The notes beneath the pieces were generated by a model. The model saw only the letters and a program-made list of their open reading frames with translations. It was not told where the DNA came from and did not search any database. Shown one piece after another: positions 1 to 64,000 of a DNA stretch of 64,000 bases (position 1 is the first letter of the stretch; the number at the start of each line of letters is the position of its first letter). The position numbers and the translations under genes were made by a program. The DNA is taken from the NCBI RefSeq assembly GCF_003430825.1, contig NZ_CP024047.1, forward strand, positions 496,001 through 560,000, given 5' to 3'. Source of the DNA: Natrarchaeobaculum sulfurireducens. Lineage in GTDB: Archaea > Halobacteriota > Halobacteria > Halobacteriales > Natrialbaceae.

Positions 1-2
1 GC

Positions 3-902
3 GTCGATCCGGGGCCGGGACTCTCCGCCGACGTCGAACTGACCGTACAGGTAGGCTCGTCGGACGACTCCTCGGGAGGGCTCGCAGTCGAGGACGTAGA
101 AATCGACGCCGATGGTCGCCTCTCGTTGGTCCTCGAGACCGAGGCGTCCGTGGTCCCGGCGAGCGATCACGATCTCGCGGTCGAACCGAGGGCAGCAACC
201 GTCCACGACGACGGAACGATCGGTGTCTCGATCACCGCATGCGATCCGGACGACGGAGACGACCGCTCGGCCGCTGACTCCCGGTCGGGAACCGACGATT
301 CGGCAGCCGAGTGCGACGACTCCTCGAGCACTCGAAACCGCGACGTCCCGCCGTTCAGGGACCCTGAACTCCTCGCGGAGGTGTACGACTCCTGTGAGAC
401 GTTCGCGGAGATGAGCGAGGCGATCGATATGGACGTGACCGCCGAGACGGTGCGGCGGTACATGATCGATTACGACATCCACGAACCGAACCGGTACGAT
501 ACCGGCGACCAGGAGGCGAACGAAGCGGAGTCGGACGCCGACACGGAGGACTCGGCAGCCGAGGCCGACGGATCGACTGTCGACTCGAGCGACGACGTCG
601 GTGACTCGGCGGTCGAACCCGACGCTGACGTGGCGGCTCCCGTCGTTGTCACCGACGGGCTCGGTCTTCCCGACGACCTGACGGTCGACGCCCTCGTCGA
701 GACGGTCTCGCGGTCGAACACGGTCTACGAGGTTACGCGGGATGTCGGCCGCGAGCGCGACGAAGTGCTCGACCTGCTCCGACGGTTGAACCTGATCGAC
801 CTCGTCGTCGGTCGAATGAGCCGGGAACCCGAACGAAACGTCGGCCGGGACGAAATCCTCGAGCGACTCCGCGAGGCGTCCAGTGCCCATCCACAGCCGT
901 AG
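3..902 (+). CDS. Haloarchaeal protein with two helix-turn-helix-like segments (5' end outside the window)
   Basis: The frame is open from the first bases of the window, so the true start lies upstream; 299 residues are visible. Two helical, HTH-like segments can be seen: one at about residues 115-160 (motif ETVRRYMIDYDI) and one near the C terminus at about residues 210-262 (motif YEVTRDVGRERDEVLDLLRR). They are joined by very acidic, Asp/Ser-rich linkers typical of haloarchaeal proteins. I do not recognise a named family. DNA binding is inferred from the helix pattern only. A T-rich stretch follows the stop at 937-941. Confidence 0.7.
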   Translation, partial: VDPGPGLSADVELTVQVGSSDDSSGGLAVEDVEIDADGRLSLVLETEASVVPASDHDLAVEPRAATVHDDGTIGVSITACDPDDGDDRSAADSRSGTDDSAAECDDSSSTRNRDVPPFRDPELLAEVYDSCETFAEMSEAIDMDVTAETVRRYMIDYDIHEPNRYDTGDQEANEAESDADTEDSAAEADGSTVDSSDDVGDSAVEPDADVAAPVVVTDGLGLPDDLTVDALVETVSRSNTVYEVTRDVGRERDEVLDLLRRLNLIDLVVGRMSREPERNVGRDEILERLREASSAHPQP

Positions 903-936
903 CCCAGCGGACGCCGGGTATGTCGCCTAACTGCCC

Positions 937-941
937 TTTTT
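937..941 (+). terminator. T-run terminator candidate
   Basis: Five T residues preceded by GC-rich sequence lie 35 bp after the stop of the first gene and before the TATA box of the next. Archaeal transcripts commonly end in oligo-T tracts; no hairpin is needed. Confidence 0.35.
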
Positions 942-955
942 GAAACGATCACCGA

Positions 956-966
956 TGCTTATAATG
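956..966 (+). promoter_or_regulatory. TATA box of the Bat-like regulator pair
   Basis: The element GCTTATAATGC lies about 45 bp before the ATG at 1005. It predicts a transcript start near 987 and a leader of about 18 nt serving both overlapping regulator genes. Confidence 0.5.
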
Positions 967-1004
967 CTGGAGTGTGTTACCATACAGACTAGTCGTCATC
1001 CCAG

Positions 1005-1742
1005 ATGTCGCTCATCACCGAGGTCCGATTCGCGCACGAAGACGGCGTACTCGCCGACACGCTAACAGCGCTGCCCGACCTCTCGGTCGACATCGTTCGG
1101 GAAGCGAGCACGGCTCCCGACAAGGGTGTCTACTTCTTCCGGTTCGACCACGCCCACCCCGAAGAGGTCCGGCCGCTCCTCGAGTCAGACCACACGGTCA
1201 GTGTAGCCGAACGGGTGCCGGCGGTCGACGACCAGCATCTCTGGAAGATCGCTCTCACGTCCGAGACGAAGCTCCTCGCGCCAGCCGTTACGGTTCGTGG
1301 CGGAGTCGTCCTCGACGCCCGAAGCGCATTGACGAACACCGAGCCGCGTGGCTGGCGTGAACGCTGGTTCTTCCCGGACGACGACGGCATCCACGAGATC
1401 TGGAACCACGCTCGAGCAGCGGACTTCGAGTTCGAAGTGCTCGATCTTTCCCGGCAGCTCCAGCCCGACGTCCCACACGTCGAGGTAAATCCGGTCACCG
1501 ACGAGCAACACCGGGCCCTGTTGACGGCGTACGAACTGGGCTACTTCGAGGAGCCACGCAAGACCTCACTCGAGGAACTCGCAGCAGCGCTCGATCTGTC
1601 GCCTTCTGCGGTCAACGGACGGCTCAGACGCGGCCTGAAGTCGCTGATCGGTGCGGCGTTGACCGTCGACGTTGAGGACGAGGTGGGGAGGACAGATGGC
1701 GAGCCACACGCACGAATCGAGTCGTCTCACTCCCGATGGTAA
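1005..1742 (+). CDS. Bat-like (HTH_10 family) transcriptional regulator
   Basis: This 245-residue protein has the haloarchaeal bacterio-opsin-activator-like layout. The N-terminal ligand-type domain (about residues 1-150) carries the motif GVYFFRF and a DHTV segment. The C-terminal HTH_10 domain (about 165-225) carries the family pattern LLTAYELGYFEEPRKTS followed by SAVNGRLRRG. No PAS or GAF domain is attached. It overlaps the next gene by 7 nt (ATGGTAA), so the two are co-transcribed. The partner is clearly a paralogue, which suggests tandem duplication. The target genes are unknown. Confidence 0.85.
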   Translation: MSLITEVRFAHEDGVLADTLTALPDLSVDIVREASTAPDKGVYFFRFDHAHPEEVRPLLESDHTVSVAERVPAVDDQHLWKIALTSETKLLAPAVTVRGGVVLDARSALTNTEPRGWRERWFFPDDDGIHEIWNHARAADFEFEVLDLSRQLQPDVPHVEVNPVTDEQHRALLTAYELGYFEEPRKTSLEELAAALDLSPSAVNGRLRRGLKSLIGAALTVDVEDEVGRTDGEPHARIESSHSRW

Positions 1743-2386
1743 CCGCCCGAATCTACGTCGAACACCCAGATCTCGCCCTCTCCTACACCATTCGATCGCT
1801 CTCCGACGCAGCGATCGCCGTGGTCTCCGACGTCGGAACCGACCCACACCACAGCGTCTACTTCTTCCGGATCGAAGCCCCCGACTTCGACGCGGTGGCG
1901 TCGACGCTTCGAGCGGACCACACCGTCGACGAGTTCGCCACCGTCGTCGAGATGGCCGGCCACCGGACCTACCGGATCGAGTACAGCGACGCCGCGAAAC
2001 TCATCACGCCGGAGATCACCGACCGCGGCGGGCTCACGCTCGAGTCGACAAGCTATCTGAACGGCTGGCTGTTGCAGTTACAACTCGAGGACCACGACGC
2101 GCTCTATGAGATCGCGACGTACGCCGAACAGGAAGGGATCAAACTCGAAGTCCTCGAACTCACACAACAACCCACGCTCGACGATCACTCCGAGTTCGGG
2201 TTGACGGCGTCCCAGACGGAGGCGCTGGTTGCGGCGTACAAACACGGGCTGTACGACGAGCCCCGCCAGACGTCGATCGAGGAACTGTCGGAAACCCTCG
2301 ACCTCTCGAGAACGGCGGTTAGCGGACGGCTCAGACGTGGCGCGGCCACGCTCGTCGAGGAGTATCTCGTCGAGGACGACGAGTGA
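1736..2386 (+). CDS. Bat-like (HTH_10 family) transcriptional regulator, second of tandem pair
   Basis: This 216-residue protein has the same architecture as its upstream neighbour. The N-terminal domain contains SVYFFRIEAPDFDA and ADHTVDEFA. The C-terminal HTH_10 domain contains ALVAAYKHGLYDEPRQTS and TAVSGRLRRGAATLV. The start codon lies inside the upstream gene (7-nt overlap), so translation is probably coupled. The two proteins may act on related promoters or form heteromers; that is inference. Confidence 0.85.
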   Translation: MVTARIYVEHPDLALSYTIRSLSDAAIAVVSDVGTDPHHSVYFFRIEAPDFDAVASTLRADHTVDEFATVVEMAGHRTYRIEYSDAAKLITPEITDRGGLTLESTSYLNGWLLQLQLEDHDALYEIATYAEQEGIKLEVLELTQQPTLDDHSEFGLTASQTEALVAAYKHGLYDEPRQTSIEELSETLDLSRTAVSGRLRRGAATLVEEYLVEDDE

Positions 2387-2429
2387 GCCCGATCTCAGCA
2401 TGCGACTGCCTGCGATCTCGAGCGGCTAC

Positions 2430-2436
2430 ACTTAAC
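2430..2436 (+). promoter_or_regulatory. TATA box deciding the alcohol dehydrogenase start
   Basis: ACTTAAC is centred 27 bp before the ATG at 2460, the spacing expected for a leaderless haloarchaeal mRNA. It is only about 12 bp from the upstream in-frame ATG at 2445, which argues against that start. Confidence 0.5.
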
Positions 2437-2459
2437 ACGACCCCATGCCACCGACGGGT

Positions 2460-3554
2460 ATGCGCGCTGCAGTCCTCGAGGCGTACGGTGAACCGCTGTC
2501 GATCGAGACCGTCGAACCTCCCGAGCCAGCGTCACACGGGGTCGTCGTCGACGTCGAGGCGTGTGGCATCTGCCGGAGCGACTGGCACGCCTGGCAGGGC
2601 CACGGCGAGTGGGCGGACGACCAGGTATCGCTCGGACAGGTCCTCGGACACGAACCGGCCGGCCGGATCTCGCGAGTCGGCGAGCAGGTCGGGGCGCTCG
2701 AGCCGGGCGACCGCGTCGCGGTTCCGTTCAACCTGGGTGATGGCTCGTGTCCGCAGTGTCGAACCGGACACGGGAACGTCTGTCTCGACGGCTACGCCCT
2801 CGGGTTCGAGGCCGCGGTTCCGGGAGCGTTTGCCGAGCAGGTTCACGTTCCCCACGCCGAGTTCAACCTCACGCGACTGCCCGACGGCGTCTCCGCGACG
2901 GAGGCGGCTGCACTCGGCTGCCGGTACGTGACGGCCTTTCACGCACTGGCCCACCGCGCCGACGTCGATGGCGGCGACTGGGTCGCCGTCCACGGCTGTG
3001 GCGGCCTCGGCCTCGCGGCCGTCCAGATCGCGACCGCACTCGGTGCCCGTGTCGTCGCCGTCGACGTTCGGGATGCACCGCTCGCGTTGGCCACCGACCT
3101 CGGCGCCGAGGCGACCGTCGACGCTTCGACCGTCGACGACGTGCCCGCGGAGATCCGGGCCATCGCTGATGATGGGCTGGCCGGTACCCAGCGTGCCGGC
3201 GGTAGTGGCGCACACGTCTCCGTCGACGCTCTCGGTCGCGCGGAGACGTGTCGCAACAGTATCGATTGCCTGCGTCCCCGTGGCACCCACGTTCAGGTCG
3301 GGTTGACCACCGACGCCGAGCGCGGTGAAATCTCGCTCCCGATCGACGAGGTGACACGGTGGGACGTCTCCGTCCTCGGCTCCCGCGGCATGCCGCCCTC
3401 GCAGTACGACGAACTACTCCGAATGATCGAGGCGAGACGGCTCGCTCCCGATCGGCTCGTCACCCGCGAGGCCACACTCGAGGAAGTCTCCGACCGGCTC
3501 GCTGCGATGACCGACTACGAGACCCACGGGCTCGAGGTCGTTACCTCGTTCTGA
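2460..3554 (+). CDS. Zinc-dependent alcohol dehydrogenase (MDR superfamily)
   Basis: This 364-residue medium-chain dehydrogenase has the GroES-like N-terminal domain with catalytic zinc ligands C38 (ACGICRSDWH) and H64-E65 (LGHEPAG). A partial structural-zinc loop has Cys at 97, 100 and 108; the usual Cys at 103 is Gly, so this site may be weak. The Rossmann domain has VHGCGGLGLAAVQIA at about 180. It probably oxidises an alcohol or polyol with NAD(P); the substrate cannot be read. The start at 2460 is preferred over 2445 from TATA spacing and family length. Confidence 0.85.
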   Translation: MRAAVLEAYGEPLSIETVEPPEPASHGVVVDVEACGICRSDWHAWQGHGEWADDQVSLGQVLGHEPAGRISRVGEQVGALEPGDRVAVPFNLGDGSCPQCRTGHGNVCLDGYALGFEAAVPGAFAEQVHVPHAEFNLTRLPDGVSATEAAALGCRYVTAFHALAHRADVDGGDWVAVHGCGGLGLAAVQIATALGARVVAVDVRDAPLALATDLGAEATVDASTVDDVPAEIRAIADDGLAGTQRAGGSGAHVSVDALGRAETCRNSIDCLRPRGTHVQVGLTTDAERGEISLPIDEVTRWDVSVLGSRGMPPSQYDELLRMIEARRLAPDRLVTREATLEEVSDRLAAMTDYETHGLEVVTSF

Positions 3555-3642
3555 TTGACCTCACTCCCAGCAGGCGGGAACGGCACTTTCGGGACCGAAA
3601 ATGGATCTCTGGTGGGTAAATCGGCTGTTTTGGCCGGTGTTC

Positions 3643-3650
3643 TTATATAT
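3643..3650 (+). promoter_or_regulatory. TATA box of the histidine kinase gene
   Basis: TTATATAT lies about 50 bp before the ATG at 3696 and inside the upstream-extended reading frame. That frame therefore cannot be translated from a transcript made here, and this favours the 3696 start with a leader of roughly 22 nt. Confidence 0.6.
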
Positions 3651-3695
3651 GGGGGTGTGATCTTCCACCAACCGAGGGATACCAGTGAACGAGGA

Positions 3696-5183
3696 ATGGA
3701 GACGATGACGCCGTTCGACACCGCCGCGCGACCGGACCCGGACGCCCTGCTGGCCCAGCTCGAGGACGCCGTCGTCGTTCTCGACGACGCGGGTCGAATC
3801 TCGTATGCGAGCCCACCGGCAGGACGGTTCCTCGGGGCCCCGTCGGAGGCGCTCGTGGGCGTTCGAGCGTTCGAGTACGTCGACCCGCGGGATCGAGCTG
3901 CGGTTCTCGATGCGTTCGAGGAACTCGTAACCGACCCGGCGACGTCGTCTCGTCGGACGGAGTTTCGACTCCTCGGTGAGGGCACTTCCGTCTGGCTCGA
4001 GGCGGTTACCGTCGATGCGACGGCGAGCGACGTCGGCGGCTACGTGGCAACGCTTCGCGACGTGACCGAACACCGGGTCAGAGAACGCGATCTCGAGCGC
4101 CTCCACGACTCGACGAACCACCTGTACGCCGCCGAATCCGTCGAGGAGTCGTACCGAATCGCGATCGACGCAGCGGTCTCGATCCTCGGATTCGACTGGT
4201 GTACCCTGGCGACACCGGCCGACGACGGTGAGACGTTCGAAATCGCTGCGATCTCAGAACACGCCCCGCTCGAGGTTGGTGACCGTCCGTTCGGCCTCGA
4301 CGAGGGGGTCGCCGGCCACGTCTATCAGACCGGAACGGCCTCGGTCGTCGACGACGCCCGGGGGTCGAGTCGGGGGAAGCCGGTCGATCCAGCGATCAGA
4401 TCGGCGCTCACCGTCCCCGTCGGCGACTGGGGCGTCTTCCAGGCCGTCACGACGACGCGGTCGGCGTTCGACGACCGCGACCGAAATCGCGCACAGCTAC
4501 TCGTTACGGCCATGGTCACGGCGATCGACCGGATCGAACGACGGCGCGACCTCGAGCGCCAGAACGAGCGCCTCGATCAGTTCGTTCGGTACGTCTCACA
4601 CGACCTCCGGACGCCCTTGACGACGGCAGCTGGCTATCTGGAGCTGATGGTGGACGATATCGACGGGTCTCCAGCCGAGATCGCCCACGTCCGAGACGCC
4701 CATGAGCAGATGGAGGCGATGATCGACCAGCTGTCGACGTGGGCCCGCGGCGACGACCTCGCCAGGGATCGAACCGCAATTTCGGTTGCGAGCGTCGCCG
4801 GCCACACCTGGTCGTCGGTCGCACCCGAGTCGGCATCGCTTTCGATCGAGATGACGCGGCTGCTCGAGGCCGATCGAACCTGTTTCCGACAACTCGTCGA
4901 GAACCTCCTGCGGAATGCGGTCACGCACGTCGGTGACGACGTTTCAGTCCGCGTCGAAGAACTCGAGGGGGGCTTCGCGATCGAAGACGACGGTCCGGGG
5001 ATTCCGCCGGACGCGCGCGACGACGTCTTCGAACCGGGCCACACGTGTTCCGAAGCCGGCACCGGACTCGGGCTCGCAATCGTCGCCGAAATCGTCTCGG
5101 CTCACGGCTGGGAAATTGCGGTAACCGAGGGGAGTGCTGGCGGCGCGCGATTCGAGATTACTGGCGTCGATTTCGCGGACTGA
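3696..5183 (+). CDS. Sensor histidine kinase, PAS-GAF-HisKA-HATPase
   Basis: This soluble kinase of 495 residues has no membrane segment. The order is PAS (about 15-130), GAF (about 140-280), a HisKA helix pair with the phospho-accepting His302 in YVSHDLRTPL, and a HATPase_c domain with N box LVENLLRNAVTH and G boxes EDDGPGIPPDA and GTGLGLAIVAEIV. It should autophosphorylate in response to a cytoplasmic or redox/light signal bound by PAS or GAF. No receiver domain or response regulator lies next to it, so its partner is elsewhere. Confidence 0.88.
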   Translation: METMTPFDTAARPDPDALLAQLEDAVVVLDDAGRISYASPPAGRFLGAPSEALVGVRAFEYVDPRDRAAVLDAFEELVTDPATSSRRTEFRLLGEGTSVWLEAVTVDATASDVGGYVATLRDVTEHRVRERDLERLHDSTNHLYAAESVEESYRIAIDAAVSILGFDWCTLATPADDGETFEIAAISEHAPLEVGDRPFGLDEGVAGHVYQTGTASVVDDARGSSRGKPVDPAIRSALTVPVGDWGVFQAVTTTRSAFDDRDRNRAQLLVTAMVTAIDRIERRRDLERQNERLDQFVRYVSHDLRTPLTTAAGYLELMVDDIDGSPAEIAHVRDAHEQMEAMIDQLSTWARGDDLARDRTAISVASVAGHTWSSVAPESASLSIEMTRLLEADRTCFRQLVENLLRNAVTHVGDDVSVRVEELEGGFAIEDDGPGIPPDARDDVFEPGHTCSEAGTGLGLAIVAEIVSAHGWEIAVTEGSAGGARFEITGVDFAD

Positions 5184-5236
5184 TCATCGGTCGTGAGGAT
5201 GGGCACCTTCTCGGTGATCTGGCACGTAGTTACGCT

Positions 5237-5491
5237 GTGGTCGAACTCGAGTACTACGACAAACTCTTACTCGCCATCGCGGGGAGCCTCGCGTTCGGGA
5301 CGGCCATCGGTCTGTTCACGACCGTGTCGCTGTCGACGGGTGTCGCCGGGGGATCGATCTTCGCGACGATCTTCGTCTACGATGCGATGTTCCGCTCGTC
5401 TCCCGTCTCGCCGACAGATCCCCAAACTGTGGCCGCAGCCATCCTCTGGCACGCGTTCGTGATCGCCGTCGTCCTCGCGTGGGCCTACTGA
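5237..5491 (+). CDS. Small integral membrane protein
   Basis: Starting at GTG 5237 the frame gives an 84-residue protein with about two or three hydrophobic segments (KLLLAIAGSLAFGTAIGLFT, GGSIFATIFVYDAMF and AILWHAFVIAVVLAWAY). The longer upstream frame is Arg-rich shadow sequence within the kinase gene and is rejected. The family is not recognised. It lies 53 bp after the histidine kinase and could be its membrane partner, but nothing in the sequence proves that. Confidence 0.6.
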   Translation: MVELEYYDKLLLAIAGSLAFGTAIGLFTTVSLSTGVAGGSIFATIFVYDAMFRSSPVSPTDPQTVAAAILWHAFVIAVVLAWAY

Positions 5492-5594
5492 CGGTCGTGA
5501 CTGTCTCGTCCAGGCCTACTGACCGATCCGGCGTCGATTCACTTTCGCTCCGGTGGCCAAACCCTCTTACACGCCCGCTCCCCAGGGTTCAGTA

Positions 5595-8420
5595 ATGGAT
5601 GGGAGCGACCCCCTCGAGTTGCCGGTCGACGCCGACGCGCTGTCGTTCGATCCGGACGCGGTGACGATCGAGGACGCCGACGTCTTCGGGCTGCTCGAGC
5701 CCGCCGTCCAGCAGTGGTGGCTCGAGGCCTTCGGCGAGTTCGTTCCCGAGAACGAAGGCTTCTTTACGCCGCCACAGCGTGGTGCCATCCCGAACGTTCA
5801 CGGGAGAGAGAACACGCTGATCTGTGCCCCGACTGGTAGCGGAAAGACGCTAGCAAGCTTTGCGTCGATACTCAACGCTCTGTACCGGGAAGATCGAGCC
5901 ACCGACGGCCTCGAGAACTCCGTCTACTGCCTCTACGTCTCTCCACTCAAATCGCTGGCCAACGACATCCATCGCAACCTCGAGGTCCCACTCGAAGGGA
6001 TCGAATCGATCGCCACGGAACGGGGTGAAGAGATGGGCGAGATCCGCCACGCCATCCGCCACGGCGACACGCCCTCGAGCGCCCGCCAGAAGATGCTCGA
6101 GGAGACGCCCCACATTCTCAACACGACGCCCGAGACGCTCGCAATCTTGCTCAACTCGCCGAAATTCCGCGAGAAGCTTCGAACCGTCGAGTACGTTATC
6201 GTCGACGAGATCCACTCGCTGGCCGCCGGGAAACGCGGCACGCATCTCTCGGTCAGCCTCGAACGCCTCGAGGCCCTTACCGCGGAGCCGATCACCAGAA
6301 TCGGCTGCTCGGCGACGATCGAGCCGCTCGAGGAGGTCGCGGAGTTTCTGGTCGGTTGCGAAATACCGAGCGTCTCCGACCGATCGACTGGGGAGCGACG
6401 CGATCCGGAAGACAGTGACGAGTCAGCCGGGGACCCACGTAACTACGAGATCGTCGACGCCCGCTTCGCCCGCGAGTTCGACCTCGAACTCGAGTGTCCG
6501 ACGGACGATTTAATCAACACGCCCCGCGGGGTCGTCCAAGACCGGTTTTATCGGATGCTCCACGACCACGTCCAGGCCCACACGAACACACTCGTCTTTA
6601 CGAACACCCGGTCGGGAGCCGAGCGCGTCCTGCACAACCTCCGCGAGCGGTTCGACGACTACGACGAGGCCAACTCCGCCTGTCACCACGGCAGTCTCTC
6701 GAAGGAAGTCCGCCAGGACGTCGAACAGCGGCTCAAATCGGGTAGTCTCGACGTCGTGACCTCCTCGACCAGCCTCGAGTTGGGGATCGACATGCCCCAC
6801 GTCGACCTCGTGGTGCAGGTCGGCTCTCCCAAATCGGTCGCCTCCCTCCTCCAGCGGGTCGGCCGGGCGGGTCATCGCGTCGGCCAGACCGTCACCGGGC
6901 GAGTGATCGCCCTGGATCGAGACGAACTGCTCGAGTGTGCCGTCATGCTCCGGCAGGCCGAAGCGGGGTTCGTCGACTCGGTCTCGATCCCGGAGAACGC
7001 ACAGGACGTCGCCGCCCAGCACGTCTATGGGATGGCGATCGCCGAGATCCGGCCCGAACGCGAGGTGCGAGCGACCTTGCGACGCGCCTACCCCTACCGA
7101 AACTACACCGACGCCGAGTGGGAGTCGCTCTGTCGGTATCTCACGGCCGAGTACGCCGGCCTCGAGGATCGAAACGTGTACGCGAAAATCTGGCGCGACG
7201 AGAACGATCCGCCGGACGGCGAGTACCACTACGACGAGTACCCCGTTGGCGAGCCCCTGATCGGCAAGCGCGGCCGCCTCGCCCGGGTGATCTACATGAC
7301 CAACATCGGGACGATTCCGGACTCCTTTACCTGCGACGTCCACACTCGTGCCGGCGACGAGTGGGTCGGCCAGCTCGACGAGAACTACCTCGACACGTTA
7401 GAGAAAGGTGACGTCTTCGTCCTCGGCGGCGACCACTTCGAGTACCGCTACCGCCGTGGCTCGAAGATATACGTCGATCGAACGAGCGCCCAGCCGACGG
7501 TTCCCTCGTGGTACTCCGAGCGTTTGCCGCTGTCGTACGACCTCGGCTGTGAAATCCTCGCGTTTCAACGAGAACTCCTCGAACACTACGACGCGGGCGG
7601 CTCACCGCGGGTTCGCGCGTGGCTCCGGGAGTTTCCGCTCGACGACGACAGCGTCCGGGCGATGGCACGACTGTTCGACCAGCAGTGTCGTTACGCCGGT
7701 CCCGAAAGCATCAGCACCGATAGCCGACTCTCGATCGAAGTCGTCCGCGACCGCCAGGAGTACGAACGTCACTACTACGTCCATTCGAACTACGGCCGGG
7801 AGGTCAACGACGGCTTCTCGCGACTGCTCGCCTATCACTGTGCTCAGGTCGCCACGGCGAACGTCAACGTCGCCGTCGCGGACAACGGGTTCGTCCTCAC
7901 GATGCCACTCAACCGAAAAGTCGACGTCCTCGGCATCCTCGAGGACCTCGAGGCAGACCGGGTACGCGAGGACCTCCGGGCCGCACTCTCCGGGACCGAC
8001 CTCCTCCAGCGGTACTTCCGGATCAACGCGACGCGCTCGCTCATGATCCTCAAACGCTACAAAGGCTACGAGAAATCCGCCAGCGAACAGCAGGTCTCGA
8101 GCGAGATGCTGCTCGGCTTCGCCGAGGACCTAGCGGAGTTCGCCGTGATCGAAGAGACCTACCGCGAGATTCTCGAGGACAAACTCGCCGTCGAGGCGCT
8201 CGAATCGATCGTCGAGGCCATCGACGACGGCGATCTCGAGGTCGAACGCCAGTTACTCGACTCGCCGACGCCGCGAGCGTTCGGCCTGGCGACTCTCTCA
8301 GCAAGCGACGTCGTCCTCGCAGAAGACGAGTCGGCGGCGCTGCAGGCCTTCCACGAACAGGTACTCGAGGAGATCGGCGATGACTCACTTCGTGGGCTCT
8401 CCTCGGAATCGGTCGACTGA
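5595..8420 (+). CDS. lhr: Lhr-type ATP-dependent DNA/RNA helicase
   Basis: This superfamily 2 helicase has 941 residues from ATG 5595. Motif I is APTGSGKTLASF, motif II is DEIH (VIVDEIHSLAAGKRG), motif III is GCSATIEPLEE. The second RecA domain has TSSTSLELGIDMPHVDLVV and the motif VI region QRVGRAGHRVGQ. The long C-terminal part is the Lhr winged-helix and beta-sheet region. These enzymes unwind or anneal nucleic acids in repair. A TATA-like CTCTTAC lies 27 bp before 5595, which favours that start over GTG 5553. Confidence 0.9.
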   Translation: MDGSDPLELPVDADALSFDPDAVTIEDADVFGLLEPAVQQWWLEAFGEFVPENEGFFTPPQRGAIPNVHGRENTLICAPTGSGKTLASFASILNALYREDRATDGLENSVYCLYVSPLKSLANDIHRNLEVPLEGIESIATERGEEMGEIRHAIRHGDTPSSARQKMLEETPHILNTTPETLAILLNSPKFREKLRTVEYVIVDEIHSLAAGKRGTHLSVSLERLEALTAEPITRIGCSATIEPLEEVAEFLVGCEIPSVSDRSTGERRDPEDSDESAGDPRNYEIVDARFAREFDLELECPTDDLINTPRGVVQDRFYRMLHDHVQAHTNTLVFTNTRSGAERVLHNLRERFDDYDEANSACHHGSLSKEVRQDVEQRLKSGSLDVVTSSTSLELGIDMPHVDLVVQVGSPKSVASLLQRVGRAGHRVGQTVTGRVIALDRDELLECAVMLRQAEAGFVDSVSIPENAQDVAAQHVYGMAIAEIRPEREVRATLRRAYPYRNYTDAEWESLCRYLTAEYAGLEDRNVYAKIWRDENDPPDGEYHYDEYPVGEPLIGKRGRLARVIYMTNIGTIPDSFTCDVHTRAGDEWVGQLDENYLDTLEKGDVFVLGGDHFEYRYRRGSKIYVDRTSAQPTVPSWYSERLPLSYDLGCEILAFQRELLEHYDAGGSPRVRAWLREFPLDDDSVRAMARLFDQQCRYAGPESISTDSRLSIEVVRDRQEYERHYYVHSNYGREVNDGFSRLLAYHCAQVATANVNVAVADNGFVLTMPLNRKVDVLGILEDLEADRVREDLRAALSGTDLLQRYFRINATRSLMILKRYKGYEKSASEQQVSSEMLLGFAEDLAEFAVIEETYREILEDKLAVEALESIVEAIDDGDLEVERQLLDSPTPRAFGLATLSASDVVLAEDESAALQAFHEQVLEEIGDDSLRGLSSESVD

Positions 8421-8483
8421 TTGCGTGTGGCGGCGTCTTGCTGACAGCGAAGTGGTATCCGTGCGTCAGGACCTCTACCCGTT

Positions 8484-9224
8484 TCAGTCCGCTGGGCTGG
8501 CCGGACCGGGGTCGGTCGCGTCGGTCGTTTCGACCGGATCGACCGGTTCCGAGCTAAACGCGAACCGTTCGTTCCAGACGAAGTAGACGTACGGCGTCTT
8601 CGCGACGACGTCGATGTACGCGATAATCATCGCAGTGCCGACGACGGAGACGGCTCCGACTCCAGCCGGGCTTGCAAGCCAGATGAGTGGATAGGCAAGC
8701 CACAGCAGGCCAACGTGGTTCTGGAGCACTTTGAACAGCCGGTATCGCTCGGGATACTGGGAGACGTATCGTGGAAAGATCAGATACAGAATCGCCAGCA
8801 AAGAGACGTGGAATATCGCGGAGACACCGAACCCGATCCAAGTCGCGATCCCGGTCAGTAGCGTCGCTGCAAAGCCGATTGCGATCATCATCGCATCGGC
8901 GACGGCAACGGCGATGATCCACTTTCGGGGCGCGCCAGCGACGTAGCCAACGTACGCCACCAGTATCGGCGTCGTCACCAACCAGTCGATGTACCGGAAG
9001 AGATAGACGCTGTTATCGCCGACTTCGACGACGCCGATCTCGAGTGTCATAAACAGGTACGAGAGACCTGCGAACGCCGGGATGACCAGCAGCCACAGGA
9101 ACCCTCCGCGGTCGTTATCGACGGCGTCGTCCGTCAACAAGCGGATACTAATGACAACCCCTATGAGCAGACCAACGGTCGCGATTGCATAGGAGACGGT
9201 GATGGCACTCGCTCCGTCGATCAT
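8484..9224 (-). CDS. sopI: Sensory rhodopsin I (retinal phototaxis receptor)
   Basis: This is a seven-helix retinal protein of 246 residues. The Schiff-base lysine is K209 with counterion-region D205 ([13 protein letters not shown]). Helix C has R77 and D80 ([13 protein letters not shown]). The proton-donor position of pumps is Y91, so it should not pump. From memory of Halobacterium SRI the spacing matches without gaps: D76, H166 and K205 there correspond to D80, H170 (LQNHVGLLW) and K209 here, and H166 is a hallmark of SRI. Its ATG overlaps the transducer stop (ATGA) and has a strong Shine-Dalgarno, so it is made after the transducer from one mRNA. Confidence 0.95.
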
Positions 9225-10804
9225 CGGCGCTCACCTCCATCGGAACGAACCGGCGGGTGTCCCGCACCGACCGGCTGAACCTCGCCGAGATCGAACCGCG
9301 TCAACTCCCCGGTAAGACTGACAGCATTGCGCTGGAACTCCTCGAGTGTGTCGTTGATCTCCTCGAAGACGTCCCGTTGTTCTTCGACCGACCGTGCGAC
9401 GTCCTCGGCGGTCGTCTCGGCGTCGCGGCTCAACGCCGCCACGCCTTCGCTTGCGGTTGCGATCTCCTGGACGGTACGTGCCTGCCCGGAGGTTGCATCA
9501 CTGATCTCGGTTATGCCGTGGTCGATCTCGGTGACCGAGTCACTGATCATCTGGACGTACTCGAGTGCGTCCTCGACGGTATCGGTTCCGCGAACGACAC
9601 GGTTTAGCGTCTCTTCGACCGAGTCCGCAGCTTCAGTGGTTTCGGTGCGAACCTCCTCGATCATGTCCGAGATTTCGTTCGCGCGTTCGCGCGTCTCCTC
9701 TGCGAGGCCTTTGACTTCGTTAGCGACGACCGCGAACCCGTCACCGCCACCACCGGCGTTGGCGGCCTCGATCGAGGCATTGAGCGCCAGCAGGTTCGTC
9801 TGATCGGCGATGTCGTTGATCACCTCGATGATTTCGGTGATCTCTTCGGTGCTCTCGGCTAACGACTCGATCTGTTCCACTGTCGCTGCGGTTTCTTCCT
9901 CGATGGCGTTCATCTCCTCGATGGCGTCGGTCGCCGCCGTTCGGGTTCGCGTTGCGGCGGCGGTAGCGTCATCACTGGTCGAAGAGAGCTTCTCGGTCGT
10001 TGCAGCGATCTCCTCGGCAACGGCCGACATCTCGTCGATATCGTCAGTGACCTCCTCGAGTTGCTTTCGCTGTTCGCGGGTGTCGGCCGTAATCTCGCCG
10101 ACGGTATCGGCGGTCCGTGTGACCGCCTGTTCGACCGTGTCACTCATCTCCGCGAGCGCCTCGGTGTCGCGCTGGACGGCGCTTGCGAAGGCATCGACGG
10201 TCGCCAGTGCTTCGGCGAGATCGTCGATCGTCGCGTTGAACTCCCGGCCGATCGTCTCCATCGGCTCGTGGGTGGTGTCCACCTCGACCCGTGCGGAGAG
10301 GTCTCCCGACGCGGCTCGTTGCATCGTCTCGGCGTACGATTCGGCGGTCTCCCGATAGGCTTCGGCCAGCGAGGTCGCTTCGCGTTCGGCTTCTTCGGCT
10401 TCCTCGCGGGCCTGCTCGGCTTCGATGCGCGCACGATCTGCCTCGACACGCGCCTCGTCGGCTTCCTTACGAGCCGCTTCGGCCTCCTCGAGCTGTTTGG
10501 CCAATGACTGTCGCATCCGGTCGATCGAGTTATACAGACGACCAAACTCGTCCGTGCGAGTCGAGTCGATGCGTTCGTCGAGCGCACCATCGGCGATTCG
10601 ATTGGTCCGTCGGTCCAACTCGACGACCGATGCGATCGTATTCGTTCCCGTTACCGACCCGAGCGCGAGCAACGCCGCCCAGGCCATCATGATGGTCGCC
10701 GTTGCACTTCCTGTAACAACTCCAACAGCAGTGACCATCGTCCCAGTAACGGTGTACCCACCAACTAATTTCCAGCCGTACGACCCCTGTATCCGTCCGA
10801 TCAT
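9221..10804 (-). CDS. htrI: Sensory rhodopsin I transducer (methyl-accepting phototaxis protein)
   Basis: Starting at ATG 10804 this is 527 residues, close to the roughly 536 of Halobacterium HtrI. Two N-terminal membrane helices ([14 protein letters not shown] onward and [15 protein letters not shown]) are joined by a very short loop, with no extracellular ligand domain, as in HtrI rather than HtrII. Two HAMP segments ([33 protein letters not shown]) and a long Glu/Ala coiled coil follow. The signalling hairpin is [18 protein letters not shown]. It passes the SRI signal to CheA/CheW. The longer upstream frame to 10915 lacks HtrI-like sequence and is not used. Confidence 0.93.
9231..9238 (-). 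promoter_or_regulatory. Shine-Dalgarno of sopI
   Basis: On the minus strand GGAGGTGA stands 6 nt before the rhodopsin ATG, inside the end of the transducer gene. This is unusually strong for a haloarchaeal gene. It explains internal initiation on the polycistronic transcript and may help set the receptor to transducer ratio. Confidence 0.75.
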
Positions 10805-11031
10805 GCTTTCAACTCGGACAGAGCATACGTATTGAATCTCCCCAACTAGTAAGGCTGCGCATATGTTCTCTCTAATCTGACTTGAAATAACGTATCGTCC
10901 TCTACTGAACCGCATTCTGCCCTCGACGGTCGGGCATCGACCGGCGATAAAGTCGTCTACCGGTGTTGGTATCGTCCCGCACGGCTCATCGTGCCGATAG
11001 GACCACGGTCACGCCGCCCCTCGCTCGAAGC

Positions 11032-11373
11032 ATGGACGGGACTATCCCGGTACGTGTAATCCAGGGCGACGACGAAACGGTCATCGACGTCGAAGCCGGT
11101 AGGAACCTTCGGGCGGCGTTGCTCGAGCGCGAATTCCCAGTCTACGGAACGGTCGCGCGCTATGCCAATTGCGGAGGTCGTGGGCTCTGTGCCACCTGTA
11201 CCGTCGAGGTCGACCCCGAGCCGGAGCCGGTCCACTGGCACGACGCCGCAGCACTCCGGTTCGGCTACCCCCGACTCTCCTGTTGTCTCGAGGTCGAAGC
11301 GCCGATGACGGTCGGACTGCTCGAGAAACACCTCTGGGGACAGCTTCTCCCCCGCCAACGACAGCAAGAGTGA
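11032..11373 (+). CDS. 2Fe-2S ferredoxin-like protein
   Basis: This plant-type 2Fe-2S domain protein has 113 residues. Cluster ligands are visible as C47, C53 and C56 (NCGGRGLCATC) and a fourth Cys at 84 or 85 (RLSCC). The beta-grasp N terminus reads IPVRVIQGDDETVIDVEAG. It is shorter than the main haloarchaeal ferredoxin and lacks that protein's inserted acidic domain, so it is probably a specialised electron carrier. The start at 11032 was chosen because upstream sequence is not ferredoxin-like. It is divergent from htrI. Confidence 0.8.
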   Translation: MDGTIPVRVIQGDDETVIDVEAGRNLRAALLEREFPVYGTVARYANCGGRGLCATCTVEVDPEPEPVHWHDAAALRFGYPRLSCCLEVEAPMTVGLLEKHLWGQLLPRQRQQE

Positions 11374-11426
11374 CGTCGTTAGTGGGACGGGTGGCTCGTC
11401 CCCCGTCGAACGGCCACGACCGATAC

Positions 11427-11435
11427 GCCCTTACG
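11427..11435 (+). promoter_or_regulatory. TATA-like element of the 11459 gene
   Basis: GCCCTTACG-like sequence is centred about 27 bp before the ATG at 11459, consistent with a leaderless transcript and with that start rather than the upstream in-frame codon at 11438. Confidence 0.35.
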
Positions 11436-11458
11436 GGGTGTGCCCTAGCCTCCGTGTA

Positions 11459-11932
11459 ATGTTCAGCGAACTCACGGCCGTCCCGGCGGCGCTCCGGTTA
11501 CCAGTGGGGTTCGTCGCCGCCATCCCCGCGGTCGTTGTGATGGACCGAGTCATGAGTCGACTCCGCGACGGGACGACCCCTCCATCGGTTGCCGCGAGCG
11601 TACTGACGGAGACGCCCATCGATCGGTCCCCGGACCGTCTCGCGTCGGTCGTCCACTATCTCGCGGCGCTCGGAACCGGTGTGTTGTTCATTTACGGGTC
11701 GTTGCTCGTCGAGTGGGTTCTCGGTGGCGCGTCAGTGGGTTCCCTCGCAGCGACGACCTTCGGCCTGTACGTCCTCATGGTCGGCTTCTTCGTGGTTGTC
11801 CCGCTCCCGCGTGCTACCGGCCTTGGGCGCACCCGACGACGCGTCGTCGCCCGGAGTTGGGCGGTCGCCGCCGCGACCTACCTGCTCGTGTTGGTCCCCA
11901 TTTCGACGGCGCTTTCGCTCGGATTGGCGTAG
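11459..11932 (+). CDS. Multi-pass membrane protein, haloarchaeal
   Basis: The 157-residue protein has about four hydrophobic segments: near the N terminus (PVGFVAAIPAVVVMD), in the middle (LAALGTGVLFIYGSLLVEWVL and FGLYVLMVGFFVVVPLP) and at the C terminus (AATYLLVLVPISTALSLGLA). I do not recognise a family or active-site motif. It is flanked by the ferredoxin and a winged-helix regulator; no functional link can be shown. Confidence 0.7.
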   Translation: MFSELTAVPAALRLPVGFVAAIPAVVVMDRVMSRLRDGTTPPSVAASVLTETPIDRSPDRLASVVHYLAALGTGVLFIYGSLLVEWVLGGASVGSLAATTFGLYVLMVGFFVVVPLPRATGLGRTRRRVVARSWAVAAATYLLVLVPISTALSLGLA

Positions 11933-12062
11933 CCGCTGCTCTCGGTAGGGTCTCGTCCATTCCAGCGTCTGGTTCGGTAACGCCATGGTTCGATATCAGG
12001 CCGCCAGTGGCTCGACGTTCCGAACCAAACACGTAACTATGAACGACGAAATACACGGACGC

Positions 12063-12587
12063 ATGACCGACCACGAGGAACCAAACTGGGATTTCAAAGA
12101 TCGGGATATTGCGATTCTCTGTGAACTTTCGGACGACCCACAACTCTCCTCGCGTGAGCTTACGGACGTCTTAGAGACGAAATACGACATCGACGTCTCT
12201 CACGTCACCGTCAGCGAGTCGATCCGTCGAATGCGAGACGAGGGCGTCTTCCGGGAAGCGATCATCCCGAACGAAGAGTACTACATCTTCGCGATGTTCG
12301 AGTTCAAGTTCAATCCCGAGAACTTCGCCGACGGCTGGCGGGATGCGATGGAGTTCATCCAGCAGGACAAGCATACGCTGTTTTTCTTCCTTTCCGACGG
12401 CGAGTACCAGTGGAAGACGATCATGATGTTCCGAAACCGTGAGGAAGTTTCGCGGTGGATCCACGACTGCTACAAGAAACACGGCGACGTGATTGCCAAC
12501 CTGCGGAACACGGCCGTCCACAACGTCCTCAAGTTCCGGACTGACTCGGAGATCTACGAGGACCTCCGCGAAGAGACGGACAACTGA
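12063..12587 (+). CDS. Winged-helix transcriptional regulator (Lrp/AsnC-like N terminus)
   Basis: From ATG 12063 this is a 174-residue protein. The N-terminal winged helix spans about residues 8-65 (KDRDIAILCELSDDPQLS; SHVTVSESIRRMRDEGVF). An effector-like alpha/beta region rich in aromatic residues follows (YIFAMFEFKFNPENF, HTLFFFLSDGEYQWKT). The domain order resembles Lrp/AsnC regulators, but the C-terminal part is not a standard RAM domain. An in-frame ATG at 12039 is an alternative start. A TATA-like TAACTA near 12036 fits the 12063 start. Confidence 0.75.
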   Translation: MTDHEEPNWDFKDRDIAILCELSDDPQLSSRELTDVLETKYDIDVSHVTVSESIRRMRDEGVFREAIIPNEEYYIFAMFEFKFNPENFADGWRDAMEFIQQDKHTLFFFLSDGEYQWKTIMMFRNREEVSRWIHDCYKKHGDVIANLRNTAVHNVLKFRTDSEIYEDLREETDN

Positions 12588-12633
12588 AGTCGACAATGCA
12601 GGCCGGTTCGAACGGTTGACCCAGCAAACGACG

Positions 12634-12891
12634 TCAGTCGCGGCGTTCTTCCGGGTGACAGAGCCGATACGTCGTTCGACCGACGGCGGGCTCGCCGTCC
12701 GCGCTGGCGGCGTTGACGTCCGTAACGCCGCTCGAGCCACCGGCACGGGACACGTCGGCTTCTGCCCGCAGGTCGCCTGTTGCCGGTCGAAGATACGGGA
12801 CGGTGAGATCGGTCGTCGACAGCCCGACTGCGTTGGGGTTGACGAACGACTGCCACGCGGGCCACCCGTCGTCGGCTACCGCTTCTGTCAG
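12634..12891 (-). pseudogene. Remnant of a PaaI-like hotdog thioesterase (C-terminal half)
   Basis: Directly after the HCDH-ECH gene, in the same reading frame and separated from it by tandem stops (TGA then TAG), about 86 codons encode hotdog-thioesterase-like sequence: LTVPYLRPATGDLRAEADV, then GGSSGVTDVNAAS and VGRTTYRL before a TGA at 12634. This corresponds to the second half of a PaaI-type acyl-CoA thioesterase. There is no N-terminal half and no plausible start codon, so it is a decayed or truncated gene. It fills most of the otherwise empty 307-bp gap. Confidence 0.6.
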
Positions 12892-12894
12892 CTA

Positions 12895-14856
12895 TCAGGT
12901 CCCCTCGAACTCCGGCTCTCGGTCCTCGGCGAACGCCATCGTCCCCTCGACGACGTCGTCCGTACTCGCAAGGAGGCCAAAGCCCTGACTCTCCATTGCC
13001 AGTGCGGCGTCGATGCTGGCGTCCTGGCCTTCGTTCATGACTTTCTTCGCGACCTCGAGGGCGATTGGCGGCCCCGTCCGCAGATCGTCGACGAACTCGG
13101 CAACGACGTCGTCGAACGCCTCGCGTGCAACGGCGCGGTTGAGTAGTCCCCACTCCGCGGCGCGTTCGGCGTCGATATGGTTGCCCCGGAAGACCAGTTC
13201 CTTCGCGCGGGTCTCTCCGAGGATACGAGTGAGTCGCTGGGTGCCGCCCCCGCCGGGGATGAGCCCGAGGTCGATCTCGGGACAGCCAAAGGACGACCGC
13301 TCGGTCGCGATCCGAAGATCACAGGCGAGTGCAAGCTCGAGTCCGCCACCCAGGCAGTAGCCGTCGATTTTCGCGAGGACCGGGCGCGGGAAGTCGGTGA
13401 CCGTCTCGAAGGCAGGCGTGACGCTCATTAGATCCGTCGGGTCCGCACCGACGAAGCTGTTGACGTCGGCACCCGCGCTGAACGCCCGGTCGCCCGTGCC
13501 TTCGATCGTCGCACACCGGATCCCGTCGACGTCGACTGAGGAAAACAGGTCGTCGATTTCGGCGAGCAGATCGGGCGAGAGTGCGTTCAGCCGCGACGGC
13601 CGGTCGAGTTCGACGCACAACACGCCGTCTTCGAGGTCGACGTTCAGGTTGTGATAGGTCCCCAGCCCGTCGTCATCATCGCCGTCGTACTCGTAGAACC
13701 CTTCGCCAGCCTCTTCGCCCGTCTTGCCCGCCGCGACGAGTTCCTCGAGGTAGGGATGGGGCTCGAACCGCTCGGCATCGGTCGCTTCGTGGAGGCGCTC
13801 GAGTTTCTCGAGGACGGTCTCGAGGCCGAGTTTGTCGCCGCGTCGGCAGATCCCCTCGGGAAAGCCAAGGCCGAGCTTGACGCCGGTGTCGACCTCCTCG
13901 GGCGTCGCGACGCCCTCGCCGACGAGGAACGCGGCGCGATTGATCATGCGTGCTTCGACGCGCAGCCAGTCGAAGTCGCCCGCATCGTCGGGGTCGTAGT
14001 CGGGACCGTCCCCGTCTTCGTACTCGTAGTAGCCCGTACCGGTTTTCCGGCCCAGTTCCCCAGCGTCGACTTTTTCGGCGACGATCGGCGGCACGGGATC
14101 ACCGGCCTCTTTACGGACGGAGTAGCCGACGTCGATGCCCGTGAGGTCGCCGAGTTCGAACGTCCCCATCGGGTAGCCCCGTTCGTGAACCATCGTCGCG
14201 TCGGCCTCCTGGATCGTCGCCTCGCCTTCCGAGACCATCCAGGCGGGCTCGCCGCCGAACGGGCCAACGATCGTATTGACGACGAAGCCACGGACGTCTT
14301 TACGGACGTAGATCGGCGTCTTCCCGATCGACTCGACCCACTCGTAGCCCGCTTCGGCGACCGCGTCACTCGTCTCCTCGCCGTAGATAACCTCGACGAG
14401 ATCCATCTTCACCGGCGGGTTGAAAAAGTGCAACCCGAGGACTCGTTCGGGCGTCTCGACTGCCTCGGCGATCTCGGTGATCGGTAGACTCGAGGTGTTC
14501 GTCGCGAGCAGCGTCTCCGAATCACAGTAGGTCTCGAGGTCGCTGAAGATGTCGTGTTTCAACTCGAGGTTCTCGGGGGCCGCCTCGATCACGAGGTCGG
14601 CGTCGGCGACCGCCTCCTCGAGATCCGTCGTCGTCTCGATCCGCTCGAGAACGTCCTCGGCGGACTCCTCGAGCAGGGCTTTCTCCTCGAGTTTTTCGAG
14701 GCTCCAGGCGAGCTGTTCGTAGCCGTTTTCGACGTACTCGGGCTCGATATCGCGCATTGTGACGTCGTAGCCGGCCATCGCGGTCACTTCGGTGATTCCG
14801 TGTCCCATGTTCCCCGCGCCGAGAACGGCAACGCGGTCGATGCTCTCGAGTGACAT
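12895..14856 (-). CDS. Bifunctional 3-hydroxyacyl-CoA dehydrogenase / enoyl-CoA hydratase
   Basis: This 653-residue fusion acts in beta-oxidation. The N-terminal NAD-binding domain has VAVLGAGNMGHGITE; the HCDH signature region contains LGLHFFNPPVKMDLVEVI and the catalytic-type helix GRKTGTGYYEY. A duplicated HCDH C-terminal module follows (about 290-390). The crotonase domain is at about 400-653 with oxyanion-hole segments AFSAGADVNSF and DGYCLGGGLELALACDLR and the motif PEIDLGLIPGGGGTQRL. It hydrates enoyl-CoA and oxidises the hydroxyacyl-CoA. The domain order (dehydrogenase first) is opposite to bacterial FadB and is common in haloarchaea. Confidence 0.93.
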   Translation of the reverse strand: MSLESIDRVAVLGAGNMGHGITEVTAMAGYDVTMRDIEPEYVENGYEQLAWSLEKLEEKALLEESAEDVLERIETTTDLEEAVADADLVIEAAPENLELKHDIFSDLETYCDSETLLATNTSSLPITEIAEAVETPERVLGLHFFNPPVKMDLVEVIYGEETSDAVAEAGYEWVESIGKTPIYVRKDVRGFVVNTIVGPFGGEPAWMVSEGEATIQEADATMVHERGYPMGTFELGDLTGIDVGYSVRKEAGDPVPPIVAEKVDAGELGRKTGTGYYEYEDGDGPDYDPDDAGDFDWLRVEARMINRAAFLVGEGVATPEEVDTGVKLGLGFPEGICRRGDKLGLETVLEKLERLHEATDAERFEPHPYLEELVAAGKTGEEAGEGFYEYDGDDDDGLGTYHNLNVDLEDGVLCVELDRPSRLNALSPDLLAEIDDLFSSVDVDGIRCATIEGTGDRAFSAGADVNSFVGADPTDLMSVTPAFETVTDFPRPVLAKIDGYCLGGGLELALACDLRIATERSSFGCPEIDLGLIPGGGGTQRLTRILGETRAKELVFRGNHIDAERAAEWGLLNRAVAREAFDDVVAEFVDDLRTGPPIALEVAKKVMNEGQDASIDAALAMESQGFGLLASTDDVVEGTMAFAEDREPEFEGT

Positions 14857-14880
14857 GGCTATGTGGTCGTGTAGAATTGT

Positions 14881-14889
14881 CTTAATACC
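14881..14889 (-). promoter_or_regulatory. TATA box of the HCDH-ECH gene
   Basis: On the minus strand GGTATTAAG is centred about 29 bp before the ATG at 14856, a leaderless arrangement that supports this start. Confidence 0.6.
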
Positions 14890-15046
14890 ACCGGCGTTTT
14901 CTTACCAGTGTTAAATATGCCCTCGGAAGCGGGGCACCCCGTACGGCCCTGTGATCCGAACATGAACGTTGTAACTGGCCCGTGGCGACACTGAAACAGT
15001 GCCATCTGGGAGCGAGACGACAGCTACGGCCGGCTAGCCGCGCTCG

Positions 15047-16108
15047 TTACAGCGGCTCGTCACCCTCGACGATCCGTTTCGCACGGGCGGCCAGCGCGGG
15101 AACCCGGTCTTCCATCTTGGGATACATCGGATTGTCGCTGTTGCCCTCGAGGTATCGCCGGAAGAACATCTCTCCGAGGCCGGCCAGCTTGTAAACCGCG
15201 AGCGCGCGGTAGAACCGCTCGTGTTCGAACTCGAGACCGGTTCGCTCCTCCCAGCGGTCGACTAACTCGAGGCGGGTCGGGTACCCCTCGCGTTCCATAA
15301 ATCGCGTCACGAGTTCCGGAATCGTCGGGTCGGGGTCTTTCGGGTCACGCCAGTACGACAGCATCCAGCCCAGATCGGCCCGCGGGTCGCCGAGGGTGGC
15401 CATCTCCCAGTCGAAGACGGCGACGAGTTCGGGTGGGGTTCCGGGACCGAACATCACGTTATCGAGTTTGTAGTCGCCGTGGACGAGCGTGTGAGGGTGC
15501 TCGTCGGGTGCGTTCTCCTGGAGCCACGAGCCCACTTCGTAGAGGTCGGGGACCTCGCGTTCGTCGGCCGTCACCTCGAAGGCCCACATGAGCTGTTGAC
15601 CCCAGCGTTCGACCTGTCGGTCGGTGTATCCGTCGGGGTAGCCGAACTCGCCGAGGCCGAGCGCCTCGTAGTCGAGTCGGTGGACCTTCGCGAGCGTGTC
15701 GACGAGTTCCTCGCCCATCCGTCGGCGGTGGTCGGGCGCGGCGAACCGATCGGGTTCGCCCTCGCGTAACACGTCGCCCTCGAGGCGGTCCATCAGGTAG
15801 AAGTCGCTCCCGATGACGTCGTGATCCTCACACGCGAGGACGGGGTTCGGAACCGGAACGTCGGTCGCCGCGACCGCGTCCATCACCTCGTACTCCCGGA
15901 CGACGTCGTGGGCCGTCTCGGCCGTCTCACCCGGTGGAGGACGACGCAACACGAGGTCGCGCTCACCCCACGTCACGAACAGCGTCTCGTTCGAGTGGCC
16001 TTCCTGATGTCGTTCGACGTCGTAGTCGTCTGCCTCGCCCAGCTGGTCCTCGAGGAACGTGGCGAGTGCGTCCTCGTCGACGAGGCGGTCGTAGTAGCTG
16101 TCGGTCAT
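15047..16108 (-). CDS. Phosphotransferase family protein (ACAD10/11-type aminoglycoside kinase fold)
   Basis: This 353-residue kinase-fold protein has nucleotide-binding N-lobe sequence (GHSNETLFVTWGERDLVLRR), the catalytic loop HGDYKLDNVMF and the metal-binding VFDWEMATLGDPRADLGW. The family is the APH-like domain fused to acyl-CoA dehydrogenases in ACAD10/11. Those proteins phosphorylate 4-hydroxyacyl-CoAs so that they can enter beta-oxidation. Its position next to the HCDH-ECH fusion supports a role in acyl-CoA catabolism. It is transcribed in the same direction but separated from that gene by 190 bp. Confidence 0.85.
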   Translation of the reverse strand: MTDSYYDRLVDEDALATFLEDQLGEADDYDVERHQEGHSNETLFVTWGERDLVLRRPPPGETAETAHDVVREYEVMDAVAATDVPVPNPVLACEDHDVIGSDFYLMDRLEGDVLREGEPDRFAAPDHRRRMGEELVDTLAKVHRLDYEALGLGEFGYPDGYTDRQVERWGQQLMWAFEVTADEREVPDLYEVGSWLQENAPDEHPHTLVHGDYKLDNVMFGPGTPPELVAVFDWEMATLGDPRADLGWMLSYWRDPKDPDPTIPELVTRFMEREGYPTRLELVDRWEERTGLEFEHERFYRALAVYKLAGLGEMFFRRYLEGNSDNPMYPKMEDRVPALAARAKRIVEGDEPL

Positions 16109-16477
16109 GAGTGGCTATCGACTGCCGTCTCGCCGGCCGGATTCCCGGCTCGCGTCGACGCGACGGTGTACGCTCATACCACCGACCTCATTAACGAAAA
16201 TAGTTTTGACTGGACGGAAGCTTACAACGTTCATAACGCGTGCAGTTCGATGACGGTCATCCGGTCTGTAGGTCGTCGGTTTCGGCTGCTCGCTGGCTGT
16301 GAGCGGGCCAAATCAGGTGTGACCATCCGTCTCGATTGGCTCCGTCGCTAGCCGTGATCGATCGTGTTACGTGGGTCCATCCTTCCAAAACGCTTTTGAT
16401 CGACACTGACTGACTGGTTAGTTAGATGCGCACAGACTCGACGGGCGACCGTCGCCCGACGACTATCACGTCGACCG
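16109..16477. other. Intergenic region between divergent phosphotransferase and MFS genes
   Basis: This 369-bp stretch contains an AT-rich patch (16186-16205) that could hold the minus-strand promoter, and the plus-strand promoter, palindrome and 36-codon leader ORF described separately. No conserved protein or RNA gene is evident. Confidence 0.5.
16391..16425 (+). promoter_or_regulatory. Promoter with 20-bp palindromic operator upstream of the MFS gene
   Basis: A TATA-like CGCTTTTGAT (16391-16400) is followed by the imperfect palindrome CTGACTGACTGGTTAGTTAG (16406-16425), placed between the TATA box and the predicted transcript start. That is the usual position for a repressor site. The half-sites match at 7 of 10 positions. 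A nearly identical sequence stands in the same position at 60641-60660. A TetR-family repressor is the likely reader (inference). Confidence 0.65.
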
Positions 16478-16536
16478 GTGTCGTCCGTTTTGCCGCCGAT
16501 ATCGACCGACAGATCACCGCTGGTCGCGGTGAGTGA
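16426..16536 (+). CDS. Possible 36-residue leader ORF of the MFS gene
   Basis: An ATG immediately after the palindrome opens a 36-codon frame (begins MRTDSTGDRR, ends TAGRGE) that stops at 16536. It overlaps in-frame start codons of the MFS gene (GTG 16478; GTG 16529, which is 8 nt before the stop ends). The ATG is at the expected position for a leaderless mRNA. It may be a translated leader that couples translation into the transporter gene, or it may be chance. Confidence 0.3.
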   Translation: MRTDSTGDRRPTTITSTGVVRFAADIDRQITAGRGE

Positions 16537-17875
16537 TCGCGTGGTTTCGAGAGCGACTCTCACTCGGCGCTTGCGACCACCCTCGAGCGACGGCGCTCGA
16601 GGGCGGCGGGTGGTGATCGGCGCGGTCATCCTGAGCACGTTCTTCGTCGGCTTCGGTGGCGGTGTGATCTTCCCAATCCTGCCGAATTTGGGCGTCGTAC
16701 TCGGCATCTCGCCGGTTCTGGTTGGGCTAATTCTCAGTGCCAACCGGTTTTCGCGGCTGTTTGCGAACGCCCCGGCTGGCGTCCTCGTCGACCGACTCGG
16801 CACTCGGACGCCGTTCGTCGCTGGCATGGTTATCCAGGGTGTGGCGACGTTTGGCTACGTGATCGCGATGGTCTCGGCACACCCATCACTGTGGTTTCTG
16901 CCTGACGTTCCCGAAGCCTGGTTTCTGGGTTCGCGGATCGTCTGGGGGATCGGTAGTGCGGCGGTCTTTGCGACCGCGTACACGATCGCCGCCGACGTCA
17001 GCGACGACGATTCCCGTGGCGCAAGCATGGGCCTCATACGTGGCGGCGTGTTGTTCGGCTTCCCGAGCGGGGTCGTCATTGGTGGTGTCCTTAGCGAACT
17101 CTGGGGGACGGTGCCCGCGTTCGCCGTCGCGACGATGTTCGCCGGGTTCGCGAGCGTGATCGCCTTCGCGACGATCCCGGAAACCCACGTCGACGGTGAC
17201 GAACACCGCTCGGTCTCGCTCACGGACGTCGACGTCAGCGTGCCCGCAGTGACGGTCGGTCTGGTGAACTTCACGGTCCTGTTCGCCTACATCGGCGCGC
17301 TGTTCGCGACGCTCGTCCTCTTTCTCGACCACAACGAACTCGGCGTTTTCGGCTTCGACGCCCAGGCTTCTTCGGGGATTTTCATGGCAGTCACCGTCGT
17401 CGCTGCGGGAGTTTTCATGTTTCTCGGTGGCTACGTCAGCGACCGGACCGGATCGCGGATGCCGACGCTTTTGACGTTCCTCGGTACGTCGTTCGTCGGC
17501 TTCGTCATGCTCGCACTGGCTGACTCGGTTGGGACCCTCACCGCTGCCTGTCTGCTCATCGGTGCCGGTCAGGGCGGCACGAGCGGCCCATTGATGGCGC
17601 TACTCGCAGATCTCACGCCGGACGAGCGGATGGGACGGGCTGTCGGGACGAACAACGTCCTCGGCGACGTCGGCGGTGGACTTGGCCCGATCGTCTCACT
17701 CCCGCTCGTCGAACTCGTCGGCTTCTTGCCGATCTACGTCGTCTGTGCAGTTCTCCCTCTGGTCGCTGGTGCGATTCTCCTCGTCGGCGTTCACCACGAA
17801 ACCGGCCGATTCACCCCTCGCGTCGACCCGAGTCAGGACCCAGCGAACGAACAATCGCCGGGCCACGCCGACTGA
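16478..17875 (+). CDS. Major facilitator superfamily transporter
   Basis: The 465-residue protein has about 12 hydrophobic segments. The MFS loop 2-3 motif is present as FANAPAGVLVDRLGTRTP, and the equivalent loop in the second half is GYVSDRTGSRMPTL. Substrate is unknown; drug- or metabolite-efflux type is likely from the motif and from the operator-controlled promoter. The N-terminal 45 residues are hydrophilic, and GTG 16529 is an alternative start that would remove 17 of them. It converges with a TetR gene that may regulate it. Confidence 0.85.
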   Translation: MSSVLPPISTDRSPLVAVSDRVVSRATLTRRLRPPSSDGARGRRVVIGAVILSTFFVGFGGGVIFPILPNLGVVLGISPVLVGLILSANRFSRLFANAPAGVLVDRLGTRTPFVAGMVIQGVATFGYVIAMVSAHPSLWFLPDVPEAWFLGSRIVWGIGSAAVFATAYTIAADVSDDDSRGASMGLIRGGVLFGFPSGVVIGGVLSELWGTVPAFAVATMFAGFASVIAFATIPETHVDGDEHRSVSLTDVDVSVPAVTVGLVNFTVLFAYIGALFATLVLFLDHNELGVFGFDAQASSGIFMAVTVVAAGVFMFLGGYVSDRTGSRMPTLLTFLGTSFVGFVMLALADSVGTLTAACLLIGAGQGGTSGPLMALLADLTPDERMGRAVGTNNVLGDVGGGLGPIVSLPLVELVGFLPIYVVCAVLPLVAGAILLVGVHHETGRFTPRVDPSQDPANEQSPGHAD

Positions 17876-18004
17876 TACGGCATGCGGTGAGTGGGTATTG
17901 GCCCTCCCTGCGTACGCTCACCGGAAAACGCGATGGAATCCGTCCGAACGTCTCACCAGGAGTCACGAGGCGTGTACGTATTCGACCCGTTCACACCGCC
18001 GGAT

Positions 18005-18631
18005 TCACTCGCCGACCCCACCCGGCTGACGGAGCCAGTGACGGACGATCCCCTCGAGACTCGCACTCGTCAACTCGGCGACGTCGTCGCGCTGAAGCGT
18101 GACCTGATAGATCCGTGCCCCGTTGATCGTCGTCAACAACAGCGTCGCGACCTCCTCGGCGTCGACGTCACGGAAGACGCCCTGTTCGATGCCGTCTTCG
18201 ACGATCGCGATCACCATCGCTTCGACAGTCTCGTAATTGTGCGAGAGCTGTCGGCGAAACTCCGGATTGTGCGGCGCTTCCGATCTGATCTCGAGCATCG
18301 CCGTCGTCAGCTCCCAGTGATCGAACTCGCCGCGTTCGGGCGGTCCGAACAGGAGCGTCTCGATCAACGCCTCGAGTCGAGTACCAGGGTCCTGTTGCTC
18401 GTCGACGGCGATATCGCGTTCGAACGCATCCAGCAGGTACTCGAGAAACGCCACGAGCAGGTCTTGCTTCGTGTCGTAGTGGTAGTGAATCACGCCTTTC
18501 GTCTTGTCGAACTCGTCGGCGATCGACTGCATCGTCAGGCTAGAGTACCCGTGGGTACACAGCGCCCGATAGGTTGCCTGCATGATCGCCTCCTGGGTGT
18601 CGACGGGGTCACCGTCGCCGTTTGCCCCCAT
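18005..18631 (-). CDS. TetR/AcrR family transcriptional regulator
   Basis: From ATG 18631 this is a 208-residue protein. The TetR DNA-binding domain spans about residues 10-58: IMQATYRALCTHGYSSLTMQ, then SIADEFDKTKGVIHYHYDTK (helices 2-4). The C-terminal helical ligand domain is about 70-205. Such proteins repress promoters through palindromic sites and are released by hydrophobic ligands. Neighbouring candidate targets are the MFS gene and the lipid-type genes. The AT-rich box near 18648-18656 supplies its own promoter. Confidence 0.88.
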   Translation of the reverse strand: MGANGDGDPVDTQEAIMQATYRALCTHGYSSLTMQSIADEFDKTKGVIHYHYDTKQDLLVAFLEYLLDAFERDIAVDEQQDPGTRLEALIETLLFGPPERGEFDHWELTTAMLEIRSEAPHNPEFRRQLSHNYETVEAMVIAIVEDGIEQGVFRDVDAEEVATLLLTTINGARIYQVTLQRDDVAELTSASLEGIVRHWLRQPGGVGE

Positions 18632-18728
18632 GCTACTACGTGCGTCGTAAATTATCGCAAAAAGCGTTTGGAAAGGAGTCTGCTTCTCCGGCTCGGCTGT
18701 CCCCGTGGCCCACCATCGGTCAGCCGCC

Positions 18729-19454
18729 TCAGTGGTCCGGATCGACGGTGTCGACGATCTCGAGGACGTCTCGAGGAGACTCGATGCGATAGGAGACGGC
18801 GGGGCCCGAGTCGGCTCCGAACGCGACTCCCCGCATGCCGACCGCGTCGGCACCGCGAACGTCGTGGTCGTACCGATCGCCGATCATGAGCGACCGAGAC
18901 GGCGCGACGTCGGCCGTCTCGAGGGCCGTCTCGAAGATGGCCGGGTCGGGTTTGGTTCGGCCCACCGCTTCGGACGTCGTGATCGAATCGAACCGGTCGC
19001 GGACCCCGAAGCGCTCGAGCATCCGGTTGCCCGCGTCGTCGTCGACGTCACTGATCACCCCGAGGTGGAGATCACGGTCGGCGAGGGTGTCGATCGTCTC
19101 GACCGCGCCCGGGACCGGCCGGATCGACGACGCCACGTGGTCGTCGAAGGTCGGTTTCCACGCGTCAGTCGGGAGCCGTTCACCGACGAGTGCCTCGACG
19201 CCTACTGCGTACGCCTCCCGCGCCGCACGGAACTCGGTCCCGTCACGCTCGCGGAAGTGCTCCCCGACGGCCGTCCGCCAGGTCTCGACGGCCGCCTCGA
19301 CGCTCATCTCGAGTTCACGTCGCTCGAGCACATCCGCGACGAACGCCGCGTGGGCCGACTGGACGGACTCGAGCTCGAGGATGACGCCGCCGATGTCCCA
19401 GAAGACGGCGTCCCACGACGACTCGTCGCCGGTCGGTGTCGGCGGGTCGGTCAT
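18729..19454 (-). CDS. HAD superfamily hydrolase
   Basis: This 241-residue protein has HAD motif I FWDIGGVILE (nucleophile Asp kept; the second Asp is Gly, as in several phosphatase-like HADs), motif II GVISDVDDDAGN, motif III Lys within GRTKPDPAIF and motif IV IGDRYDHDVRGA. The cap is a helical C1 type between motifs I and II. It resembles phosphoglycolate-phosphatase or haloacid-dehalogenase-like enzymes; the substrate is not determined. ATG 19454 is preferred; GTG 19460 is in frame. Confidence 0.82.
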   Translation of the reverse strand: MTDPPTPTGDESSWDAVFWDIGGVILELESVQSAHAAFVADVLERRELEMSVEAAVETWRTAVGEHFRERDGTEFRAAREAYAVGVEALVGERLPTDAWKPTFDDHVASSIRPVPGAVETIDTLADRDLHLGVISDVDDDAGNRMLERFGVRDRFDSITTSEAVGRTKPDPAIFETALETADVAPSRSLMIGDRYDHDVRGADAVGMRGVAFGADSGPAVSYRIESPRDVLEIVDTVDPDH

Positions 19455-19562
19455 CGACACCGCCTCGACGGTCGGTGACGATTTTCGGGTGCTACACTCG
19501 GAAGAAGGCGTCCGCCCGCTCGAGGGACGTCCCCGGGAACACGTACCGACATGGTTGATTGG

Positions 19563-19591
19563 TATACTTTTATTAACAATGCTTTGTAATA
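19563..19591 (+). promoter_or_regulatory. Promoter with inverted repeat upstream of the SDR gene
   Basis: A TATA-like TATACTTTTA (from 19563) runs into an inverted repeat at 19571-19591 with arms TATTAACAAT and CTTTGTAATA around a single G; 7 of 10 arm positions pair. It lies between TATA and the predicted start of transcription, so it is a candidate operator. It differs in sequence from the 16406 and 60641 palindromes. Confidence 0.45.
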
Positions 19592-19646
19592 GGTGGTTTG
19601 GTTGTACAATGGTAAGTTCCAGACACGCCGTCGTGGGTGGGCACGC

Positions 19647-20423
19647 ATGAACACCGATCGATTCGCCGTCGACGGTGACGTCGCCATCGTCACGGGAGCC
19701 TCGAGCGGCATCGGTCGGGGAATCGCCGAGCAGTTCGCCGCGGGCGGGGTCGACGTCGTCGTCTGTTCGCGCGACCAGGAGAACGTCGACTCCGTCGCCG
19801 AGGCGATCAACGGCTCTGACGGCGATGGCGAGGCGCTGGCGCTCGAGTGTGACGTCACCGACCGCGAGGCCGTCGAGGCGCTCGTCGAGACGACCGTCGA
19901 GACGTTCGGCGGGATCGACGTGCTGGTCAACAACGCCGGAGCCTCGTTCATGGCCGACTTCGACGACGTCTCACCGAACGGCTGGAAGACGATCGTCGAC
20001 ATCAATCTCCACGGCACCTACAACTGCACCCACGCCGCCGCCGAGTCCCTCAAAGACGGCGGCGGCTCGGTGATCAACTTCTCGAGCGTCGCCGGTCAGC
20101 GCGGCGCGCCGCTGATGAGCCCCTATGGGGCCTCGAAGGCTGCCGTGATCAACTTCACGACGACGCTCGCCGCCGAGTGGGCCGATGATGACGTCCGCGT
20201 CAACTGTATCGCACCCGGCTTCGTCGCGACGCCCGGTGTCGAGAGTCAGATGGGCGTCTCCGCCGACGAGATCGACCGCTCGACGGTCGCTCGCCGTATC
20301 GGTACCGTCGAGGAGGTCGCAGACGTCACCCAGTTCCTCGCCAGCCCCGCCGCCTCTTACGTCGTCGGCGAGACGATCACCGTCGGCGGCGTTCCCCAGC
20401 TCACGGAGGAATACGAAGTCTGA
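19647..20423 (+). CDS. Short-chain dehydrogenase/reductase (SDR), FabG-like
   Basis: This 258-residue classical SDR has the cofactor motif TGASSGIGRGIAEQF near residue 17, NNAG (VLVNNAGASF), catalytic Ser in INFSSVAGQ and the YGASK catalytic Tyr/Lys. It is likely a 3-oxoacyl or secondary alcohol reductase using NAD(P)H. Start 19647 matches the family; a leaderless GTG at 19593 would add 18 atypical residues. It is followed 75 bp later by an LLM oxidoreductase. Confidence 0.88.
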   Translation: MNTDRFAVDGDVAIVTGASSGIGRGIAEQFAAGGVDVVVCSRDQENVDSVAEAINGSDGDGEALALECDVTDREAVEALVETTVETFGGIDVLVNNAGASFMADFDDVSPNGWKTIVDINLHGTYNCTHAAAESLKDGGGSVINFSSVAGQRGAPLMSPYGASKAAVINFTTTLAAEWADDDVRVNCIAPGFVATPGVESQMGVSADEIDRSTVARRIGTVEEVADVTQFLASPAASYVVGETITVGGVPQLTEEYEV

Positions 20424-20498
20424 CCTCGAGAAAAACGATTTACATCGGACCGGCGGTTCCCATACAACGAAAAGGGCGGCACACGTCTATGTGAGCCG

Positions 20499-21503
20499 AT
20501 GACTGCCAGAGAGATTCACCTTCCCGTCGCGGCACAGCCGACAGTCGACTCGCTCGTCGAGTACGCACGGACGGCCGAGGACGCCGGTTACGACTGCGTC
20601 TGGCTGCCCGAAACCTGGGGTCGAGACGCCGTTACCGTCCTGACGTCGATCGCCGAACACACCGATTCCATCGATCTCGGCTCGAGTATCGTCAACACTT
20701 ACTCGCGGTCGCCGGCGCTGCTCGGTCAGACGGCCGCCACGTTACAGGAGGTCTCGGGTGGCCGATTTCGGCTGGGGATCGGCCCGAGCGGCCCCATCGT
20801 GATCGAGAACTGGCACGGCCTCGAGTACGGCAATCCCCTTCGACGCACCCGCGAGACGGTCGAGATCGTCCAACAGGTACTTTCGGGCGAGCCCGTCGAG
20901 TACGACGGCCACGATTTCTCGTTGTCGGGCTTTCGGCTGCGCTGTACGCCACCTGACCCGCAGCCACCGGTCGAGGTCACCGGAATGGGCCCCAAGGCCG
21001 TCGAACTCGCCGGTCGCTTCGCCGACGGCTGGCACGGTATCATGCTCACGCCCGATGGCACCCGTGACCGACTCGAGGACGTCGAACGCGGAGCCGACCT
21101 CGGGGACCGTGATCCCGAGGACGTAGCCGTCTCCGTCGGCGTTACCTGCTGTGTCCTCGATGACCCAGCGCGCGCTCGCGACCTTGCCCGCCAGCACGTC
21201 GGCTTCTACGTCGGCGGCATGGGAACCTTCTACCGCGACTCCCTCGAGCGCCAGGGCTACGACGAAGCGGCCGAAATCCACGACGCCTGGCAGGCGGACG
21301 AGCGCGACCGCGCCCTCGAGTTGATCGACGACGACATGCTCGATCAACTCTGTGCCGCAGGCGACCTCGAGACAGCCCGTGAGAGCCTCGAGCGCTTCGA
21401 GGCGGTCGACGGGTTAGACGCCGTGATGGTGAGCTTCCCACGCGGTGCGGACGAAAGCGAGGTCAGCGAGACGATGGCCGCGCTCGCGCCGACCGGCGAC
21501 TGA
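20499..21503 (+). CDS. LLM-class oxidoreductase, probably F420-dependent
   Basis: This 334-residue luciferase-like TIM-barrel protein has the typical segments LVEYARTAEDAGYDCVWLPE, LGSSIVNTYSRSPALLGQTA and GRFRLGIGPSGP, then ELAGRFADGWHGIML. The family uses FMN or coenzyme F420. Haloarchaea make F420, and the segments resemble F420-dependent members, so F420 is more likely. The substrate is unknown. It probably shares a functional setting with the preceding SDR and the beta-oxidation genes. Confidence 0.83.
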   Translation: MTAREIHLPVAAQPTVDSLVEYARTAEDAGYDCVWLPETWGRDAVTVLTSIAEHTDSIDLGSSIVNTYSRSPALLGQTAATLQEVSGGRFRLGIGPSGPIVIENWHGLEYGNPLRRTRETVEIVQQVLSGEPVEYDGHDFSLSGFRLRCTPPDPQPPVEVTGMGPKAVELAGRFADGWHGIMLTPDGTRDRLEDVERGADLGDRDPEDVAVSVGVTCCVLDDPARARDLARQHVGFYVGGMGTFYRDSLERQGYDEAAEIHDAWQADERDRALELIDDDMLDQLCAAGDLETARESLERFEAVDGLDAVMVSFPRGADESEVSETMAALAPTGD

Positions 21504-21591
21504 ACTCGGCGGTACGTGTCGCTGTCGCCCGACCTGACCGACGTTCGACGGTTTCGCCGGAGCTATCGTGTTGGCGTTCTAACTCGTGTCC

Positions 21592-22119
21592 ATGGTCTCC
21601 CGACGCGCTGCCCTCGCTCTCATCGGTACCGGCCTCGGCGGTGCCGTCCTCGACCGGGCCGTCCTCCGACCCGCGTTGCAGGTCCAAACCGGCGTCTCCA
21701 GACTTCACTCGGCGTCGGATCGCGTGATCGTCGACGGACTCGAGCCCGAGGCGTCCGACTCGTTCAGTACGGTCGCGCCAGCGGAGGCGACGGCTCTCAC
21801 TGGAGAGGACGCACCAGAGCCCGTCAGTGAGGCCCTCGAACGTGCTGAAGCCGACCGAGACGATCGGCTCACGGTGGTCGTCCAGTTGCGCTCGACGTCT
21901 GACTCCCCGCGTCGGCTCCAGGTTCGCGGCGTCGACTGGCGAGGCCCGCGAACGCTCGAGGTTCGAGCCCAGGTCGACGAGTGGGGCTCGCTCTCGAGCG
22001 TCGACGCCGAAGAACGTGAGCGCCTGCACGCAGCAGCGTGGCTGACCAGTACGGGTATCTGGTCGCTCTCACCCTGTCCCCGGTTGGCCCCCTCACGGGC
22101 CGTCCTCGTCACCGAGTGA
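21592..22119 (+). CDS. Hypothetical protein with twin-arginine-type N terminus
   Basis: The 175-residue protein begins VSRRAALALIGTGLGGAVLD, a short Arg-Arg plus hydrophobic stretch like a TAT signal or anchor. The remainder is acidic, with beta-rich text (RLTVVVQLRSTSDSPRRLQV, LEVRAQVDEWGSL). I recognise no domain. GTG 21586 is an in-frame alternative start. It stands alone between the LLM oxidoreductase and the AIR-synthase-like gene. Confidence 0.6.
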   Translation: MVSRRAALALIGTGLGGAVLDRAVLRPALQVQTGVSRLHSASDRVIVDGLEPEASDSFSTVAPAEATALTGEDAPEPVSEALERAEADRDDRLTVVVQLRSTSDSPRRLQVRGVDWRGPRTLEVRAQVDEWGSLSSVDAEERERLHAAAWLTSTGIWSLSPCPRLAPSRAVLVTE

Positions 22120-22234
22120 TAGTTGCCACCGGTTCGTCCCCTAGCTTCTGACCTGAGCGCCAACCCACCCCCGACTGTCCCGTCGAAACGCCGATCCCGA
22201 CAGCTACAAACCGTCGATCACCCCAGTTCGAACT

Positions 22235-23209
22235 ATGCCAGGGAAGGTGCCGCCCGAGGAACTGCTCGAGTGCGTGTTCGATCGAACGGGGTCGCCGGAC
22301 GACGCCGTCGTCCAGGGGCCAGCCTACGGCGAGGACGCCGCCGCGATCGACCCACCCGAGGGAACGCTCGTGGTCAGTACCGACCCGATCTCGCTTGCGG
22401 CATCGGCGGTCGGCACGCTGGGCGTTCACGTCGCCTGTAACGACGTTGCCGCCTCGGGAGCCGACCCACGATGGCTCACCGCCGTCGTCATGCTCCCCGA
22501 CGAGGAGACGCCGCTCGAGACGATCACCGACGACATCGACGCGGCCGCTCGTGAGATCGGTGCGACGGTCGTCGGCGGACACTCCGAGTACGTCGACGGC
22601 CTCGAGCGCCCGATCGTCACCCTGACCGCGATGGGCATGACGGATCGGTTCGTCCCGACCGGCGGCGTCGAGCCGGGCGACCGGATCGTCCTGACCAAGG
22701 CCGCCGGGATCGAGGGGACGGCCATCCTCGCGGCCGACTTCGGTGACGACCTCGGCGTCGATGGGACGACCCGCGAGCGTGCCGAGTCGTTCTTCGCGGA
22801 GATCAGTGTGGCCGAAGACGCCCGTGCGATCCGCGAGTACGCGACCGCGATGCACGACCCGACCGAAGGCGGCGTCGCCGCGGGCGTACTCGAGCTCGCA
22901 TTCGCTTCCGACGTCCGGCTGACGGTCGACCGCGATGCGGTCCCAATCCGCCCGGAGACGGCCACGCTCTGTTCGGCCGCCGACGTCGACCCCCTCCGTA
23001 TTTTCGGTTCGGGCGCGCTGCTCGCGACGGTTCCCGACGACGAGGTCGACGACGCGCTCGCCGAACTCGAGGCCGTAGGGATCGACGCTGCGATAATCGG
23101 GACCGCTGACGCGGGCGAGCCGGGGCTTACTCTGGGTGACGAGTCGATCACCGAAGCGGTTCGAGATGACCTGTACCCACTGTGGGAGCAAGCGGACGCG
23201 ACGGATTGA
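22235..23209 (+). CDS. AIR synthase / HypE-like (PurM fold) ATP-dependent protein
   Basis: This 324-residue PurM-fold protein has the N-terminal YGEDAAAIDPPEGTLVVSTD and HVACNDVAASGADPRWLT segments. The C-terminal domain has MHDPTEGGVAAGVLELAF and RIFGSGALLATV. It resembles HypE, but I see no C-terminal Cys of the PRICR type used for cyanide-ligand synthesis and no other hyp gene nearby. It therefore belongs to the general 'AIR synthase-related' group common in archaea. The substrate is unknown. Confidence 0.82.
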   Translation: MPGKVPPEELLECVFDRTGSPDDAVVQGPAYGEDAAAIDPPEGTLVVSTDPISLAASAVGTLGVHVACNDVAASGADPRWLTAVVMLPDEETPLETITDDIDAAAREIGATVVGGHSEYVDGLERPIVTLTAMGMTDRFVPTGGVEPGDRIVLTKAAGIEGTAILAADFGDDLGVDGTTRERAESFFAEISVAEDARAIREYATAMHDPTEGGVAAGVLELAFASDVRLTVDRDAVPIRPETATLCSAADVDPLRIFGSGALLATVPDDEVDDALAELEAVGIDAAIIGTADAGEPGLTLGDESITEAVRDDLYPLWEQADATD

Positions 23210-23281
23210 TCGATCCCCCGACGGGTACCCAGACACACTCGAGACGGCGAGCCGATCGATCCGATCGGATCGTCCCGGCCG

Positions 23282-26119
23282 TCACTGTGCCCACTCGAGC
23301 ATCCGGGCGTAGACCGGATCGGACTCGAGCGCCCGCGAATCGCCGACGAGCACCAGCGCACGTTTCGGACGGGTGAGCGCGACGTTGATCCGGCGGTAGT
23401 CCTCGAAGATCGGCCCCTCGAGCTGGCCGGTTGCGGTGAACGAGACGATGATCAGTTCCTGGCTCGAGCCCTGAAACCGGTCGACGGTGTCGACGGCGAC
23501 GGCGTCGGGGACGTGTTTCGAGATGGTCGACACCTGCGCACGAAACGGCGCGATGACGCCGATATCGTCGTAGGCGAGGCCCGCGTCGGCGTACGTCTCG
23601 ATCAGGTCGGCGATCCGGGCTGCCTCGACGTCGTCGGTGTATCGGCTGCCGTCGCCCTCAACGTCGACGAAGGCGACGGGGTCCCGAAGCTGTTCCGGGA
23701 GCGCGTCCCTGGCGACGCCCTCGAGGTCGTCGAGCGTTCGACCGGCGACCGCGGGCTCGGCGGGACGGAGTTCGCCGTCGTAGAACTCCTGGGAGGCGAA
23801 ATACTGGATGCGCTGGTTCATCCGATACTGGCAGTCGAGCATGACGCCAGCCTCGGGGAATCGCTCGACGAGCCGCTCGAACAGCGACTCGGTGAGGTCG
23901 GCTGCGCGCGGTTCATCGTCGCTTGTGTTCTCCAGGCCGTGTTGGGTCCCACCTTCAGAGCGTACGACTGGGGGAAGTTGCTCGTGGTCGCCGACGAGGA
24001 CGAACCGTTCGGCCAGGTTGGCCGCCGCGAACGTGCCGGGTTCGGTTAGCTGGGCGGCCTCGTCGACCAGCGCCACGTCGAACGCCTGTTCTTTCATCTC
24101 GCGCGAGCCACAGGTCGCAGTCGTCGCAGCCACGACACGGGCGTTCTCGAGTTCGGCCAGCCGGTCCTCGGGGTCGCCCGCACGCTCGAGGCGATACGGT
24201 TGCATGTCCTCGCGGACGCCACTTTCGCTGCCGACGCGGACGATTCGGTCGTCGTCGAGGCTGTCACCGATCCCCTCGAGGACGGCCTCGAGTGCGTTGT
24301 CGACCGCACGATTCGTAAAGGCAGACAACAGGACACGTTCGCCGCGGTCGACCATCGCGCGGATGGCGCGAGCGATGGTGTAGGTTTTCCCGGTGCCCGG
24401 CGGCCCGTGGATCAGCGCGAAATCCTCCGCGCCGACGGCCTTGCGGACGGCCTCGTTCTGGGCCGCGTTGTTGTCGATGAACGTCTCCTCTGGGAGCGAA
24501 AAGGCGGGCTCCTCGCGGCCGAACAGCACGTCTTTGCGTCGCCCGTCACCTTTGAGCAGGCAATCGTGAAGCGCCACGAGCAGCCGATCCGTCGTCAGCT
24601 CGGATGGATAGACGTCGAGTCTGGTGACCTCGACCGGCTCGTCGGCCGTCACCACGACCTCCTCGTCTAGGCGTTCGATCATGGCCAGTTCCGCGTCGCC
24701 CCGAACCGGGTGGCCGTCGCTTGCCAGCACGAGGTCACCCTCCCGAAGTTTGGAAGTCCCACCAGCTGTCCGCCTCGCTCGAAGCTCCCAGCGTCCCTCC
24801 TCGAGCGGCCGCTTTTCGACGAACTCGAGATCGATCAGCGCGCGGTCGTCGTCGGCCCGCTCCTGGGCGTCTTGACGCCAGAGCTTGGCGTACTCGCGGT
24901 GGACCGCCCGGCGTTCCGCCTCGATCGCCCGGTACAGTCGCTCGAAGTACTCGAGTTCTTCGTCGGGCAGCGGGCGGCCGATCTGGCCTGCTTTCGACTC
25001 CTGGGCGAGCCGGCCGGAGACGACCATGCAGGTGTCCTGCTCGAAGCAGTATTCACACTTCGCATCGCCCTCATAGCCCGTCGGAACGTCGCCGTTGACC
25101 TCCATCGCGGCGATCTCGTTTCGCAGCCGGACGACGAACTTGAGCAGGCCAGCGCCCATCGAGAAGTCCTTCGCTGGGGTCAGATCGCCGGTTTCCTCGT
25201 TGCGATCCAGCGCCGAGTTCTTCGTATAGAGTAAGGTCCCCGTGTCGACCTCGTCGCCGTGTTCTTCGAGCAAGAGCGCATAACAGGCCGCCTGCACCTT
25301 GTCTTTGAACCGGGGTTCCTTGCGCAGGTTCTTCCCCGTCTTGAGTTCGACCGGCGCACCCCGGCGGATGGCGTCGGCCCGGCCGCGGATGCCGAACGTC
25401 TCGCTGATCAGCAACTGTTCGGACCGCCAGCTGCTCTCGGCTGGCGAGAACGTCTGTTCGGTGCTTTCGGCGGCTTCCGTCGGTCCATCCCCCTCGGTGA
25501 GCCGGCCCTGCTCGAGCCAGCCCTCGATGGCCGTCGCGTTCTCGCGAACGTCCTCGGCGACGGCCTCGGGCGTCTCGCCCAGCAAGCCGAGCTGGAGACC
25601 GCGTTCCTCGACGCGGGCGTCGATCGACTCCTCGAGCTCCCGGCCCCGCAACAGGTCGCCAAAGACCTCGTGTACGATGGTCCCTTTGACCACGGGGTAA
25701 TTAAGCGGGACGCCGGAGAGCTTGTTCAGGTAGTAGAGCCGGGGACACTCCACCCAGTTGCGGATCGCCGTCACGTTCACGAGGAAACTCGGCTCGACGA
25801 CGACGTAGGACTCGCCCGTCGTCGAGTACTGTTTTTCGCCCTGATACTCCTTCGTCTCAGCGTTCGTGACCAGCAACTCCATCCCCGGCTCGAGGAGTTC
25901 GGCCGACTCGGTCCACTTGTTCCACAGCGTCACGGTCGTCCGTTCGTGCCCATCGGCGAGCCGTTCGGTCTCGAGGCCGCCGTCAGCCACGCGGCCGTCC
26001 GGCCTCTCCGCGTCGGCCGTCTCGAGACGCATCGGGACCTCGGCGAGTTCGGTCTCGCCGTAGCTAGTCGAGACCGTGCGCACGTCGACGTCATCCGCGA
26101 CGATTCCGCGTACGTCCAC
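23282..26119 (-). CDS. Cas4-type Fe-S nuclease fused to SF1 (Dna2/Upf1-like) helicase
   Basis: From GTG 26119 this is 945 residues. The nuclease part has an N-terminal Cys at about 125 (WVECPRLYYLNKL), the PD-(D/E)XK residues D249 and E258-x-K260 (GRADAI; VELKTGKN), and three Cys at 355, 358 and 364 (CEYCFEQDTC), giving a four-Cys 4Fe-4S site as in Cas4/AddB/Dna2. The helicase has Walker A GPPGTGKTYTIAR near 572, Walker B VALVDEAAQL, GDHEQLPPVV, CQYRMNQ and DTVDRFQGSSQELI. It likely processes DNA ends or flaps. The earlier ATG 26338 would overlap the divergent gene and adds Arg-rich shadow sequence. Confidence 0.88.
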   Translation of the reverse strand: MDVRGIVADDVDVRTVSTSYGETELAEVPMRLETADAERPDGRVADGGLETERLADGHERTTVTLWNKWTESAELLEPGMELLVTNAETKEYQGEKQYSTTGESYVVVEPSFLVNVTAIRNWVECPRLYYLNKLSGVPLNYPVVKGTIVHEVFGDLLRGRELEESIDARVEERGLQLGLLGETPEAVAEDVRENATAIEGWLEQGRLTEGDGPTEAAESTEQTFSPAESSWRSEQLLISETFGIRGRADAIRRGAPVELKTGKNLRKEPRFKDKVQAACYALLLEEHGDEVDTGTLLYTKNSALDRNEETGDLTPAKDFSMGAGLLKFVVRLRNEIAAMEVNGDVPTGYEGDAKCEYCFEQDTCMVVSGRLAQESKAGQIGRPLPDEELEYFERLYRAIEAERRAVHREYAKLWRQDAQERADDDRALIDLEFVEKRPLEEGRWELRARRTAGGTSKLREGDLVLASDGHPVRGDAELAMIERLDEEVVVTADEPVEVTRLDVYPSELTTDRLLVALHDCLLKGDGRRKDVLFGREEPAFSLPEETFIDNNAAQNEAVRKAVGAEDFALIHGPPGTGKTYTIARAIRAMVDRGERVLLSAFTNRAVDNALEAVLEGIGDSLDDDRIVRVGSESGVREDMQPYRLERAGDPEDRLAELENARVVAATTATCGSREMKEQAFDVALVDEAAQLTEPGTFAAANLAERFVLVGDHEQLPPVVRSEGGTQHGLENTSDDEPRAADLTESLFERLVERFPEAGVMLDCQYRMNQRIQYFASQEFYDGELRPAEPAVAGRTLDDLEGVARDALPEQLRDPVAFVDVEGDGSRYTDDVEAARIADLIETYADAGLAYDDIGVIAPFRAQVSTISKHVPDAVAVDTVDRFQGSSQELIIVSFTATGQLEGPIFEDYRRINVALTRPKRALVLVGDSRALESDPVYARMLEWAQ

Positions 26120-26336
26120 GCCTATCGTCTCGCGCCGAACGGTCAAAAACGCTATCGGTCCCGGTCGTCGTCTCGGAGTGGGGCGGTCGCCTCGAGCGAC
26201 CGGCCGGACGAGCCAACCGAACAGCGTGTAAGCGGTTCTTACCGCCCCGGCCGGCCGTGGGTCGGGCGAAACGATCGGTCGCGACGACGAAACGGTCGTG
26301 GTCGCTTTATGACGTACACGTCGACCCGGTTTCACC

Positions 26337-26927
26337 ATGAGTGATCACGACGCAGACGACCGTGAACCCGAGCCGGCAGCCGAGGACGACCGTGAACCCG
26401 AGCCGGCAGCCGAGGCGACGAACCCAGCCGAAGCGACAACGGCCGAGATCGACTCCGGTACCGGTGTCGGTGATCGACCGGACGAGGGACACGACCCGCG
26501 GGACGAGTCGACGCAGATCGCCACCGAAGAGCGTCGTCGAAAGATTCCAGTATTCAGTGCCGTGATCGCCGTCGTCGGTGCCTGGGTCGTACTGTCCGTT
26601 CTGGTCGTCTACGACGTCTCGCAGGCGGCGTTCTGGAACAACGTGATCGTCGGTGCCGTCGTCGCCGTCGCCGCCGGCTACAACTACTATCGAGTCTCGA
26701 GTGACATGCCGCTTAGCGTCGGCGTCTCCGCGCTGCTCGCCGTGTTGGGAATCTGGCTGATCATCGCTCCAGCCCTTCTCGAGATGCCTGCCGGTGCGGG
26801 ACTGGGCGACAGTCCCTTCTGGGGGACACTCGGCGCTGGGTTCCTCATTGCCGCGCTGTCCGGGTACAACGCCTATGAAGCGCGAGAGGCCCGAACCGTT
26901 GCGACCGAACCCGAGGCAGGTGTCTAG
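26337..26927 (+). CDS. SPW-repeat-type membrane protein with acidic N terminus
   Basis: The 196-residue protein has an acidic disordered N terminus (about 1-65) followed by four hydrophobic segments. The repeat-like pair QAAFWNNVIVGAVVAVAAGY and SPFWGTLGAGFLIAALSGYN matches the SPW repeat (S/A-x-W-N/G pattern). The N terminus contains a perfect 30-bp tandem duplication. Its function is unknown; SPW proteins are small membrane proteins. Its stop overlaps the stop of the converging gene by 4 nt. Confidence 0.78.
   Translation: MSDHDADDREPEPAAEDDREPEPAAEATNPAEATTAEIDSGTGVGDRPDEGHDPRDESTQIATEERRRKIPVFSAVIAVVGAWVVLSVLVVYDVSQAAFWNNVIVGAVVAVAAGYNYYRVSSDMPLSVGVSALLAVLGIWLIIAPALLEMPAGAGLGDSPFWGTLGAGFLIAALSGYNAYEAREARTVATEPEAGV
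26355..26414 (+). repeat. Perfect 30-bp tandem duplication
   Basis: Two identical 30-bp units (26355-26384 and 26385-26414) encode the repeated decapeptide DDREPEPAAE in the disordered N terminus of the SPW protein. Perfect identity points to a recent slippage or duplication event. Confidence 0.95.
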
Positions 26928-27199
26928 TCGCTTCCGTCGGCGGGCACACCCGCTTGCGACTCAGGGTCACCCTCGAGTTGCTGAAGTCGAACTTCGGCGG
27001 CGTGGTGGCTTGTCGCGACGATGGCGAACGCGACCATCGCGACGGCGAAGCCGGTAGCGACGGCCGGAGATAAGCCGTTTACGTAGCTGTTCAGTAGCTG
27101 GCCGGCTGCGAGCGCCGGTGGGCCGACCGCCAGCAGGAAACTCTTCGCTGGCGCGACGCGAAACAGTTCGGCGAGCGAGCGCAAGCGGCGGACGGGCAT
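26924..27199 (-). CDS. Small membrane protein, haloarchaeal
   Basis: The 91-residue protein has two hydrophobic segments (SFLLAVGPPALAAGQLLNSY; VATGFAVAMVAFAIVATSHH) and an acidic C-terminal tail. The stop codons of this gene and of the converging SPW gene share 26924-26927. I do not recognise a family. Confidence 0.65.
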   Translation of the reverse strand: MPVRRLRSLAELFRVAPAKSFLLAVGPPALAAGQLLNSYVNGLSPAVATGFAVAMVAFAIVATSHHAAEVRLQQLEGDPESQAGVPADGSD

Positions 27200-27340
27200 G
27201 GAAAGCAGTGGTTACCATCTGTGTCGAGCGCGACGACGTAGCCCTTTTGTTCTGTGCCCGAACGATCCCGTTCGACCCGGCCAGCGGCCCAGTCCGTGGT
27301 AATCGATACGTTCTTTCCGTCTGCCTCACAAAGGCCAAGT

Positions 27341-27892
27341 ATGCGGATTCGCGAGTGGCAGGACGTTCTCCAGGACGTCACCGACCGCGACGTCGATCCA
27401 GAGGGCTGGCGGGCCCTCGCGGGGGACCGTGCCGGCGGCGTTGGCGAAGATATGTATCTCGCGCATCCTCGTGCTGGCGTCTTTTTCCTCAAGACCTACG
27501 CGAAGAACCCCTTCGAGGTTCGCGGCGTCGGCACCCAGGTCGCGCGGAAACTGGACGACGAGATCGGTTCGTTCCTCCCCGAGGAAGACGCCGGTGGGCG
27601 ATTCGCCGTCCAGTCGCCACCCGAAGACGAAACTCACGCCGAGACGATCTCACAGCGCCTCGAGACGGTGCTCGAGACCCATGCCGACGCGCCGACGCGG
27701 CCCCAGGACCTCTTCGACGACGTGATGGACGCCCTCGAGAGCCCGGCGTTTGGCCCGATGGAGTACGACCAGTACGACCGGCCGGACGAACTCACCGACC
27801 TCTCGGATCGCTTCGAGGAGGCCGAGGAGTTACTCGACGCCGAACTCGAGGACCTCATCGAAACCGACGAGGTCGACCGCGGGTTCATGTGA
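27341..27892 (+). CDS. Conserved haloarchaeal protein (DUF5820-like)
   Basis: From ATG 27341 this is a 183-residue soluble acidic protein with MRIREWQDVLQDVTDRDVDP at the N terminus, a central HPRAGVFFLKTYAKNPFEVR and a helical C terminus (FEEAEELLDAELEDLIETDE). I associate it with a haloarchaeal domain of unknown function (DUF5820) from memory. No catalytic motif is seen. The longer frame starting at 27254 adds atypical residues and is not used. Confidence 0.7.
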   Translation: MRIREWQDVLQDVTDRDVDPEGWRALAGDRAGGVGEDMYLAHPRAGVFFLKTYAKNPFEVRGVGTQVARKLDDEIGSFLPEEDAGGRFAVQSPPEDETHAETISQRLETVLETHADAPTRPQDLFDDVMDALESPAFGPMEYDQYDRPDELTDLSDRFEEAEELLDAELEDLIETDEVDRGFM

Positions 27893-27984
27893 CAGGTCTC
27901 GACGGCGTCTGGAGACGACCCACGAGGGAGTCCCACGTTCGCGTCCGATGCGCCTTTGGAAGCGGCGACCTACTAGCCGGACGA

Positions 27985-28416
27985 ATGAGCGACCGTGCCG
28001 AAGACACCGTCCGTGACTACTACGACGCACTCCGGGTGGGTGAGCCGCTCGAGCCCTATTTCCTCGAGGCCGACTCGACCGTGAAGTACGGCATCAGCGA
28101 CGCCCTGTACGGCTACGAAGACGTCGCCGAGGCTCTCCGCGAGCAGACCGCGACGACTGAAGACTGGACGATCGAGAGCCACGCGCTCGTCGTCGACGAA
28201 CGCGAGGGGTTCGCGACGTTTGCGGACGAGGTGACGATGGCCTGGCGAGCCGTCGACACTGACGACACCGACGAGGAGCGCCACTTCGAGACTCGCTGGA
28301 GTGGCACGCTGGTTCCCGCCGCGAACCGAACCGTCGTGTCAGAAACGGATGAGGTGGACGAAAAGTCGACGTGGCGGTTCACGACGATGCACGTCAGCAC
28401 AGCAGGTGCGGTATGA
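27985..28416 (+). CDS. NTF2/SnoaL-like fold protein
   Basis: This 143-residue protein has the SnoaL/NTF2 pattern: an N-terminal helix RAEDTVRDYYDALRVGE, then VKYGISDALYGYEDVAEALR and a sheet ending in STWRFTTMHVS. It resembles small 'nuclear transport factor 2 family' proteins of the AtzH/DUF3225 kind that bind or turn over small molecules. It overlaps the next gene by 4 nt (ATGA), so the two form an operon. Confidence 0.72.
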   Translation: MSDRAEDTVRDYYDALRVGEPLEPYFLEADSTVKYGISDALYGYEDVAEALREQTATTEDWTIESHALVVDEREGFATFADEVTMAWRAVDTDDTDEERHFETRWSGTLVPAANRTVVSETDEVDEKSTWRFTTMHVSTAGAV

Positions 28417-28655
28417 GTCGCCGACGGGCCCACGGCAGAGCGTCGCTGGTAGCCGACGACCGAGGACTCACCCGTTTCGGTGCCGGATTCGTCTTTCTGG
28501 TCGGGCTTTCCGGGGCGACGATGGCACTCCAGGGCGGAGCCTCGCCATCGGTGGTCGGCGTCTCGCTGGTCGGCGGCACCGTCGTCGGCGCAGCCCTGCT
28601 CTGGTATCTCCGCCGAATTGCGGGCGAACTCGAGCGCTCGGGCCGTCGCCTGTAG
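28413..28655 (+). CDS. Small membrane protein with two hydrophobic segments
   Basis: The 80-residue protein starts at the ATGA overlap with the NTF2-like gene. It has a basic N terminus (SRRRAHGRASL) and hydrophobic segments FGAGFVFLVGLSGATMAL and VVGVSLVGGTVVGAALLWYL. It is unrecognised; the tight overlap predicts translational coupling with the upstream gene. Confidence 0.65.
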   Translation: MSRRRAHGRASLVADDRGLTRFGAGFVFLVGLSGATMALQGGASPSVVGVSLVGGTVVGAALLWYLRRIAGELERSGRRL

Positions 28656-28701
28656 CGGTCGCTGTGTCGACGGTCGGTTCCGTCGGGGCCACTTGGGACG
28701 A

Positions 28702-29658
28702 CTATCGCTCGACGCGCCGGATCCACAGCCCCGGCGAATCGAGTTCGTCGTGACTCGGCAGGTACTCCGGGCCCTCCCAGACCAGCGCTGCGGTCTCGAG
28801 GTCGCGGGCGTCGACGACGGTCTCGAAAAAGCGCTTTCCACGTTCGTACTGGCGCTGTTTCAGCCCGAGCCCGAGCAGTCGTCGAAACAGTTGCTGGAGC
28901 GGCCCACGGCCCTGTCGGCGGGCGTCGAGCTTGCGCCGGAGGTCCGCGTACTCGTCGTCGAAGGCGTGGTCCATGAGGAGTTCGGCGTACCCTTCGACGA
29001 CCGTCATCGCGGCGTCGAGGTCACGAAACGTCCTGCGGTCGAATCGTCCCTCAGAGAGGTTCGCGATACCGGCTTCCATCCGCTCTTCGAGATGTGTAGA
29101 GAGCCAGGGAGCAGCGCCGAACTCGGCGGCGTGGGTCACCTCGTGGAAGGCGATCCAGCGTCTGAACCGGTCGGCGTCGACGTCCAGTTGCTCGGCGGCG
29201 TTCAGGATATTCGGTCGGACGAAGTACAGGGCGTGGTCGTCGTTGGGGGCGTCGGCCAGGAGCAGGGGATCGTACTGACCGAGGACGTTCCGTCCCAGAA
29301 AGGCGAGTAAGACGGTCATCGTCCCCGTGTTGATCGTTCGGGCAATTCCAGGGAATTCGTCGGTGTGGGGCTCGAGTGCGCCCATCACGCGTTCGAACGT
29401 CTCGACGTTGGCGTCGATCCAGTGGTGACGGTTCTGGATCTCGACGGTGTTTGGGACGTCGAATTCGACCCTCGAGGCCGTCCGGACGGCGGTCCGGGCC
29501 TCCCGGACGTCGCTGGCGTAGGCCCGCCGCTCGCCGGGCTCGAGCGCGAGCGAGCCGGGGTCGGTCGCTGCCTTGGCTGCGTCGGCGGCCGACTCCCAGT
29601 CGATCGCGTCGGACCCGGACGCCCCGGCAACGGCCCGGACGCTACGATAGAGGTTCAC
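28702..29658 (-). CDS. Zinc-dependent metalloprotease, F420-biosynthesis-associated family (DUF2342)
   Basis: The 318-residue protein carries the zinc-binding HEVTH (FHEVTHAAEFGAAPWL) and a downstream Glu in MTVVEGYAELLMDHAF, as in the DUF2342/TIGR03624-type family found in actinobacteria and haloarchaea. Distribution, not experiment, links that family to coenzyme F420. The start is GTG 29658 with a TATA-like CTTTTGCG about 28 bp upstream on the minus strand. An LLM (probably F420) enzyme lies 8 kb away. Confidence 0.82.
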   Translation of the reverse strand: MNLYRSVRAVAGASGSDAIDWESAADAAKAATDPGSLALEPGERRAYASDVREARTAVRTASRVEFDVPNTVEIQNRHHWIDANVETFERVMGALEPHTDEFPGIARTINTGTMTVLLAFLGRNVLGQYDPLLLADAPNDDHALYFVRPNILNAAEQLDVDADRFRRWIAFHEVTHAAEFGAAPWLSTHLEERMEAGIANLSEGRFDRRTFRDLDAAMTVVEGYAELLMDHAFDDEYADLRRKLDARRQGRGPLQQLFRRLLGLGLKQRQYERGKRFFETVVDARDLETAALVWEGPEYLPSHDELDSPGLWIRRVER

Positions 29659-29801
29659 AATAGCGGTAGGGGAAGCAGGCGCAAAAGCGTTCGGCCACGG
29701 CCGGTCGATGGGACGGACCGCGCGACGATGGGCGCCGACGCGGTCGACCGAGCGTCGACCGCCCGCCGGTCAAAGTGCGGCTCGTTCGGTAAGCGTCCCG
29801 C

Positions 29802-30107
29802 TCAGTTGACGATGACGTCCGGCTGTTCCTCGCGTTCGAGTTCGTCTTCCTCGTCGTCGCCGCGGTACTTCTTGACGGCGACGCCGAGAGCGACGAGGAA
29901 CGCGAGGGCGACGACGGCGCCGATCGCCTTCCCGGCACCGCCGTCGTCTTCGGCTGTGGCCTCCTCCTCGTCCGTTTCAGCCTCGAGGTCGTCGCCCGCG
30001 AGCGCGTCCGGCTCGCCGAACGGCAGCGCGTCGGGGATCGACCGGGGCCCGAACTGGGTCTCGCCGTCCAGATGCAACTCGATGAAGGTGAACTTCTTGT
30101 CGCCCAT
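29802..30107 (-). CDS. Small acidic protein with one membrane helix
   Basis: From ATG 30107 this is 101 residues: a soluble N terminus beginning MGDKKFTFIELHLDG, an acidic linker and a single C-terminal membrane helix (AIGAVVALAFLVALGVAV) followed by basic then acidic residues. A TATA-like GGCTAAGTG on the minus strand is centred 27 bp before 30107, which rejects the longer frame to 30302. The family is not recognised. Confidence 0.7.
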   Translation of the reverse strand: MGDKKFTFIELHLDGETQFGPRSIPDALPFGEPDALAGDDLEAETDEEEATAEDDGGAGKAIGAVVALAFLVALGVAVKKYRGDDEEDELEREEQPDVIVN

Positions 30108-30460
30108 ACACGGACAGTCCACGAGTGGCCACTTAGCCGTTTGGTCGGCCTGCGGTTCGTGAGGTGTGATCGAACCGGCCTCTCGAGCAGACGCTTCGCC
30201 GGCCCCGCTCGAGTCCGAGTCGGTGGTCGGTCGCCGGCCGTGGCGACTCGACCGACGAAAAAGCGCCGGGTCTTGCGGGTGGGACACACTGCTGTGTGCC
30301 ACTCACACTCGAGAACGGTCGCTTCGAAAGGGTTTCCCGACGAACGTGACTCTCAGGTGCCGACACGCCTTTTGGAGTTCGACTGTAGGACGTCGTTGAA
30401 TCGCACGACACCGGCGTCAGGACCGGTACGGTTAAGTGTCCATCACCTGCGGTCTTTCGT
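30108..30460. other. Intergenic region between divergent genes
   Basis: This 353-bp stretch holds the minus-strand TATA-like box (30130-30138) and the LSm promoter (30431-30437). The middle contains no convincing ORF, tRNA or hairpin that I can recognise. Confidence 0.5.
30431..30437 (+). promoter_or_regulatory. TATA box of the LSm-L37e operon
   Basis: GTTAAGT is centred 27 bp before the ATG at 30461, a textbook leaderless spacing. Confidence 0.65.
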
Positions 30461-30688
30461 ATGAGTGGACGACCGCTGGACGTCCTCGAGGCGTCGCTGG
30501 GTGAACGCGTCACCGTTCGGTTAAAAAGCGGCGACGAGTACGTCGGAGAACTCGCCGGCTACGACCAGCACATGAACCTCGTCATAGAGGATGCGACGAT
30601 TCCGGCCGCGGAGGCCGTCTCTGAGGAGGAGCCGATCGAAGACACAACCATTATACGCGGCGACAACGTCGTTTCGATCACTCCATGA
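30461..30688 (+). CDS. LSm (Sm-like) archaeal RNA-binding protein
   Basis: The 75-residue Sm fold has the Sm1 motif ([25 protein letters not shown] split by the usual Asp-x-x-x-Asn: [12 protein letters not shown]) and the Sm2 motif [10 protein letters not shown]. Archaeal LSm forms heptameric rings that bind U-rich RNA and small RNAs. Its stop overlaps the L37e start (ATGA), an arrangement conserved in haloarchaea. Confidence 0.95.
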
Positions 30689-30861
30689 CTGGTGCAGGAA
30701 CCCCGAGCCAAGGAAAGAAGAACACGACGACGCACACCAAGTGTCGTCGCTGCGGGAAGAAGTCCTATCACACGAAAAAGAAAGTTTGCTCGTCGTGTGG
30801 CTTCGGCAAATCGGCCAAACGTCGCGAGTACGCCTGGCAGTCGAAAGCCGGCGACAACTGA
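30685..30861 (+). CDS. rpl37e: 50S ribosomal protein L37e
   Basis: This 58-residue basic protein has a zinc-ribbon with two Cys pairs: CRRC (20-23) and CSSC (35-38), in the context [19 protein letters not shown] and [15 protein letters not shown]. It is the archaeal/eukaryotic L37e of the large subunit. It is co-transcribed with LSm through an ATGA overlap. Confidence 0.96.
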
Positions 30862-31050
30862 GTCCCTTCTCTCTCCGAGTGCTCTTCCGGGCGCTCGATC
30901 GGACATCGACCTCGGGAGCCGTCAGGCTGACTTTTGACGGACCACTCGAGGCGTCGCCGTCGGCCGACCGACGCAGAACCTGACCGACCGGGCGTTTCGC
31001 CGCTGTCGGCCGATGGATAGCCATTTGTCTCGTCCCGCGAACACTCGAGT

Positions 31051-32244
31051 ATGGAGACGACCACGGCATTCACCGGCCTCGAGTGTGTCGATTGCGGGGC
31101 GACGTTCGACGCCGCCGAGGCGACACACCAGTGTTCGGAGTGCGACGGCATCCTCGACCCACAGTACGACTACGATGCGATCGACCTCGACCGCGAGACG
31201 CTCGAGTCGCGCCCGTTTGACTCGATGTGGCGCTATGAGGACCTACTCCCGTTCACCCGCGACTCGGCGGTGACGATGGACGAAGGGGCAACGCCGCTGG
31301 TCGAGTGTCCGTCGCTGGCCGAGGAACTCGGCGTTGGGCGCGTCCTGCTCAAAGACGAGGGCCGAAACCCGACGGGCACGTTCAAAGACCGCGGTCAGTC
31401 ACTCGGCGTGACTGCGGCGGTCCAACACGGGGCGAGCGAGGTCGCGCTCTCCTCGGCGGGCAACGCCGGCCAGTCGGCTGCCGCCTATGCCGGGAGGGCG
31501 GGCCTCGAGTCGACCGTCTACCTCCCTTCGCGGTCGGGCTTTACGAACAAGGCGATGGTCAACGTCCACGGTGGCGACATGAACGTCGTCGGTGGTCGGA
31601 TCGACGACGCTGGCGCGGCCTACGAGGAGGGGCTCGAGGAACACGACGACTGGTATCCCCTGCAGACGTTCGTCACGCCTTACCGTCACGAGGGCAAAAA
31701 GACGATGCTGTACGAACTGCTCGAGCAACTGGAGTGGGACATTCCGGACGCCATCTGTTATCCCACCGGCGGTGGCGTCGGCCTGGTCGGCCTCTACAAG
31801 GGCGCGACGGAGCTTCGAACGCTCGGCCTGATCGACGACCTCCCGCCGCTGTACGCCGCCCAGGCGTCCGGTTGTGCCCCCATCGTCGATGCCTACGAAG
31901 CCGGCGCCGACGAACACGAGCCGGTCGAACACCCCGACACCATCTGTGGCGGCCTCGAGATCCCGGACCCCGGCGCGAGCCCGTGGGTGCTCGAGGCGAT
32001 CCGCGAAACCGACGGCGGCGCGATCGCGACCGACGATCCCGACATCCTCGAGGCCGGCGTGCAGGTAGCCATGCAAGAGGGCCTCGAAATGACGCCGAGT
32101 TCGGCTGCTGCAGCCAGTGGCGCGTGGGAACTCGCCGACCGCGGTGAGTTCGGTTCGGACGACACGGTCGTCATCCTCAACACCGGTGCTGGGAACAAGG
32201 AAGCCGACGTGTTACGCAGCCACCTGATGAGCCAGGGGATATAA
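31051..32244 (+). CDS. thrC: Threonine synthase
   Basis: This PLP-dependent enzyme of 397 residues converts O-phosphohomoserine to threonine. An N-terminal zinc-ribbon-like segment (CVDCGATFD, CSECDG) precedes the fold-type II core. The PLP lysine lies in NPTGTFKDRG, the phosphate-binding loop in TGGGVGLVGLYKG, and SSAGNAGQSAAAYAG is the Ser/Asn segment. The C-terminal LNTGAGNKE fits the family. The gene appears monocistronic. Confidence 0.93.
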   Translation: METTTAFTGLECVDCGATFDAAEATHQCSECDGILDPQYDYDAIDLDRETLESRPFDSMWRYEDLLPFTRDSAVTMDEGATPLVECPSLAEELGVGRVLLKDEGRNPTGTFKDRGQSLGVTAAVQHGASEVALSSAGNAGQSAAAYAGRAGLESTVYLPSRSGFTNKAMVNVHGGDMNVVGGRIDDAGAAYEEGLEEHDDWYPLQTFVTPYRHEGKKTMLYELLEQLEWDIPDAICYPTGGGVGLVGLYKGATELRTLGLIDDLPPLYAAQASGCAPIVDAYEAGADEHEPVEHPDTICGGLEIPDPGASPWVLEAIRETDGGAIATDDPDILEAGVQVAMQEGLEMTPSSAAAASGAWELADRGEFGSDDTVVILNTGAGNKEADVLRSHLMSQGI

Positions 32245-32266
32245 GCCCCAGTTGCCCGCGTTCCGA

Positions 32267-33193
32267 TCAGTCCCGAGACCCGTATATTTCGGTCCAGTAC
32301 AGCGCGTCCTCGTACTCGAGGAGATATTCGCCACCGACTCCCGAGCCGCCGCGCGATGGGTCGCCCGGTCGTCGGATTCGTTCTTCGCCTTCGAACTGTT
32401 CTACCACTCGGTGTTCGGGCTCCGATAGCTCCTCGCCGGTCGGAACGACGTAGGGTGGATCCGCGATAGCCTCGTCGACGACTGCGGCGGCGTCTTCCTC
32501 GAGCGGCCCGAGGTCGAACGCGACGAGGTCGCGTACCTCGCGGCCGTACGCCGCGACCGAGTCCGCGACGGCCTTGGCGGTGTACTCGTACGTTCGCAGC
32601 GGCGCCTCGACGCTACCGTCGACTTCGAATCGGCCCCGCGTCTCCGGCCAGGCGATCACCTCGTACTCCGGCTCGGGGACGAGCACGGAGTCATCGACGT
32701 CGGCCTCGAGATAGTGAACCGACGTACTGTACCCCAGGACGGGATCGTCGTCGTCCCATCCTCGGTCTGCGAACGCCTCTCGGTCAACCTCGGGAAGTTC
32801 TGTGGAGCGAATTTCGTCTTCGGGGTCGACGGATTCGCCTTCATCGACCGGATTGATCGTGTACTGAAACGACCTCCCCGGCGTCTCGTCGGTGACCGTT
32901 GCCGCAGCGACGTATACGCTCCCATCGTGGACGTACGGCTGGTCCGTCGGAAACGGCTCGTCGATGCCAGTACCCGTCGCCGTCTCGTTTGCTCCGGCCT
33001 CAGCGGCCTCGAGGGCGATCCGGTGGGCGTCGGTGTCCGACTCGAGTGACGTGGTCAGTCGATCCGCGACGACTTCGTCGGCCGTCTCCTCCATGCTAAG
33101 CGAGAGCGTTGGCACGGTGGCACAGCCGACACAGCCGCCGGCCACGGTCGCTGCAACCGTCGCACCGGTCGCGAGGAACTGCCGCCGATCCAT
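32267..33193 (-). CDS. Predicted TAT-exported lipoprotein of unknown function
   Basis: The 308-residue protein begins MDRRQFLATGATVAATVAGG followed by Cys: a twin-arginine signal with a haloarchaeal lipobox (AGGC at about 18-21). It should be exported folded and lipid-anchored at the outer face of the membrane. The mature part is acidic and beta-rich (YEYTAKAVADSVAAYGREV) with no recognised domain. It is divergent from the nitric oxide synthase gene. Confidence 0.78.
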   Translation of the reverse strand: MDRRQFLATGATVAATVAGGCVGCATVPTLSLSMEETADEVVADRLTTSLESDTDAHRIALEAAEAGANETATGTGIDEPFPTDQPYVHDGSVYVAAATVTDETPGRSFQYTINPVDEGESVDPEDEIRSTELPEVDREAFADRGWDDDDPVLGYSTSVHYLEADVDDSVLVPEPEYEVIAWPETRGRFEVDGSVEAPLRTYEYTAKAVADSVAAYGREVRDLVAFDLGPLEEDAAAVVDEAIADPPYVVPTGEELSEPEHRVVEQFEGEERIRRPGDPSRGGSGVGGEYLLEYEDALYWTEIYGSRD

Positions 33194-33350
33194 ATCATAT
33201 CTTATAGCACGGATTACATATGTGTTATCGAGGCCATCGCTCCGTCACCGAGGCCACCGATCGAACATCGACTTTCGAAGAATGAACTATATTCCGTCTC
33301 TTGCGTCCGAACGTTTGGGTTATCCGGACTCTGGTTCGGAATACGTCAAC

Positions 33351-33360
33351 CCTAAAACGG
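33351..33360 (+). promoter_or_regulatory. TATA box of the NOS gene
   Basis: CCTAAAACGG is centred about 25 bp before the ATG at 33379, which supports that start over the upstream in-frame TTG at 33301. Confidence 0.55.
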
Positions 33361-33378
33361 GCCAGACCAAGTATTCAC

Positions 33379-34494
33379 ATGCACGAACCGATTCCGGAGT
33401 ACGACCCCGACGCACTTTTCAGCGAGGCGGAGTCGTTCGTCCGGCAGTGTTACGCCGAACTCGAGCGTGACGCCGAGATCGAGTCCCGACTCGCGGAGAT
33501 TCGCCGTGAGATCGACGAGCGGGGCCACTACGAGCACACGCGCGAGGAACTCGAACACGGCGCGCGGATGGCCTGGCGAAACAGCAACCGCTGTGTCGGC
33601 CGACTCTTCTGGCAGTCGCTGCACGTACTCGATCGGCGTGACCTCGAGACGCCCGCGGAGATCCACGAGGCCTGCTGTGAACACCTCGAGTACGCACGGA
33701 ACGGCGGCGACATTATCCCGACGATCTCCGTGTTCAAGCCGATGAGCCGCGGCGACCGACAGGTTCGCATCTGGAACTACCAGCTTCTCAGGTACGCCGG
33801 GTACGAGACGGACGACGGGATCGTCGGCGACCCCGACGAGGTCGCGTTCACCGACTACTGCCGATCACGTGGCTGGGAAGGCGAGGGAACCGACTTCGAC
33901 GTCCTGCCACACGTGATTCAGGTCGGCGACGACGAACCGCAGTTATTCGAGGTGCCCGACTCGGTCATCGGAGAAGTGCCGATTACCCACCCCGAGTACG
34001 ACTGGGTCGCCGACCTCGGACTACGGTGGTACGACGTGCCCGTCGTCTCGAACATGCGTCTCGAGATCGGCGGCATCCAGTACACCGCTGCGCCGTTTAA
34101 CGGCTGGTACCTCGCGACGGAGATCGGGGCCCGAAACTTCGCGGACGAGGACCGCTACGATATGCTCCCGGCGGTCGCCGAGCGACTGGGCCTGGATACG
34201 AGCACGGATCGGTCGCTGTGGAAAGACGAGGCGGTGGTCGAACTCAACCGCGCCGTCTTGCACTCCTACGACGAGGCTGGCGTCCAAATCGTCGACCATC
34301 ACACGGTCACCGACCAGTTCGCCCAGTTCGAGCGCAACGAAGAGGCGGCCGGCCGCGAGGTCACCGGCGACTGGTCGTGGCTGATTCCGCCGGTGAGTCC
34401 GGCGACGACACAGGTCTTCCATACGACCTACGACGACGAGAGCCGAGCCCCGAACTTCTTTTATTTGGAGTCGCCGGATACACTATCCGGCTAA
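33379..34494 (+). CDS. nos: Nitric oxide synthase, oxygenase domain only
   Basis: The 371-residue protein matches bacterial NOS oxygenases (about 360 residues). The heme-thiolate Cys is C72 in [16 protein letters not shown]; the arginine-binding Glu is E248 in [15 protein letters not shown]; the C-terminal pterin/heme region [18 protein letters not shown] is intact. It should oxidise L-arginine to citrulline and NO. There is no reductase domain and no flavoprotein reductase gene next to it, so electrons must come from another carrier. Its own TATA box indicates a single-gene transcript. Confidence 0.95.
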
Positions 34495-34666
34495 CATCAG
34501 ACAGGGTGACCGGCCCGTCCGGTCGTTCGTCGCATCCGACAGTCCAACCCGGTTCCGACGGCCGCTTCGACCGTGTGGACCGATTCCGGAGCGTCGGCCG
34601 CTCACACGCTCGTTTCCAGTCGGTCGTTTCGTAGCGCTTTTGCTGGCGCTCAAGAAAAGAGGCGGT

Positions 34667-35371
34667 ATGACCGCCCCCTGGGAGGAGTGGAATCACGTAC
34701 TCAAGATCGATCCCGACAAGGAGTTACCCGAGGGCGTAACCTACGGGGACCTCTGTGCGACCGGTACGGATGCCATCGAAGTCGGTGGCACGATGGGCAT
34801 CACCGAAGAGAAGATGGAAGCCGTCGTCGAGGCCTGTGGCGAACACGACGTCCCGCTCTATCAGGAGCCCTCGAGCCCCGACGTCGTTATCGATAACGAG
34901 GTGCTCGAGGGCTATCTCATTCCGACCGTCTTCAACGCTGGCTCGCCGTTCTGGATCACCGGCGCACACAAAGAGTGGGTCCGACTCGACGACGACCTCG
35001 ACTGGGATCGGACGACACTCGAGGCCTACATCGTGATGAATCCCGATGCCGACGTGGCGACGTATACGGAAGCCGACTGCGACCTGACGCCCGAGGATGT
35101 GGCCGCTTACGCCGAGGTTGCCGAACGAATGTTCGGCCAGGAAATCGTCTACATCGAGTACTCGGGCAGGCTTGGGGAAGAATCGATCGTCGAGGCCGGG
35201 GCTGACGCCGTCGACGATGCCACGCTCTTTTATGGCGGCGGCATCCGCGACTACGATTCGGCGTACGCGATGGCCCAGTACGCTGACGTCGTCGTCGTCG
35301 GCGACCTCGCTCACGACGAGGGGGTCGACGCCGTGCGAGAGACCGTCGAAGCCGCTGCCGATGCGAACTAA
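34667..35371 (+). CDS. Geranylgeranylglyceryl phosphate synthase
   Basis: This 234-residue TIM-barrel prenyltransferase (PcrB/GGGPS family) has the N-terminal [14 protein letters not shown], active-site segments [10 protein letters not shown] and [20 protein letters not shown], and the phosphate-binding C-terminal [11 protein letters not shown] and ADVVVVGD. It joins geranylgeranyl diphosphate to glycerol-1-phosphate, the first ether-bond step of archaeal membrane lipid synthesis. A GAGG-like ribosome site precedes ATG 34667. Confidence 0.92.
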
Positions 35372-35444
35372 TTCCGTTCGTACTCCGCCTGAAACAGCCA
35401 AATCGGCCTAAACGGCTTTGCACCTTCGCTCACCAAACCCATGT

Positions 35445-36092
35445 ATGAGTCTCCTCGCGGGGTTCGAAGCGATATCGCCCGACCTTCTCCTCGGGCAGAC
35501 CCTCGAGTCGTTGCCGTCGCTCACGCTGGACGTAGAGCGACAGTACGCGCTCGACCCGGCACATCCGATCGCGTTCTGCTGGGCCCGCTGTCGCGACCTC
35601 GAGCGTCTCGAGCGGACGCTCGACGACGACGGGACGGTCGATGCTTACGAGCGGATTACGCGCTCGGAGGAGTGGACCCTCTATCGCATCCGCCGGAGCG
35701 ACTCGGGCGTCGTCAACGCCTATCGACGGTGGGTCGCCGCCGGCGGCGAATTGCTCGACTGTCGAGGTACCGACGGCCGCTGGGTAATCGAGATGCGCTT
35801 TCCCGACCGCGAGTCGTTCACCCGTTACCACGAGTTCCTCCAAGATGAAGACGTCGAGGTACGCCTTCACCGACTGGCGGCGGGCGATGGGGCAGACCAC
35901 AGACGCGAGTCGGATCCGCTGACGGAGTCCCAGCGCGAGGCGCTCGTTCTCGCCCACGAGTCCGGCTTCTACGACATCCCCCGCGAGACGACGCTCGAGA
36001 CGATCGCAGACGCACTCGAGATCTCGAATCAGGCCGTCAGCGAGCGACTCCGACGCGGCCAGTCCCGACTGATCGAACACCACCTCTTCTGA
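35445..36092 (+). CDS. Bat-like (HTH_10 family) transcriptional regulator
   Basis: This 215-residue regulator has an N-terminal domain with LPSLTLDVERQYALDPAHPI and SEEWTLYRIRR. The C-terminal HTH_10 domain carries ALVLAHESGFYDIPRETTLE and NQAVSERLRRGQSRLI. It is more distant from the 1.0-2.4 kb pair than those two are from each other. Its start at 35445 follows a CCTAAAC TATA-like box by about 37 bp. The target is unknown; neighbours are GGGPS and a sirtuin. Confidence 0.85.
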   Translation: MSLLAGFEAISPDLLLGQTLESLPSLTLDVERQYALDPAHPIAFCWARCRDLERLERTLDDDGTVDAYERITRSEEWTLYRIRRSDSGVVNAYRRWVAAGGELLDCRGTDGRWVIEMRFPDRESFTRYHEFLQDEDVEVRLHRLAAGDGADHRRESDPLTESQREALVLAHESGFYDIPRETTLETIADALEISNQAVSERLRRGQSRLIEHHLF

Positions 36093-36126
36093 GCCGTATC
36101 CGATCGCAGTTCGGACTTGCCTGGCG

Positions 36127-36933
36127 TCAGCTTTCGACGAGGTCGAAGAGCCGCGGCAGCACGTCGGTGACGTCCGCCTGACAGACCACGTCGGCGATGG
36201 AGTCACAGGGAGTCGACTCGAGATTGACGACGGCGACGGTCGCGCCTGAGGAGGCGGCAAGTCGCGGCAGCGAGGCAGCGGGTTCGACGACCAGCGAGGA
36301 GCCGACCGCCAGGAAGACGTCGCTCTTGCGGGCGAGCGATCGCGCACGCTGGATAACGGCACCCGGGAGCTGTTCGCCGAACAGGACCACGTCGGGCTTG
36401 AAGACGCCGCCGCAGTCACACTGCGGTGGAACCTCGCCCTCGGCAGCGCGCTCGAAGACCGGATCGCCGTCACTGCGCGTTCCGCAGTCGACGCACCTGA
36501 CCCGGCGGGCGTTGCCGTGGAGTTCGAGGATTTCGGTTCCGTCGTGGTCGTGTTCGGTCGCGAGTTCGCTCTCTGGATCGTCGCCACCGTGGCGCGAGTC
36601 GGCTGCATCCCAGTGGAGGCCGTCGGTGTTCTGGGTGAGGATCGCCTCGAGATGGCCCGTTTGCCCGAGGTCGGCCAATGCTTCGTGGCCCGCGTTGGGT
36701 TCGTATTCGCCGTCGAACATCACGCGCTGTAACTCGATTCGGTCCTCCCAGAACCCCTCAGGGTCGCTTCGAAAGCGACCGTACGTGAACTGTCCCTCAT
36801 CGAAGCGGTCCCAGACGCCGTCGTCCCCGCGAAACGTCGGCACGCCCGATGGCGCGGAGATGCCAGCACCGGTGAACGCGACCGCCGTCTCGGCCCGTTT
36901 GATCGCCCCTGCGAGTGACTCGAGGTCGTCCAT
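36127..36933 (-). CDS. Sir2-family NAD-dependent protein deacylase
   Basis: The 268-residue sirtuin has the NAD-binding GAGISAPSGVPTFRG (22-36), TQNTDGLH (100-107) with catalytic His139 in LELHGNARR, zinc Cys at 147, 150, 172 and 174 (CVDC; CDCG), and the C-terminal AVGSSLVVEPAASLPRLA. The second zinc pair has the short CxC spacing. It removes acyl groups from lysines and consumes NAD; archaeal targets include Alba and metabolic enzymes. It converges with the Bat-like gene. Confidence 0.92.
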   Translation of the reverse strand: MDDLESLAGAIKRAETAVAFTGAGISAPSGVPTFRGDDGVWDRFDEGQFTYGRFRSDPEGFWEDRIELQRVMFDGEYEPNAGHEALADLGQTGHLEAILTQNTDGLHWDAADSRHGGDDPESELATEHDHDGTEILELHGNARRVRCVDCGTRSDGDPVFERAAEGEVPPQCDCGGVFKPDVVLFGEQLPGAVIQRARSLARKSDVFLAVGSSLVVEPAASLPRLAASSGATVAVVNLESTPCDSIADVVCQADVTDVLPRLFDLVES

Positions 36934-37040
36934 ACTTCCACGTCTGTGTTCGAACGACTAAAACGCGCAGGGCGGACTCGTCGCCCGGGGTCGCTTGTCC
37001 GTCGAGGATGCCCCTCGCTGACGAGCGCGAACGGTTGCGC

Positions 37041-37048
37041 TTAAGTTT
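37041..37048 (+). promoter_or_regulatory. TATA box of aspS
   Basis: TTAAGTTT is centred about 26 bp before ATG 37070, a leaderless promoter. Confidence 0.65.
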
Positions 37049-37069
37049 CGGCTCGCTGAATCGCTGTGT

Positions 37070-38374
37070 ATGCAGGACAGAACCTACACTGCGGACGCCG
37101 AGCCCGGCGAGGATGCGACGGTCGCCGGCTGGGTCCACGAGATCCGTGACCTCGGTGGCATCGCCTTCCTGATTCTTCGCGATACGACCGGCAAGATCCA
37201 GGTCAAATTCGAGAAAGACGAGATGGACGACGAGCTCGTCGAGACCGGCCTGGGCGTCTCCCGCGAGAGCGTCGTGAAAGTCTCCGGCGCGGTCGAAGAG
37301 GAACCCCGCGCACCGACGGGCGTCGAGGTCACGCCGGAGTCGCTCGAGGTCGTCGCGCCTGCGGACCCCGAACTGCCGCTTGACCCCTCCGGGAAGGTCG
37401 ACGCCGACATCTCGACCCGACTCGATAACCGCACGCTCGACCTGCGCAAGGACGAGGTCCAGGCGGTCTTCGAGATCCGCGCGGAGATTCTGCGTGCCGT
37501 TCGCGAGCAGTTCCGTGAGTTCCACTGCACGGAGATCAACACGCCGAAGATCGTCGCGACGGGGACGGAAGGCGGCACCGAACTCTTCCCGATCACCTAC
37601 TTCGGTGAGGAAGCGTTCATGAACCAGTCTCCGCAGCTGTTCAAGCAGCTCATCGCGGGCTCGAGCGTCGAGCGCGTCTTCGAGATCGGCCCGATCTTCC
37701 GCGCCGAAGAGCACAACACGCCCCGGCACCTGAACGAAGCGACCTCGATCGACTTCGAGGGCGCGTTCTGTGACGCCCACGACGCGATGGACGTCGCCGA
37801 AGGCGTCGTCAAAGCCGCCTACGAAGCGGTCAACGAGAACTGCGCCGACGAACTTGAGGCACTCGGCCTCGAAGAAGAGTTCGAGGTTCCAGAGGGCGAG
37901 TTCCCGCGGCTTACCTACGAGGAAGCCATCGAACGCATCAACGCGACGGGCGAACTCGACGACCAGCTCGTCTGGGGCGACGACCTCCCAACCGAAGGCG
38001 AGAAGGCCCTCGGCGAGGACGTCGGCAGCCACTACTTCATCACCGACTGGCCAAGCGAGATCAAGCCGTTCTACATCAAAGACCACGACGACGACGAGCA
38101 GCTCTCGACCGGTTTCGACCTCATGCACCCGCGTATGGAACTGGTCTCCGGCGGCCAGCGCGAACACCGCCACGACGCCCTCATCGACGGCTTCGAACAG
38201 CAGGGCCTCGACCCCGATCAGTTCGAGTATTACACGAAGATGTTCAAATACGGCATGCCCCCACACGCCGGCTTCGGCCTCGGTGGCGAGCGTCTCGTCA
38301 TGACGATTCTCGGCCTCGAGAACATCCGTGAGGCTGTTCTCTTCCCACGCGACCGGCAGCGTCTGAGTCCGTAG
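37070..38374 (+). CDS. aspS: Aspartyl-tRNA synthetase (archaeal type, Asp/Asn)
   Basis: This 434-residue class IIb synthetase has an N-terminal OB anticodon-binding domain ([20 protein letters not shown]) and a catalytic core with motif 2 region [20 protein letters not shown] and motif 3 [14 protein letters not shown]. The short archaeal form lacks the bacterial GAD insertion. Such enzymes are usually non-discriminating, charging tRNA-Asp and tRNA-Asn where GatCAB is present; this is family knowledge, not visible here. Confidence 0.95.
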
Positions 38375-38487
38375 AACTCGAGGACTGGCCCGACCTACAC
38401 TGCGGTTTTCGACCGTTTCACCCCCCATCGATAGCGATTCGTCCGGCCCGGTCGTCGCCCCGACCGGCCCGACGACCGAATCTTCAC

Positions 38488-38496
38488 AATTATACC
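38488..38496 (+). promoter_or_regulatory. TATA box of the pantoate kinase gene
   Basis: AATTATACC is centred 27 bp before ATG 38519, a leaderless promoter for the CoA pathway gene. Confidence 0.65.
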
Positions 38497-38518
38497 GGAC
38501 CGGTGGCAACTGACGGCA

Positions 38519-39355
38519 ATGCGCGAGGAGGCGACGGCGTTCGTCCCCGGACACATCACGGGGTTCTTCAGCGCCCACCCCGACGACGACCCGACGAAAG
38601 CTGGCTCGAGGGGGGCCGGAGTGACGCTCACCCACGGTGTCGAGGTGACCGTCGAGCCGACTCCCGAAACGGAATCGACTATCGTACTCGACGGCACCCC
38701 GGTCGACGTCGACCCCGTCGGAACGGTACTCGAGACGCTCGAGGTGACTGCCCGCGTCGAGGCGACCTCGGACGTCCCGATCGGTGCCGGGTTCGGCGTC
38801 TCGGGAGCGATGGCACTGGGAACGGCGCTCGCGGCGAACCGCGTGTTCGATCGCACCCTCTCGACGAACGAACTCGTGACCGTCGCCCACGGAGCCGAAG
38901 TCCAGGCGGGCACCGGCCTCGGCGACGTGGTCGCACAAGCTCACGGCGGTATCCCGATCCGCCTCGAGCCTGGAGGCCCACACGAGAACGCCCTCGATTC
39001 GATCCCAGCGTGTACGCGCGTTGAGTACATCTCCTTCGGCCAGCTCTCGACGGCAGACGTCCTCTCGGGCGATACGGAGGCCCTGACGGTCGCTGGCGAG
39101 CGGGCGCTCTCGACGATCGTCGCGGAGCCGACGCTCGAGTCGTTCATGTACGCCTCACGTCGGTTCGCCCGTGAAGCGGGGCTGTTGACCGACCGCGTCA
39201 AGACTACGGTCGACGAGGTTGCCGCCGTCGACGGCGAGGCCTCGATGGCGATGCTCGGCGAGACCGTTTTCGCGCTCGGAACGGGGCTCACCGACGCGGG
39301 GTACGAGCCGGCCGTTTGTGAGACACATCCCGCAGGTGCGACGCTGACCGACTGA
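38519..39355 (+). CDS. Pantoate kinase (archaeal CoA biosynthesis)
   Basis: This 278-residue GHMP-family kinase has AFVPGHITGFFSAHPDDDP at the N terminus and the ATP-binding PIGAGFGVSGAMALGTALA. The archaeal pathway phosphorylates pantoate first and then joins it to beta-alanine. The next gene encodes that second enzyme, which makes the assignment strong. Confidence 0.93.
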   Translation: MREEATAFVPGHITGFFSAHPDDDPTKAGSRGAGVTLTHGVEVTVEPTPETESTIVLDGTPVDVDPVGTVLETLEVTARVEATSDVPIGAGFGVSGAMALGTALAANRVFDRTLSTNELVTVAHGAEVQAGTGLGDVVAQAHGGIPIRLEPGGPHENALDSIPACTRVEYISFGQLSTADVLSGDTEALTVAGERALSTIVAEPTLESFMYASRRFAREAGLLTDRVKTTVDEVAAVDGEASMAMLGETVFALGTGLTDAGYEPAVCETHPAGATLTD

Positions 39356-39438
39356 TCTCTGTCGGACGCACTCGCTGGCGGATCGTCGCCGACTGGACAA
39401 TCGGTCGGTTTTTCATTACTCATCTCGAGATACCGGTT

Positions 39439-40215
39439 GTGAGCGAGTACGACACGGTCTCCGCGGAGGTCGAGCACGAAGACGAGATTCCGGAGGACCA
39501 CCCCCGGTATCAGGACCTGCTCACCCGCCACCGCATCGAAAAAGGCGTCGAGAAGGGGATCACTCACCTTCAGGGGATGCATGCGGAGGGACGGGGCAGC
39601 GCCTTCGACTACCTGCTAGGCGAGGAGACGATCCCGAGCGCAGACGCGGCCGAACGTGTGGCTGCGGCACATCTCTTGCTCGCCGATCATCCGGTACTGT
39701 CGATCAACGGCAACGTCGCGGCGCTCGTCCCCGGCGAGATGGTCGACCTCGCCGAGGCCGTCGACGCCGACCTCGAGGTTAACCTCTTCAACCGAACGCC
39801 CGAGCGCATGCAGGCCATCGCCGACCACCTGCGCGAACACGGCGCGACGAACGTCAAGGGCCTCGAGGCCGACGCCAGAATTCCCAACCTCGACCACCAG
39901 CGGGCGAAGGTCGACGAAGCGGGGATCTACGCGGCCGACGTCGTCCTCGTCCCGCTCGAAGACGGCGACCGCGCCGAGGCACTCGAGGAGATGGGGAAAA
40001 CCGAACTCGTCATCGACCTCAACCCGCTTTCGCGGTCACCACAGGTCGCCGAGGTCCCGATCGTCGATAACATCATCCGTGCGGTGCCGAACATGACCGA
40101 CCACGCACTCGAGTTGGCCGACGCCGACGAGAGCGAACTCCGGAAGATCGTCGCATCGTTCGACCGCGAGGCGGCGCTCGAGGCCGCCGAAGAACGGATT
40201 CGACGCGGACTGTAG
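39439..40215 (+). CDS. 4-phosphopantoate--beta-alanine ligase (phosphopantothenate synthetase)
   Basis: The 258-residue protein belongs to the archaeal PPS family (old DUF137): HPRYQDLLTRHRIEKGVEKG, ILSINGN-type text (VLSINGNVAALVPGEMV), NLFNRTPERM and DLNPLSRSPQ. It condenses 4-phosphopantoate with beta-alanine using ATP. The start is GTG 39439; a TATA-like TTTCATTA lies about 28 bp upstream, so it may also have its own transcript although it follows pantoate kinase by only 83 bp. Confidence 0.93.
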   Translation: MSEYDTVSAEVEHEDEIPEDHPRYQDLLTRHRIEKGVEKGITHLQGMHAEGRGSAFDYLLGEETIPSADAAERVAAAHLLLADHPVLSINGNVAALVPGEMVDLAEAVDADLEVNLFNRTPERMQAIADHLREHGATNVKGLEADARIPNLDHQRAKVDEAGIYAADVVLVPLEDGDRAEALEEMGKTELVIDLNPLSRSPQVAEVPIVDNIIRAVPNMTDHALELADADESELRKIVASFDREAALEAAEERIRRGL

Positions 40216-40267
40216 GTCCGCAGTGGGACGGCTTTCCCTCTGTAACGTATCTATAACCGTGTGAAAC

Positions 40268-40276
40268 GTTTATACC
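40268..40276 (+). promoter_or_regulatory. TATA box before the Ntn hydrolase leader
   Basis: GTTTATACC is centred about 30 bp before ATG 40302, the start of a 19-codon leader frame. A second AT-rich box (TCTATAACC) lies about 20 bp further upstream. Confidence 0.55.
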
Positions 40277-40301
40277 GCCGATCGGTGTGGATTTCGTGGA
40301 C

Positions 40302-40361
40302 ATGCATACGGGTTTTCCACGGCTGCGATCGTCGACCGTCGCCAGGGGGGTCGGATACTGA
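40302..40361 (+). CDS. Possible 19-residue leader peptide coupled to the Ntn hydrolase
   Basis: A leaderless-position ATG opens a 19-codon frame (MHTGFPRLRSSTVARGVGY) whose TGA shares bases with the ATG of the amide hydrolase (TGATG at 40359-40363). The hydrolase start is fixed by its catalytic Cys2, so the overlap is real. This suggests termination-reinitiation coupling. It could still be a chance frame. Confidence 0.4.
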   Translation: MHTGFPRLRSSTVARGVGY

Positions 40362-41344
40362 TGTGTACTCGGCTGGTCTACCTCGGTGACGGCGACCGCG
40401 TGCTCACCGGTCGGTCGATGGATTGGAAAGAAGACATTGGGACGAACATCTGGGTGATGCCCCGCGGGGTCGAACGCGACGGACGGGCGGGGCCGAACTC
40501 CGTGACCTGGACCGCCCAGTACGGGAGCGTCGTCGCGACCGCATACGACGTCGCCACGACCGACGGGATGAACGAAGCGGGGCTGGTTGCGAACCTCCTG
40601 TGGCTCTCGGAGTCGGTGTATCCGGACTGGGACGGCGAAGAACCCGCACTGTCGCTTTCGGTCTGGGCACAGTACCTCCTCGACCGCTTTGCGACCGTCT
40701 CGGAGGCAGTCGAACACATCCGCGAGGAGGAGTTCGTGATCGTGACCGAACACGTACCGGGTGAGGACCGGCTGGCGACCTTGCACCTCTCGCTGTCCGA
40801 TGCCACCGGTGACAGCGCCATCGTCGAGTTCATCGATGGTGAACTCGTCGTCCACCACGACCGTGAGTATCAGGTGATGACCAACTCGCCGACGTTCGAC
40901 GACCAACTCGCACTGGCCGAATACTGGGCGGAGATCGGCGGCACGGTCATGCTGCCGGGGACGAACCGGCCTGCGGATCGATTCGTGCGGGCTCGCTTCT
41001 ACGTCGACGCGATCCCCACAGTCGACGACCGGCAAACGGCGACTGCCGGCGTGTTCAGCGTCCTCAGAAACGTCTCGGTTCCTTACGGAATCTCGACTCC
41101 CGACCAGCCACACATCTCCTCGACGCGCTGGCGGACGGTCGCAGACCACGACGACCGGCGCTACTACTTCGAGTCGGCGCTCATGCCGAATGCGTTCTGG
41201 CTCGACCTCGACGACGTCGATTTCGACGCCAGCGCGCAGATACTCGAACTCGGTCCCGACCAGTCGACTCCCTTCGCCGGGAACGTTTCCGATCAACTGG
41301 TTACGGCCGACCCCTTTTCGTTTCTCGAGGCAGCGGCGGAGTGA
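40361..41344 (+). CDS. Linear amide C-N hydrolase (choloylglycine hydrolase / Ntn family)
   Basis: This 327-residue Ntn hydrolase starts MCTRLVYLG; Cys2 becomes the N-terminal nucleophile after Met removal. Family features include Asp in TGRSMDWKED, TTDGMNEAGLVANLLW, YQVMTNSPTFDDQL and the conserved Arg in ISSTRWRTVADH. Homologues hydrolyse bile-acid conjugates, penicillin V or acyl-homoserine lactones. No bile exposure is expected here, so an acyl-amide such as an AHL-like signal is more plausible (inference). No signal peptide is seen. Confidence 0.9.
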   Translation: MCTRLVYLGDGDRVLTGRSMDWKEDIGTNIWVMPRGVERDGRAGPNSVTWTAQYGSVVATAYDVATTDGMNEAGLVANLLWLSESVYPDWDGEEPALSLSVWAQYLLDRFATVSEAVEHIREEEFVIVTEHVPGEDRLATLHLSLSDATGDSAIVEFIDGELVVHHDREYQVMTNSPTFDDQLALAEYWAEIGGTVMLPGTNRPADRFVRARFYVDAIPTVDDRQTATAGVFSVLRNVSVPYGISTPDQPHISSTRWRTVADHDDRRYYFESALMPNAFWLDLDDVDFDASAQILELGPDQSTPFAGNVSDQLVTADPFSFLEAAAE

Positions 41345-41427
41345 CCGACCGGACGAGGCGGGCGTGGAGATCGGTCGGGATCGATCGGTGTGTCATCATC
41401 AGGTATACGACCGTCGTTCACAAAGTC

Positions 41428-41433
41428 ATAAAT
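41428..41433 (+). promoter_or_regulatory. TATA box of tyrS
   Basis: ATAAAT is centred about 30 bp before ATG 41461 and supports that start over the longer upstream frame from 41341. Confidence 0.55.
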
Positions 41434-41460
41434 CCGTCCGCTGATTCTACGCAGACAGCA

Positions 41461-42441
41461 ATGGATACCTACGACCTGATTACGCGAAACGCCGAGGAGG
41501 TCGTCACCGAAGCGGAGGTGCGCGAACTTGCCGACGATCCGGAGGGGAAACGGGTCTACGTCGGCTACGAGCCCTCCGGTGTGCTCCACCTGGGCCATCT
41601 CCTGACGGCGAACAAACTCATCGACCTCCAGGAGGCGGGACTGGAGGTCGTCGTCTTGCTGGCTGACGTTCACGCCTACTTAAACGGTAAGGGGACGTTC
41701 GAGGAGATCCGCGAGACGGCCGAGCAGATGAAAGCTCAGTTCATCGCCTACGGCCTCGACGAGGACAACACCGAGTTCGTCTACGGCTCTACGTTCCAAC
41801 TGGAAGAAGACTACACCCTCGATCTCCACCAACTCGAGTTATCGACGACGATGAACCGCGCCCAGCGTGCGATGGCCGAACTGCAGGGCGACGAAACGGC
41901 GAAAGTCAGCCACCTCGTCTACCCCCTGATGCAGACGCTCGACATCGAGTACCTCGACCTCGATCTGGCCGTTGGCGGTCTCGATCAGCGCAAAGTCCAC
42001 ATGCTCGCCCGCGAGGAACTGCCCGAACTGGGCTATGACGTTCGGCCCTGTCTGCACACGCCCATCGTCGCCGACCTCACCTCCGGCGAGGGCAAGATGT
42101 CCTCGAGCGAGGGCGTCACCATCTCGATGGAAGACTCCACCGACGACCTCGAGGAGAAGGTCAACTCGGCGTTCTGTCCGCCGACGCGCGATCCCGAAGA
42201 CGACCTCGAGAACCCCGTCCTCGAGTTGTTCGAGTACCACGTCTTCCCGCGGTTCGACGAGGTCGTCGTCGAACGCCCCGAGAAGTACGGCGGCGATCTC
42301 ACCTACGACGACTTCGAGGCGTTGGCTGTGGACCTCGAGTCCGGCGAACTCCACCCCGCCGACGCGAAGGGCACGCTCGCGACGTACCTCGACGAACTGA
42401 TCGCTCCCGGTCGCGAGAAGCTGCGCGAACTCCGCGCGTGA
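41461..42441 (+). CDS. tyrS: Tyrosyl-tRNA synthetase
   Basis: This short archaeal class I synthetase of 326 residues has the HIGH-like motif in SGVLHLGHLLTANKL and KMSSS in GEGKMSSSEGV. The tyrosine pocket shows YVGYEPSG. The protein ends soon after the catalytic and anticodon helices, as in archaea. Its stop codon lies inside the 5' arm of a strong hairpin at 42438-42472. Confidence 0.94.
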   Translation: MDTYDLITRNAEEVVTEAEVRELADDPEGKRVYVGYEPSGVLHLGHLLTANKLIDLQEAGLEVVVLLADVHAYLNGKGTFEEIRETAEQMKAQFIAYGLDEDNTEFVYGSTFQLEEDYTLDLHQLELSTTMNRAQRAMAELQGDETAKVSHLVYPLMQTLDIEYLDLDLAVGGLDQRKVHMLAREELPELGYDVRPCLHTPIVADLTSGEGKMSSSEGVTISMEDSTDDLEEKVNSAFCPPTRDPEDDLENPVLELFEYHVFPRFDEVVVERPEKYGGDLTYDDFEALAVDLESGELHPADAKGTLATYLDELIAPGREKLRELRA

Positions 42442-42478
42442 AGTACCTCGGGGTCAAGCCCCGAGGCTTCACCGTTTT
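42438..42478 (+). terminator. Strong hairpin with T-run at the end of tyrS
   Basis: Arms GTGAAG (42438-42443) and CTTCAC (42467-42472) flank an inner perfect 8-bp stem CCTCGGGG/CCCCGAGG (42446-42453/42459-42466) with loop TCAAG and a two-base bulge. TTTT follows at 42475-42478. It looks like an intrinsic terminator. Similar hairpins also occur at the ends of IS200/IS605-type elements in haloarchaea (from memory), so an IS relic is an alternative. Confidence 0.6.
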
Positions 42479-42510
42479 GACCGCACGTCCCAAGACGGGC
42501 CGTGTCGTCG

Positions 42511-42591
42511 ATGGCGAACCCGTTCGCCAGCGAGCGGACCGTCGAGATGACCGCCGCCGAGTACCAGCCCAGCGCGGACCCGGCCGATTGA
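42511..42591 (+). CDS. Possible 26-residue small ORF
   Basis: ATG 42511 opens a frame MANPFASERTVEMTAAEYQP... ending ADPAD before TGA 42591. It has haloarchaeal amino-acid composition and lies between tyrS and birA, ending within the birA TATA-like box. It may be the N-terminal stub of a lost gene or chance. Confidence 0.22.
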   Translation: MANPFASERTVEMTAAEYQPSADPAD

Positions 42592-42617
42592 AATGGTCGC
42601 GGCCCCCCTCGGTAGGT

Positions 42618-43556
42618 ATGCACGAGACGCGACGCGCGATCCTCGAGGCGATCGCCGACGGGCCGGTTTCGGGGCCCGACCTCGCCGAGGCCCTCGAGAT
42701 CTCCCGCGCTGCGGTCTGGAAACACGTCGAGGAACTCCGCGAGGCGGGGTTCGAAGTCGAGAGCGGGCCCGGCGGCTACGAACTCCTCGAGGTCGGCACG
42801 TACAACGGCGAGGCAGTCGAGTTCGGGCTCGAGGCCCCATTCGACGTCGAGTACCACGACTCGATCAGGAGTACGAACGATCGCGCCCGCGAACTGGCGG
42901 GCGAGGGGGTTGCGGACCTGGCCGTGCTTGCGGACGAGCAGGTCGGCGGTCGAGGTCGCCTCGAGCGTGCGTGGACGGCACCCTCGGGCGGCGTCTGGGT
43001 GAGCGTCGTCAACCGGCCGACCGTCGCTCCGGCACAGGCACCGCTCTTTACACTTGCTGCGTCGGTGGCGACAGCGCGGGCCGCTCGCGAGGCGGGCGTC
43101 GATGCCCGGATCAAGTGGCCGAACGACGTCGTCGTCCCTCTCGACGACGAGGGTGCCTACGAAAAGCTCGCAGGCATCCTCACGGAGATGGAAGGGGAAA
43201 CCGACCGCGTCGAGTGGCTCGTCGTCGGCATCGGCGTCAACGCGAACATCGACGCCGACGACCTCCCCGAGACCGCGACCAGCATTCGCGAGGAAGCCGG
43301 TGACGTCGACCGACGACTGTTCGTCCAGCGACTGCTCGAGGCGTTCGACGACCTCCGAAGCGACCTCGAATCGGTCGTCCCCGCCTGGTGTGACCTGTCG
43401 CTAACGCTCGGGCAGCGGGTTCGCGTGGATCGTCCGTCCAAGGCAGTCGTCGGCGACGCAGTCGACGTCACCGACGCCGGGGCGCTCGTGCTCGAGACCG
43501 ACGACGGGCGGGTGACGGTCACGGCTGGTGATTGTGAGCACCTTCGTCCAGTCTGA
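42618..43556 (+). CDS. birA: Biotin--[acetyl-CoA-carboxylase] ligase / biotin operon regulator
   Basis: The 312-residue protein has an N-terminal HTH (about 1-58: ILEAIADGPVSGPDLAEALE, SRAAVWKHVEELREAGFEV), the biotin ligase core with GGRGRLERAWTAPSGGVW and KWPNDVVV, and a C-terminal SH3-like domain (SLTLGQRVRVDRPSKAVVGD). It attaches biotin to carboxylases and can act as a regulator. A TATA-like GATTGAAAT is about 27 bp before ATG 42618. Confidence 0.93.
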   Translation: MHETRRAILEAIADGPVSGPDLAEALEISRAAVWKHVEELREAGFEVESGPGGYELLEVGTYNGEAVEFGLEAPFDVEYHDSIRSTNDRARELAGEGVADLAVLADEQVGGRGRLERAWTAPSGGVWVSVVNRPTVAPAQAPLFTLAASVATARAAREAGVDARIKWPNDVVVPLDDEGAYEKLAGILTEMEGETDRVEWLVVGIGVNANIDADDLPETATSIREEAGDVDRRLFVQRLLEAFDDLRSDLESVVPAWCDLSLTLGQRVRVDRPSKAVVGDAVDVTDAGALVLETDDGRVTVTAGDCEHLRPV

Positions 43557-43625
43557 TCCCCCAGTCAAGAGCGGTTCCGTCCTGCCAGTAGTCACGACTC
43601 GTTCGGGGTTCGTGGACTGCCTGGA

Positions 43626-44105
43626 TCACTCAATCGTGACCTGTGAGGACGTCTCCGGGCGACCGCCTTCGCCCCTTGGACCGACCTGGATCGTGAGGAC
43701 GGGCACGGGGGCACGCCTGACGACGCGTTCGGTGACACTGCCGAGTAAAAGCCGATCGATGCCGCCGCGACCGTGGGTGCCCATGACGACGAGGTCACAG
43801 CCGCGTCGACTCGCCTCGTCGACGATTACGCGACTCGGCGATCCCTCGAGGATGTCCGTCTCGACGGGGACCTCCGGCGGTGCGAGTCCCTCGACCCGGC
43901 TCACTGCCTCCGTTCCGTCGTCGTGGAGGGCGTCGCTGATCCCCTCCCAGGCGGTCTCCATGGGAAGCCCGCTGTAGCCTGCGGCGTTGACGACGTAGAG
44001 CGCGTGGATCGACGCGCCGTGGGCTCGGGCGAGGTCGAACGCGTACTCGAACGCCCGTTCGACCTCCGAGGAGCCGTCCGTCGGGACGAGGATCCGATCG
44101 TACAT
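43626..44105 (-). CDS. UspA-type universal stress protein
   Basis: The 159-residue USP has MYDRILVPTDGSSEVERAFE at the N terminus, the ATP-binding motif GTHGRGGIDRLLLGSVTERV and the C-terminal strand APVPVLTIQV. It probably binds ATP or AMP. Its role is not defined. It converges with birA. Confidence 0.9.
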   Translation of the reverse strand: MYDRILVPTDGSSEVERAFEYAFDLARAHGASIHALYVVNAAGYSGLPMETAWEGISDALHDDGTEAVSRVEGLAPPEVPVETDILEGSPSRVIVDEASRRGCDLVVMGTHGRGGIDRLLLGSVTERVVRRAPVPVLTIQVGPRGEGGRPETSSQVTIE

Positions 44106-44250
44106 CGTGGTATGTTTTACCGTATCTCAGCAGAGTGCATAAACGTTGTCACGAACGTTGTTGACAGTTTCGGCGGATGCTGATAGGGTTGGCGCTGTGG
44201 TGGGGCGGTCGCTTGGGGCTCTGGTGGCAGCCCGGTCTGCCCTCAGCCGG

Positions 44251-45279
44251 CTACGCAGGCCCAGCGAAGACGACGTCGCGAACGTCGTCGACGCTCGCCC
44301 GTCGAACGACTGCCCTGACGGGGTCTCGAGCACCCGCGAGATTGTCTGAGTCACCATCCAGAACCAGGAGCCGCGCCTCACGGCCGGGTTCGAGCAGCCC
44401 GTACTCGAGGTCGGCGAGGTCGGCCCCGTTGACGGTCGCCATTCGGAGAATTTCGTCGGCCGGGAGGTCGGAGAGCTTCGAGAGAATTGCCATCTCCCGG
44501 AACATCGATGGCGAGTTGAGCATCACGTTGTCCGTCCCGAGCGCGAGCGTCGTCCGTTCGGCGAGTTCCTCGTACGGAGAGAGTCCGACGCCGGTGACGA
44601 GGTTCGACCGTGGGCAGACCACGATGGGGACCTCGCTGTCGGCGATTCGCTCGAGATGAACTGGCTGCGGGTGGACCACGTGAACCAGAAAGTCCGGATC
44701 GAGATCGAGCGCGGGGTTGATATCGCTCTCGTCGACCTCGCCGGCGTGGATGCCGAACGGCTTTCCCGCCTCTCGAGTCGCCCGCCGCTCGCGGCCGAAA
44801 TCCGCGTCGTTCGCGCCGCTCGCTCCGAAGCCGTCCCCGTCTCGCATCGCGTCGGCCGAGCCGCGGGCGAACGCAAGCGCGTCGACCTCGAAACCCTCGG
44901 CGGCTTCCCGGAGCATCCGGACGCCGTCGACGTCGCCCTCGCGAAAGTCGAGACAGGCCGCCGTCCCGCTCCGTTCCATATACTCGAGCGACCGACGCAT
45001 CCCAGCGACGAGTTCCTCGCGCGAAGCGGCCCGGAGAAGCCGGTGTTTCAGCCCGTCCGGCGGCGCGACCAGCTCCTCGAGCGAGAGTCCGCCGCCGGCT
45101 TCTTTGGCGATCGAGTCACCGATGTGCGTGTGCGCGTTCACGAACGCTGGCAGGATAATGTCCGAACTGTACACCGGCGCGTCCTCGATCGCCTCGATTC
45201 GACCGTCGTCGTCGATCACGACTCGTCCCTCGACGGGCTCGAACTCCCGTCCCCGTAGAATCGTTCCCGTCAGTTCCAT
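44251..45279 (-). CDS. Amidohydrolase family metal-dependent hydrolase
   Basis: From ATG 45279 this is a 342-residue enzyme. Metal ligands appear as HTH (FVNAHTHIGDSIAKE), a His in FGIHAGEVDE and a further His in LVHVVHPQPVHLE; the late Asp is in LALGTDNVMLN. It resembles chlorohydrolase/deaminase members (Mtad/SAH-deaminase-like). The substrate is not determined. The longer frame to 45324 adds unlikely residues. The gene is divergent from hisH. Confidence 0.85.
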   Translation of the reverse strand: MELTGTILRGREFEPVEGRVVIDDDGRIEAIEDAPVYSSDIILPAFVNAHTHIGDSIAKEAGGGLSLEELVAPPDGLKHRLLRAASREELVAGMRRSLEYMERSGTAACLDFREGDVDGVRMLREAAEGFEVDALAFARGSADAMRDGDGFGASGANDADFGRERRATREAGKPFGIHAGEVDESDINPALDLDPDFLVHVVHPQPVHLERIADSEVPIVVCPRSNLVTGVGLSPYEELAERTTLALGTDNVMLNSPSMFREMAILSKLSDLPADEILRMATVNGADLADLEYGLLEPGREARLLVLDGDSDNLAGARDPVRAVVRRASVDDVRDVVFAGPA

Positions 45280-45404
45280 AGCGTGGTGTTCGTGTCCGAC
45301 TCCTTCAACCGTTCGGGCTCTCACGAATCTCCCGGGCCATCGTTGTCAGTCCGGTCGACTGGCTGTCACACGATCGTTCGGCCCCATTCAGGTACGCCGA
45401 TATT

Positions 45405-45422
45405 GACGGACAGCAGTCCGTC
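45405..45422. promoter_or_regulatory. Perfect 18-bp hairpin/palindrome between the amidohydrolase and hisH genes
   Basis: GACGGAC (45405-45411) and GTCCGTC (45416-45422) form a perfect 7-bp inverted repeat around AGCA. It lies about 34 bp upstream of the hisH TATA-like box, so it is a candidate operator or RNA hairpin. Confidence 0.45.
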
Positions 45423-45490
45423 TGACGACTCGAGCCCACCGAAATTACGCGAATGGCAATACACTTCAACGGTGCGTGCCCAGATCCGGT

Positions 45491-46153
45491 ATGAGCACGG
45501 TACCCGAATCCCCCGAGGAAGCGCTCGCCTCCGTCGTCGTCGTCGACTACGGACTGGGGAATCTCAGAAGCGTCACCCGCGGCCTAGAGCGGGCGGGCGC
45601 GGCCGTCGAGATCACCGACGACCCGGATGCCTTCGCCGCGGCCGACGGCGTCGTCCTCCCTGGCGTCGGCGCGTTCCGCGAAGGCGTCGAGAACGCCGAC
45701 CCGATCCGCGAGGACCTCCTGGCCGTCGCCGAACGGGGCCAGCCCCTGTTCGGAATCTGTCTCGGGATGCAGATGTTACTCACCTCGAGTGAGGAAGGAA
45801 CCACCGACGGCGAGTCCGCCGTGGAGGGACTCGACCTGATCCCCGGAACGAACGTCCGCTTTGCGGAGGGCCAGAAGGTCCCCCACATGGGCTGGAACGA
45901 ACTCTCACTCGAGCGCGAGCATCCGCTCGTCGACGGCGTCGATGGGGAGTACGCCTACTTCGTTCACTCCTACTACGCGGTCCCCGACGACGAGGGCGCC
46001 GCGGTCGCGACGACCGACTACGGCCGTGAGTTCCCATCGATCGTGGCCAACGAGGACGGCACCGTCTTCGGAACCCAGTTCCACCCCGAAAAGAGCGGCG
46101 AGACGGGGCTGCAGATCCTGCGGAACTTCGTCGAAATCTGCGCCGACGACTGA
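45491..46153 (+). CDS. hisH: Imidazole glycerol phosphate synthase subunit HisH
   Basis: This 220-residue class I glutamine amidotransferase has Cys90 in GICLGMQML and the His198/Glu200 pair in FGTQFHPEKSG; the oxyanion loop is LPGVGAFREG. It supplies ammonia to HisF in histidine synthesis. No other his genes are adjacent, as is usual in haloarchaea. TATA-like CAATACAC lies about 31 bp before ATG 45491. Confidence 0.94.
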   Translation: MSTVPESPEEALASVVVVDYGLGNLRSVTRGLERAGAAVEITDDPDAFAAADGVVLPGVGAFREGVENADPIREDLLAVAERGQPLFGICLGMQMLLTSSEEGTTDGESAVEGLDLIPGTNVRFAEGQKVPHMGWNELSLEREHPLVDGVDGEYAYFVHSYYAVPDDEGAAVATTDYGREFPSIVANEDGTVFGTQFHPEKSGETGLQILRNFVEICADD

Positions 46154-46223
46154 CGTTCGGTCGGTCGCTTAGAATTCGATTCTAGGATATTAAGGGGTAG
46201 CCGTTCCTAAATGACATTCCAGT

Positions 46224-46234
46224 TAATACTTTTA
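46224..46234 (+). promoter_or_regulatory. TATA box of the soluble transducer gene
   Basis: TAATACTTTTA is centred about 28-30 bp before ATG 46259 and excludes the upstream in-frame start at 46211. Confidence 0.6.
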
Positions 46235-46258
46235 GGGGAGACGTTCGTCGGCGTCAGC

Positions 46259-47803
46259 ATGTCACGATCAGGACCGGCGTCCGCAGGGGAGACGGCAGAC
46301 GGGACCGAGCCGTCGGCCGCGGCGATCGACGACGACGTCCTCACGACCGCACAGGGGGCCGTCGGGGTCGTCCACGAGACCTCGTCGGCCGTCGACGACG
46401 AACTTCAGTCGATCAACGAACTCGCTGCCGCGCAGGTCGACAGTATGGTCGCGGTCGCCGACGACGTCTCCGACCTCAGCGCGACGATCGAGGAGGTCGC
46501 CTCGAGCGCCTCGGAGATGGCCGACCGAAGCGAGCACGCGGCCGAGGCGGTCGAGGCGGGGACCGAAGCGTCGACGGACGCTGCAGCGGCGATGGACGAC
46601 GTCGCGACAGTCGTCGACGCCATCGCCGATGACGTTGGACGACTCGTCGAGAGCGTCGAACGGATCGACGAGATCGTCGACGTGATCGCCTCGATCGCGG
46701 ACGAAACCAATCTCCTCGCGCTCAACGCGTCGATCCAGGCCGCCCAGGCTGGCCAGGACGGCGCTGGATTCGGGGTCGTCGCGGGCGAGATCAAGTCGCT
46801 CGCGAACCAGTCTCAGGACCGAACCGGCGAGGTCGAGACCGTCGTCGACGAGATCACGGCCGCGACCCGAACGCTCTCCGAGCGTCTCGAGTCGGCCGTC
46901 GAGATCGCCGAAACCGGCGCCCGACGAGCCGGGGACGCCGAAAGCGAACTCGAGACTGTCTCCGCGGCGGTGGCCGACGTGGCGGCCGGACTCGACGATG
47001 TCTCGACCGCGACGGGTGAAGGCGCACGAGCGAGCGAACGCGTCGCCCAGCGCTGTGAGGAGACCGCCGACTCCGCAGAACGGATCGACGACGCACTCGA
47101 CGCCATCGAGTCGAAACGCTACCGGCAGACCGACATGATCGGCGAGGTCGACCGCGCACTCGAGGTCGCGACCGAACCGCGCCGGAACCGACTCGCTGGG
47201 GGGTCCCGTATCCCGGCCGGGGTCGACGCCCTCGACGCGATCGGCGGCGTCCCGGAGGGCTGTCGTGGCGTCGTCGAAGTCGACGGCGAGGCTCCCGACC
47301 GGGACGCCGATCGGACCGTAGCCTCGCTCGTCGCGACGGCCGTCGCGAACGACTACGCCGTCTCGCTCTCTCCGACCGCATCGCTCGACCGACATACGCT
47401 CGAGCGGGCCTTCCGCGAGCACGGCCTGGATCTCGACCGGGCGTTCGATCGTGATCGGCTGTTCGTCATCGATCTCTTCGACAGCTGGGGCGGCGGGACC
47501 AACGTGTTCGACGTCGACGGGCAGGGGCTGGGGACGGTCAACGAGCGGATCGACAGCCGCCGGGACCGGCGATTGCTCGTGATCGGCAACATCGCCGGCG
47601 AACTCCACGCATTCGGCGAGCAAGCCACCCGAGAGACGACCTACGACAACGACGGCGGCGTCCTCGAGGTTACGGATACGGTCGTCAACGTCGTCGACGA
47701 GGACGCCGTTCCGTCGACGCTCGCGCGCTTTTACGCTGGCGCAGCCGACCAGGTGGTCCGCGTCGAGGCTGGCCCGGACCTGACGGTCCCGCGGACGCCC
47801 TAA
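46259..47803 (+). CDS. Soluble chemoreceptor-like (MCP signal domain) protein with KaiC/RecA-like C-terminal domain
   Basis: This 514-residue cytoplasmic protein has no membrane segment. The MCP signalling hairpin is at about 40-300, with the tip [18 protein letters not shown] followed by AGFGVVAGEIKSLANQS. In canonical receptors the tip reads with E, R, E and R at positions here occupied by Q160, Q163, Q166 and A169. From about 313 a KaiC/RecA-like domain follows (RIPAGVDALDAIGGVPEGC, Walker-B-like RLFVIDLFDS), but no Walker A GxxGxGK is present. It resembles haloarchaeal 'HTR-like' proteins. It may bind chemotaxis proteins without normal kinase control. Confidence 0.82.
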   Translation: MSRSGPASAGETADGTEPSAAAIDDDVLTTAQGAVGVVHETSSAVDDELQSINELAAAQVDSMVAVADDVSDLSATIEEVASSASEMADRSEHAAEAVEAGTEASTDAAAAMDDVATVVDAIADDVGRLVESVERIDEIVDVIASIADETNLLALNASIQAAQAGQDGAGFGVVAGEIKSLANQSQDRTGEVETVVDEITAATRTLSERLESAVEIAETGARRAGDAESELETVSAAVADVAAGLDDVSTATGEGARASERVAQRCEETADSAERIDDALDAIESKRYRQTDMIGEVDRALEVATEPRRNRLAGGSRIPAGVDALDAIGGVPEGCRGVVEVDGEAPDRDADRTVASLVATAVANDYAVSLSPTASLDRHTLERAFREHGLDLDRAFDRDRLFVIDLFDSWGGGTNVFDVDGQGLGTVNERIDSRRDRRLLVIGNIAGELHAFGEQATRETTYDNDGGVLEVTDTVVNVVDEDAVPSTLARFYAGAADQVVRVEAGPDLTVPRTP

Positions 47804-47917
47804 GCCAGTTCGGGACGATAGGTCGACGTCGGCGCTAACCGGACCGATGCGGACAGTCACCGGTGAGCCGTCTCCTCGAGCGCCACAGTTAGGGGCCTGC
47901 CGACAGTTTCTCCGAGC

Positions 47918-48400
47918 ATGTCCACGTTCGAACGCCGGGTGAGTCTCGGCCTCGGCGTCGTCCTCCTCGTCGTCTTCGCCTGGTCGCTCTGGAACAGCCT
48001 CGAGGTCCTCGCCGCTGATCCGACCTCGTCTACCGCCGTCGCACTCGTCCTCGCAGGTATCGCGGTGCTGCTCGGCGCGCTCGCGTTCGTGGCCGCCGGT
48101 CTCCGAGAACGGCTGCCCGTCGCCGGACGGTCGCTCGAGTGGTGGCAGCTCCAGGGCGTCGGCTTCGCAGCACTCGGCGGCTACATGGTGATCTCCGGAC
48201 TCGCACAGGGGGTTCCCGCTTCCGTCTACGACGGCTCGACGCTCGCCGCAGGGGTCGCGTTCGTCGCCGTCGGCTACATCCGGTTTCGAGACGGCGTTCC
48301 CGAGGAACCCGAGCCGACGGGACGACAGGCAGCGATTATCGTCGTCGGAACGCTTGCAGCGCTGCTCGTGCTCGCGTTCTTCATGATCTGGTCGCTCTGA
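47918..48400 (+). CDS. Multi-pass membrane protein
   Basis: The 160-residue protein has about four membrane segments (LGLGVVLLVVFAWSLWNSLE, VALVLAGIAVLLGALAFVAA, GVGFAALGGYMVISGLAQGV, AAIIVVGTLAALLVLAFFMI). No family motif is recognised. A TATA-like AGTTAGG is about 28 bp before the ATG. Confidence 0.7.
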   Translation: MSTFERRVSLGLGVVLLVVFAWSLWNSLEVLAADPTSSTAVALVLAGIAVLLGALAFVAAGLRERLPVAGRSLEWWQLQGVGFAALGGYMVISGLAQGVPASVYDGSTLAAGVAFVAVGYIRFRDGVPEEPEPTGRQAAIIVVGTLAALLVLAFFMIWSL

Positions 48401-48460
48401 CGAGTCGCTGTCGTCGGGGCGGCCCGAACGCTCGCATCTCTCGCCGGCGGTCTAGCACGG

Positions 48461-48470
48461 TAATTTATGG
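48461..48470 (+). promoter_or_regulatory. TATA box ahead of a 42-codon ORF
   Basis: TAATTTATGG is centred about 29 bp before ATG 48494, the spacing of a leaderless promoter. It is one of the better TATA matches in the window, although only a tiny ORF follows. Confidence 0.45.
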
Positions 48471-48493
48471 GATACTCGCTCGGAGTAGTCGGT

Positions 48494-48622
48494 ATGTTCG
48501 GCCTCCTGACCGACGACGTCGACCTCGCTCGAGCGGGCGTCGCCGACGCGGCCGACCGGATCGACGGCGACGCCCCCTCTCACAGTAGCTCGCGAACGTC
48601 GGAGTACCACATGTCGTGGTAG
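48494..48622 (+). CDS. Possible 42-residue protein or truncated gene
   Basis: The frame begins MFGLLTDDVDLARAGVADAA and runs to a stop at 48622, overlapping the 3' end of the SWIM gene on the other strand. The first 30 residues have haloarchaeal composition; the end reads as antisense of the SWIM gene. It may be a small gene, or the stub of a longer gene cut by rearrangement. Confidence 0.35.
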   Translation: MFGLLTDDVDLARAGVADAADRIDGDAPSHSSSRTSEYHMSW

Positions 48623-48933
48623 TCGACGTGACCGACCCGGCGGGCGATGGCGACCGCCAGTGCGTGCCAGCACTGTTCGGTCGGATCGTCCGGATCGAGG
48701 TTGTACTCGCTGTCTTTGCAGGTGCAACCGCCGTCTTCGACGATATATTCGTCCTCGTAGCCGACGACGATCGTGAAATCCCGGTAGGCCTTCACCCGTC
48801 CTTCACCGACGGCTTCGATTGCACGAAGCCCACGGTCGCCGTGGAGTCGAGAGATCTGGTCGACGAGCGCCGGCGTTAGCTCTCCAGCTTCTTCGAGGCC
48901 AGCCTGCCAGCGCTCGACGGGGTCTCCGGACAC
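48580..48933 (-). CDS. SWIM zinc-finger protein
   Basis: The 117-residue protein carries a C-terminal SWIM motif, CTCKDSEYNLDP... then CWHALAVAIARRVG (CxC...CxH). It starts at GTG 48933 with a TATA-like GATTTTAC about 26 bp upstream on the minus strand. SWIM domains bind DNA or proteins; haloarchaea contain many stand-alone SWIM proteins of unknown role, some linked to recombination. Confidence 0.82.
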   Translation of the reverse strand: MSGDPVERWQAGLEEAGELTPALVDQISRLHGDRGLRAIEAVGEGRVKAYRDFTIVVGYEDEYIVEDGGCTCKDSEYNLDPDDPTEQCWHALAVAIARRVGHVDYHDMWYSDVRELL

Positions 48934-48993
48934 GACCGGACCTCTGTACCCAACTGTAAAATCGGTTTGGTTGTACTGATCGGCCCGACCGGG

Positions 48994-50328
48994 TCAAGAG
49001 AGTTCCTCGAGAACCCACTCGGTCGCCTCGAGCAGTGTTCGGGCCTGCACGGTCGCGAGTCCGTAGTTGGCGGTCGCCGCGACTGCGGCGGATGTGGCAT
49101 CTCTGGCAGCGTCGCGCTCGAGTAGCCGATCTCCGCTCCCTACGCTCGTGAGGATCACGTTCAGTCGGCGCTGGGCCAGTGCGGACCTCTCGCTTTCCTC
49201 CTGTGCTGACTCGATAGCGTCGACGGCACCCGCTTTCGCCGTCCGAACGTCGTCGGCATCGTCCGGCCGGTCGAGGACGAGGTCGTCCGATCCCGCGCGC
49301 AGTCGGTCGATCGCCAGGAGGTCGTTCTCGACGCCGAGGACCGTGAGGACCGATCGTCCGAGCCGGTTCGTTTCGCTGTACTCGAGTGCGTTCTCGTAGG
49401 ACCCACGTGCCGTCGAGACGAGATCTGACGCGAGCCGTTCTCGGGGCGTTCCATCGACTGGCTCGTCGAAAAGCTCGAAGCCGGCGTCGCCAACGTCTGC
49501 GGGAAGTTCCTCGATCCGATCACGAACGTCGTCGAGAAGCGCCGAGGCGGCCGACTCGAACTCGTCGTCGAACGATCGGTCACCGATCGTCGTCTGGCGT
49601 TCGAGGAGGTACGTCGCCTCTTCGAGCGTCGCCCGACCCCACTCGTGGCGGTCTGCGAGTTCGCCGATCAGTTCGACGTCCGACGTTCTGGGTCCGGCTC
49701 GAGCGGCTTCCTCGAGTGCTCGGTTCGCCTCGTCGAGTCGCCGTTCGGCCGTCGCGTAGACGACGACAGCCTCTTCGGAACCGTCGCCGGTTCTGGTGAG
49801 TTCGTCGTCGACAGTCGCAACTGCCGTCTCGAGGTCGGAAAGTGACCCCTCGAGGTCCGCGGTGGTTCGGTCGTCGGTTGCAGCGGCGTAGGCTGCCTCG
49901 GCTTCGCCAGCCCATCGGCGGGTGGTCACGAGGTGAGCCAGACGAGCGTAGCCTTCCGGTTGCGACTCGAGCCCCTCGAGCCTGTCGCGGGCCCGGTCCC
50001 GATTCTCCTCGACGTACTGACGAACCGCTTCGTTCGGAATCGTCTCCTCGAGTGCATCCGGGATCTCGGCGAGCAGCGACTCGACGCGGTCGATACCCTC
50101 GTCGATCGGCTCTTCGGTCACCTCGAGCGGGAGGTCGTCGGGTTCGGGTGGCCGTTCGAGGTCGGCGATCGCGAGCAGTTCGTCTTCGGTGGCGTCGATC
50201 GGTGGGTGGTCGTCCGACGGCGACGACGAACAGCCGGCGAGTGCAACCGCACCGACCGCTGTCGCGGCGAGGGTTCCACCTGAGACGAGTAGCCGCCGGC
50301 GCGAGGGGTCGTCTCCGTGGCGTGTCAT
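48994..50328 (-). CDS. Predicted TAT lipoprotein, helical, unknown function
   Basis: The 444-residue protein starts with a twin-arginine signal (SRRRLLVSGGTLAATAVG) and lipobox LAGC near residue 33. The mature part is almost wholly helical and rich in Glu/Ala/Asp, with repeated helical-repeat-like segments. It overlaps the upstream lipoprotein gene by 4 nt, so both are translated from one mRNA. The pair may form a surface-anchored complex (inference). Confidence 0.8.
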   Translation of the reverse strand: MTRHGDDPSRRRLLVSGGTLAATAVGAVALAGCSSSPSDDHPPIDATEDELLAIADLERPPEPDDLPLEVTEEPIDEGIDRVESLLAEIPDALEETIPNEAVRQYVEENRDRARDRLEGLESQPEGYARLAHLVTTRRWAGEAEAAYAAATDDRTTADLEGSLSDLETAVATVDDELTRTGDGSEEAVVVYATAERRLDEANRALEEAARAGPRTSDVELIGELADRHEWGRATLEEATYLLERQTTIGDRSFDDEFESAASALLDDVRDRIEELPADVGDAGFELFDEPVDGTPRERLASDLVSTARGSYENALEYSETNRLGRSVLTVLGVENDLLAIDRLRAGSDDLVLDRPDDADDVRTAKAGAVDAIESAQEESERSALAQRRLNVILTSVGSGDRLLERDAARDATSAAVAATANYGLATVQARTLLEATEWVLEELS

Positions 50329-50939
50329 TCGCCATCACCGTCTTCAGAGTGGAGCTGTTCCGGCGGCACGTCGAAGGTACCGCTGTATCCGGATCCAAAG
50401 CCACCCGGTGGCGTCTCGTAAGCGACCGGCAGTTCGAGCATCGTCACCTGGATCTGGCGGTCGTCGAGCGCACACTCGACGTCGGGGTCGCGTTTGCCCT
50501 GACAGAACTGGATGCGGACGCCCTCGCCGCTCGAGCGCGGTTCGACGTACTGGACCGACGCCTCGTAACACGCCTCGAGTTCTCTCTCCACGATCACTCC
50601 GGTCGCTTCCTCGTAGTCGATCGCGCGCAAGAAGGCGAGCGGATCGTCGACGTCGTCGATCGGATCGTCCCGGAACTCGATGGCCTCGAGGTGCTCGCGC
50701 TCGACGACGTAGGGGAGCCGGGAACGCCTCTCGTCGGTTTCCGTCTCCTCGATGACTTCGTCGTCGGAAGCGTCGAACCGGAGCGTTTCGACTTCGACGT
50801 CGGTGAGCACGTCGTCGATACCATCGGATTCGTCGGCGTCGGGCAAGCCAGCGTCGTCGGCGTCGGTGCAGCCCGCCGCGGCAGCGGCGACGGTGGCCGC
50901 ACAGGCCTGAATAGCACGACGGCGCGTCCAGGGGACCAT
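50325..50939 (-). CDS. Predicted TAT lipoprotein, first gene of a two-gene operon
   Basis: From ATG 50939 this is 204 residues with signal RRRAIQACAATVAAAAAGC, a twin-arginine/lipobox export signal. The mature region is acidic with paired Cys (ELEACYEASVQYVEP, IQFCQGKRDPDVECALDDRQ) that could form disulfides outside the cell. A minus-strand TATA-like CTTATCG is about 27 bp upstream of 50939. The much longer frame reaching 52295 is antisense to trm1 and is rejected. Confidence 0.75.
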   Translation of the reverse strand: MVPWTRRRAIQACAATVAAAAAGCTDADDAGLPDADESDGIDDVLTDVEVETLRFDASDDEVIEETETDERRSRLPYVVEREHLEAIEFRDDPIDDVDDPLAFLRAIDYEEATGVIVERELEACYEASVQYVEPRSSGEGVRIQFCQGKRDPDVECALDDRQIQVTMLELPVAYETPPGGFGSGYSGTFDVPPEQLHSEDGDGE

Positions 50940-51038
50940 GTCCGCGAGTCTATGGACGGTCGATAAGTGTCTTTCTCTGTCAGGTTCGTTTGCCCTCGAG
51001 ATCACACCGCTTTTCGCCCGGTAGCACCCAGGAGTGAT

Positions 51039-52154
51039 ATGCGCGTCACCGAGGGCGGAATCGAACTCGAGGTCCCCGGCGAACAGACCGAGGGCGTCGA
51101 GGAGTCGGTGTTTTACAACCCCCGACAGGAGCTGAACCGGGACCTGACGATCGCTACTCTGCGGGCCTTTCGTGACCGCGAGGACCGCGCCGAGTCGTAC
51201 CTGGACGCGATGACGGCGAGCGGCGTCCGAGGGGTCCGCGCCGCCGCCGACGGCTGGGACGTGACCTGTTGTGATCTCGAGGCCGACGCCGTCTCCCTGG
51301 CTCGCGAGAACCTCGAGCGAAACGGACTCGAGGCCCGCGTCGAACACCGCAATGTCAACGCGCTCGCACACGACGAGGCGTTCGACGTGATCGACCTCGA
51401 TCCCTACGGCACTCCGATGCCGTTCGCCGACGCGGCGTTCGCCCGATGTCGCGACCTGGTCTGTGTCACCGCGACCGACACCGCGCCGCTGTGTGGTGCC
51501 CACTTCGCCAGCGGCGTCCGTTCGTACTCCGCCGTCCCGCAGAACACCGACTACCACGCCGAGATGGGCGTTCGCATCCTGCTTTCGGCGCTCGCCCGGA
51601 GCGCCGCCCGGTTCGACGTCGGCGTTAGACCCCTGCTTACCCACGCGACCAGCCACTACGTCCGAACGTACCTCGAGCTCGACCGGAAAGCCAGCGCGGC
51701 CGACGCCGCCGTCGACGAACTCGGCTTCCTCTATCACTGCGAGGACTGTCTCTACCGCGAGGCCGATCCCGGACTCGTCGCCGACCCGCTCGAGGCCTGT
51801 CCCCACTGCGAGGGCGAGCGACTGCTCACCGCAGGCCCGGTCTGGCTTGGCTCCGTCCGCGATCGTGAGTTCGTCGGTGCCGTCCGTGACGCCATCCCCG
51901 ATGCGTTCGATACGGCAAAGAACGGCCGGAAGCTGTGTGCGACGCTCGAGGCCGAACTCGACGAGCCGACTCACTACGACCAGCACAAGCTCTGTAAGAA
52001 CTGGGGACTGCCCGCGAACGCGATGGCCGACTTCCTCGCCGACCTCCGTGCGGCCGGGTTCGAGGCCTCGCCGGCCCACTACGGCGGGACGACGTTCAAG
52101 ACGGACGCAACCGTCGGCGAGGTTCGCGACGCGACCGAGGAGAACCTCGTCTGA
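51039..52154 (+). CDS. trm1: tRNA (guanine(26)-N(2))-dimethyltransferase Trm1
   Basis: This 371-residue SAM-dependent enzyme has [20 protein letters not shown] at the N terminus, the SAM motifs [16 protein letters not shown] and [15 protein letters not shown], and a C-terminal zinc-like cluster with CEDC and CPHC. It makes m2,2G at position 26 of tRNA. It is divergent from the lipoprotein operon. Confidence 0.94.
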
Positions 52155-52178
52155 GTCGGCCTGTATCCTATCCGCGTT

Positions 52179-52226
52179 ATCCGCTTGTTCGTCAGCTACG
52201 TCGTCCGTCTGTTCGTCGGCCACGTC
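52179..52226. repeat. Two imperfect 24-bp direct repeats
   Basis: Units 52179-52202 and 52203-52226 match at 19 of 24 positions. On the minus strand they encode DVADEQTD and DVADEQAD in a frame that is not that of the small membrane protein just upstream. Confidence 0.6.
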
Positions 52227-52278
52227 TCCCGCTGGTTCCTCGTCGGTGCTGCCCGTCGATTCCTCGTCGGCGGTCGTC

Positions 52279-52539
52279 TCAGTCCGAGTCCTCACCCGTC
52301 AGCTTTCGAAGCGTCAGATAGAGCACGACGAACATGACGACGAACCCGACTGCACCCTGAAGGAATTTCGTCCGCCGACTCGAGCCCGCCGCTTTCTCGT
52401 CCGCGGTATCGCCCACGACTGTCTCTTCAGCAGTCGGATCGGCTGTACTTTTCGGGCTCTCGTTGGGTTCGTCGTCGACCGATTCGTTCTCGCCATCGAA
52501 CAGAAGCGCGTGAAACAACATCTCGAGCGGACGTGCCAT
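52279..52539 (-). CDS. Small membrane-anchored protein
   Basis: From ATG 52539 (GTG 52545 is an alternative) this is 86 residues: MARPLEMLFHALLFDGENES, an acidic linker, then one C-terminal membrane helix FLQGAVGFVVMFVVLYLTL. The family is not recognised. A translated-looking acidic tail continues in another frame after the stop. Confidence 0.6.
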   Translation of the reverse strand: MARPLEMLFHALLFDGENESVDDEPNESPKSTADPTAEETVVGDTADEKAAGSSRRTKFLQGAVGFVVMFVVLYLTLRKLTGEDSD

Positions 52540-52630
52540 CCCCACGAAGGTAGTCCCGGTGGCTCGTTTCGCCTGCTGAGAACGCGTCTCGAGTCACCCG
52601 TTTTTGATGTATCCCCGCGTACGTACGTTC

Positions 52631-53950
52631 GTGGTGGAATACAGGGCCTTCCTCGAGTTCGCGACTCGCGTCGTCGCTCTCGCGCGTACCGAACAGCTTA
52701 CGCTGCTGGCGGCAGCCGTCGCCTTCTACGGGTTCATTTCGCTCGTCCCGCTCGTGTTGCTCGCTGTCGGAATTGCCGCATCGATCGGCGGTGATGCGCT
52801 CGCCGACCAGCTCACGGCCGCAGCGGGAGACGTCCTCACGCCAGCCGCCCAGGAACTGCTCGCCGACACCGTCCTCGATGACGCCGGTCGCCAGAGCGCG
52901 ACCGTCGCCGGCGCACTCGGACTTCTGTGGGGCTCGAGTCGTGTCCTCCGAGGTATCGATCGGGCGTTCTCCAGGGTGTACGGCACCGTTGCCTCGAAAA
53001 CGCTGCTCGATACCATCTGGGACGCGATGATCGCGTTCCTGGCGATCTCGTTCGGCCTCGCCATCGTCGGCGGACTCGAGGTCGTGATCCGGTTTCTCCC
53101 GGTTATCGAACTCGGATTCTTCGGCCCACTGTTCGTCCTGTTGGGTCTGGTGGTCACCTTCCTGCCACTGTACGTGATCTTCCCGGACGACAACGTCGGA
53201 CTCAGAGAGGCCTTACCCGGAACGATCATCGCCGCTGTCGGCTGGTTTGCGTTGAGTCGAACGTTCTCCATTTATGCGACTTTCGCCGCCGAAAACGCCG
53301 TTTACGGGGCGCTCGGTGCCGTATTCCTCGTCCTTATCTGGCTCTATGCCGGCGCGATAGTCCTCCTGTCCGGTGCCGTCTGTAACGCAGTCCTTGCCAA
53401 CCGTGAAGTGGATCGGCAGCTACAAAGTCCCGGCGCTCGACAGTTCTTCCCAGAAGCGATGACAGACGACGCTACGGGTGCCGACGAGGGGGACGCGACC
53501 GACCGCTCCGACGCGGACGACGGCCGGGCGAGGAGTGCGGACGCCCGAACGCGCTCGAGCGCCCGAACCCGGGACCGCGCTGACGATCCGGAAGCGCTCC
53601 GCGAGGAGATCGAGCGACTGCGCGACCGCGTCGACTCCTTCGAAGACTCCGTCGAGCGTCGAACCGTCCAGAAAGCGTCCCTCGAAGACGAGTTGAGACG
53701 CTACGTCCGCCGGCGAGTCCGTCGTGGCCACGCCCGCGGCTGGGGGCCATACCTCGTCTTGTTATACGGGACGGTGCTTGCTCTCGGCGCGTTTTACTTC
53801 CTCGAGGGCTGGGCAGCGATCGTCGCGATGCTCGTCGTCTGGACATCGGTGCTCGGCGTCTACCTCCTTATGGTGCTGTTCGGTGCGGGTATGGCGCTGC
53901 TCGACGTCCCGGGGAAACTCCGGGATGCGATCGGCGACCGCCGATCCTGA
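52631..53950 (+). CDS. YihY/BrkB-family membrane protein with C-terminal coiled coil and extra membrane pair
   Basis: The 439-residue protein has six membrane segments of the YihY/BrkB family (about 1-280; LTLLAAAVAFYGFISLVPLV, LGLLWGSSRVLRGIDRAFSR, YVIFPDDNVGLREALPGTII). A 100-residue acidic then charged helical region follows (EALREEIERLRDRVDSFEDS, coiled coil), then two more membrane helices near the C terminus. A TATA-like GTTTTTGAT about 28 bp upstream favours the leaderless GTG at 52631 over TTG 52604/ATG 52607. Function unknown; transport has been suggested for the family. Confidence 0.82.
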   Translation: MVEYRAFLEFATRVVALARTEQLTLLAAAVAFYGFISLVPLVLLAVGIAASIGGDALADQLTAAAGDVLTPAAQELLADTVLDDAGRQSATVAGALGLLWGSSRVLRGIDRAFSRVYGTVASKTLLDTIWDAMIAFLAISFGLAIVGGLEVVIRFLPVIELGFFGPLFVLLGLVVTFLPLYVIFPDDNVGLREALPGTIIAAVGWFALSRTFSIYATFAAENAVYGALGAVFLVLIWLYAGAIVLLSGAVCNAVLANREVDRQLQSPGARQFFPEAMTDDATGADEGDATDRSDADDGRARSADARTRSSARTRDRADDPEALREEIERLRDRVDSFEDSVERRTVQKASLEDELRRYVRRRVRRGHARGWGPYLVLLYGTVLALGAFYFLEGWAAIVAMLVVWTSVLGVYLLMVLFGAGMALLDVPGKLRDAIGDRRS

Positions 53951-54133
53951 GCCCTGGTTTTCGGCGTGTTTTGCCGTTCCACCGCACCGTCGGTCCGTTT
54001 TGGCCCCTGCTGTGTCTCCTCGCATCCGTTCACCCGCTAGCCGATCCGTACCGTAGAGCCACTGCTCTCAAACCGATGATGAAAAATCAGCTACCGAGTC
54101 GGCCAGTCGGTTCCTAAATCGTGTGTTTGGCGG

Positions 54134-55489
54134 TTAGAACGTCTCGAGGTAGCGGTCGAGTTCCCACTCGGAGACGTCGATGAGGTACTCCTCGAACTCC
54201 TGGCGTTTGGCCTCGACGAACTTCGGGGCGACGTGCTCGCCGAGTGCCTCGTAGACGGCTTCGTCTTCTTCGAGAGCGTCGACGGCCTCACCGAGGTTCG
54301 CCGGAAGGGTGTCGATGCCGTACTCTTCGCGTTTCTGTTCGTCGAACTCGTAGATGTTCTCACGAACCGGCTCCGGTGCCTCGAGGCCCTGCTCGATCCC
54401 GTCGAGGCCGGCGTGGATCATGACGGCCAGTGCGAGGTAGGGGTTACACGAGGGGTCGGGCGAACGAAGCTCGACGCGGGAGGCCGCCGGGACGCGGGCG
54501 GCTGGCTTGCGGATCAGCGCCGAGCGGTTGCGGTCGGACCAGGCGACGTACACCGGTGCCTCATAGCCCGGTACGAGTCGCTTGTAGCTGTTGACAGTCG
54601 GGTTCGCGATCGCCGTGATCGCCGGTGCGTGCTCGAGGATGCCAGCGGTGAACGCGTGGGCCTCTTCGCTCAGGTTGAACTCGTCGTCATCGTCGTGGAA
54701 GGCGTTTTCACCGTCTTCGGTGAACAGCGAGATGTGCGTGTGCATACCCGAGCCGTTGATCTTCGGGATCGGTTTGGGCATGAACGTCGCGTGGAGGTCG
54801 TGTTGGGCAGCGATCGCACGGACGACCGTCCGGAACGTCCCGACGTTGTCGGCGGTCGAAAGCGCGTCGTCGTACTCGAAGTTAATCTCGTGTTGGCCCC
54901 GAGCGACCTCGTGGTGGCTAGCTTCGATCTCGAAGCCCATGTCCTCGAGTCCGTAGATAATGTCCCGACGGACGTCCTGGGCGAGGTCTTTGGGCGCGAG
55001 GTCGAAGTAGCCGCCGGCGTCGTTCGTCTTCGTCGTCGCACGTCCGTCTTCGTCTTCCTGGAAGAGGAAGAACTCGGGTTCGGGCGCAGCGTTGACGTGA
55101 TAGCCCATCTCTTCGGCACGCCCGATAGCGTTTTTGAGGACCCGACGCGGATCTCCCTCGAACGGCTCGCCGGTGTAGGTATCGTAGACGTCACAGATCA
55201 GTCGCGCGGCCGCGCTATCTTCTTTCTGGCGCCACGGGAGAATCGCAAACGTATCCGGGTCGGGGACGAGTCGCATATCGGACTCCTGAATGCGGACGAA
55301 GCCCTCGATCGAAGAGCCGTCGAAATAGATGCCTTCGGTAAACGCCTTCTCGGCCTGCCGGGCCGGCACCGAGACGTTTTTTACCGTGCCGAGGATGTCG
55401 GTAAACTGCAGCCGAAGGAAGTCAACGTCGTTTTCTTCGATCTCGTCGAGTACTGCCTGTTCAGTAGCAGTGAGCTTTCCGCTTGTCAT
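54134..55489 (-). CDS. glnA: Glutamine synthetase type I
   Basis: This 451-residue enzyme has the GS-I catalytic signatures [20 protein letters not shown], the ATP region [20 protein letters not shown] and the C-terminal [16 protein letters not shown] see no NLYDLPP-type adenylylation loop, so it belongs to the alpha group. It makes glutamine from glutamate and ammonia. ATG 55489 is preferred because a TATA-like GTTTTAG lies about 36 bp upstream and after the earlier in-frame ATGs. It is divergent from an Lrp gene. Confidence 0.94.
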
Positions 55490-55521
55490 TTTCTTGTCGT
55501 CGTACTCGAGCATCCCTACTA

Positions 55522-55590
55522 CTAAAACACTATTGCTCTGTGCAATTCTTCTCATAGCCGGTAGAAATTGCATATTCGTAAATTTCTAAA
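55522..55590. promoter_or_regulatory. Divergent glnA-lrp promoter region
   Basis: AT-rich DNA holds a minus-strand box GTTTTAG (55522-55528) for glnA and plus-strand boxes GTAAATTT and TTCTAAA (55579-55590) for lrp. An Lrp site here would let the regulator control both genes, as this gene order in haloarchaea suggests. Confidence 0.55.
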
Positions 55591-55614
55591 GGGTGTAGAG
55601 AGATGTTGCATGCG

Positions 55615-56079
55615 ATGACGTACGAAAATCTAGATGCAAAACTAATGAACGCACTTCTGGGTGACGGCCGTGCGAGCCTGCGCAGCCTCGCCGAGGAGCT
55701 CGACGTCTCCGTGACCACTGTCTCGAACCACCTTTCAGATCTCGAAGAAGAAGGCGTCATCGAAGGCTATACGCCACGGATTGACTACGACGCAGTCGGG
55801 TACGATGTCACTGGCGTCATCCAGTTACAGGTCGAAGGGAGCGCACTTCCAGACATCACCGAGAACCTGTGTGAACACCGGCAGATGATCTCCGTCTACG
55901 AGGTCACGGGTGACTACGACGTCATCGCGATCGGGAAGTTCAAAGACACCGACGGGATGAACGACCAGATCAAGACGTTGCTCACTGATCCCGATATCAA
56001 GGCCTCGAATACCAGCGTCGTCTTGAACGCCGTCACCGAGAACGAACAGTTCGAACTCGAGGTCGGCGAAGACGCCTGA
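55615..56079 (+). CDS. lrp: Lrp/AsnC-family transcriptional regulator beside glnA
   Basis: This 154-residue regulator has an N-terminal winged helix ([40 protein letters not shown]) and a C-terminal RAM/ligand domain ([20 protein letters not shown]). It lies divergent from glnA, an arrangement linked in haloarchaea to control of nitrogen assimilation. TATA TTCTAAA is 28 bp before ATG 55615; ATG 55603 is an alternative. Confidence 0.92.
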
Positions 56080-56336
56080 TCAGAGCGTCATCCAGCGACA
56101 CGGATCGTCTCGCTTATAGTAACACCTGCACCGAGTTGCACACTGATCGGTGATCCGGCTGGCGGGCAGGTACGCACTGCCGTGCAGTGGCTACTATGAC
56201 TGTCGGATAATCGAATAGTTGGTGCGTGGAGAGCCGACGCGGAATCTGACGAAATCGAAGCGAGAGTCTCGAGTGTCGATACGAGAAGCTGTGACAGTCG
56301 GCTGCGATGGTGGTCGGAGTAGCCTAGGGGCTGACG
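56080..56336. other. Intergenic region between lrp and thermosome genes, possible small RNA
   Basis: The two genes converge here. A TATA-like GCTTATAGTAA (56111-56121) on the plus strand precedes a hairpin with arms CACTGC (56175-56180) and GCAGTG (56184-56189) around CGT, with an outer GTA/TAC pair. No protein longer than about 22 codons follows. A short RNA is possible but unproven. Confidence 0.25.
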
Positions 56337-58001
56337 TTACATCATGCCGCCCATGCCGCCGCCCATGCCGCCCATGCCGCCGCCGGGGGCGCCGCCTTCT
56401 TCGTCGTCGCCCTTGTCGGTCGAGAGATCGCCGGCGGAGATGATGTCGTCGATCTTGAGGACGAGGTTTGCGGCTTCAGCAGCCGAGGAGACGGCCTGCT
56501 CTTTGGCGTGGGCCGGCTCGACGACACCAGCGTCGAAGGTGTCCTCGACGTCGCCAGTGAAGACGTTCAGGCCTGCACGGAGTTCGTCCTCGTCGTGGGC
56601 TGCACGCAGGTCGACGAGCGTGTCGATCGAGTCGAGACCGGCGTTCTCAGCGAGCACGCGCGGGACGAGCTCGAGCGAGTCGGCGAACGCCTCGACGGCC
56701 AGCTGTTCGCGACCGGAGACGGAGTCGGCGTAATCGCGAAGTCGCGAGGCGAGTTCGACCTCGATCGCACCGCCGCCGGCCAGCACGCGACCGTCGGAGA
56801 CGGTCTGGGCGACGACGTCGAGGGCGTCTTGGATCCCGCGCTCGAGTTCGTCGACGACGTGGTCGGTCGAGCCACGCAACAGGAGGGTGACGCCGTGGGC
56901 GTTCTCGCCTTCGACGTAGAACAGTTCGTCCTCGTCGTCGCGGGTGACGTCGCCGTGACCGAGGTCCTCTGCGGTTGCACTCTCGAGGTCGGAGACGATC
57001 GCTGCGCCGACGACCTCCGAGAGGAACTCGAGGTCGGACTTCTTGGCACGGCGGACGGCGAGGATTCCCTCTTTTGCGAGGTAGTGCTGGGCGAGGTCGT
57101 CGATGCCTTTCTGACAGAAGACGACGTCGGCACCGAGGTCGACGATGTGGTCGACTTTCTCGCGGAGTTGCTTCTCTTCACGGTCTAAGAACTGCTGGAG
57201 CTGGTCGGGGTCGGTGACCGAGACTTCGGTGTCGATGTCGGTCTCTTCGACCTCGATGGGGTCGTTGAGCAACAGGATGTCGGCGTCCGTGGCCTCGACG
57301 GGCATGTTGTCGTGGACGGGATCTTTGTCCACGATGCCGCCCTCGAGAAGATCCGATTCGCCGGCACTGCGGCCGGTCTGCGTCTCGATGTTGAGGAATT
57401 CGAGGTCGACGACGTTCTCGCCGTCTTCGTCTTCGACGGTGACCGCGCGGACGGCGTCGACGATCAGCTGGGAAAGGTGCTCTTTGTTGACTTCAGCGCC
57501 TTTGCCGGTCATCGACGTCTCCGCGGTCTTGCGCAGGAGGTCTTCGTCGTCGGTGTCGATTTCCTCGGCGATGTCGTCGATCTCCTCGCGGGCCTGCTCG
57601 GCGGCAAGGTGGAAGCCCTTGATGATCGCCGTCGGGTGGATGTCCTGCTCGAGAAGGTCCTCGGCGTTTTTGAGGAGTTCACCCGTCACCGCGACGGCCG
57701 TCGTGGTGCCGTCACCGGCTTCGTCTTCCTGGGTCTCGGCGACCTCGATGATCATCTCGGCCGTCGGGTTGTCGATGTCCATCTCCTGGAGGATGGTAAC
57801 GCCGTCGTTGGTGATCGTTACCGATCCCATCGAGTCGACGAGCATCTTGTCCATTCCCTTCGGGCCGAGGGTCGAGCGAACGGCCTCCGCGACCGCTCGA
57901 GCGGCGCGGATGTTGTAATCCTGCGCGTCTCGGTCCTTGACACGCTGGGAGTCTTCGCTCATCACGATCATCGGCTGTCCCTGTTGCATTCGCTGGCTCA
58001 T
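56337..58001 (-). CDS. Thermosome subunit (group II chaperonin)
   Basis: From ATG 58001 this is a 554-residue chaperonin with N-terminal MIVMSEDSQRVKDRDAQDYN, the ATPase motifs STLGPKGMDKMLVDSMGSV and GDGTTTAVAVTGELL, and the C-terminal GGAPGGGMGGMGGGMGGM tail pointing into the cavity. It assembles into two stacked rings to fold proteins. A minus-strand TATA-like GATTTATGTA is about 33 bp upstream, giving a short leader. Confidence 0.95.
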   Translation of the reverse strand: MSQRMQQGQPMIVMSEDSQRVKDRDAQDYNIRAARAVAEAVRSTLGPKGMDKMLVDSMGSVTITNDGVTILQEMDIDNPTAEMIIEVAETQEDEAGDGTTTAVAVTGELLKNAEDLLEQDIHPTAIIKGFHLAAEQAREEIDDIAEEIDTDDEDLLRKTAETSMTGKGAEVNKEHLSQLIVDAVRAVTVEDEDGENVVDLEFLNIETQTGRSAGESDLLEGGIVDKDPVHDNMPVEATDADILLLNDPIEVEETDIDTEVSVTDPDQLQQFLDREEKQLREKVDHIVDLGADVVFCQKGIDDLAQHYLAKEGILAVRRAKKSDLEFLSEVVGAAIVSDLESATAEDLGHGDVTRDDEDELFYVEGENAHGVTLLLRGSTDHVVDELERGIQDALDVVAQTVSDGRVLAGGGAIEVELASRLRDYADSVSGREQLAVEAFADSLELVPRVLAENAGLDSIDTLVDLRAAHDEDELRAGLNVFTGDVEDTFDAGVVEPAHAKEQAVSSAAEAANLVLKIDDIISAGDLSTDKGDDEEGGAPGGGMGGMGGGMGGMM

Positions 58002-58028
58002 AGTCAGCCGATTCATTGATTGTCCTTC

Positions 58029-58038
58029 TACATAAATC
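58029..58038 (-). promoter_or_regulatory. TATA box of the thermosome gene
   Basis: On the minus strand GATTTATGTA is centred about 33 bp before ATG 58001, within a run of short AT-rich sequence; heat-regulated thermosome promoters have such boxes. Confidence 0.45.
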
Positions 58039-58203
58039 CTTCTCTCTTCGCCATTCGGTTCGACCCCGATCAGACGACTAAGCGCACGCAAAACCCCCGT
58101 AGTGCGAGGGGTTTGCCGACTACTCGTGGGATACGGTACCGTCCTAGCAGCGATCCCGTCGATCCTGCTTCGACGCCAGGTTTAAGTAATTTAGAGATGC
58201 GGT

Positions 58204-58899
58204 TCAGGACTCGAGCGGTTCGACCAGCGACGGATCGTCGTTCGAGGGGTCGTTGACCGCCGTCGACACCGGGTACGCTCGCATAGCGTCGCCCGGATAC
58301 GGCTCGAGAAGGTCCCGTGGATCGTCCTCGGTGAGCCATCGGTGCTCGTCTTCGGGCTCGAGAAGTACCGCCATCCGGTGGTGGAGCTCTCCGACGAGTT
58401 CGTTCGGCTCGGTCGTGACGACGGTGAACGTCTCGAGCGGCCCGTCGTCTCCAGCGCCTTCGACGCCGCCGCCGAATGCGTCGAGCCCCGTCTGGGTCGT
58501 TTCGGGTTCCCAGCGTTCCCACAGCCCGGCCATGGCGAACGGTCGCTCGTCCTCGAAGGCGACTCGGTAGGGCCGTTTTCCACCGTCGGTCTCAACCCAC
58601 TCGTAGAATCCATCCGCCGGCACCAGACACCGTCGCCGTTCGTACGCGGCCCGGAAGCTCGGTTTCTCGACCACCGTCTCCGCTCGCGCGTTGATGAGTC
58701 CGCCGGTATCGTCGTCCGCCCACGACGGGACGAGGCCCCACTCGAGTCGCTGAATCGTCTCAGGCGCTTCGTTCGTGATCACCGGCAGTCGTTGGCCGGG
58801 AGCCGCGTTGTACGTCGGCGCGACCGGTTCGGAGACGCGAGCGTCGAATCGCTCCTCGAGGTCGTCGGGCTCGAGGACGAGAGTGTAGCGGCCGCACAT
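58204..58899 (-). CDS. SRAP (YedK/HMCES-type) abasic-site-binding protein
   Basis: The 231-residue protein begins MCGRYTL; Cys2 forms the thiazolidine crosslink to abasic sites. Other family residues are visible: PTYNAAPGQRLPVI, LINARAETV, the Glu in PADGFYEWVE and the His in LHHRMAVLLEP. It protects abasic sites in single-stranded DNA. The start is fixed by Cys2. Confidence 0.93.
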   Translation of the reverse strand: MCGRYTLVLEPDDLEERFDARVSEPVAPTYNAAPGQRLPVITNEAPETIQRLEWGLVPSWADDDTGGLINARAETVVEKPSFRAAYERRRCLVPADGFYEWVETDGGKRPYRVAFEDERPFAMAGLWERWEPETTQTGLDAFGGGVEGAGDDGPLETFTVVTTEPNELVGELHHRMAVLLEPEDEHRWLTEDDPRDLLEPYPGDAMRAYPVSTAVNDPSNDDPSLVEPLES

Positions 58900-59277
58900 G
58901 CTCTATCCATCGTTCAGCTGGAACAAAGCGTTGTTCGTTCTCTTCCGCCCGTTTCCATATCTCCGGTCGTCTCCGGAAACGCCAGAACTGGGATCTCAAC
59001 TGTCCCGACTGGAGTTCGGGACTTGTCAGTGAAATATATAATCGGCCGTGGACCGTACGTTATCGTGTCGCTGGTGAACGTCGGCCGGGATATATTGTAG
59101 TTCTCTCCGACAGTTTCGACTTCGTTAGTTCCCTCGAGTGTCGGGGCTGCCTGACGAGCGGCGAGGATTCCGTGCTAACTTCCCAGGCCAGTACGTTCTC
59201 GGAACTCGTCGTACACCATCTCCTGGAGAACCGTTGCTCGCGTTTCGTCTGTTTTCCAGCCGATACGGCTCCCGACG
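58900..59277. other. 378-bp region without a recognisable gene, containing a TATA box and hairpin
   Basis: A strong AT box AAATATATAAT (near 59032-59042) is flanked by a perfect hairpin, GTCCCGA (59002-59008) and TCGGGAC (59016-59022) with a 7-nt loop. In the minus direction the box would start a transcript near 59011 that opens with this hairpin. In the plus direction it would give only an 11-codon ORF from GTG 59065. A non-coding RNA is the better reading. Confidence 0.35.
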
Positions 59278-59727
59278 TCACTCGGTAGTGGACTCGTCTT
59301 CGAGGCCTCGAGCGATGTCCTGGAGTCCCTGACTGGGGGGTTCGTGAGCGTCGTAGTATGCGGTAGCGCCTGGTTTGCGAAGCCCGTAGAGGAACTCGGG
59401 CTCGACGACGTCGATCAGTACCGATCCGCCCGCCCGAACGTCGTGATCGTCGACCCACGATGCGAGCAGGTCGACGGCACCGCTCGGGTCGCGAGCGTTC
59501 GAGGGCGTCTCGTATACGCCGCGGATCCAGCGATCGTCGCCGGTGAGCGCACGCTCGACCATCGCGAACCGCTCGTCGTCGTCGAGGACGACCCGGACGA
59601 CATCGTCGACCGGCACGGCGTCGCGTTCGTCCGCGGGAAGTTCGAGTCGAACGCCGGTTGTCGTCTCGGTACACGTCGCTCGGATCGTCTGGACCGACGG
59701 GTGGTCACTTGAAACTCGGTCTGCCAT
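59278..59727 (-). CDS. Conserved haloarchaeal protein (DUF7112-like)
   Basis: The 149-residue soluble protein has RATCTETTTGVRLELPADER, VVRVVLDDDERFAMVER and GSVLIDVVEPEFLYGLRKPG. I match it from memory to a haloarchaeal DUF; no active site is seen. It lies 20 bp downstream of rps6e on the same strand and is probably co-transcribed with it. Confidence 0.7.
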   Translation of the reverse strand: MADRVSSDHPSVQTIRATCTETTTGVRLELPADERDAVPVDDVVRVVLDDDERFAMVERALTGDDRWIRGVYETPSNARDPSGAVDLLASWVDDHDVRAGGSVLIDVVEPEFLYGLRKPGATAYYDAHEPPSQGLQDIARGLEDESTTE

Positions 59728-59747
59728 TGAACTGAGAGAATCGGGAG

Positions 59748-60149
59748 TTACTCGTCGGCGTCGTCGCCGTCGCCAAGCAGCTCGTCGACGTCGGCGCTGC
59801 CGCGGTCGACGATCGAGGCGTTGATCTGTGCGACCGCATCGGAGATTTCGCGTCCGCGAACCGTGATGCGTCGGCGCTCGCCGTCACGCGACGGCTTGTA
59901 GCCGATCTGGCGTCCCGTCATCAGGACCTCTTCGACGTTCGAGCCGTCTACGTCGGGATTGAGCGGTCGGCCGGCATCGTCCGACCCGCCGGTGATCTCG
60001 AGCGTGTAGCCGTCGAGTCCGACTGCGCCGCCATCGACTTCCTCGCCGATCGACTTGCCCATAAATCGGTTTGCGTCCTGTCCATCCGCCTCGAGCTGGT
60101 AGGTCAACCCGGAGTCGGGGTCGCCAACGACGACAGTGAAACTTGCCAT
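59748..60149 (-). CDS. rps6e: 30S ribosomal protein S6e
   Basis: From ATG 60149 this is 133 residues with [20 protein letters not shown], the family signature [40 protein letters not shown] and [20 protein letters not shown]. It is the archaeal/eukaryotic S6e in the short form without the eukaryotic phosphorylated tail. Confidence 0.95.
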
Positions 60150-60329
60150 GACCGACGGAAGACGGCCCCCGCTCAAAAGAACATCGTTTCGATACGAACG
60201 GTTGCGCTATGGGAACACCGAGAGCCGTCGCCCTCGGTCCCTGTCGATAAACGAGGTGGACGACGAGCAGAGACGCCGGATACCGCCTCAGGTCGAACAG
60301 TCAAGTACATCGCTGCTCTACCGTCAGTC

Positions 60330-60608
60330 GTGTTCGTCGATCGTGAGCGGCTCGAGCGTCGTCTGCGCGAGGAGTTCGGTGGCTCGAGCGGCGAGGCGCG
60401 CGTGGTGGTTCGCCAGGCCGTCGATCTCGCAGATTCGAACCGCTATGAGTCACACGTTGGCTCACCGCTGACGACCGACCTGATCATCGAGGAACTCGCC
60501 GATGCACCTGACGGGACGCCGGCGGATCGGTGGAACTGGTGGATCGGGTCGCTCGAGCTCGCCTTCGGGGAGTTCGGCCGGTTCACGATCAGACAGTATC
60601 GGAAGTGA
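60330..60608 (+). CDS. Small conserved haloarchaeal protein
   Basis: From GTG 60330 this is a 92-residue protein with an N-terminal helix (DRERLERRLREEFGGSSGEA), ARVVVRQAVDLADSNRY and a Trp-rich segment (DRWNWWIGSLELAFGEFG). TATA-like AGTACAT is about 25 bp upstream. Unrecognised; not membrane. Confidence 0.6.
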   Translation: MFVDRERLERRLREEFGGSSGEARVVVRQAVDLADSNRYESHVGSPLTTDLIIEELADAPDGTPADRWNWWIGSLELAFGEFGRFTIRQYRK

Positions 60609-60624
60609 CAGCACTGCGGAACGA

Positions 60625-60660
60625 AATTACTTTGAGGCGGCTGACTAACTGGTCAACTAG
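60625..60660 (+). promoter_or_regulatory. Promoter with 20-bp palindromic operator (second copy)
   Basis: TATA-like AATTACTTTG (60625-60634) is followed by CTGACTAACTGGTCAACTAG (60641-60660), identical at 16 of 20 positions to the operator at 16406-16425 and in the same place relative to the TATA box and the first start codon. Confidence 0.65.
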
Positions 60661-60737
60661 TGACCGATTGGGGCGTCGGCGGTCGGTCGTCGCCGAACGC
60701 GGCAACCATCGACGCTCCGTCACGCCTCATCAGATGA
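60660..60737 (+). CDS. Possible 25-residue leader ORF
   Basis: GTG 60660, at the last base of the palindrome, opens a 25-codon frame (MTDWGVGGRSSPNAATIDAP...) that ends in an ATGA overlap with the next gene at 60734. The position is right for a leaderless transcript. Translation coupling is inferred; chance cannot be excluded. Confidence 0.35.
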   Translation: MTDWGVGGRSSPNAATIDAPSRLIR

Positions 60738-61666
60738 CCGAACGAACGCCACCGTCCGAGCAGTCGATCGTTGCCGAGCAGCCGTCCGAAGGGGTTGCTC
60801 CCGGAGTCCAACGTATCGCTTCAGAATCGATTCCGACGCGTGATCGATCGCCTGCAGTCCTCCTCTGTCGACTCGGCGGGGAGATCGGGGCCAAAGCGAC
60901 CGATGAGACCTCGCCGCGGCCGGTCGGCCGAACCGTAGAGCCGCTCGCAAACGCCGTCGCCCACTTCGAGGGATACGTCAGGCTCAGGCGTGATCTGCTG
61001 TGGACCGATCGATACGACCGACCGGCAGACCGAGACGCCGCCATCCTGGCCGGTGACTATCTCCACGCCGCCGCCTACGCCGAACTCGCCGACGTTCCGA
61101 CGACCGACCGGCGAGCCGTTGCGCTCTACCGAACGCTGGTCCGGGCCTCGACGACGCTCGCGACCACACTCCGATCGTCCGCGTCGACTCGAGAAACGAG
61201 CACCGCGGAGCCCGACGTTCGTCCCGACGCAATTCTCGCCGGAACGGCGGGATCGCTCGGTGCGACCGCCGTCGGCGCGGCCGACGACGTCGGAGCCGCA
61301 CTCGAGCGGTACGGACGATCGTTGCTCACCGCAGTCGACGCCCATCCGGCTGCGGTTGCCATCGCCTCGTCGGCAGAGACTGCCCACTCATCGGAGGACA
61401 ACGGGGCCCGGCAAACGGTCGTACAGCTCCTTTCGGATCCGCTTGCGTTCGATTCGTCGACGAGCCGGGACGACCTCCCAGCGCCCGACGACCAGGCCGG
61501 GCAAGCGGCGACCGCTACGCTCGAGTCGTCGCTCGAGCGGGCCCGGAACGCCGTCGAGACGCTCGAGGCAGCGACCGGCGAGTCGGCCGCCGGTCGAACC
61601 CCGCTCGGCCGCCTCGAGAGGGCAACACGGATTCCGTTCGAGGACGTACTGGAGAGCGATGGCTGA
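60734..61666 (+). CDS. Polyprenyl-synthase-like protein lacking the first Asp-rich motif (DUF7114-like)
   Basis: The 310-residue helical protein has the isoprenoid-synthase segment DAAILAGDYLHAAAYAELAD, which in prenyl synthases follows the first DDxxD. Here that motif is absent (LRRDLLWTDRYDRPADRD), and the second Asp-rich motif is not seen either. It is probably a non-catalytic or divergent relative, like small subunits of heteromeric prenyl synthases. It overlaps the next gene by 8 nt. Confidence 0.7.
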   Translation: MTERTPPSEQSIVAEQPSEGVAPGVQRIASESIPTRDRSPAVLLCRLGGEIGAKATDETSPRPVGRTVEPLANAVAHFEGYVRLRRDLLWTDRYDRPADRDAAILAGDYLHAAAYAELADVPTTDRRAVALYRTLVRASTTLATTLRSSASTRETSTAEPDVRPDAILAGTAGSLGATAVGAADDVGAALERYGRSLLTAVDAHPAAVAIASSAETAHSSEDNGARQTVVQLLSDPLAFDSSTSRDDLPAPDDQAGQAATATLESSLERARNAVETLEAATGESAAGRTPLGRLERATRIPFEDVLESDG

Positions 61667-61997
61667 ACTCAGTCGTCCCATCTGGCCGGCGTACCTGCTG
61701 ACGGTGTTCGTCGCGGGCCTCGGCCACTGCTATCTGGGCCAGCTCAAACGGGGAGCGGCCTGGTTTGCCCTCTACATCCTCGCGCTTGCGTTCCTGAGCG
61801 CGCGAACGCTGTCGGGCGCGCTCGAGCCGGGCGAGCCGTTTTTCGTCACCGCCCTGCAGTTCGAGGCCGTCAACTACGTCGACGTGGCCGTGCCGCTGGC
61901 CGTCCTGGTCGTCTGTCTGCTCGACGTCTATCTCGTCGGGTTGACCAAGCGAACGGACTCGCCAGCGACTGCGGAAGCACACTCGAACGGCTCCTGA
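61659..61997 (+). CDS. TM2-like small membrane protein
   Basis: The 112-residue protein has LLTVFVAGLGHCYLGQLKRG at the start, a TM2-type Gly-rich turn, followed by hydrophobic segments AAWFALYILALAFLSA and VAVPLAVLVVCLLDVYLVGL. It starts inside the upstream gene (8-nt overlap), so the two are coupled. Its role is unknown; the link to an isoprenoid-synthase-like partner may point to membrane lipids. Confidence 0.72.
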   Translation: MAELSRPIWPAYLLTVFVAGLGHCYLGQLKRGAAWFALYILALAFLSARTLSGALEPGEPFFVTALQFEAVNYVDVAVPLAVLVVCLLDVYLVGLTKRTDSPATAEAHSNGS

Positions 61998-62168
61998 GAC
62001 GGGCTGCTGGACCTGGATACGAAAGCGACTGCTGGACGGGGCTCGGTCGCCCTGACAACGACTTTCCACGGCCCGTATGACTCGTCGGTCCACTCGACAG
62101 TCCGGCGGATATGGTATTCAATTTGATGTGTACGAGACGTTTTTGTGGTCGCTCACCGAATCTCGAGT

Positions 62169-62585
62169 ATGGGCCGTCTCGGTACCCTCGTGCTCAAAGG
62201 ACTCGGACTCCTCGTGCTCGCGTTCATCGTCCTGAGCGTGCTCGCAACGATCGTCGGGATCGCGATCAATGTCGTGATGGCGATCGTCTCGATCGTCGTG
62301 TCGCTGGCCGTTCTCGGGCTCGTCGTCGTCGGGATCGCCTGGCTGTTTTCCGAACTCACCGCCGACGACGATTCGACCGCCGAGTACGATACGTTCGATC
62401 GTGTCGAGGACAACCGCGATCCCAAGGCACGCCTGCAAGAGCGCTACGTCGCAGGCGAACTGACCGACGCCGAGTTCGAACGGGAACTCGACCGAGTGAT
62501 GCAGTCGGGAGACGCCATCGATCGATCCGAACACTCCGACGTGACTCGATCGCGAGACGTAGAGCGCGACCGAAGTCGCCGCTAA
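62169..62585 (+). CDS. SHOCT-domain membrane protein
   Basis: The 138-residue protein has two N-terminal membrane segments (VLKGLGLLVLAFIVLSVLAT; VVSLAVLGLVVVGIAWLFSE) and a C-terminal SHOCT motif (DPKARLQERYVAGELTDAEF). A TATA-like GTTTTTGTGG is about 26 bp before ATG 62169. SHOCT segments are short oligomerisation motifs; function unknown. Confidence 0.82.
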   Translation: MGRLGTLVLKGLGLLVLAFIVLSVLATIVGIAINVVMAIVSIVVSLAVLGLVVVGIAWLFSELTADDDSTAEYDTFDRVEDNRDPKARLQERYVAGELTDAEFERELDRVMQSGDAIDRSEHSDVTRSRDVERDRSRR

Positions 62586-62656
62586 ACCAGTCGTCTACGC
62601 GGTCAGCGAGCGTCGAACCGACGGAGGCAAACGGCTCGAGTCGCAATCGCCACGTG

Positions 62657-63943
62657 ATGGAGGTCCAATTTCTCGGGGGCGCCCGCGAGATCGGTCGGAG
62701 CGCGATCCTAATCGACGACCGGTTGCTGGTGGATTTCGGGATGGACTCGGGAAACCCACCGGCGTTTCCGATCGGCGACGTCGACCCCGAGGCCGTCGTC
62801 GTCAGCCACGGCCACCTCGACCACGTCGGCACCGTTCCGGCGCTGCTGTCCGGCGATTCCCGCCCGTCGGTCCACTGGACGCCGCCGACGTACGACCTCG
62901 CGATGACCCTCGCCCGGGATACCCTCGAGCTTCACGGTGGCAGTTACGACTGTCCGTTCACCCAGGCCGAACTCGCCCGGCTCACGCAGGTGTCGGAAAC
63001 CCACGACTATCGCGAGCCGTTCGAGGCGGCGGGCTACGAGATCACGTTCTACGACGCGGGTCACGTCCCCGGAAGTGCACACGTCCTGATCGACAGCGCG
63101 GGAGGAAGCCCCGCGAGCAATCGGACGAAGTCCGATGACGACGGCGACACCCGGCTGCTCTATACCGGTGACTTCCACACCGAAGACCAGCGACTCGTCG
63201 CCGCCACGACGGCGCGGCCCGAGGCCGACGTCGTGATCTGTGAGAGTACGTACGCGGACACGACGCGACCGCCCCGCGAGGAGATCGAACGCGAGTTCGC
63301 CGAGAGCCTCCGGACGACAATCTGGGAGGGTGGGACGGTCGTCGTCCCCGCGTTCGCAATCGGCCGCACGCAGGAGGTGCTCTGTCTCTGTGAGCGCTAC
63401 GACCTCGAGTGCTACGTCGACGGGATGGGCAAACGGATCACCGAGCTGTTGCTCCACGAGCAGAACCGGCCGTTCCTGCGCGATGCCGACGCGTTGCGAC
63501 GGGCGAAAGGAAACGCCCGCTTCGTCGACGGTCGGGACGGCCAGCGCAAACGGATCGCCGAGCAGAACACGGTCATCGTCACGACCAGCGGCATGCTTCA
63601 CGGCGGGCCCGCAATGACCTACGTGCCCGCGATTCGGACCCATCCGACGAACAAGATCGCGATGACCGGCCACCAGGTCGAGGGAACGCCGGGCCGTGAC
63701 TTACTCGAGACCGGCAGTGCCGAACTCGACGGTCGCCGGATGCCCGTCAGCGCCCAGGTCGAACAGTACGACTTCTCGGCACACGCGGATCGAACGGGCC
63801 TGTTCGAGTTCCTCGAGTCCTACCGGGACAGCGAGGTGCTCGTCGTCCACGGCGATCGTTGTGAGGCGTTCGCCGAGGAGCTACGGCGGGAGGGATTCGA
63901 CGCGAGCGCACCGGCACTCGGCGAGTCACGGACGCTCGAATAG
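62657..63943 (+). CDS. MBL-fold beta-CASP ribonuclease
   Basis: The 428-residue protein has the metallo-beta-lactamase motif HGHLDH (51-56), DAGHVPGSAHVLID, YTGDFHTED and the beta-CASP motifs CESTYAD, VVPAFAIGRTQEVL, GHQVEGTPGRDLL and SAHADRTGLFEFL. It lacks the N-terminal KH domains of archaeal CPSF1, so it resembles the shorter aCPSF2/RNase J-like exo- or endonucleases. It likely processes RNA. Confidence 0.9.
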   Translation: MEVQFLGGAREIGRSAILIDDRLLVDFGMDSGNPPAFPIGDVDPEAVVVSHGHLDHVGTVPALLSGDSRPSVHWTPPTYDLAMTLARDTLELHGGSYDCPFTQAELARLTQVSETHDYREPFEAAGYEITFYDAGHVPGSAHVLIDSAGGSPASNRTKSDDDGDTRLLYTGDFHTEDQRLVAATTARPEADVVICESTYADTTRPPREEIEREFAESLRTTIWEGGTVVVPAFAIGRTQEVLCLCERYDLECYVDGMGKRITELLLHEQNRPFLRDADALRRAKGNARFVDGRDGQRKRIAEQNTVIVTTSGMLHGGPAMTYVPAIRTHPTNKIAMTGHQVEGTPGRDLLETGSAELDGRRMPVSAQVEQYDFSAHADRTGLFEFLESYRDSEVLVVHGDRCEAFAEELRREGFDASAPALGESRTLE

Positions 63944-64000
63944 CGGCGGCCAGCCGAAGCGTAACGGTGGCGAACCGGCGACTCCGCGTTACTCGGCCGT

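Follow-up and report, generated by a model that had tools for sequence, protein, structure and literature searches.

The two overlapping reverse-strand genes at positions 8484-10804 of the window (the whole 64,000-nucleotide stretch of DNA that was analysed) encode a sensory rhodopsin I (SRI) and its phototaxis transducer HtrI. They are best read as a complete, probably functional operon of a hitherto uncharacterised SRI lineage, with a receptor-transducer contact resembling that of SRII-HtrII, which reached this genome by lateral acquisition; from the sequence comparisons described below, we place the probability of this reading as a whole at roughly 0.8.

Gene structure and membership of the SRI family

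Both open reading frames are full-length and lie exactly where a complete SRI/HtrI operon had been proposed in the preliminary description. The htrI gene is directly upstream of sopI, an order that is kept in the relatives, and the two genes overlap in the four letters ATGA, which makes translational coupling likely. The features of the operon, including the codons of the central photochemical residues, are as follows (residues of the Halobacterium protein are marked Hs).

8484..9224, minus strand: sopI, sensory rhodopsin I, 246 aa, seven transmembrane helices (PF01036, E=1.6e-35; best PDB match 9wxr, E=1.1e-60)
9221..10804, minus strand: htrI, 527-aa phototaxis transducer lacking an ectodomain (best PDB match again 9wxr, E=6.5e-26 over aa 3-122, the membrane and HAMP part)
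9221..9224, minus strand: ATGA, shared by the stop of htrI and the start of sopI, read directly from the sequence
10637..10771, minus strand: HtrI TM1-TM2, aa 12-56, hydrophobic, two helices joined by a short turn only (hydropathy; 9wxr alignment)
10502..10627, minus strand: HtrI HAMP domain, aa 60-101 (PF00672, E=2.5e-12)
9431..9934, minus strand: HtrI MCP signalling domain, aa 291-458, with a hairpin tip of 14 residues (MCPsignal, PF00015, E=4.2e-47)
8985..8987, minus strand: SRI Asp80 codon, Schiff-base counterion (HsSRI D76; alignment and residue table)
8715..8717, minus strand: SRI His170 codon (HsSRI H166; alignment and residue table)
8598..8600, minus strand: SRI Lys209 codon, retinal Schiff base (HsSRI K205; alignment and residue table)

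Hydropathy and the alignment with 9wxr agree on the two-helix, ectodomain-less layout previously attributed to HtrI, and HAMP and MCPsignal domains are present as well; Pfam gave no separate match to a second HAMP domain in this protein. A promoter and terminator scan of the locus, by a method ill-suited to archaea, returned nothing.

Residue correspondence was established with the Halobacterium-type SRI and HtrI of locus L134 (genome G064), taken as the reference because its ATG-based numbering reproduces the published residues D76, H166, K205, R215 and F199 of SRI and N53, E56 and R84 of HtrI. The window rhodopsin is identical to this SRI at 113 of 230 positions (49%), with gaps confined to the C-terminal tail and none across the seven helices, and the earlier equation of D80, H170 and K209 with D76, H166 and K205, which had presumed a gap-free alignment, is thereby upheld. 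The SRI test residues Lys205, Asp76, Asp201 and Arg73 are all matched (K209, D80, D205 and R77, respectively), and N169, H170 and A208 are also in their classical SRI states; in the His166 column, His is found in 30 of 30 classical SRIs, where SRII has Leu, Phe or Ile. As a sequence match, the correspondence of the two genes with SRI and HtrI is far beyond chance. At the two colour-tuning columns that were checked, Ser135 and Ala208 are BR/SRI-like, and NpSRII has Gly and Thr. The effect of these columns on colour is known from SRII mutants, and since the SRII states are missing here, green-orange absorption is expected for the window SRI.

Tyr91 and the Ala adjacent to the Schiff base had been singled out as potentially informative for colour and signal tuning, and both were rejected as unusual tuning residues. 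Tyr91 does occupy the column of the BR proton donor Asp96 (Asp in HmBRI), so that the donor of a light-driven proton pump is missing, but it has no special status, being the equivalent of HsSRI Tyr87 and present in 6 of the 30 classical SRIs and throughout the window subgroup. Ala at the position preceding the lysine is invariant across all five SRI subgroups.

In a maximum likelihood tree of 81 rhodopsins, anchored by BR, HR and SRII sequences from solved structures, the window rhodopsin falls inside a 55-row SRI clade (support 100/99), apart from SRII, BR and HR, and a tree forced to unite it with SRII is 147 log-likelihood units worse (p-AU 1.35e-5); the phylogenetic check against these four sets that had been called for thus favours SRI. 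An SRII, or a pump that merely resembles SRI, might have been suspected from the SRII-like Tyr203 of the receptor and the Asn of the transducer discussed below, but the tree position and AU test rule out such an identity, His170 and Ala208 are SRI states, and Tyr91 stands in the BR donor column, leaving this reading with next to no credence.

Within the SRI clade, the window sequence belongs to a 7-row subgroup (100/99) separate from the 30-row classical clade, which comprises the Halobacterium- and Haloarcula-type SRIs together with 9wxr; its Tyr203 and Glu219, where classical SRI has Phe199 and Arg215, likewise place it outside the classical subgroup. A separate transducer tree joins the window HtrI to the HtrIs of Halovenus and Halohasta (98 SH-aLRT) and gathers the classical HtrIs in a group of their own (100), and because the same partners appear in both trees, receptor and transducer have travelled together. 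The pairs of Halovenus carboxidivorans, Halovenus aranensis and Halohasta salina (L006-L008, L072-L075), all uncharacterised, show 65-69% receptor and 55-60% transducer identity to the window pair and have in common with it the TGTN/NGTN and Tyr203/Glu219 signature, although they belong to other families. By these comparisons, the window operon is a member of a previously uncharacterised SRI lineage; a literature search, with older subscription papers out of its reach, returned nothing on this lineage or on the conservation of HtrI Glu56.

With the classical SRI-HtrI systems (Halobacterium salinarum; 9wxr fusion) the window pair has in common its operon order and overlapping genes, the equivalents of D76, H166, D201, A204 and K205, and a two-helix transducer that lacks an ectodomain and carries a HAMP domain and an MCP tip. 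SRM-HtrM of Haloarcula marismortui is a further type of haloarchaeal sensory rhodopsin, in which HtrM, unlike the window transducer, has no MCP signalling domain (PMC6450946). What is new in the operon is, on this evidence, a variant within the SRI-HtrI family at the place where sign control was mapped, and not a new type of system.

The receptor-transducer contact

Many of the positions that are fixed differently in the window subgroup and the classical clade cluster on SRI helix G and HtrI TM2, among them four sites of the receptor-transducer contact and its suppressors.

10640..10642, minus strand: HtrI Asn55 codon, equivalent to HsHtrI Glu56 (inverting site) and NpHtrII Asn74; Glu in 29/29 classical, Asn in 5/5 of the window clade
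10649..10651, minus strand: HtrI Thr52 codon, equivalent to HsHtrI Asn53 (suppressor site); Asn in 29/29 classical HtrIs
8616..8618, minus strand: SRI Tyr203 codon, equivalent to HsSRI Phe199 and NpSRII Tyr199 (transducer contact); Tyr in 7/7 of the window clade, Phe in 30/30 classical, Tyr in 16/16 SRII
8568..8570, minus strand: SRI Glu219 codon, equivalent to HsSRI Arg215 (suppressor site), charge reversed; Glu in six and Asp in one of the window clade, Arg in 29/30 classical

The HtrI block 53-56 reads NAAE in all 29 classical transducers, TGTN in four of the five intact window-clade HtrIs and NGTN in the fifth. Relative to the classical pair, the window pair carries Asn for Glu56, Thr for Asn53, Gly for Ala54 and Thr for Ala55 in HtrI, and Tyr for Phe199, Glu for Arg215 and Ile-Ile for T196-Y197 in SRI; HtrI Arg84 is retained, as R83 of the window transducer. 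The differences at HtrI 53 and 56 and SRI 199 and 215 constitute a real departure that the preliminary description had missed.

In H. salinarum, mutation of HtrI Glu56, or of SRI Asn165 or His166, inverts the attractant response, and suppressor sites are found at HtrI Asn53, at Arg84 and at SRI Arg215 (reviewed in PMC3274258). This review assigns Arg84 to SRI; we read it as an HtrI residue because in L134 it is HtrI that has Arg at position 84, the SRI having Leu there. Tyr199 of SRII and Asn74 of HtrII form a contact in the crystal (PMC3274258), and the bond between them switches direction in the active state, along with a rotation of TM2 (PMC5292967). Since window Tyr203 and HtrI Asn55 sit in the Tyr199 and Asn74 columns, the window pair combines SRII-type contact residues with an SRI-type receptor; by homology, these two residues would touch, and the contact probably follows the SRII-HtrII wiring instead of using the classical Phe199 and Glu56. 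The likeness to SRII-HtrII of Natronomonas pharaonis (1gu8, 1h2s) lies in these homologous positions and in the overall mechanism, whereas the window receptor differs in its placement in the SRI clade, in having His170 for Leu and Ala208 for Thr204, and in positions 135 and 208, which are not SRII-like. The replacement of Arg215 by Glu has a possible counterpart at window HtrI position 66, which is Arg in 5/5 of the window clade and Gln in 29/29 classical transducers, making Arg66 a candidate compensating partner of SRI Glu219.

Glu56 is absent from all sampled non-classical SRI transducers, a sample that does not extend to the SRI of Salinibacter, the known bacterial SRI. Outside the classical clade, position 56 is Asn in the window subgroup, Ala in 5/5 of a second subgroup, Ser, Thr or Ala in a third, Ala and Gly in two singletons, and Asn in 7/7 of the subgroup with Gln for His166; its equivalent in SRII-HtrII is mostly Asn. 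On the receptor tree, Glu56 accounts for exactly one change and SRI position 199 for four, the latter tracking Glu56 imperfectly, as Phe is paired with Asn in the Q subgroup and Tyr with Ala in the B subgroup. The covariation of Tyr or Phe at SRI 199 with the absence or presence of Glu at HtrI 56 is consequently suggestive but not demonstrable, since coevolution cannot be tested statistically on one origin of Glu56. These states are explained most simply if Asn or a small residue is the older condition and Glu56, with Asn53, originated a single time in the common ancestor of the classical SRIs. We limit the claim accordingly: across the sampled sequences, the classical contact is a subgroup-specific and not a general property of SRI.

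Signal sign and alternative readings

In the mechanism envisaged, retinal bound to Lys209, with His170 and with Asp80 as counterion, would absorb green-orange light; isomerisation would shift SRI helices F and G against HtrI TM2, and the signal would then be relayed by the HAMP domain to the MCP tip, from there to CheA/CheW and on to the archaellum. Colour, photocycle, complex formation and behaviour of the window pair are predictions from its sequence. The same genome contains an SRII-HtrII pair, a halorhodopsin, ten PF01917 archaellin-family matches, five CheW-domain matches and two Brp/Blh carotene-cleavage genes, one adjoining SRII-HtrII and one near the halorhodopsin gene (L121, C3:462036; L122, C3:571600), and by gene content it supplies what an SRI needs in archaellins, CheW proteins and Brp/Blh enzymes.

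Orange light most likely still acts as an attractant, although our confidence in the sign is modest. This outcome is judged likelier than a repellent response because the receptor retains the equivalents of D76, N165, H166 and D201 and because the change at Glu56 is accompanied by changes at the sign-suppressor positions; on the other hand, replacement of Glu56 inverts the response in H. salinarum, and the attractant sign is therefore unsafe to assume. A naturally sign-inverted SRI would be one in which Asn in place of Glu56 lets the dark equilibrium favour the extracellularly connected Schiff base, turning orange light into a repellent. The role of Glu56 as the inverting site of H. salinarum HtrI (PMC3274258) is in keeping with this, as is the neutral Asn of the window clade, which is also found in the repellent-signalling SRII-HtrII. 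However, two suppressor sites, Asn53 and Arg215, differ as well (Thr and Glu here), the His166 and Asn165 equivalents are retained, and the genome already has an SRII for repellent responses; moreover, the analogy with single-site Glu56 mutants is weak because the background differs at many positions, and we consider inversion unlikely. A broader proposal is held just as tentatively: the window pair may be a natural counterpart of the Glu56 sign-inversion mutants, its contact in (or back to) an SRII-like Tyr-Asn state with a different or switchable sign on the same orange-absorbing receptor, in which case attractant signalling by SRI would have been created by a single innovation, the classical set of Glu56, Asn53 and Arg215.

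Slightly less improbable, but still doubtful, is a classical SRI-HtrI whose contact has drifted neutrally, Glu56 being a lineage-specific residue that is functionally irrelevant outside H. salinarum. Every photochemical residue is conserved, as such a view would expect, and the single occurrence of Glu56 on the receptor tree makes a test by convergence impossible. Yet the invariance of NAAE (29/29) and near-invariance of TGTN (4/5), together with coordinated changes along helix G (HsSRI 196, 197, 199, 203 and 215), look like constraint rather than drift. That the acquired operon is degenerate or not expressed is considerably less probable than either: the insertion is limited to this species within its genus, and a relative at L076 has a truncated htrI beside a recombinase gene, but both window frames are intact and full-length and contain all photochemical and signalling motifs. 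At that relative's locus (genome G051, ~1714-3800, minus strand), the window-clade sopI is itself intact, and with its htrI truncated next to a tyrosine-recombinase-like gene it is left as an orphan receptor.

How attractant and repellent signals are sent by one receptor through one transducer is a long-standing question about SRI, and work on it has relied mostly on mutants of H. salinarum. The lineage described here, with Glu56, Asn53, Phe199 and Arg215 all replaced around an unchanged photochemical core, provides a natural system in which sign control can be tested.

Distribution and genomic surroundings

Within the window family, 1 of 125 genomes (that of the window itself) has SRI-clade genes, compared with 17 of 148 in a second family and 35 of 171 in a third; Halovenus carboxidivorans, Halovenus aranensis and Halohasta salina fall within the second and third families. 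A search of three congeners, two of them represented by incomplete assemblies, found no SRI. Across the order, 41 of 394 sampled genomes have SRI-clade genes and at least 63 of 388 have SRII, a count made with a strict cut-off that misses divergent SRII; SRI is thus the rarer of the two, but the statement that it is much rarer goes too far, as the factor is not established.

The operon forms part of a segment that is absent from a complete congener genome (G129):

8484..11932, no strand: inserted segment with sopI and htrI and with genes for a ferredoxin-like [2Fe-2S] protein and a small membrane protein

In G129, lhr (helicase) and the next HTH gene are ~280 bp apart and the site is empty, and in a further congener (G399) the gap between them is filled by two different genes. 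The single occurrence in the window family, against 17/148 and 35/171 elsewhere, the empty G129 site and the Halovenus and Halohasta sequences as nearest relatives make lateral acquisition into a variable gap the best explanation; the operon would have arrived with or beside the ferredoxin-like gene, in the gap after lhr. Loss of SRI elsewhere in the window family, without transfer, is formally possible. Base composition was rejected as proof of transfer and gives it no independent support, as the GC content (59-62%) and GC3 (73-76%) of the operon are only slightly below those of its neighbours. SRI on plasmids was represented by one Haloarcula plasmid and a distant Deinococcus match only.

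The ferredoxin-like [2Fe-2S] gene (10963-11373, plus strand) is divergent from htrI and has homologues elsewhere in the family (L100, L101). Both it and lhr are absent as neighbours from the Halovenus and Halohasta loci, and no ferredoxin was found beside htrI there. In G129 (L129, 7540-15433), lhr lies near an htrII-sopII operon, from which it is separated by Brp/Blh-like and carotenoid-type genes, whereas in the window genome SRII is ~42 kb away from lhr.

No lysine-bearing proton pump is present among the five opsin-family genes of the window genome. Two of its opsin-family 7TM proteins (L004:1489-2220, C3:2844494; L005:1402-2229, C3:862312) lack the retinal Lys, replaced by Phe and Leu, and the counterion Asp, replaced by Gly. 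The SRI-like subgroup with Gln for His166 (L022, L028, L030, L044, L047, L050 and L093), from one other family, also has Phe for His135 and linked transducers and is apparently uncharacterised. A further SRI-like gene (L021, G237:C3:69191-69907) contains in-frame TGA and TAG codons and is possibly decaying, while its transducer looks intact.
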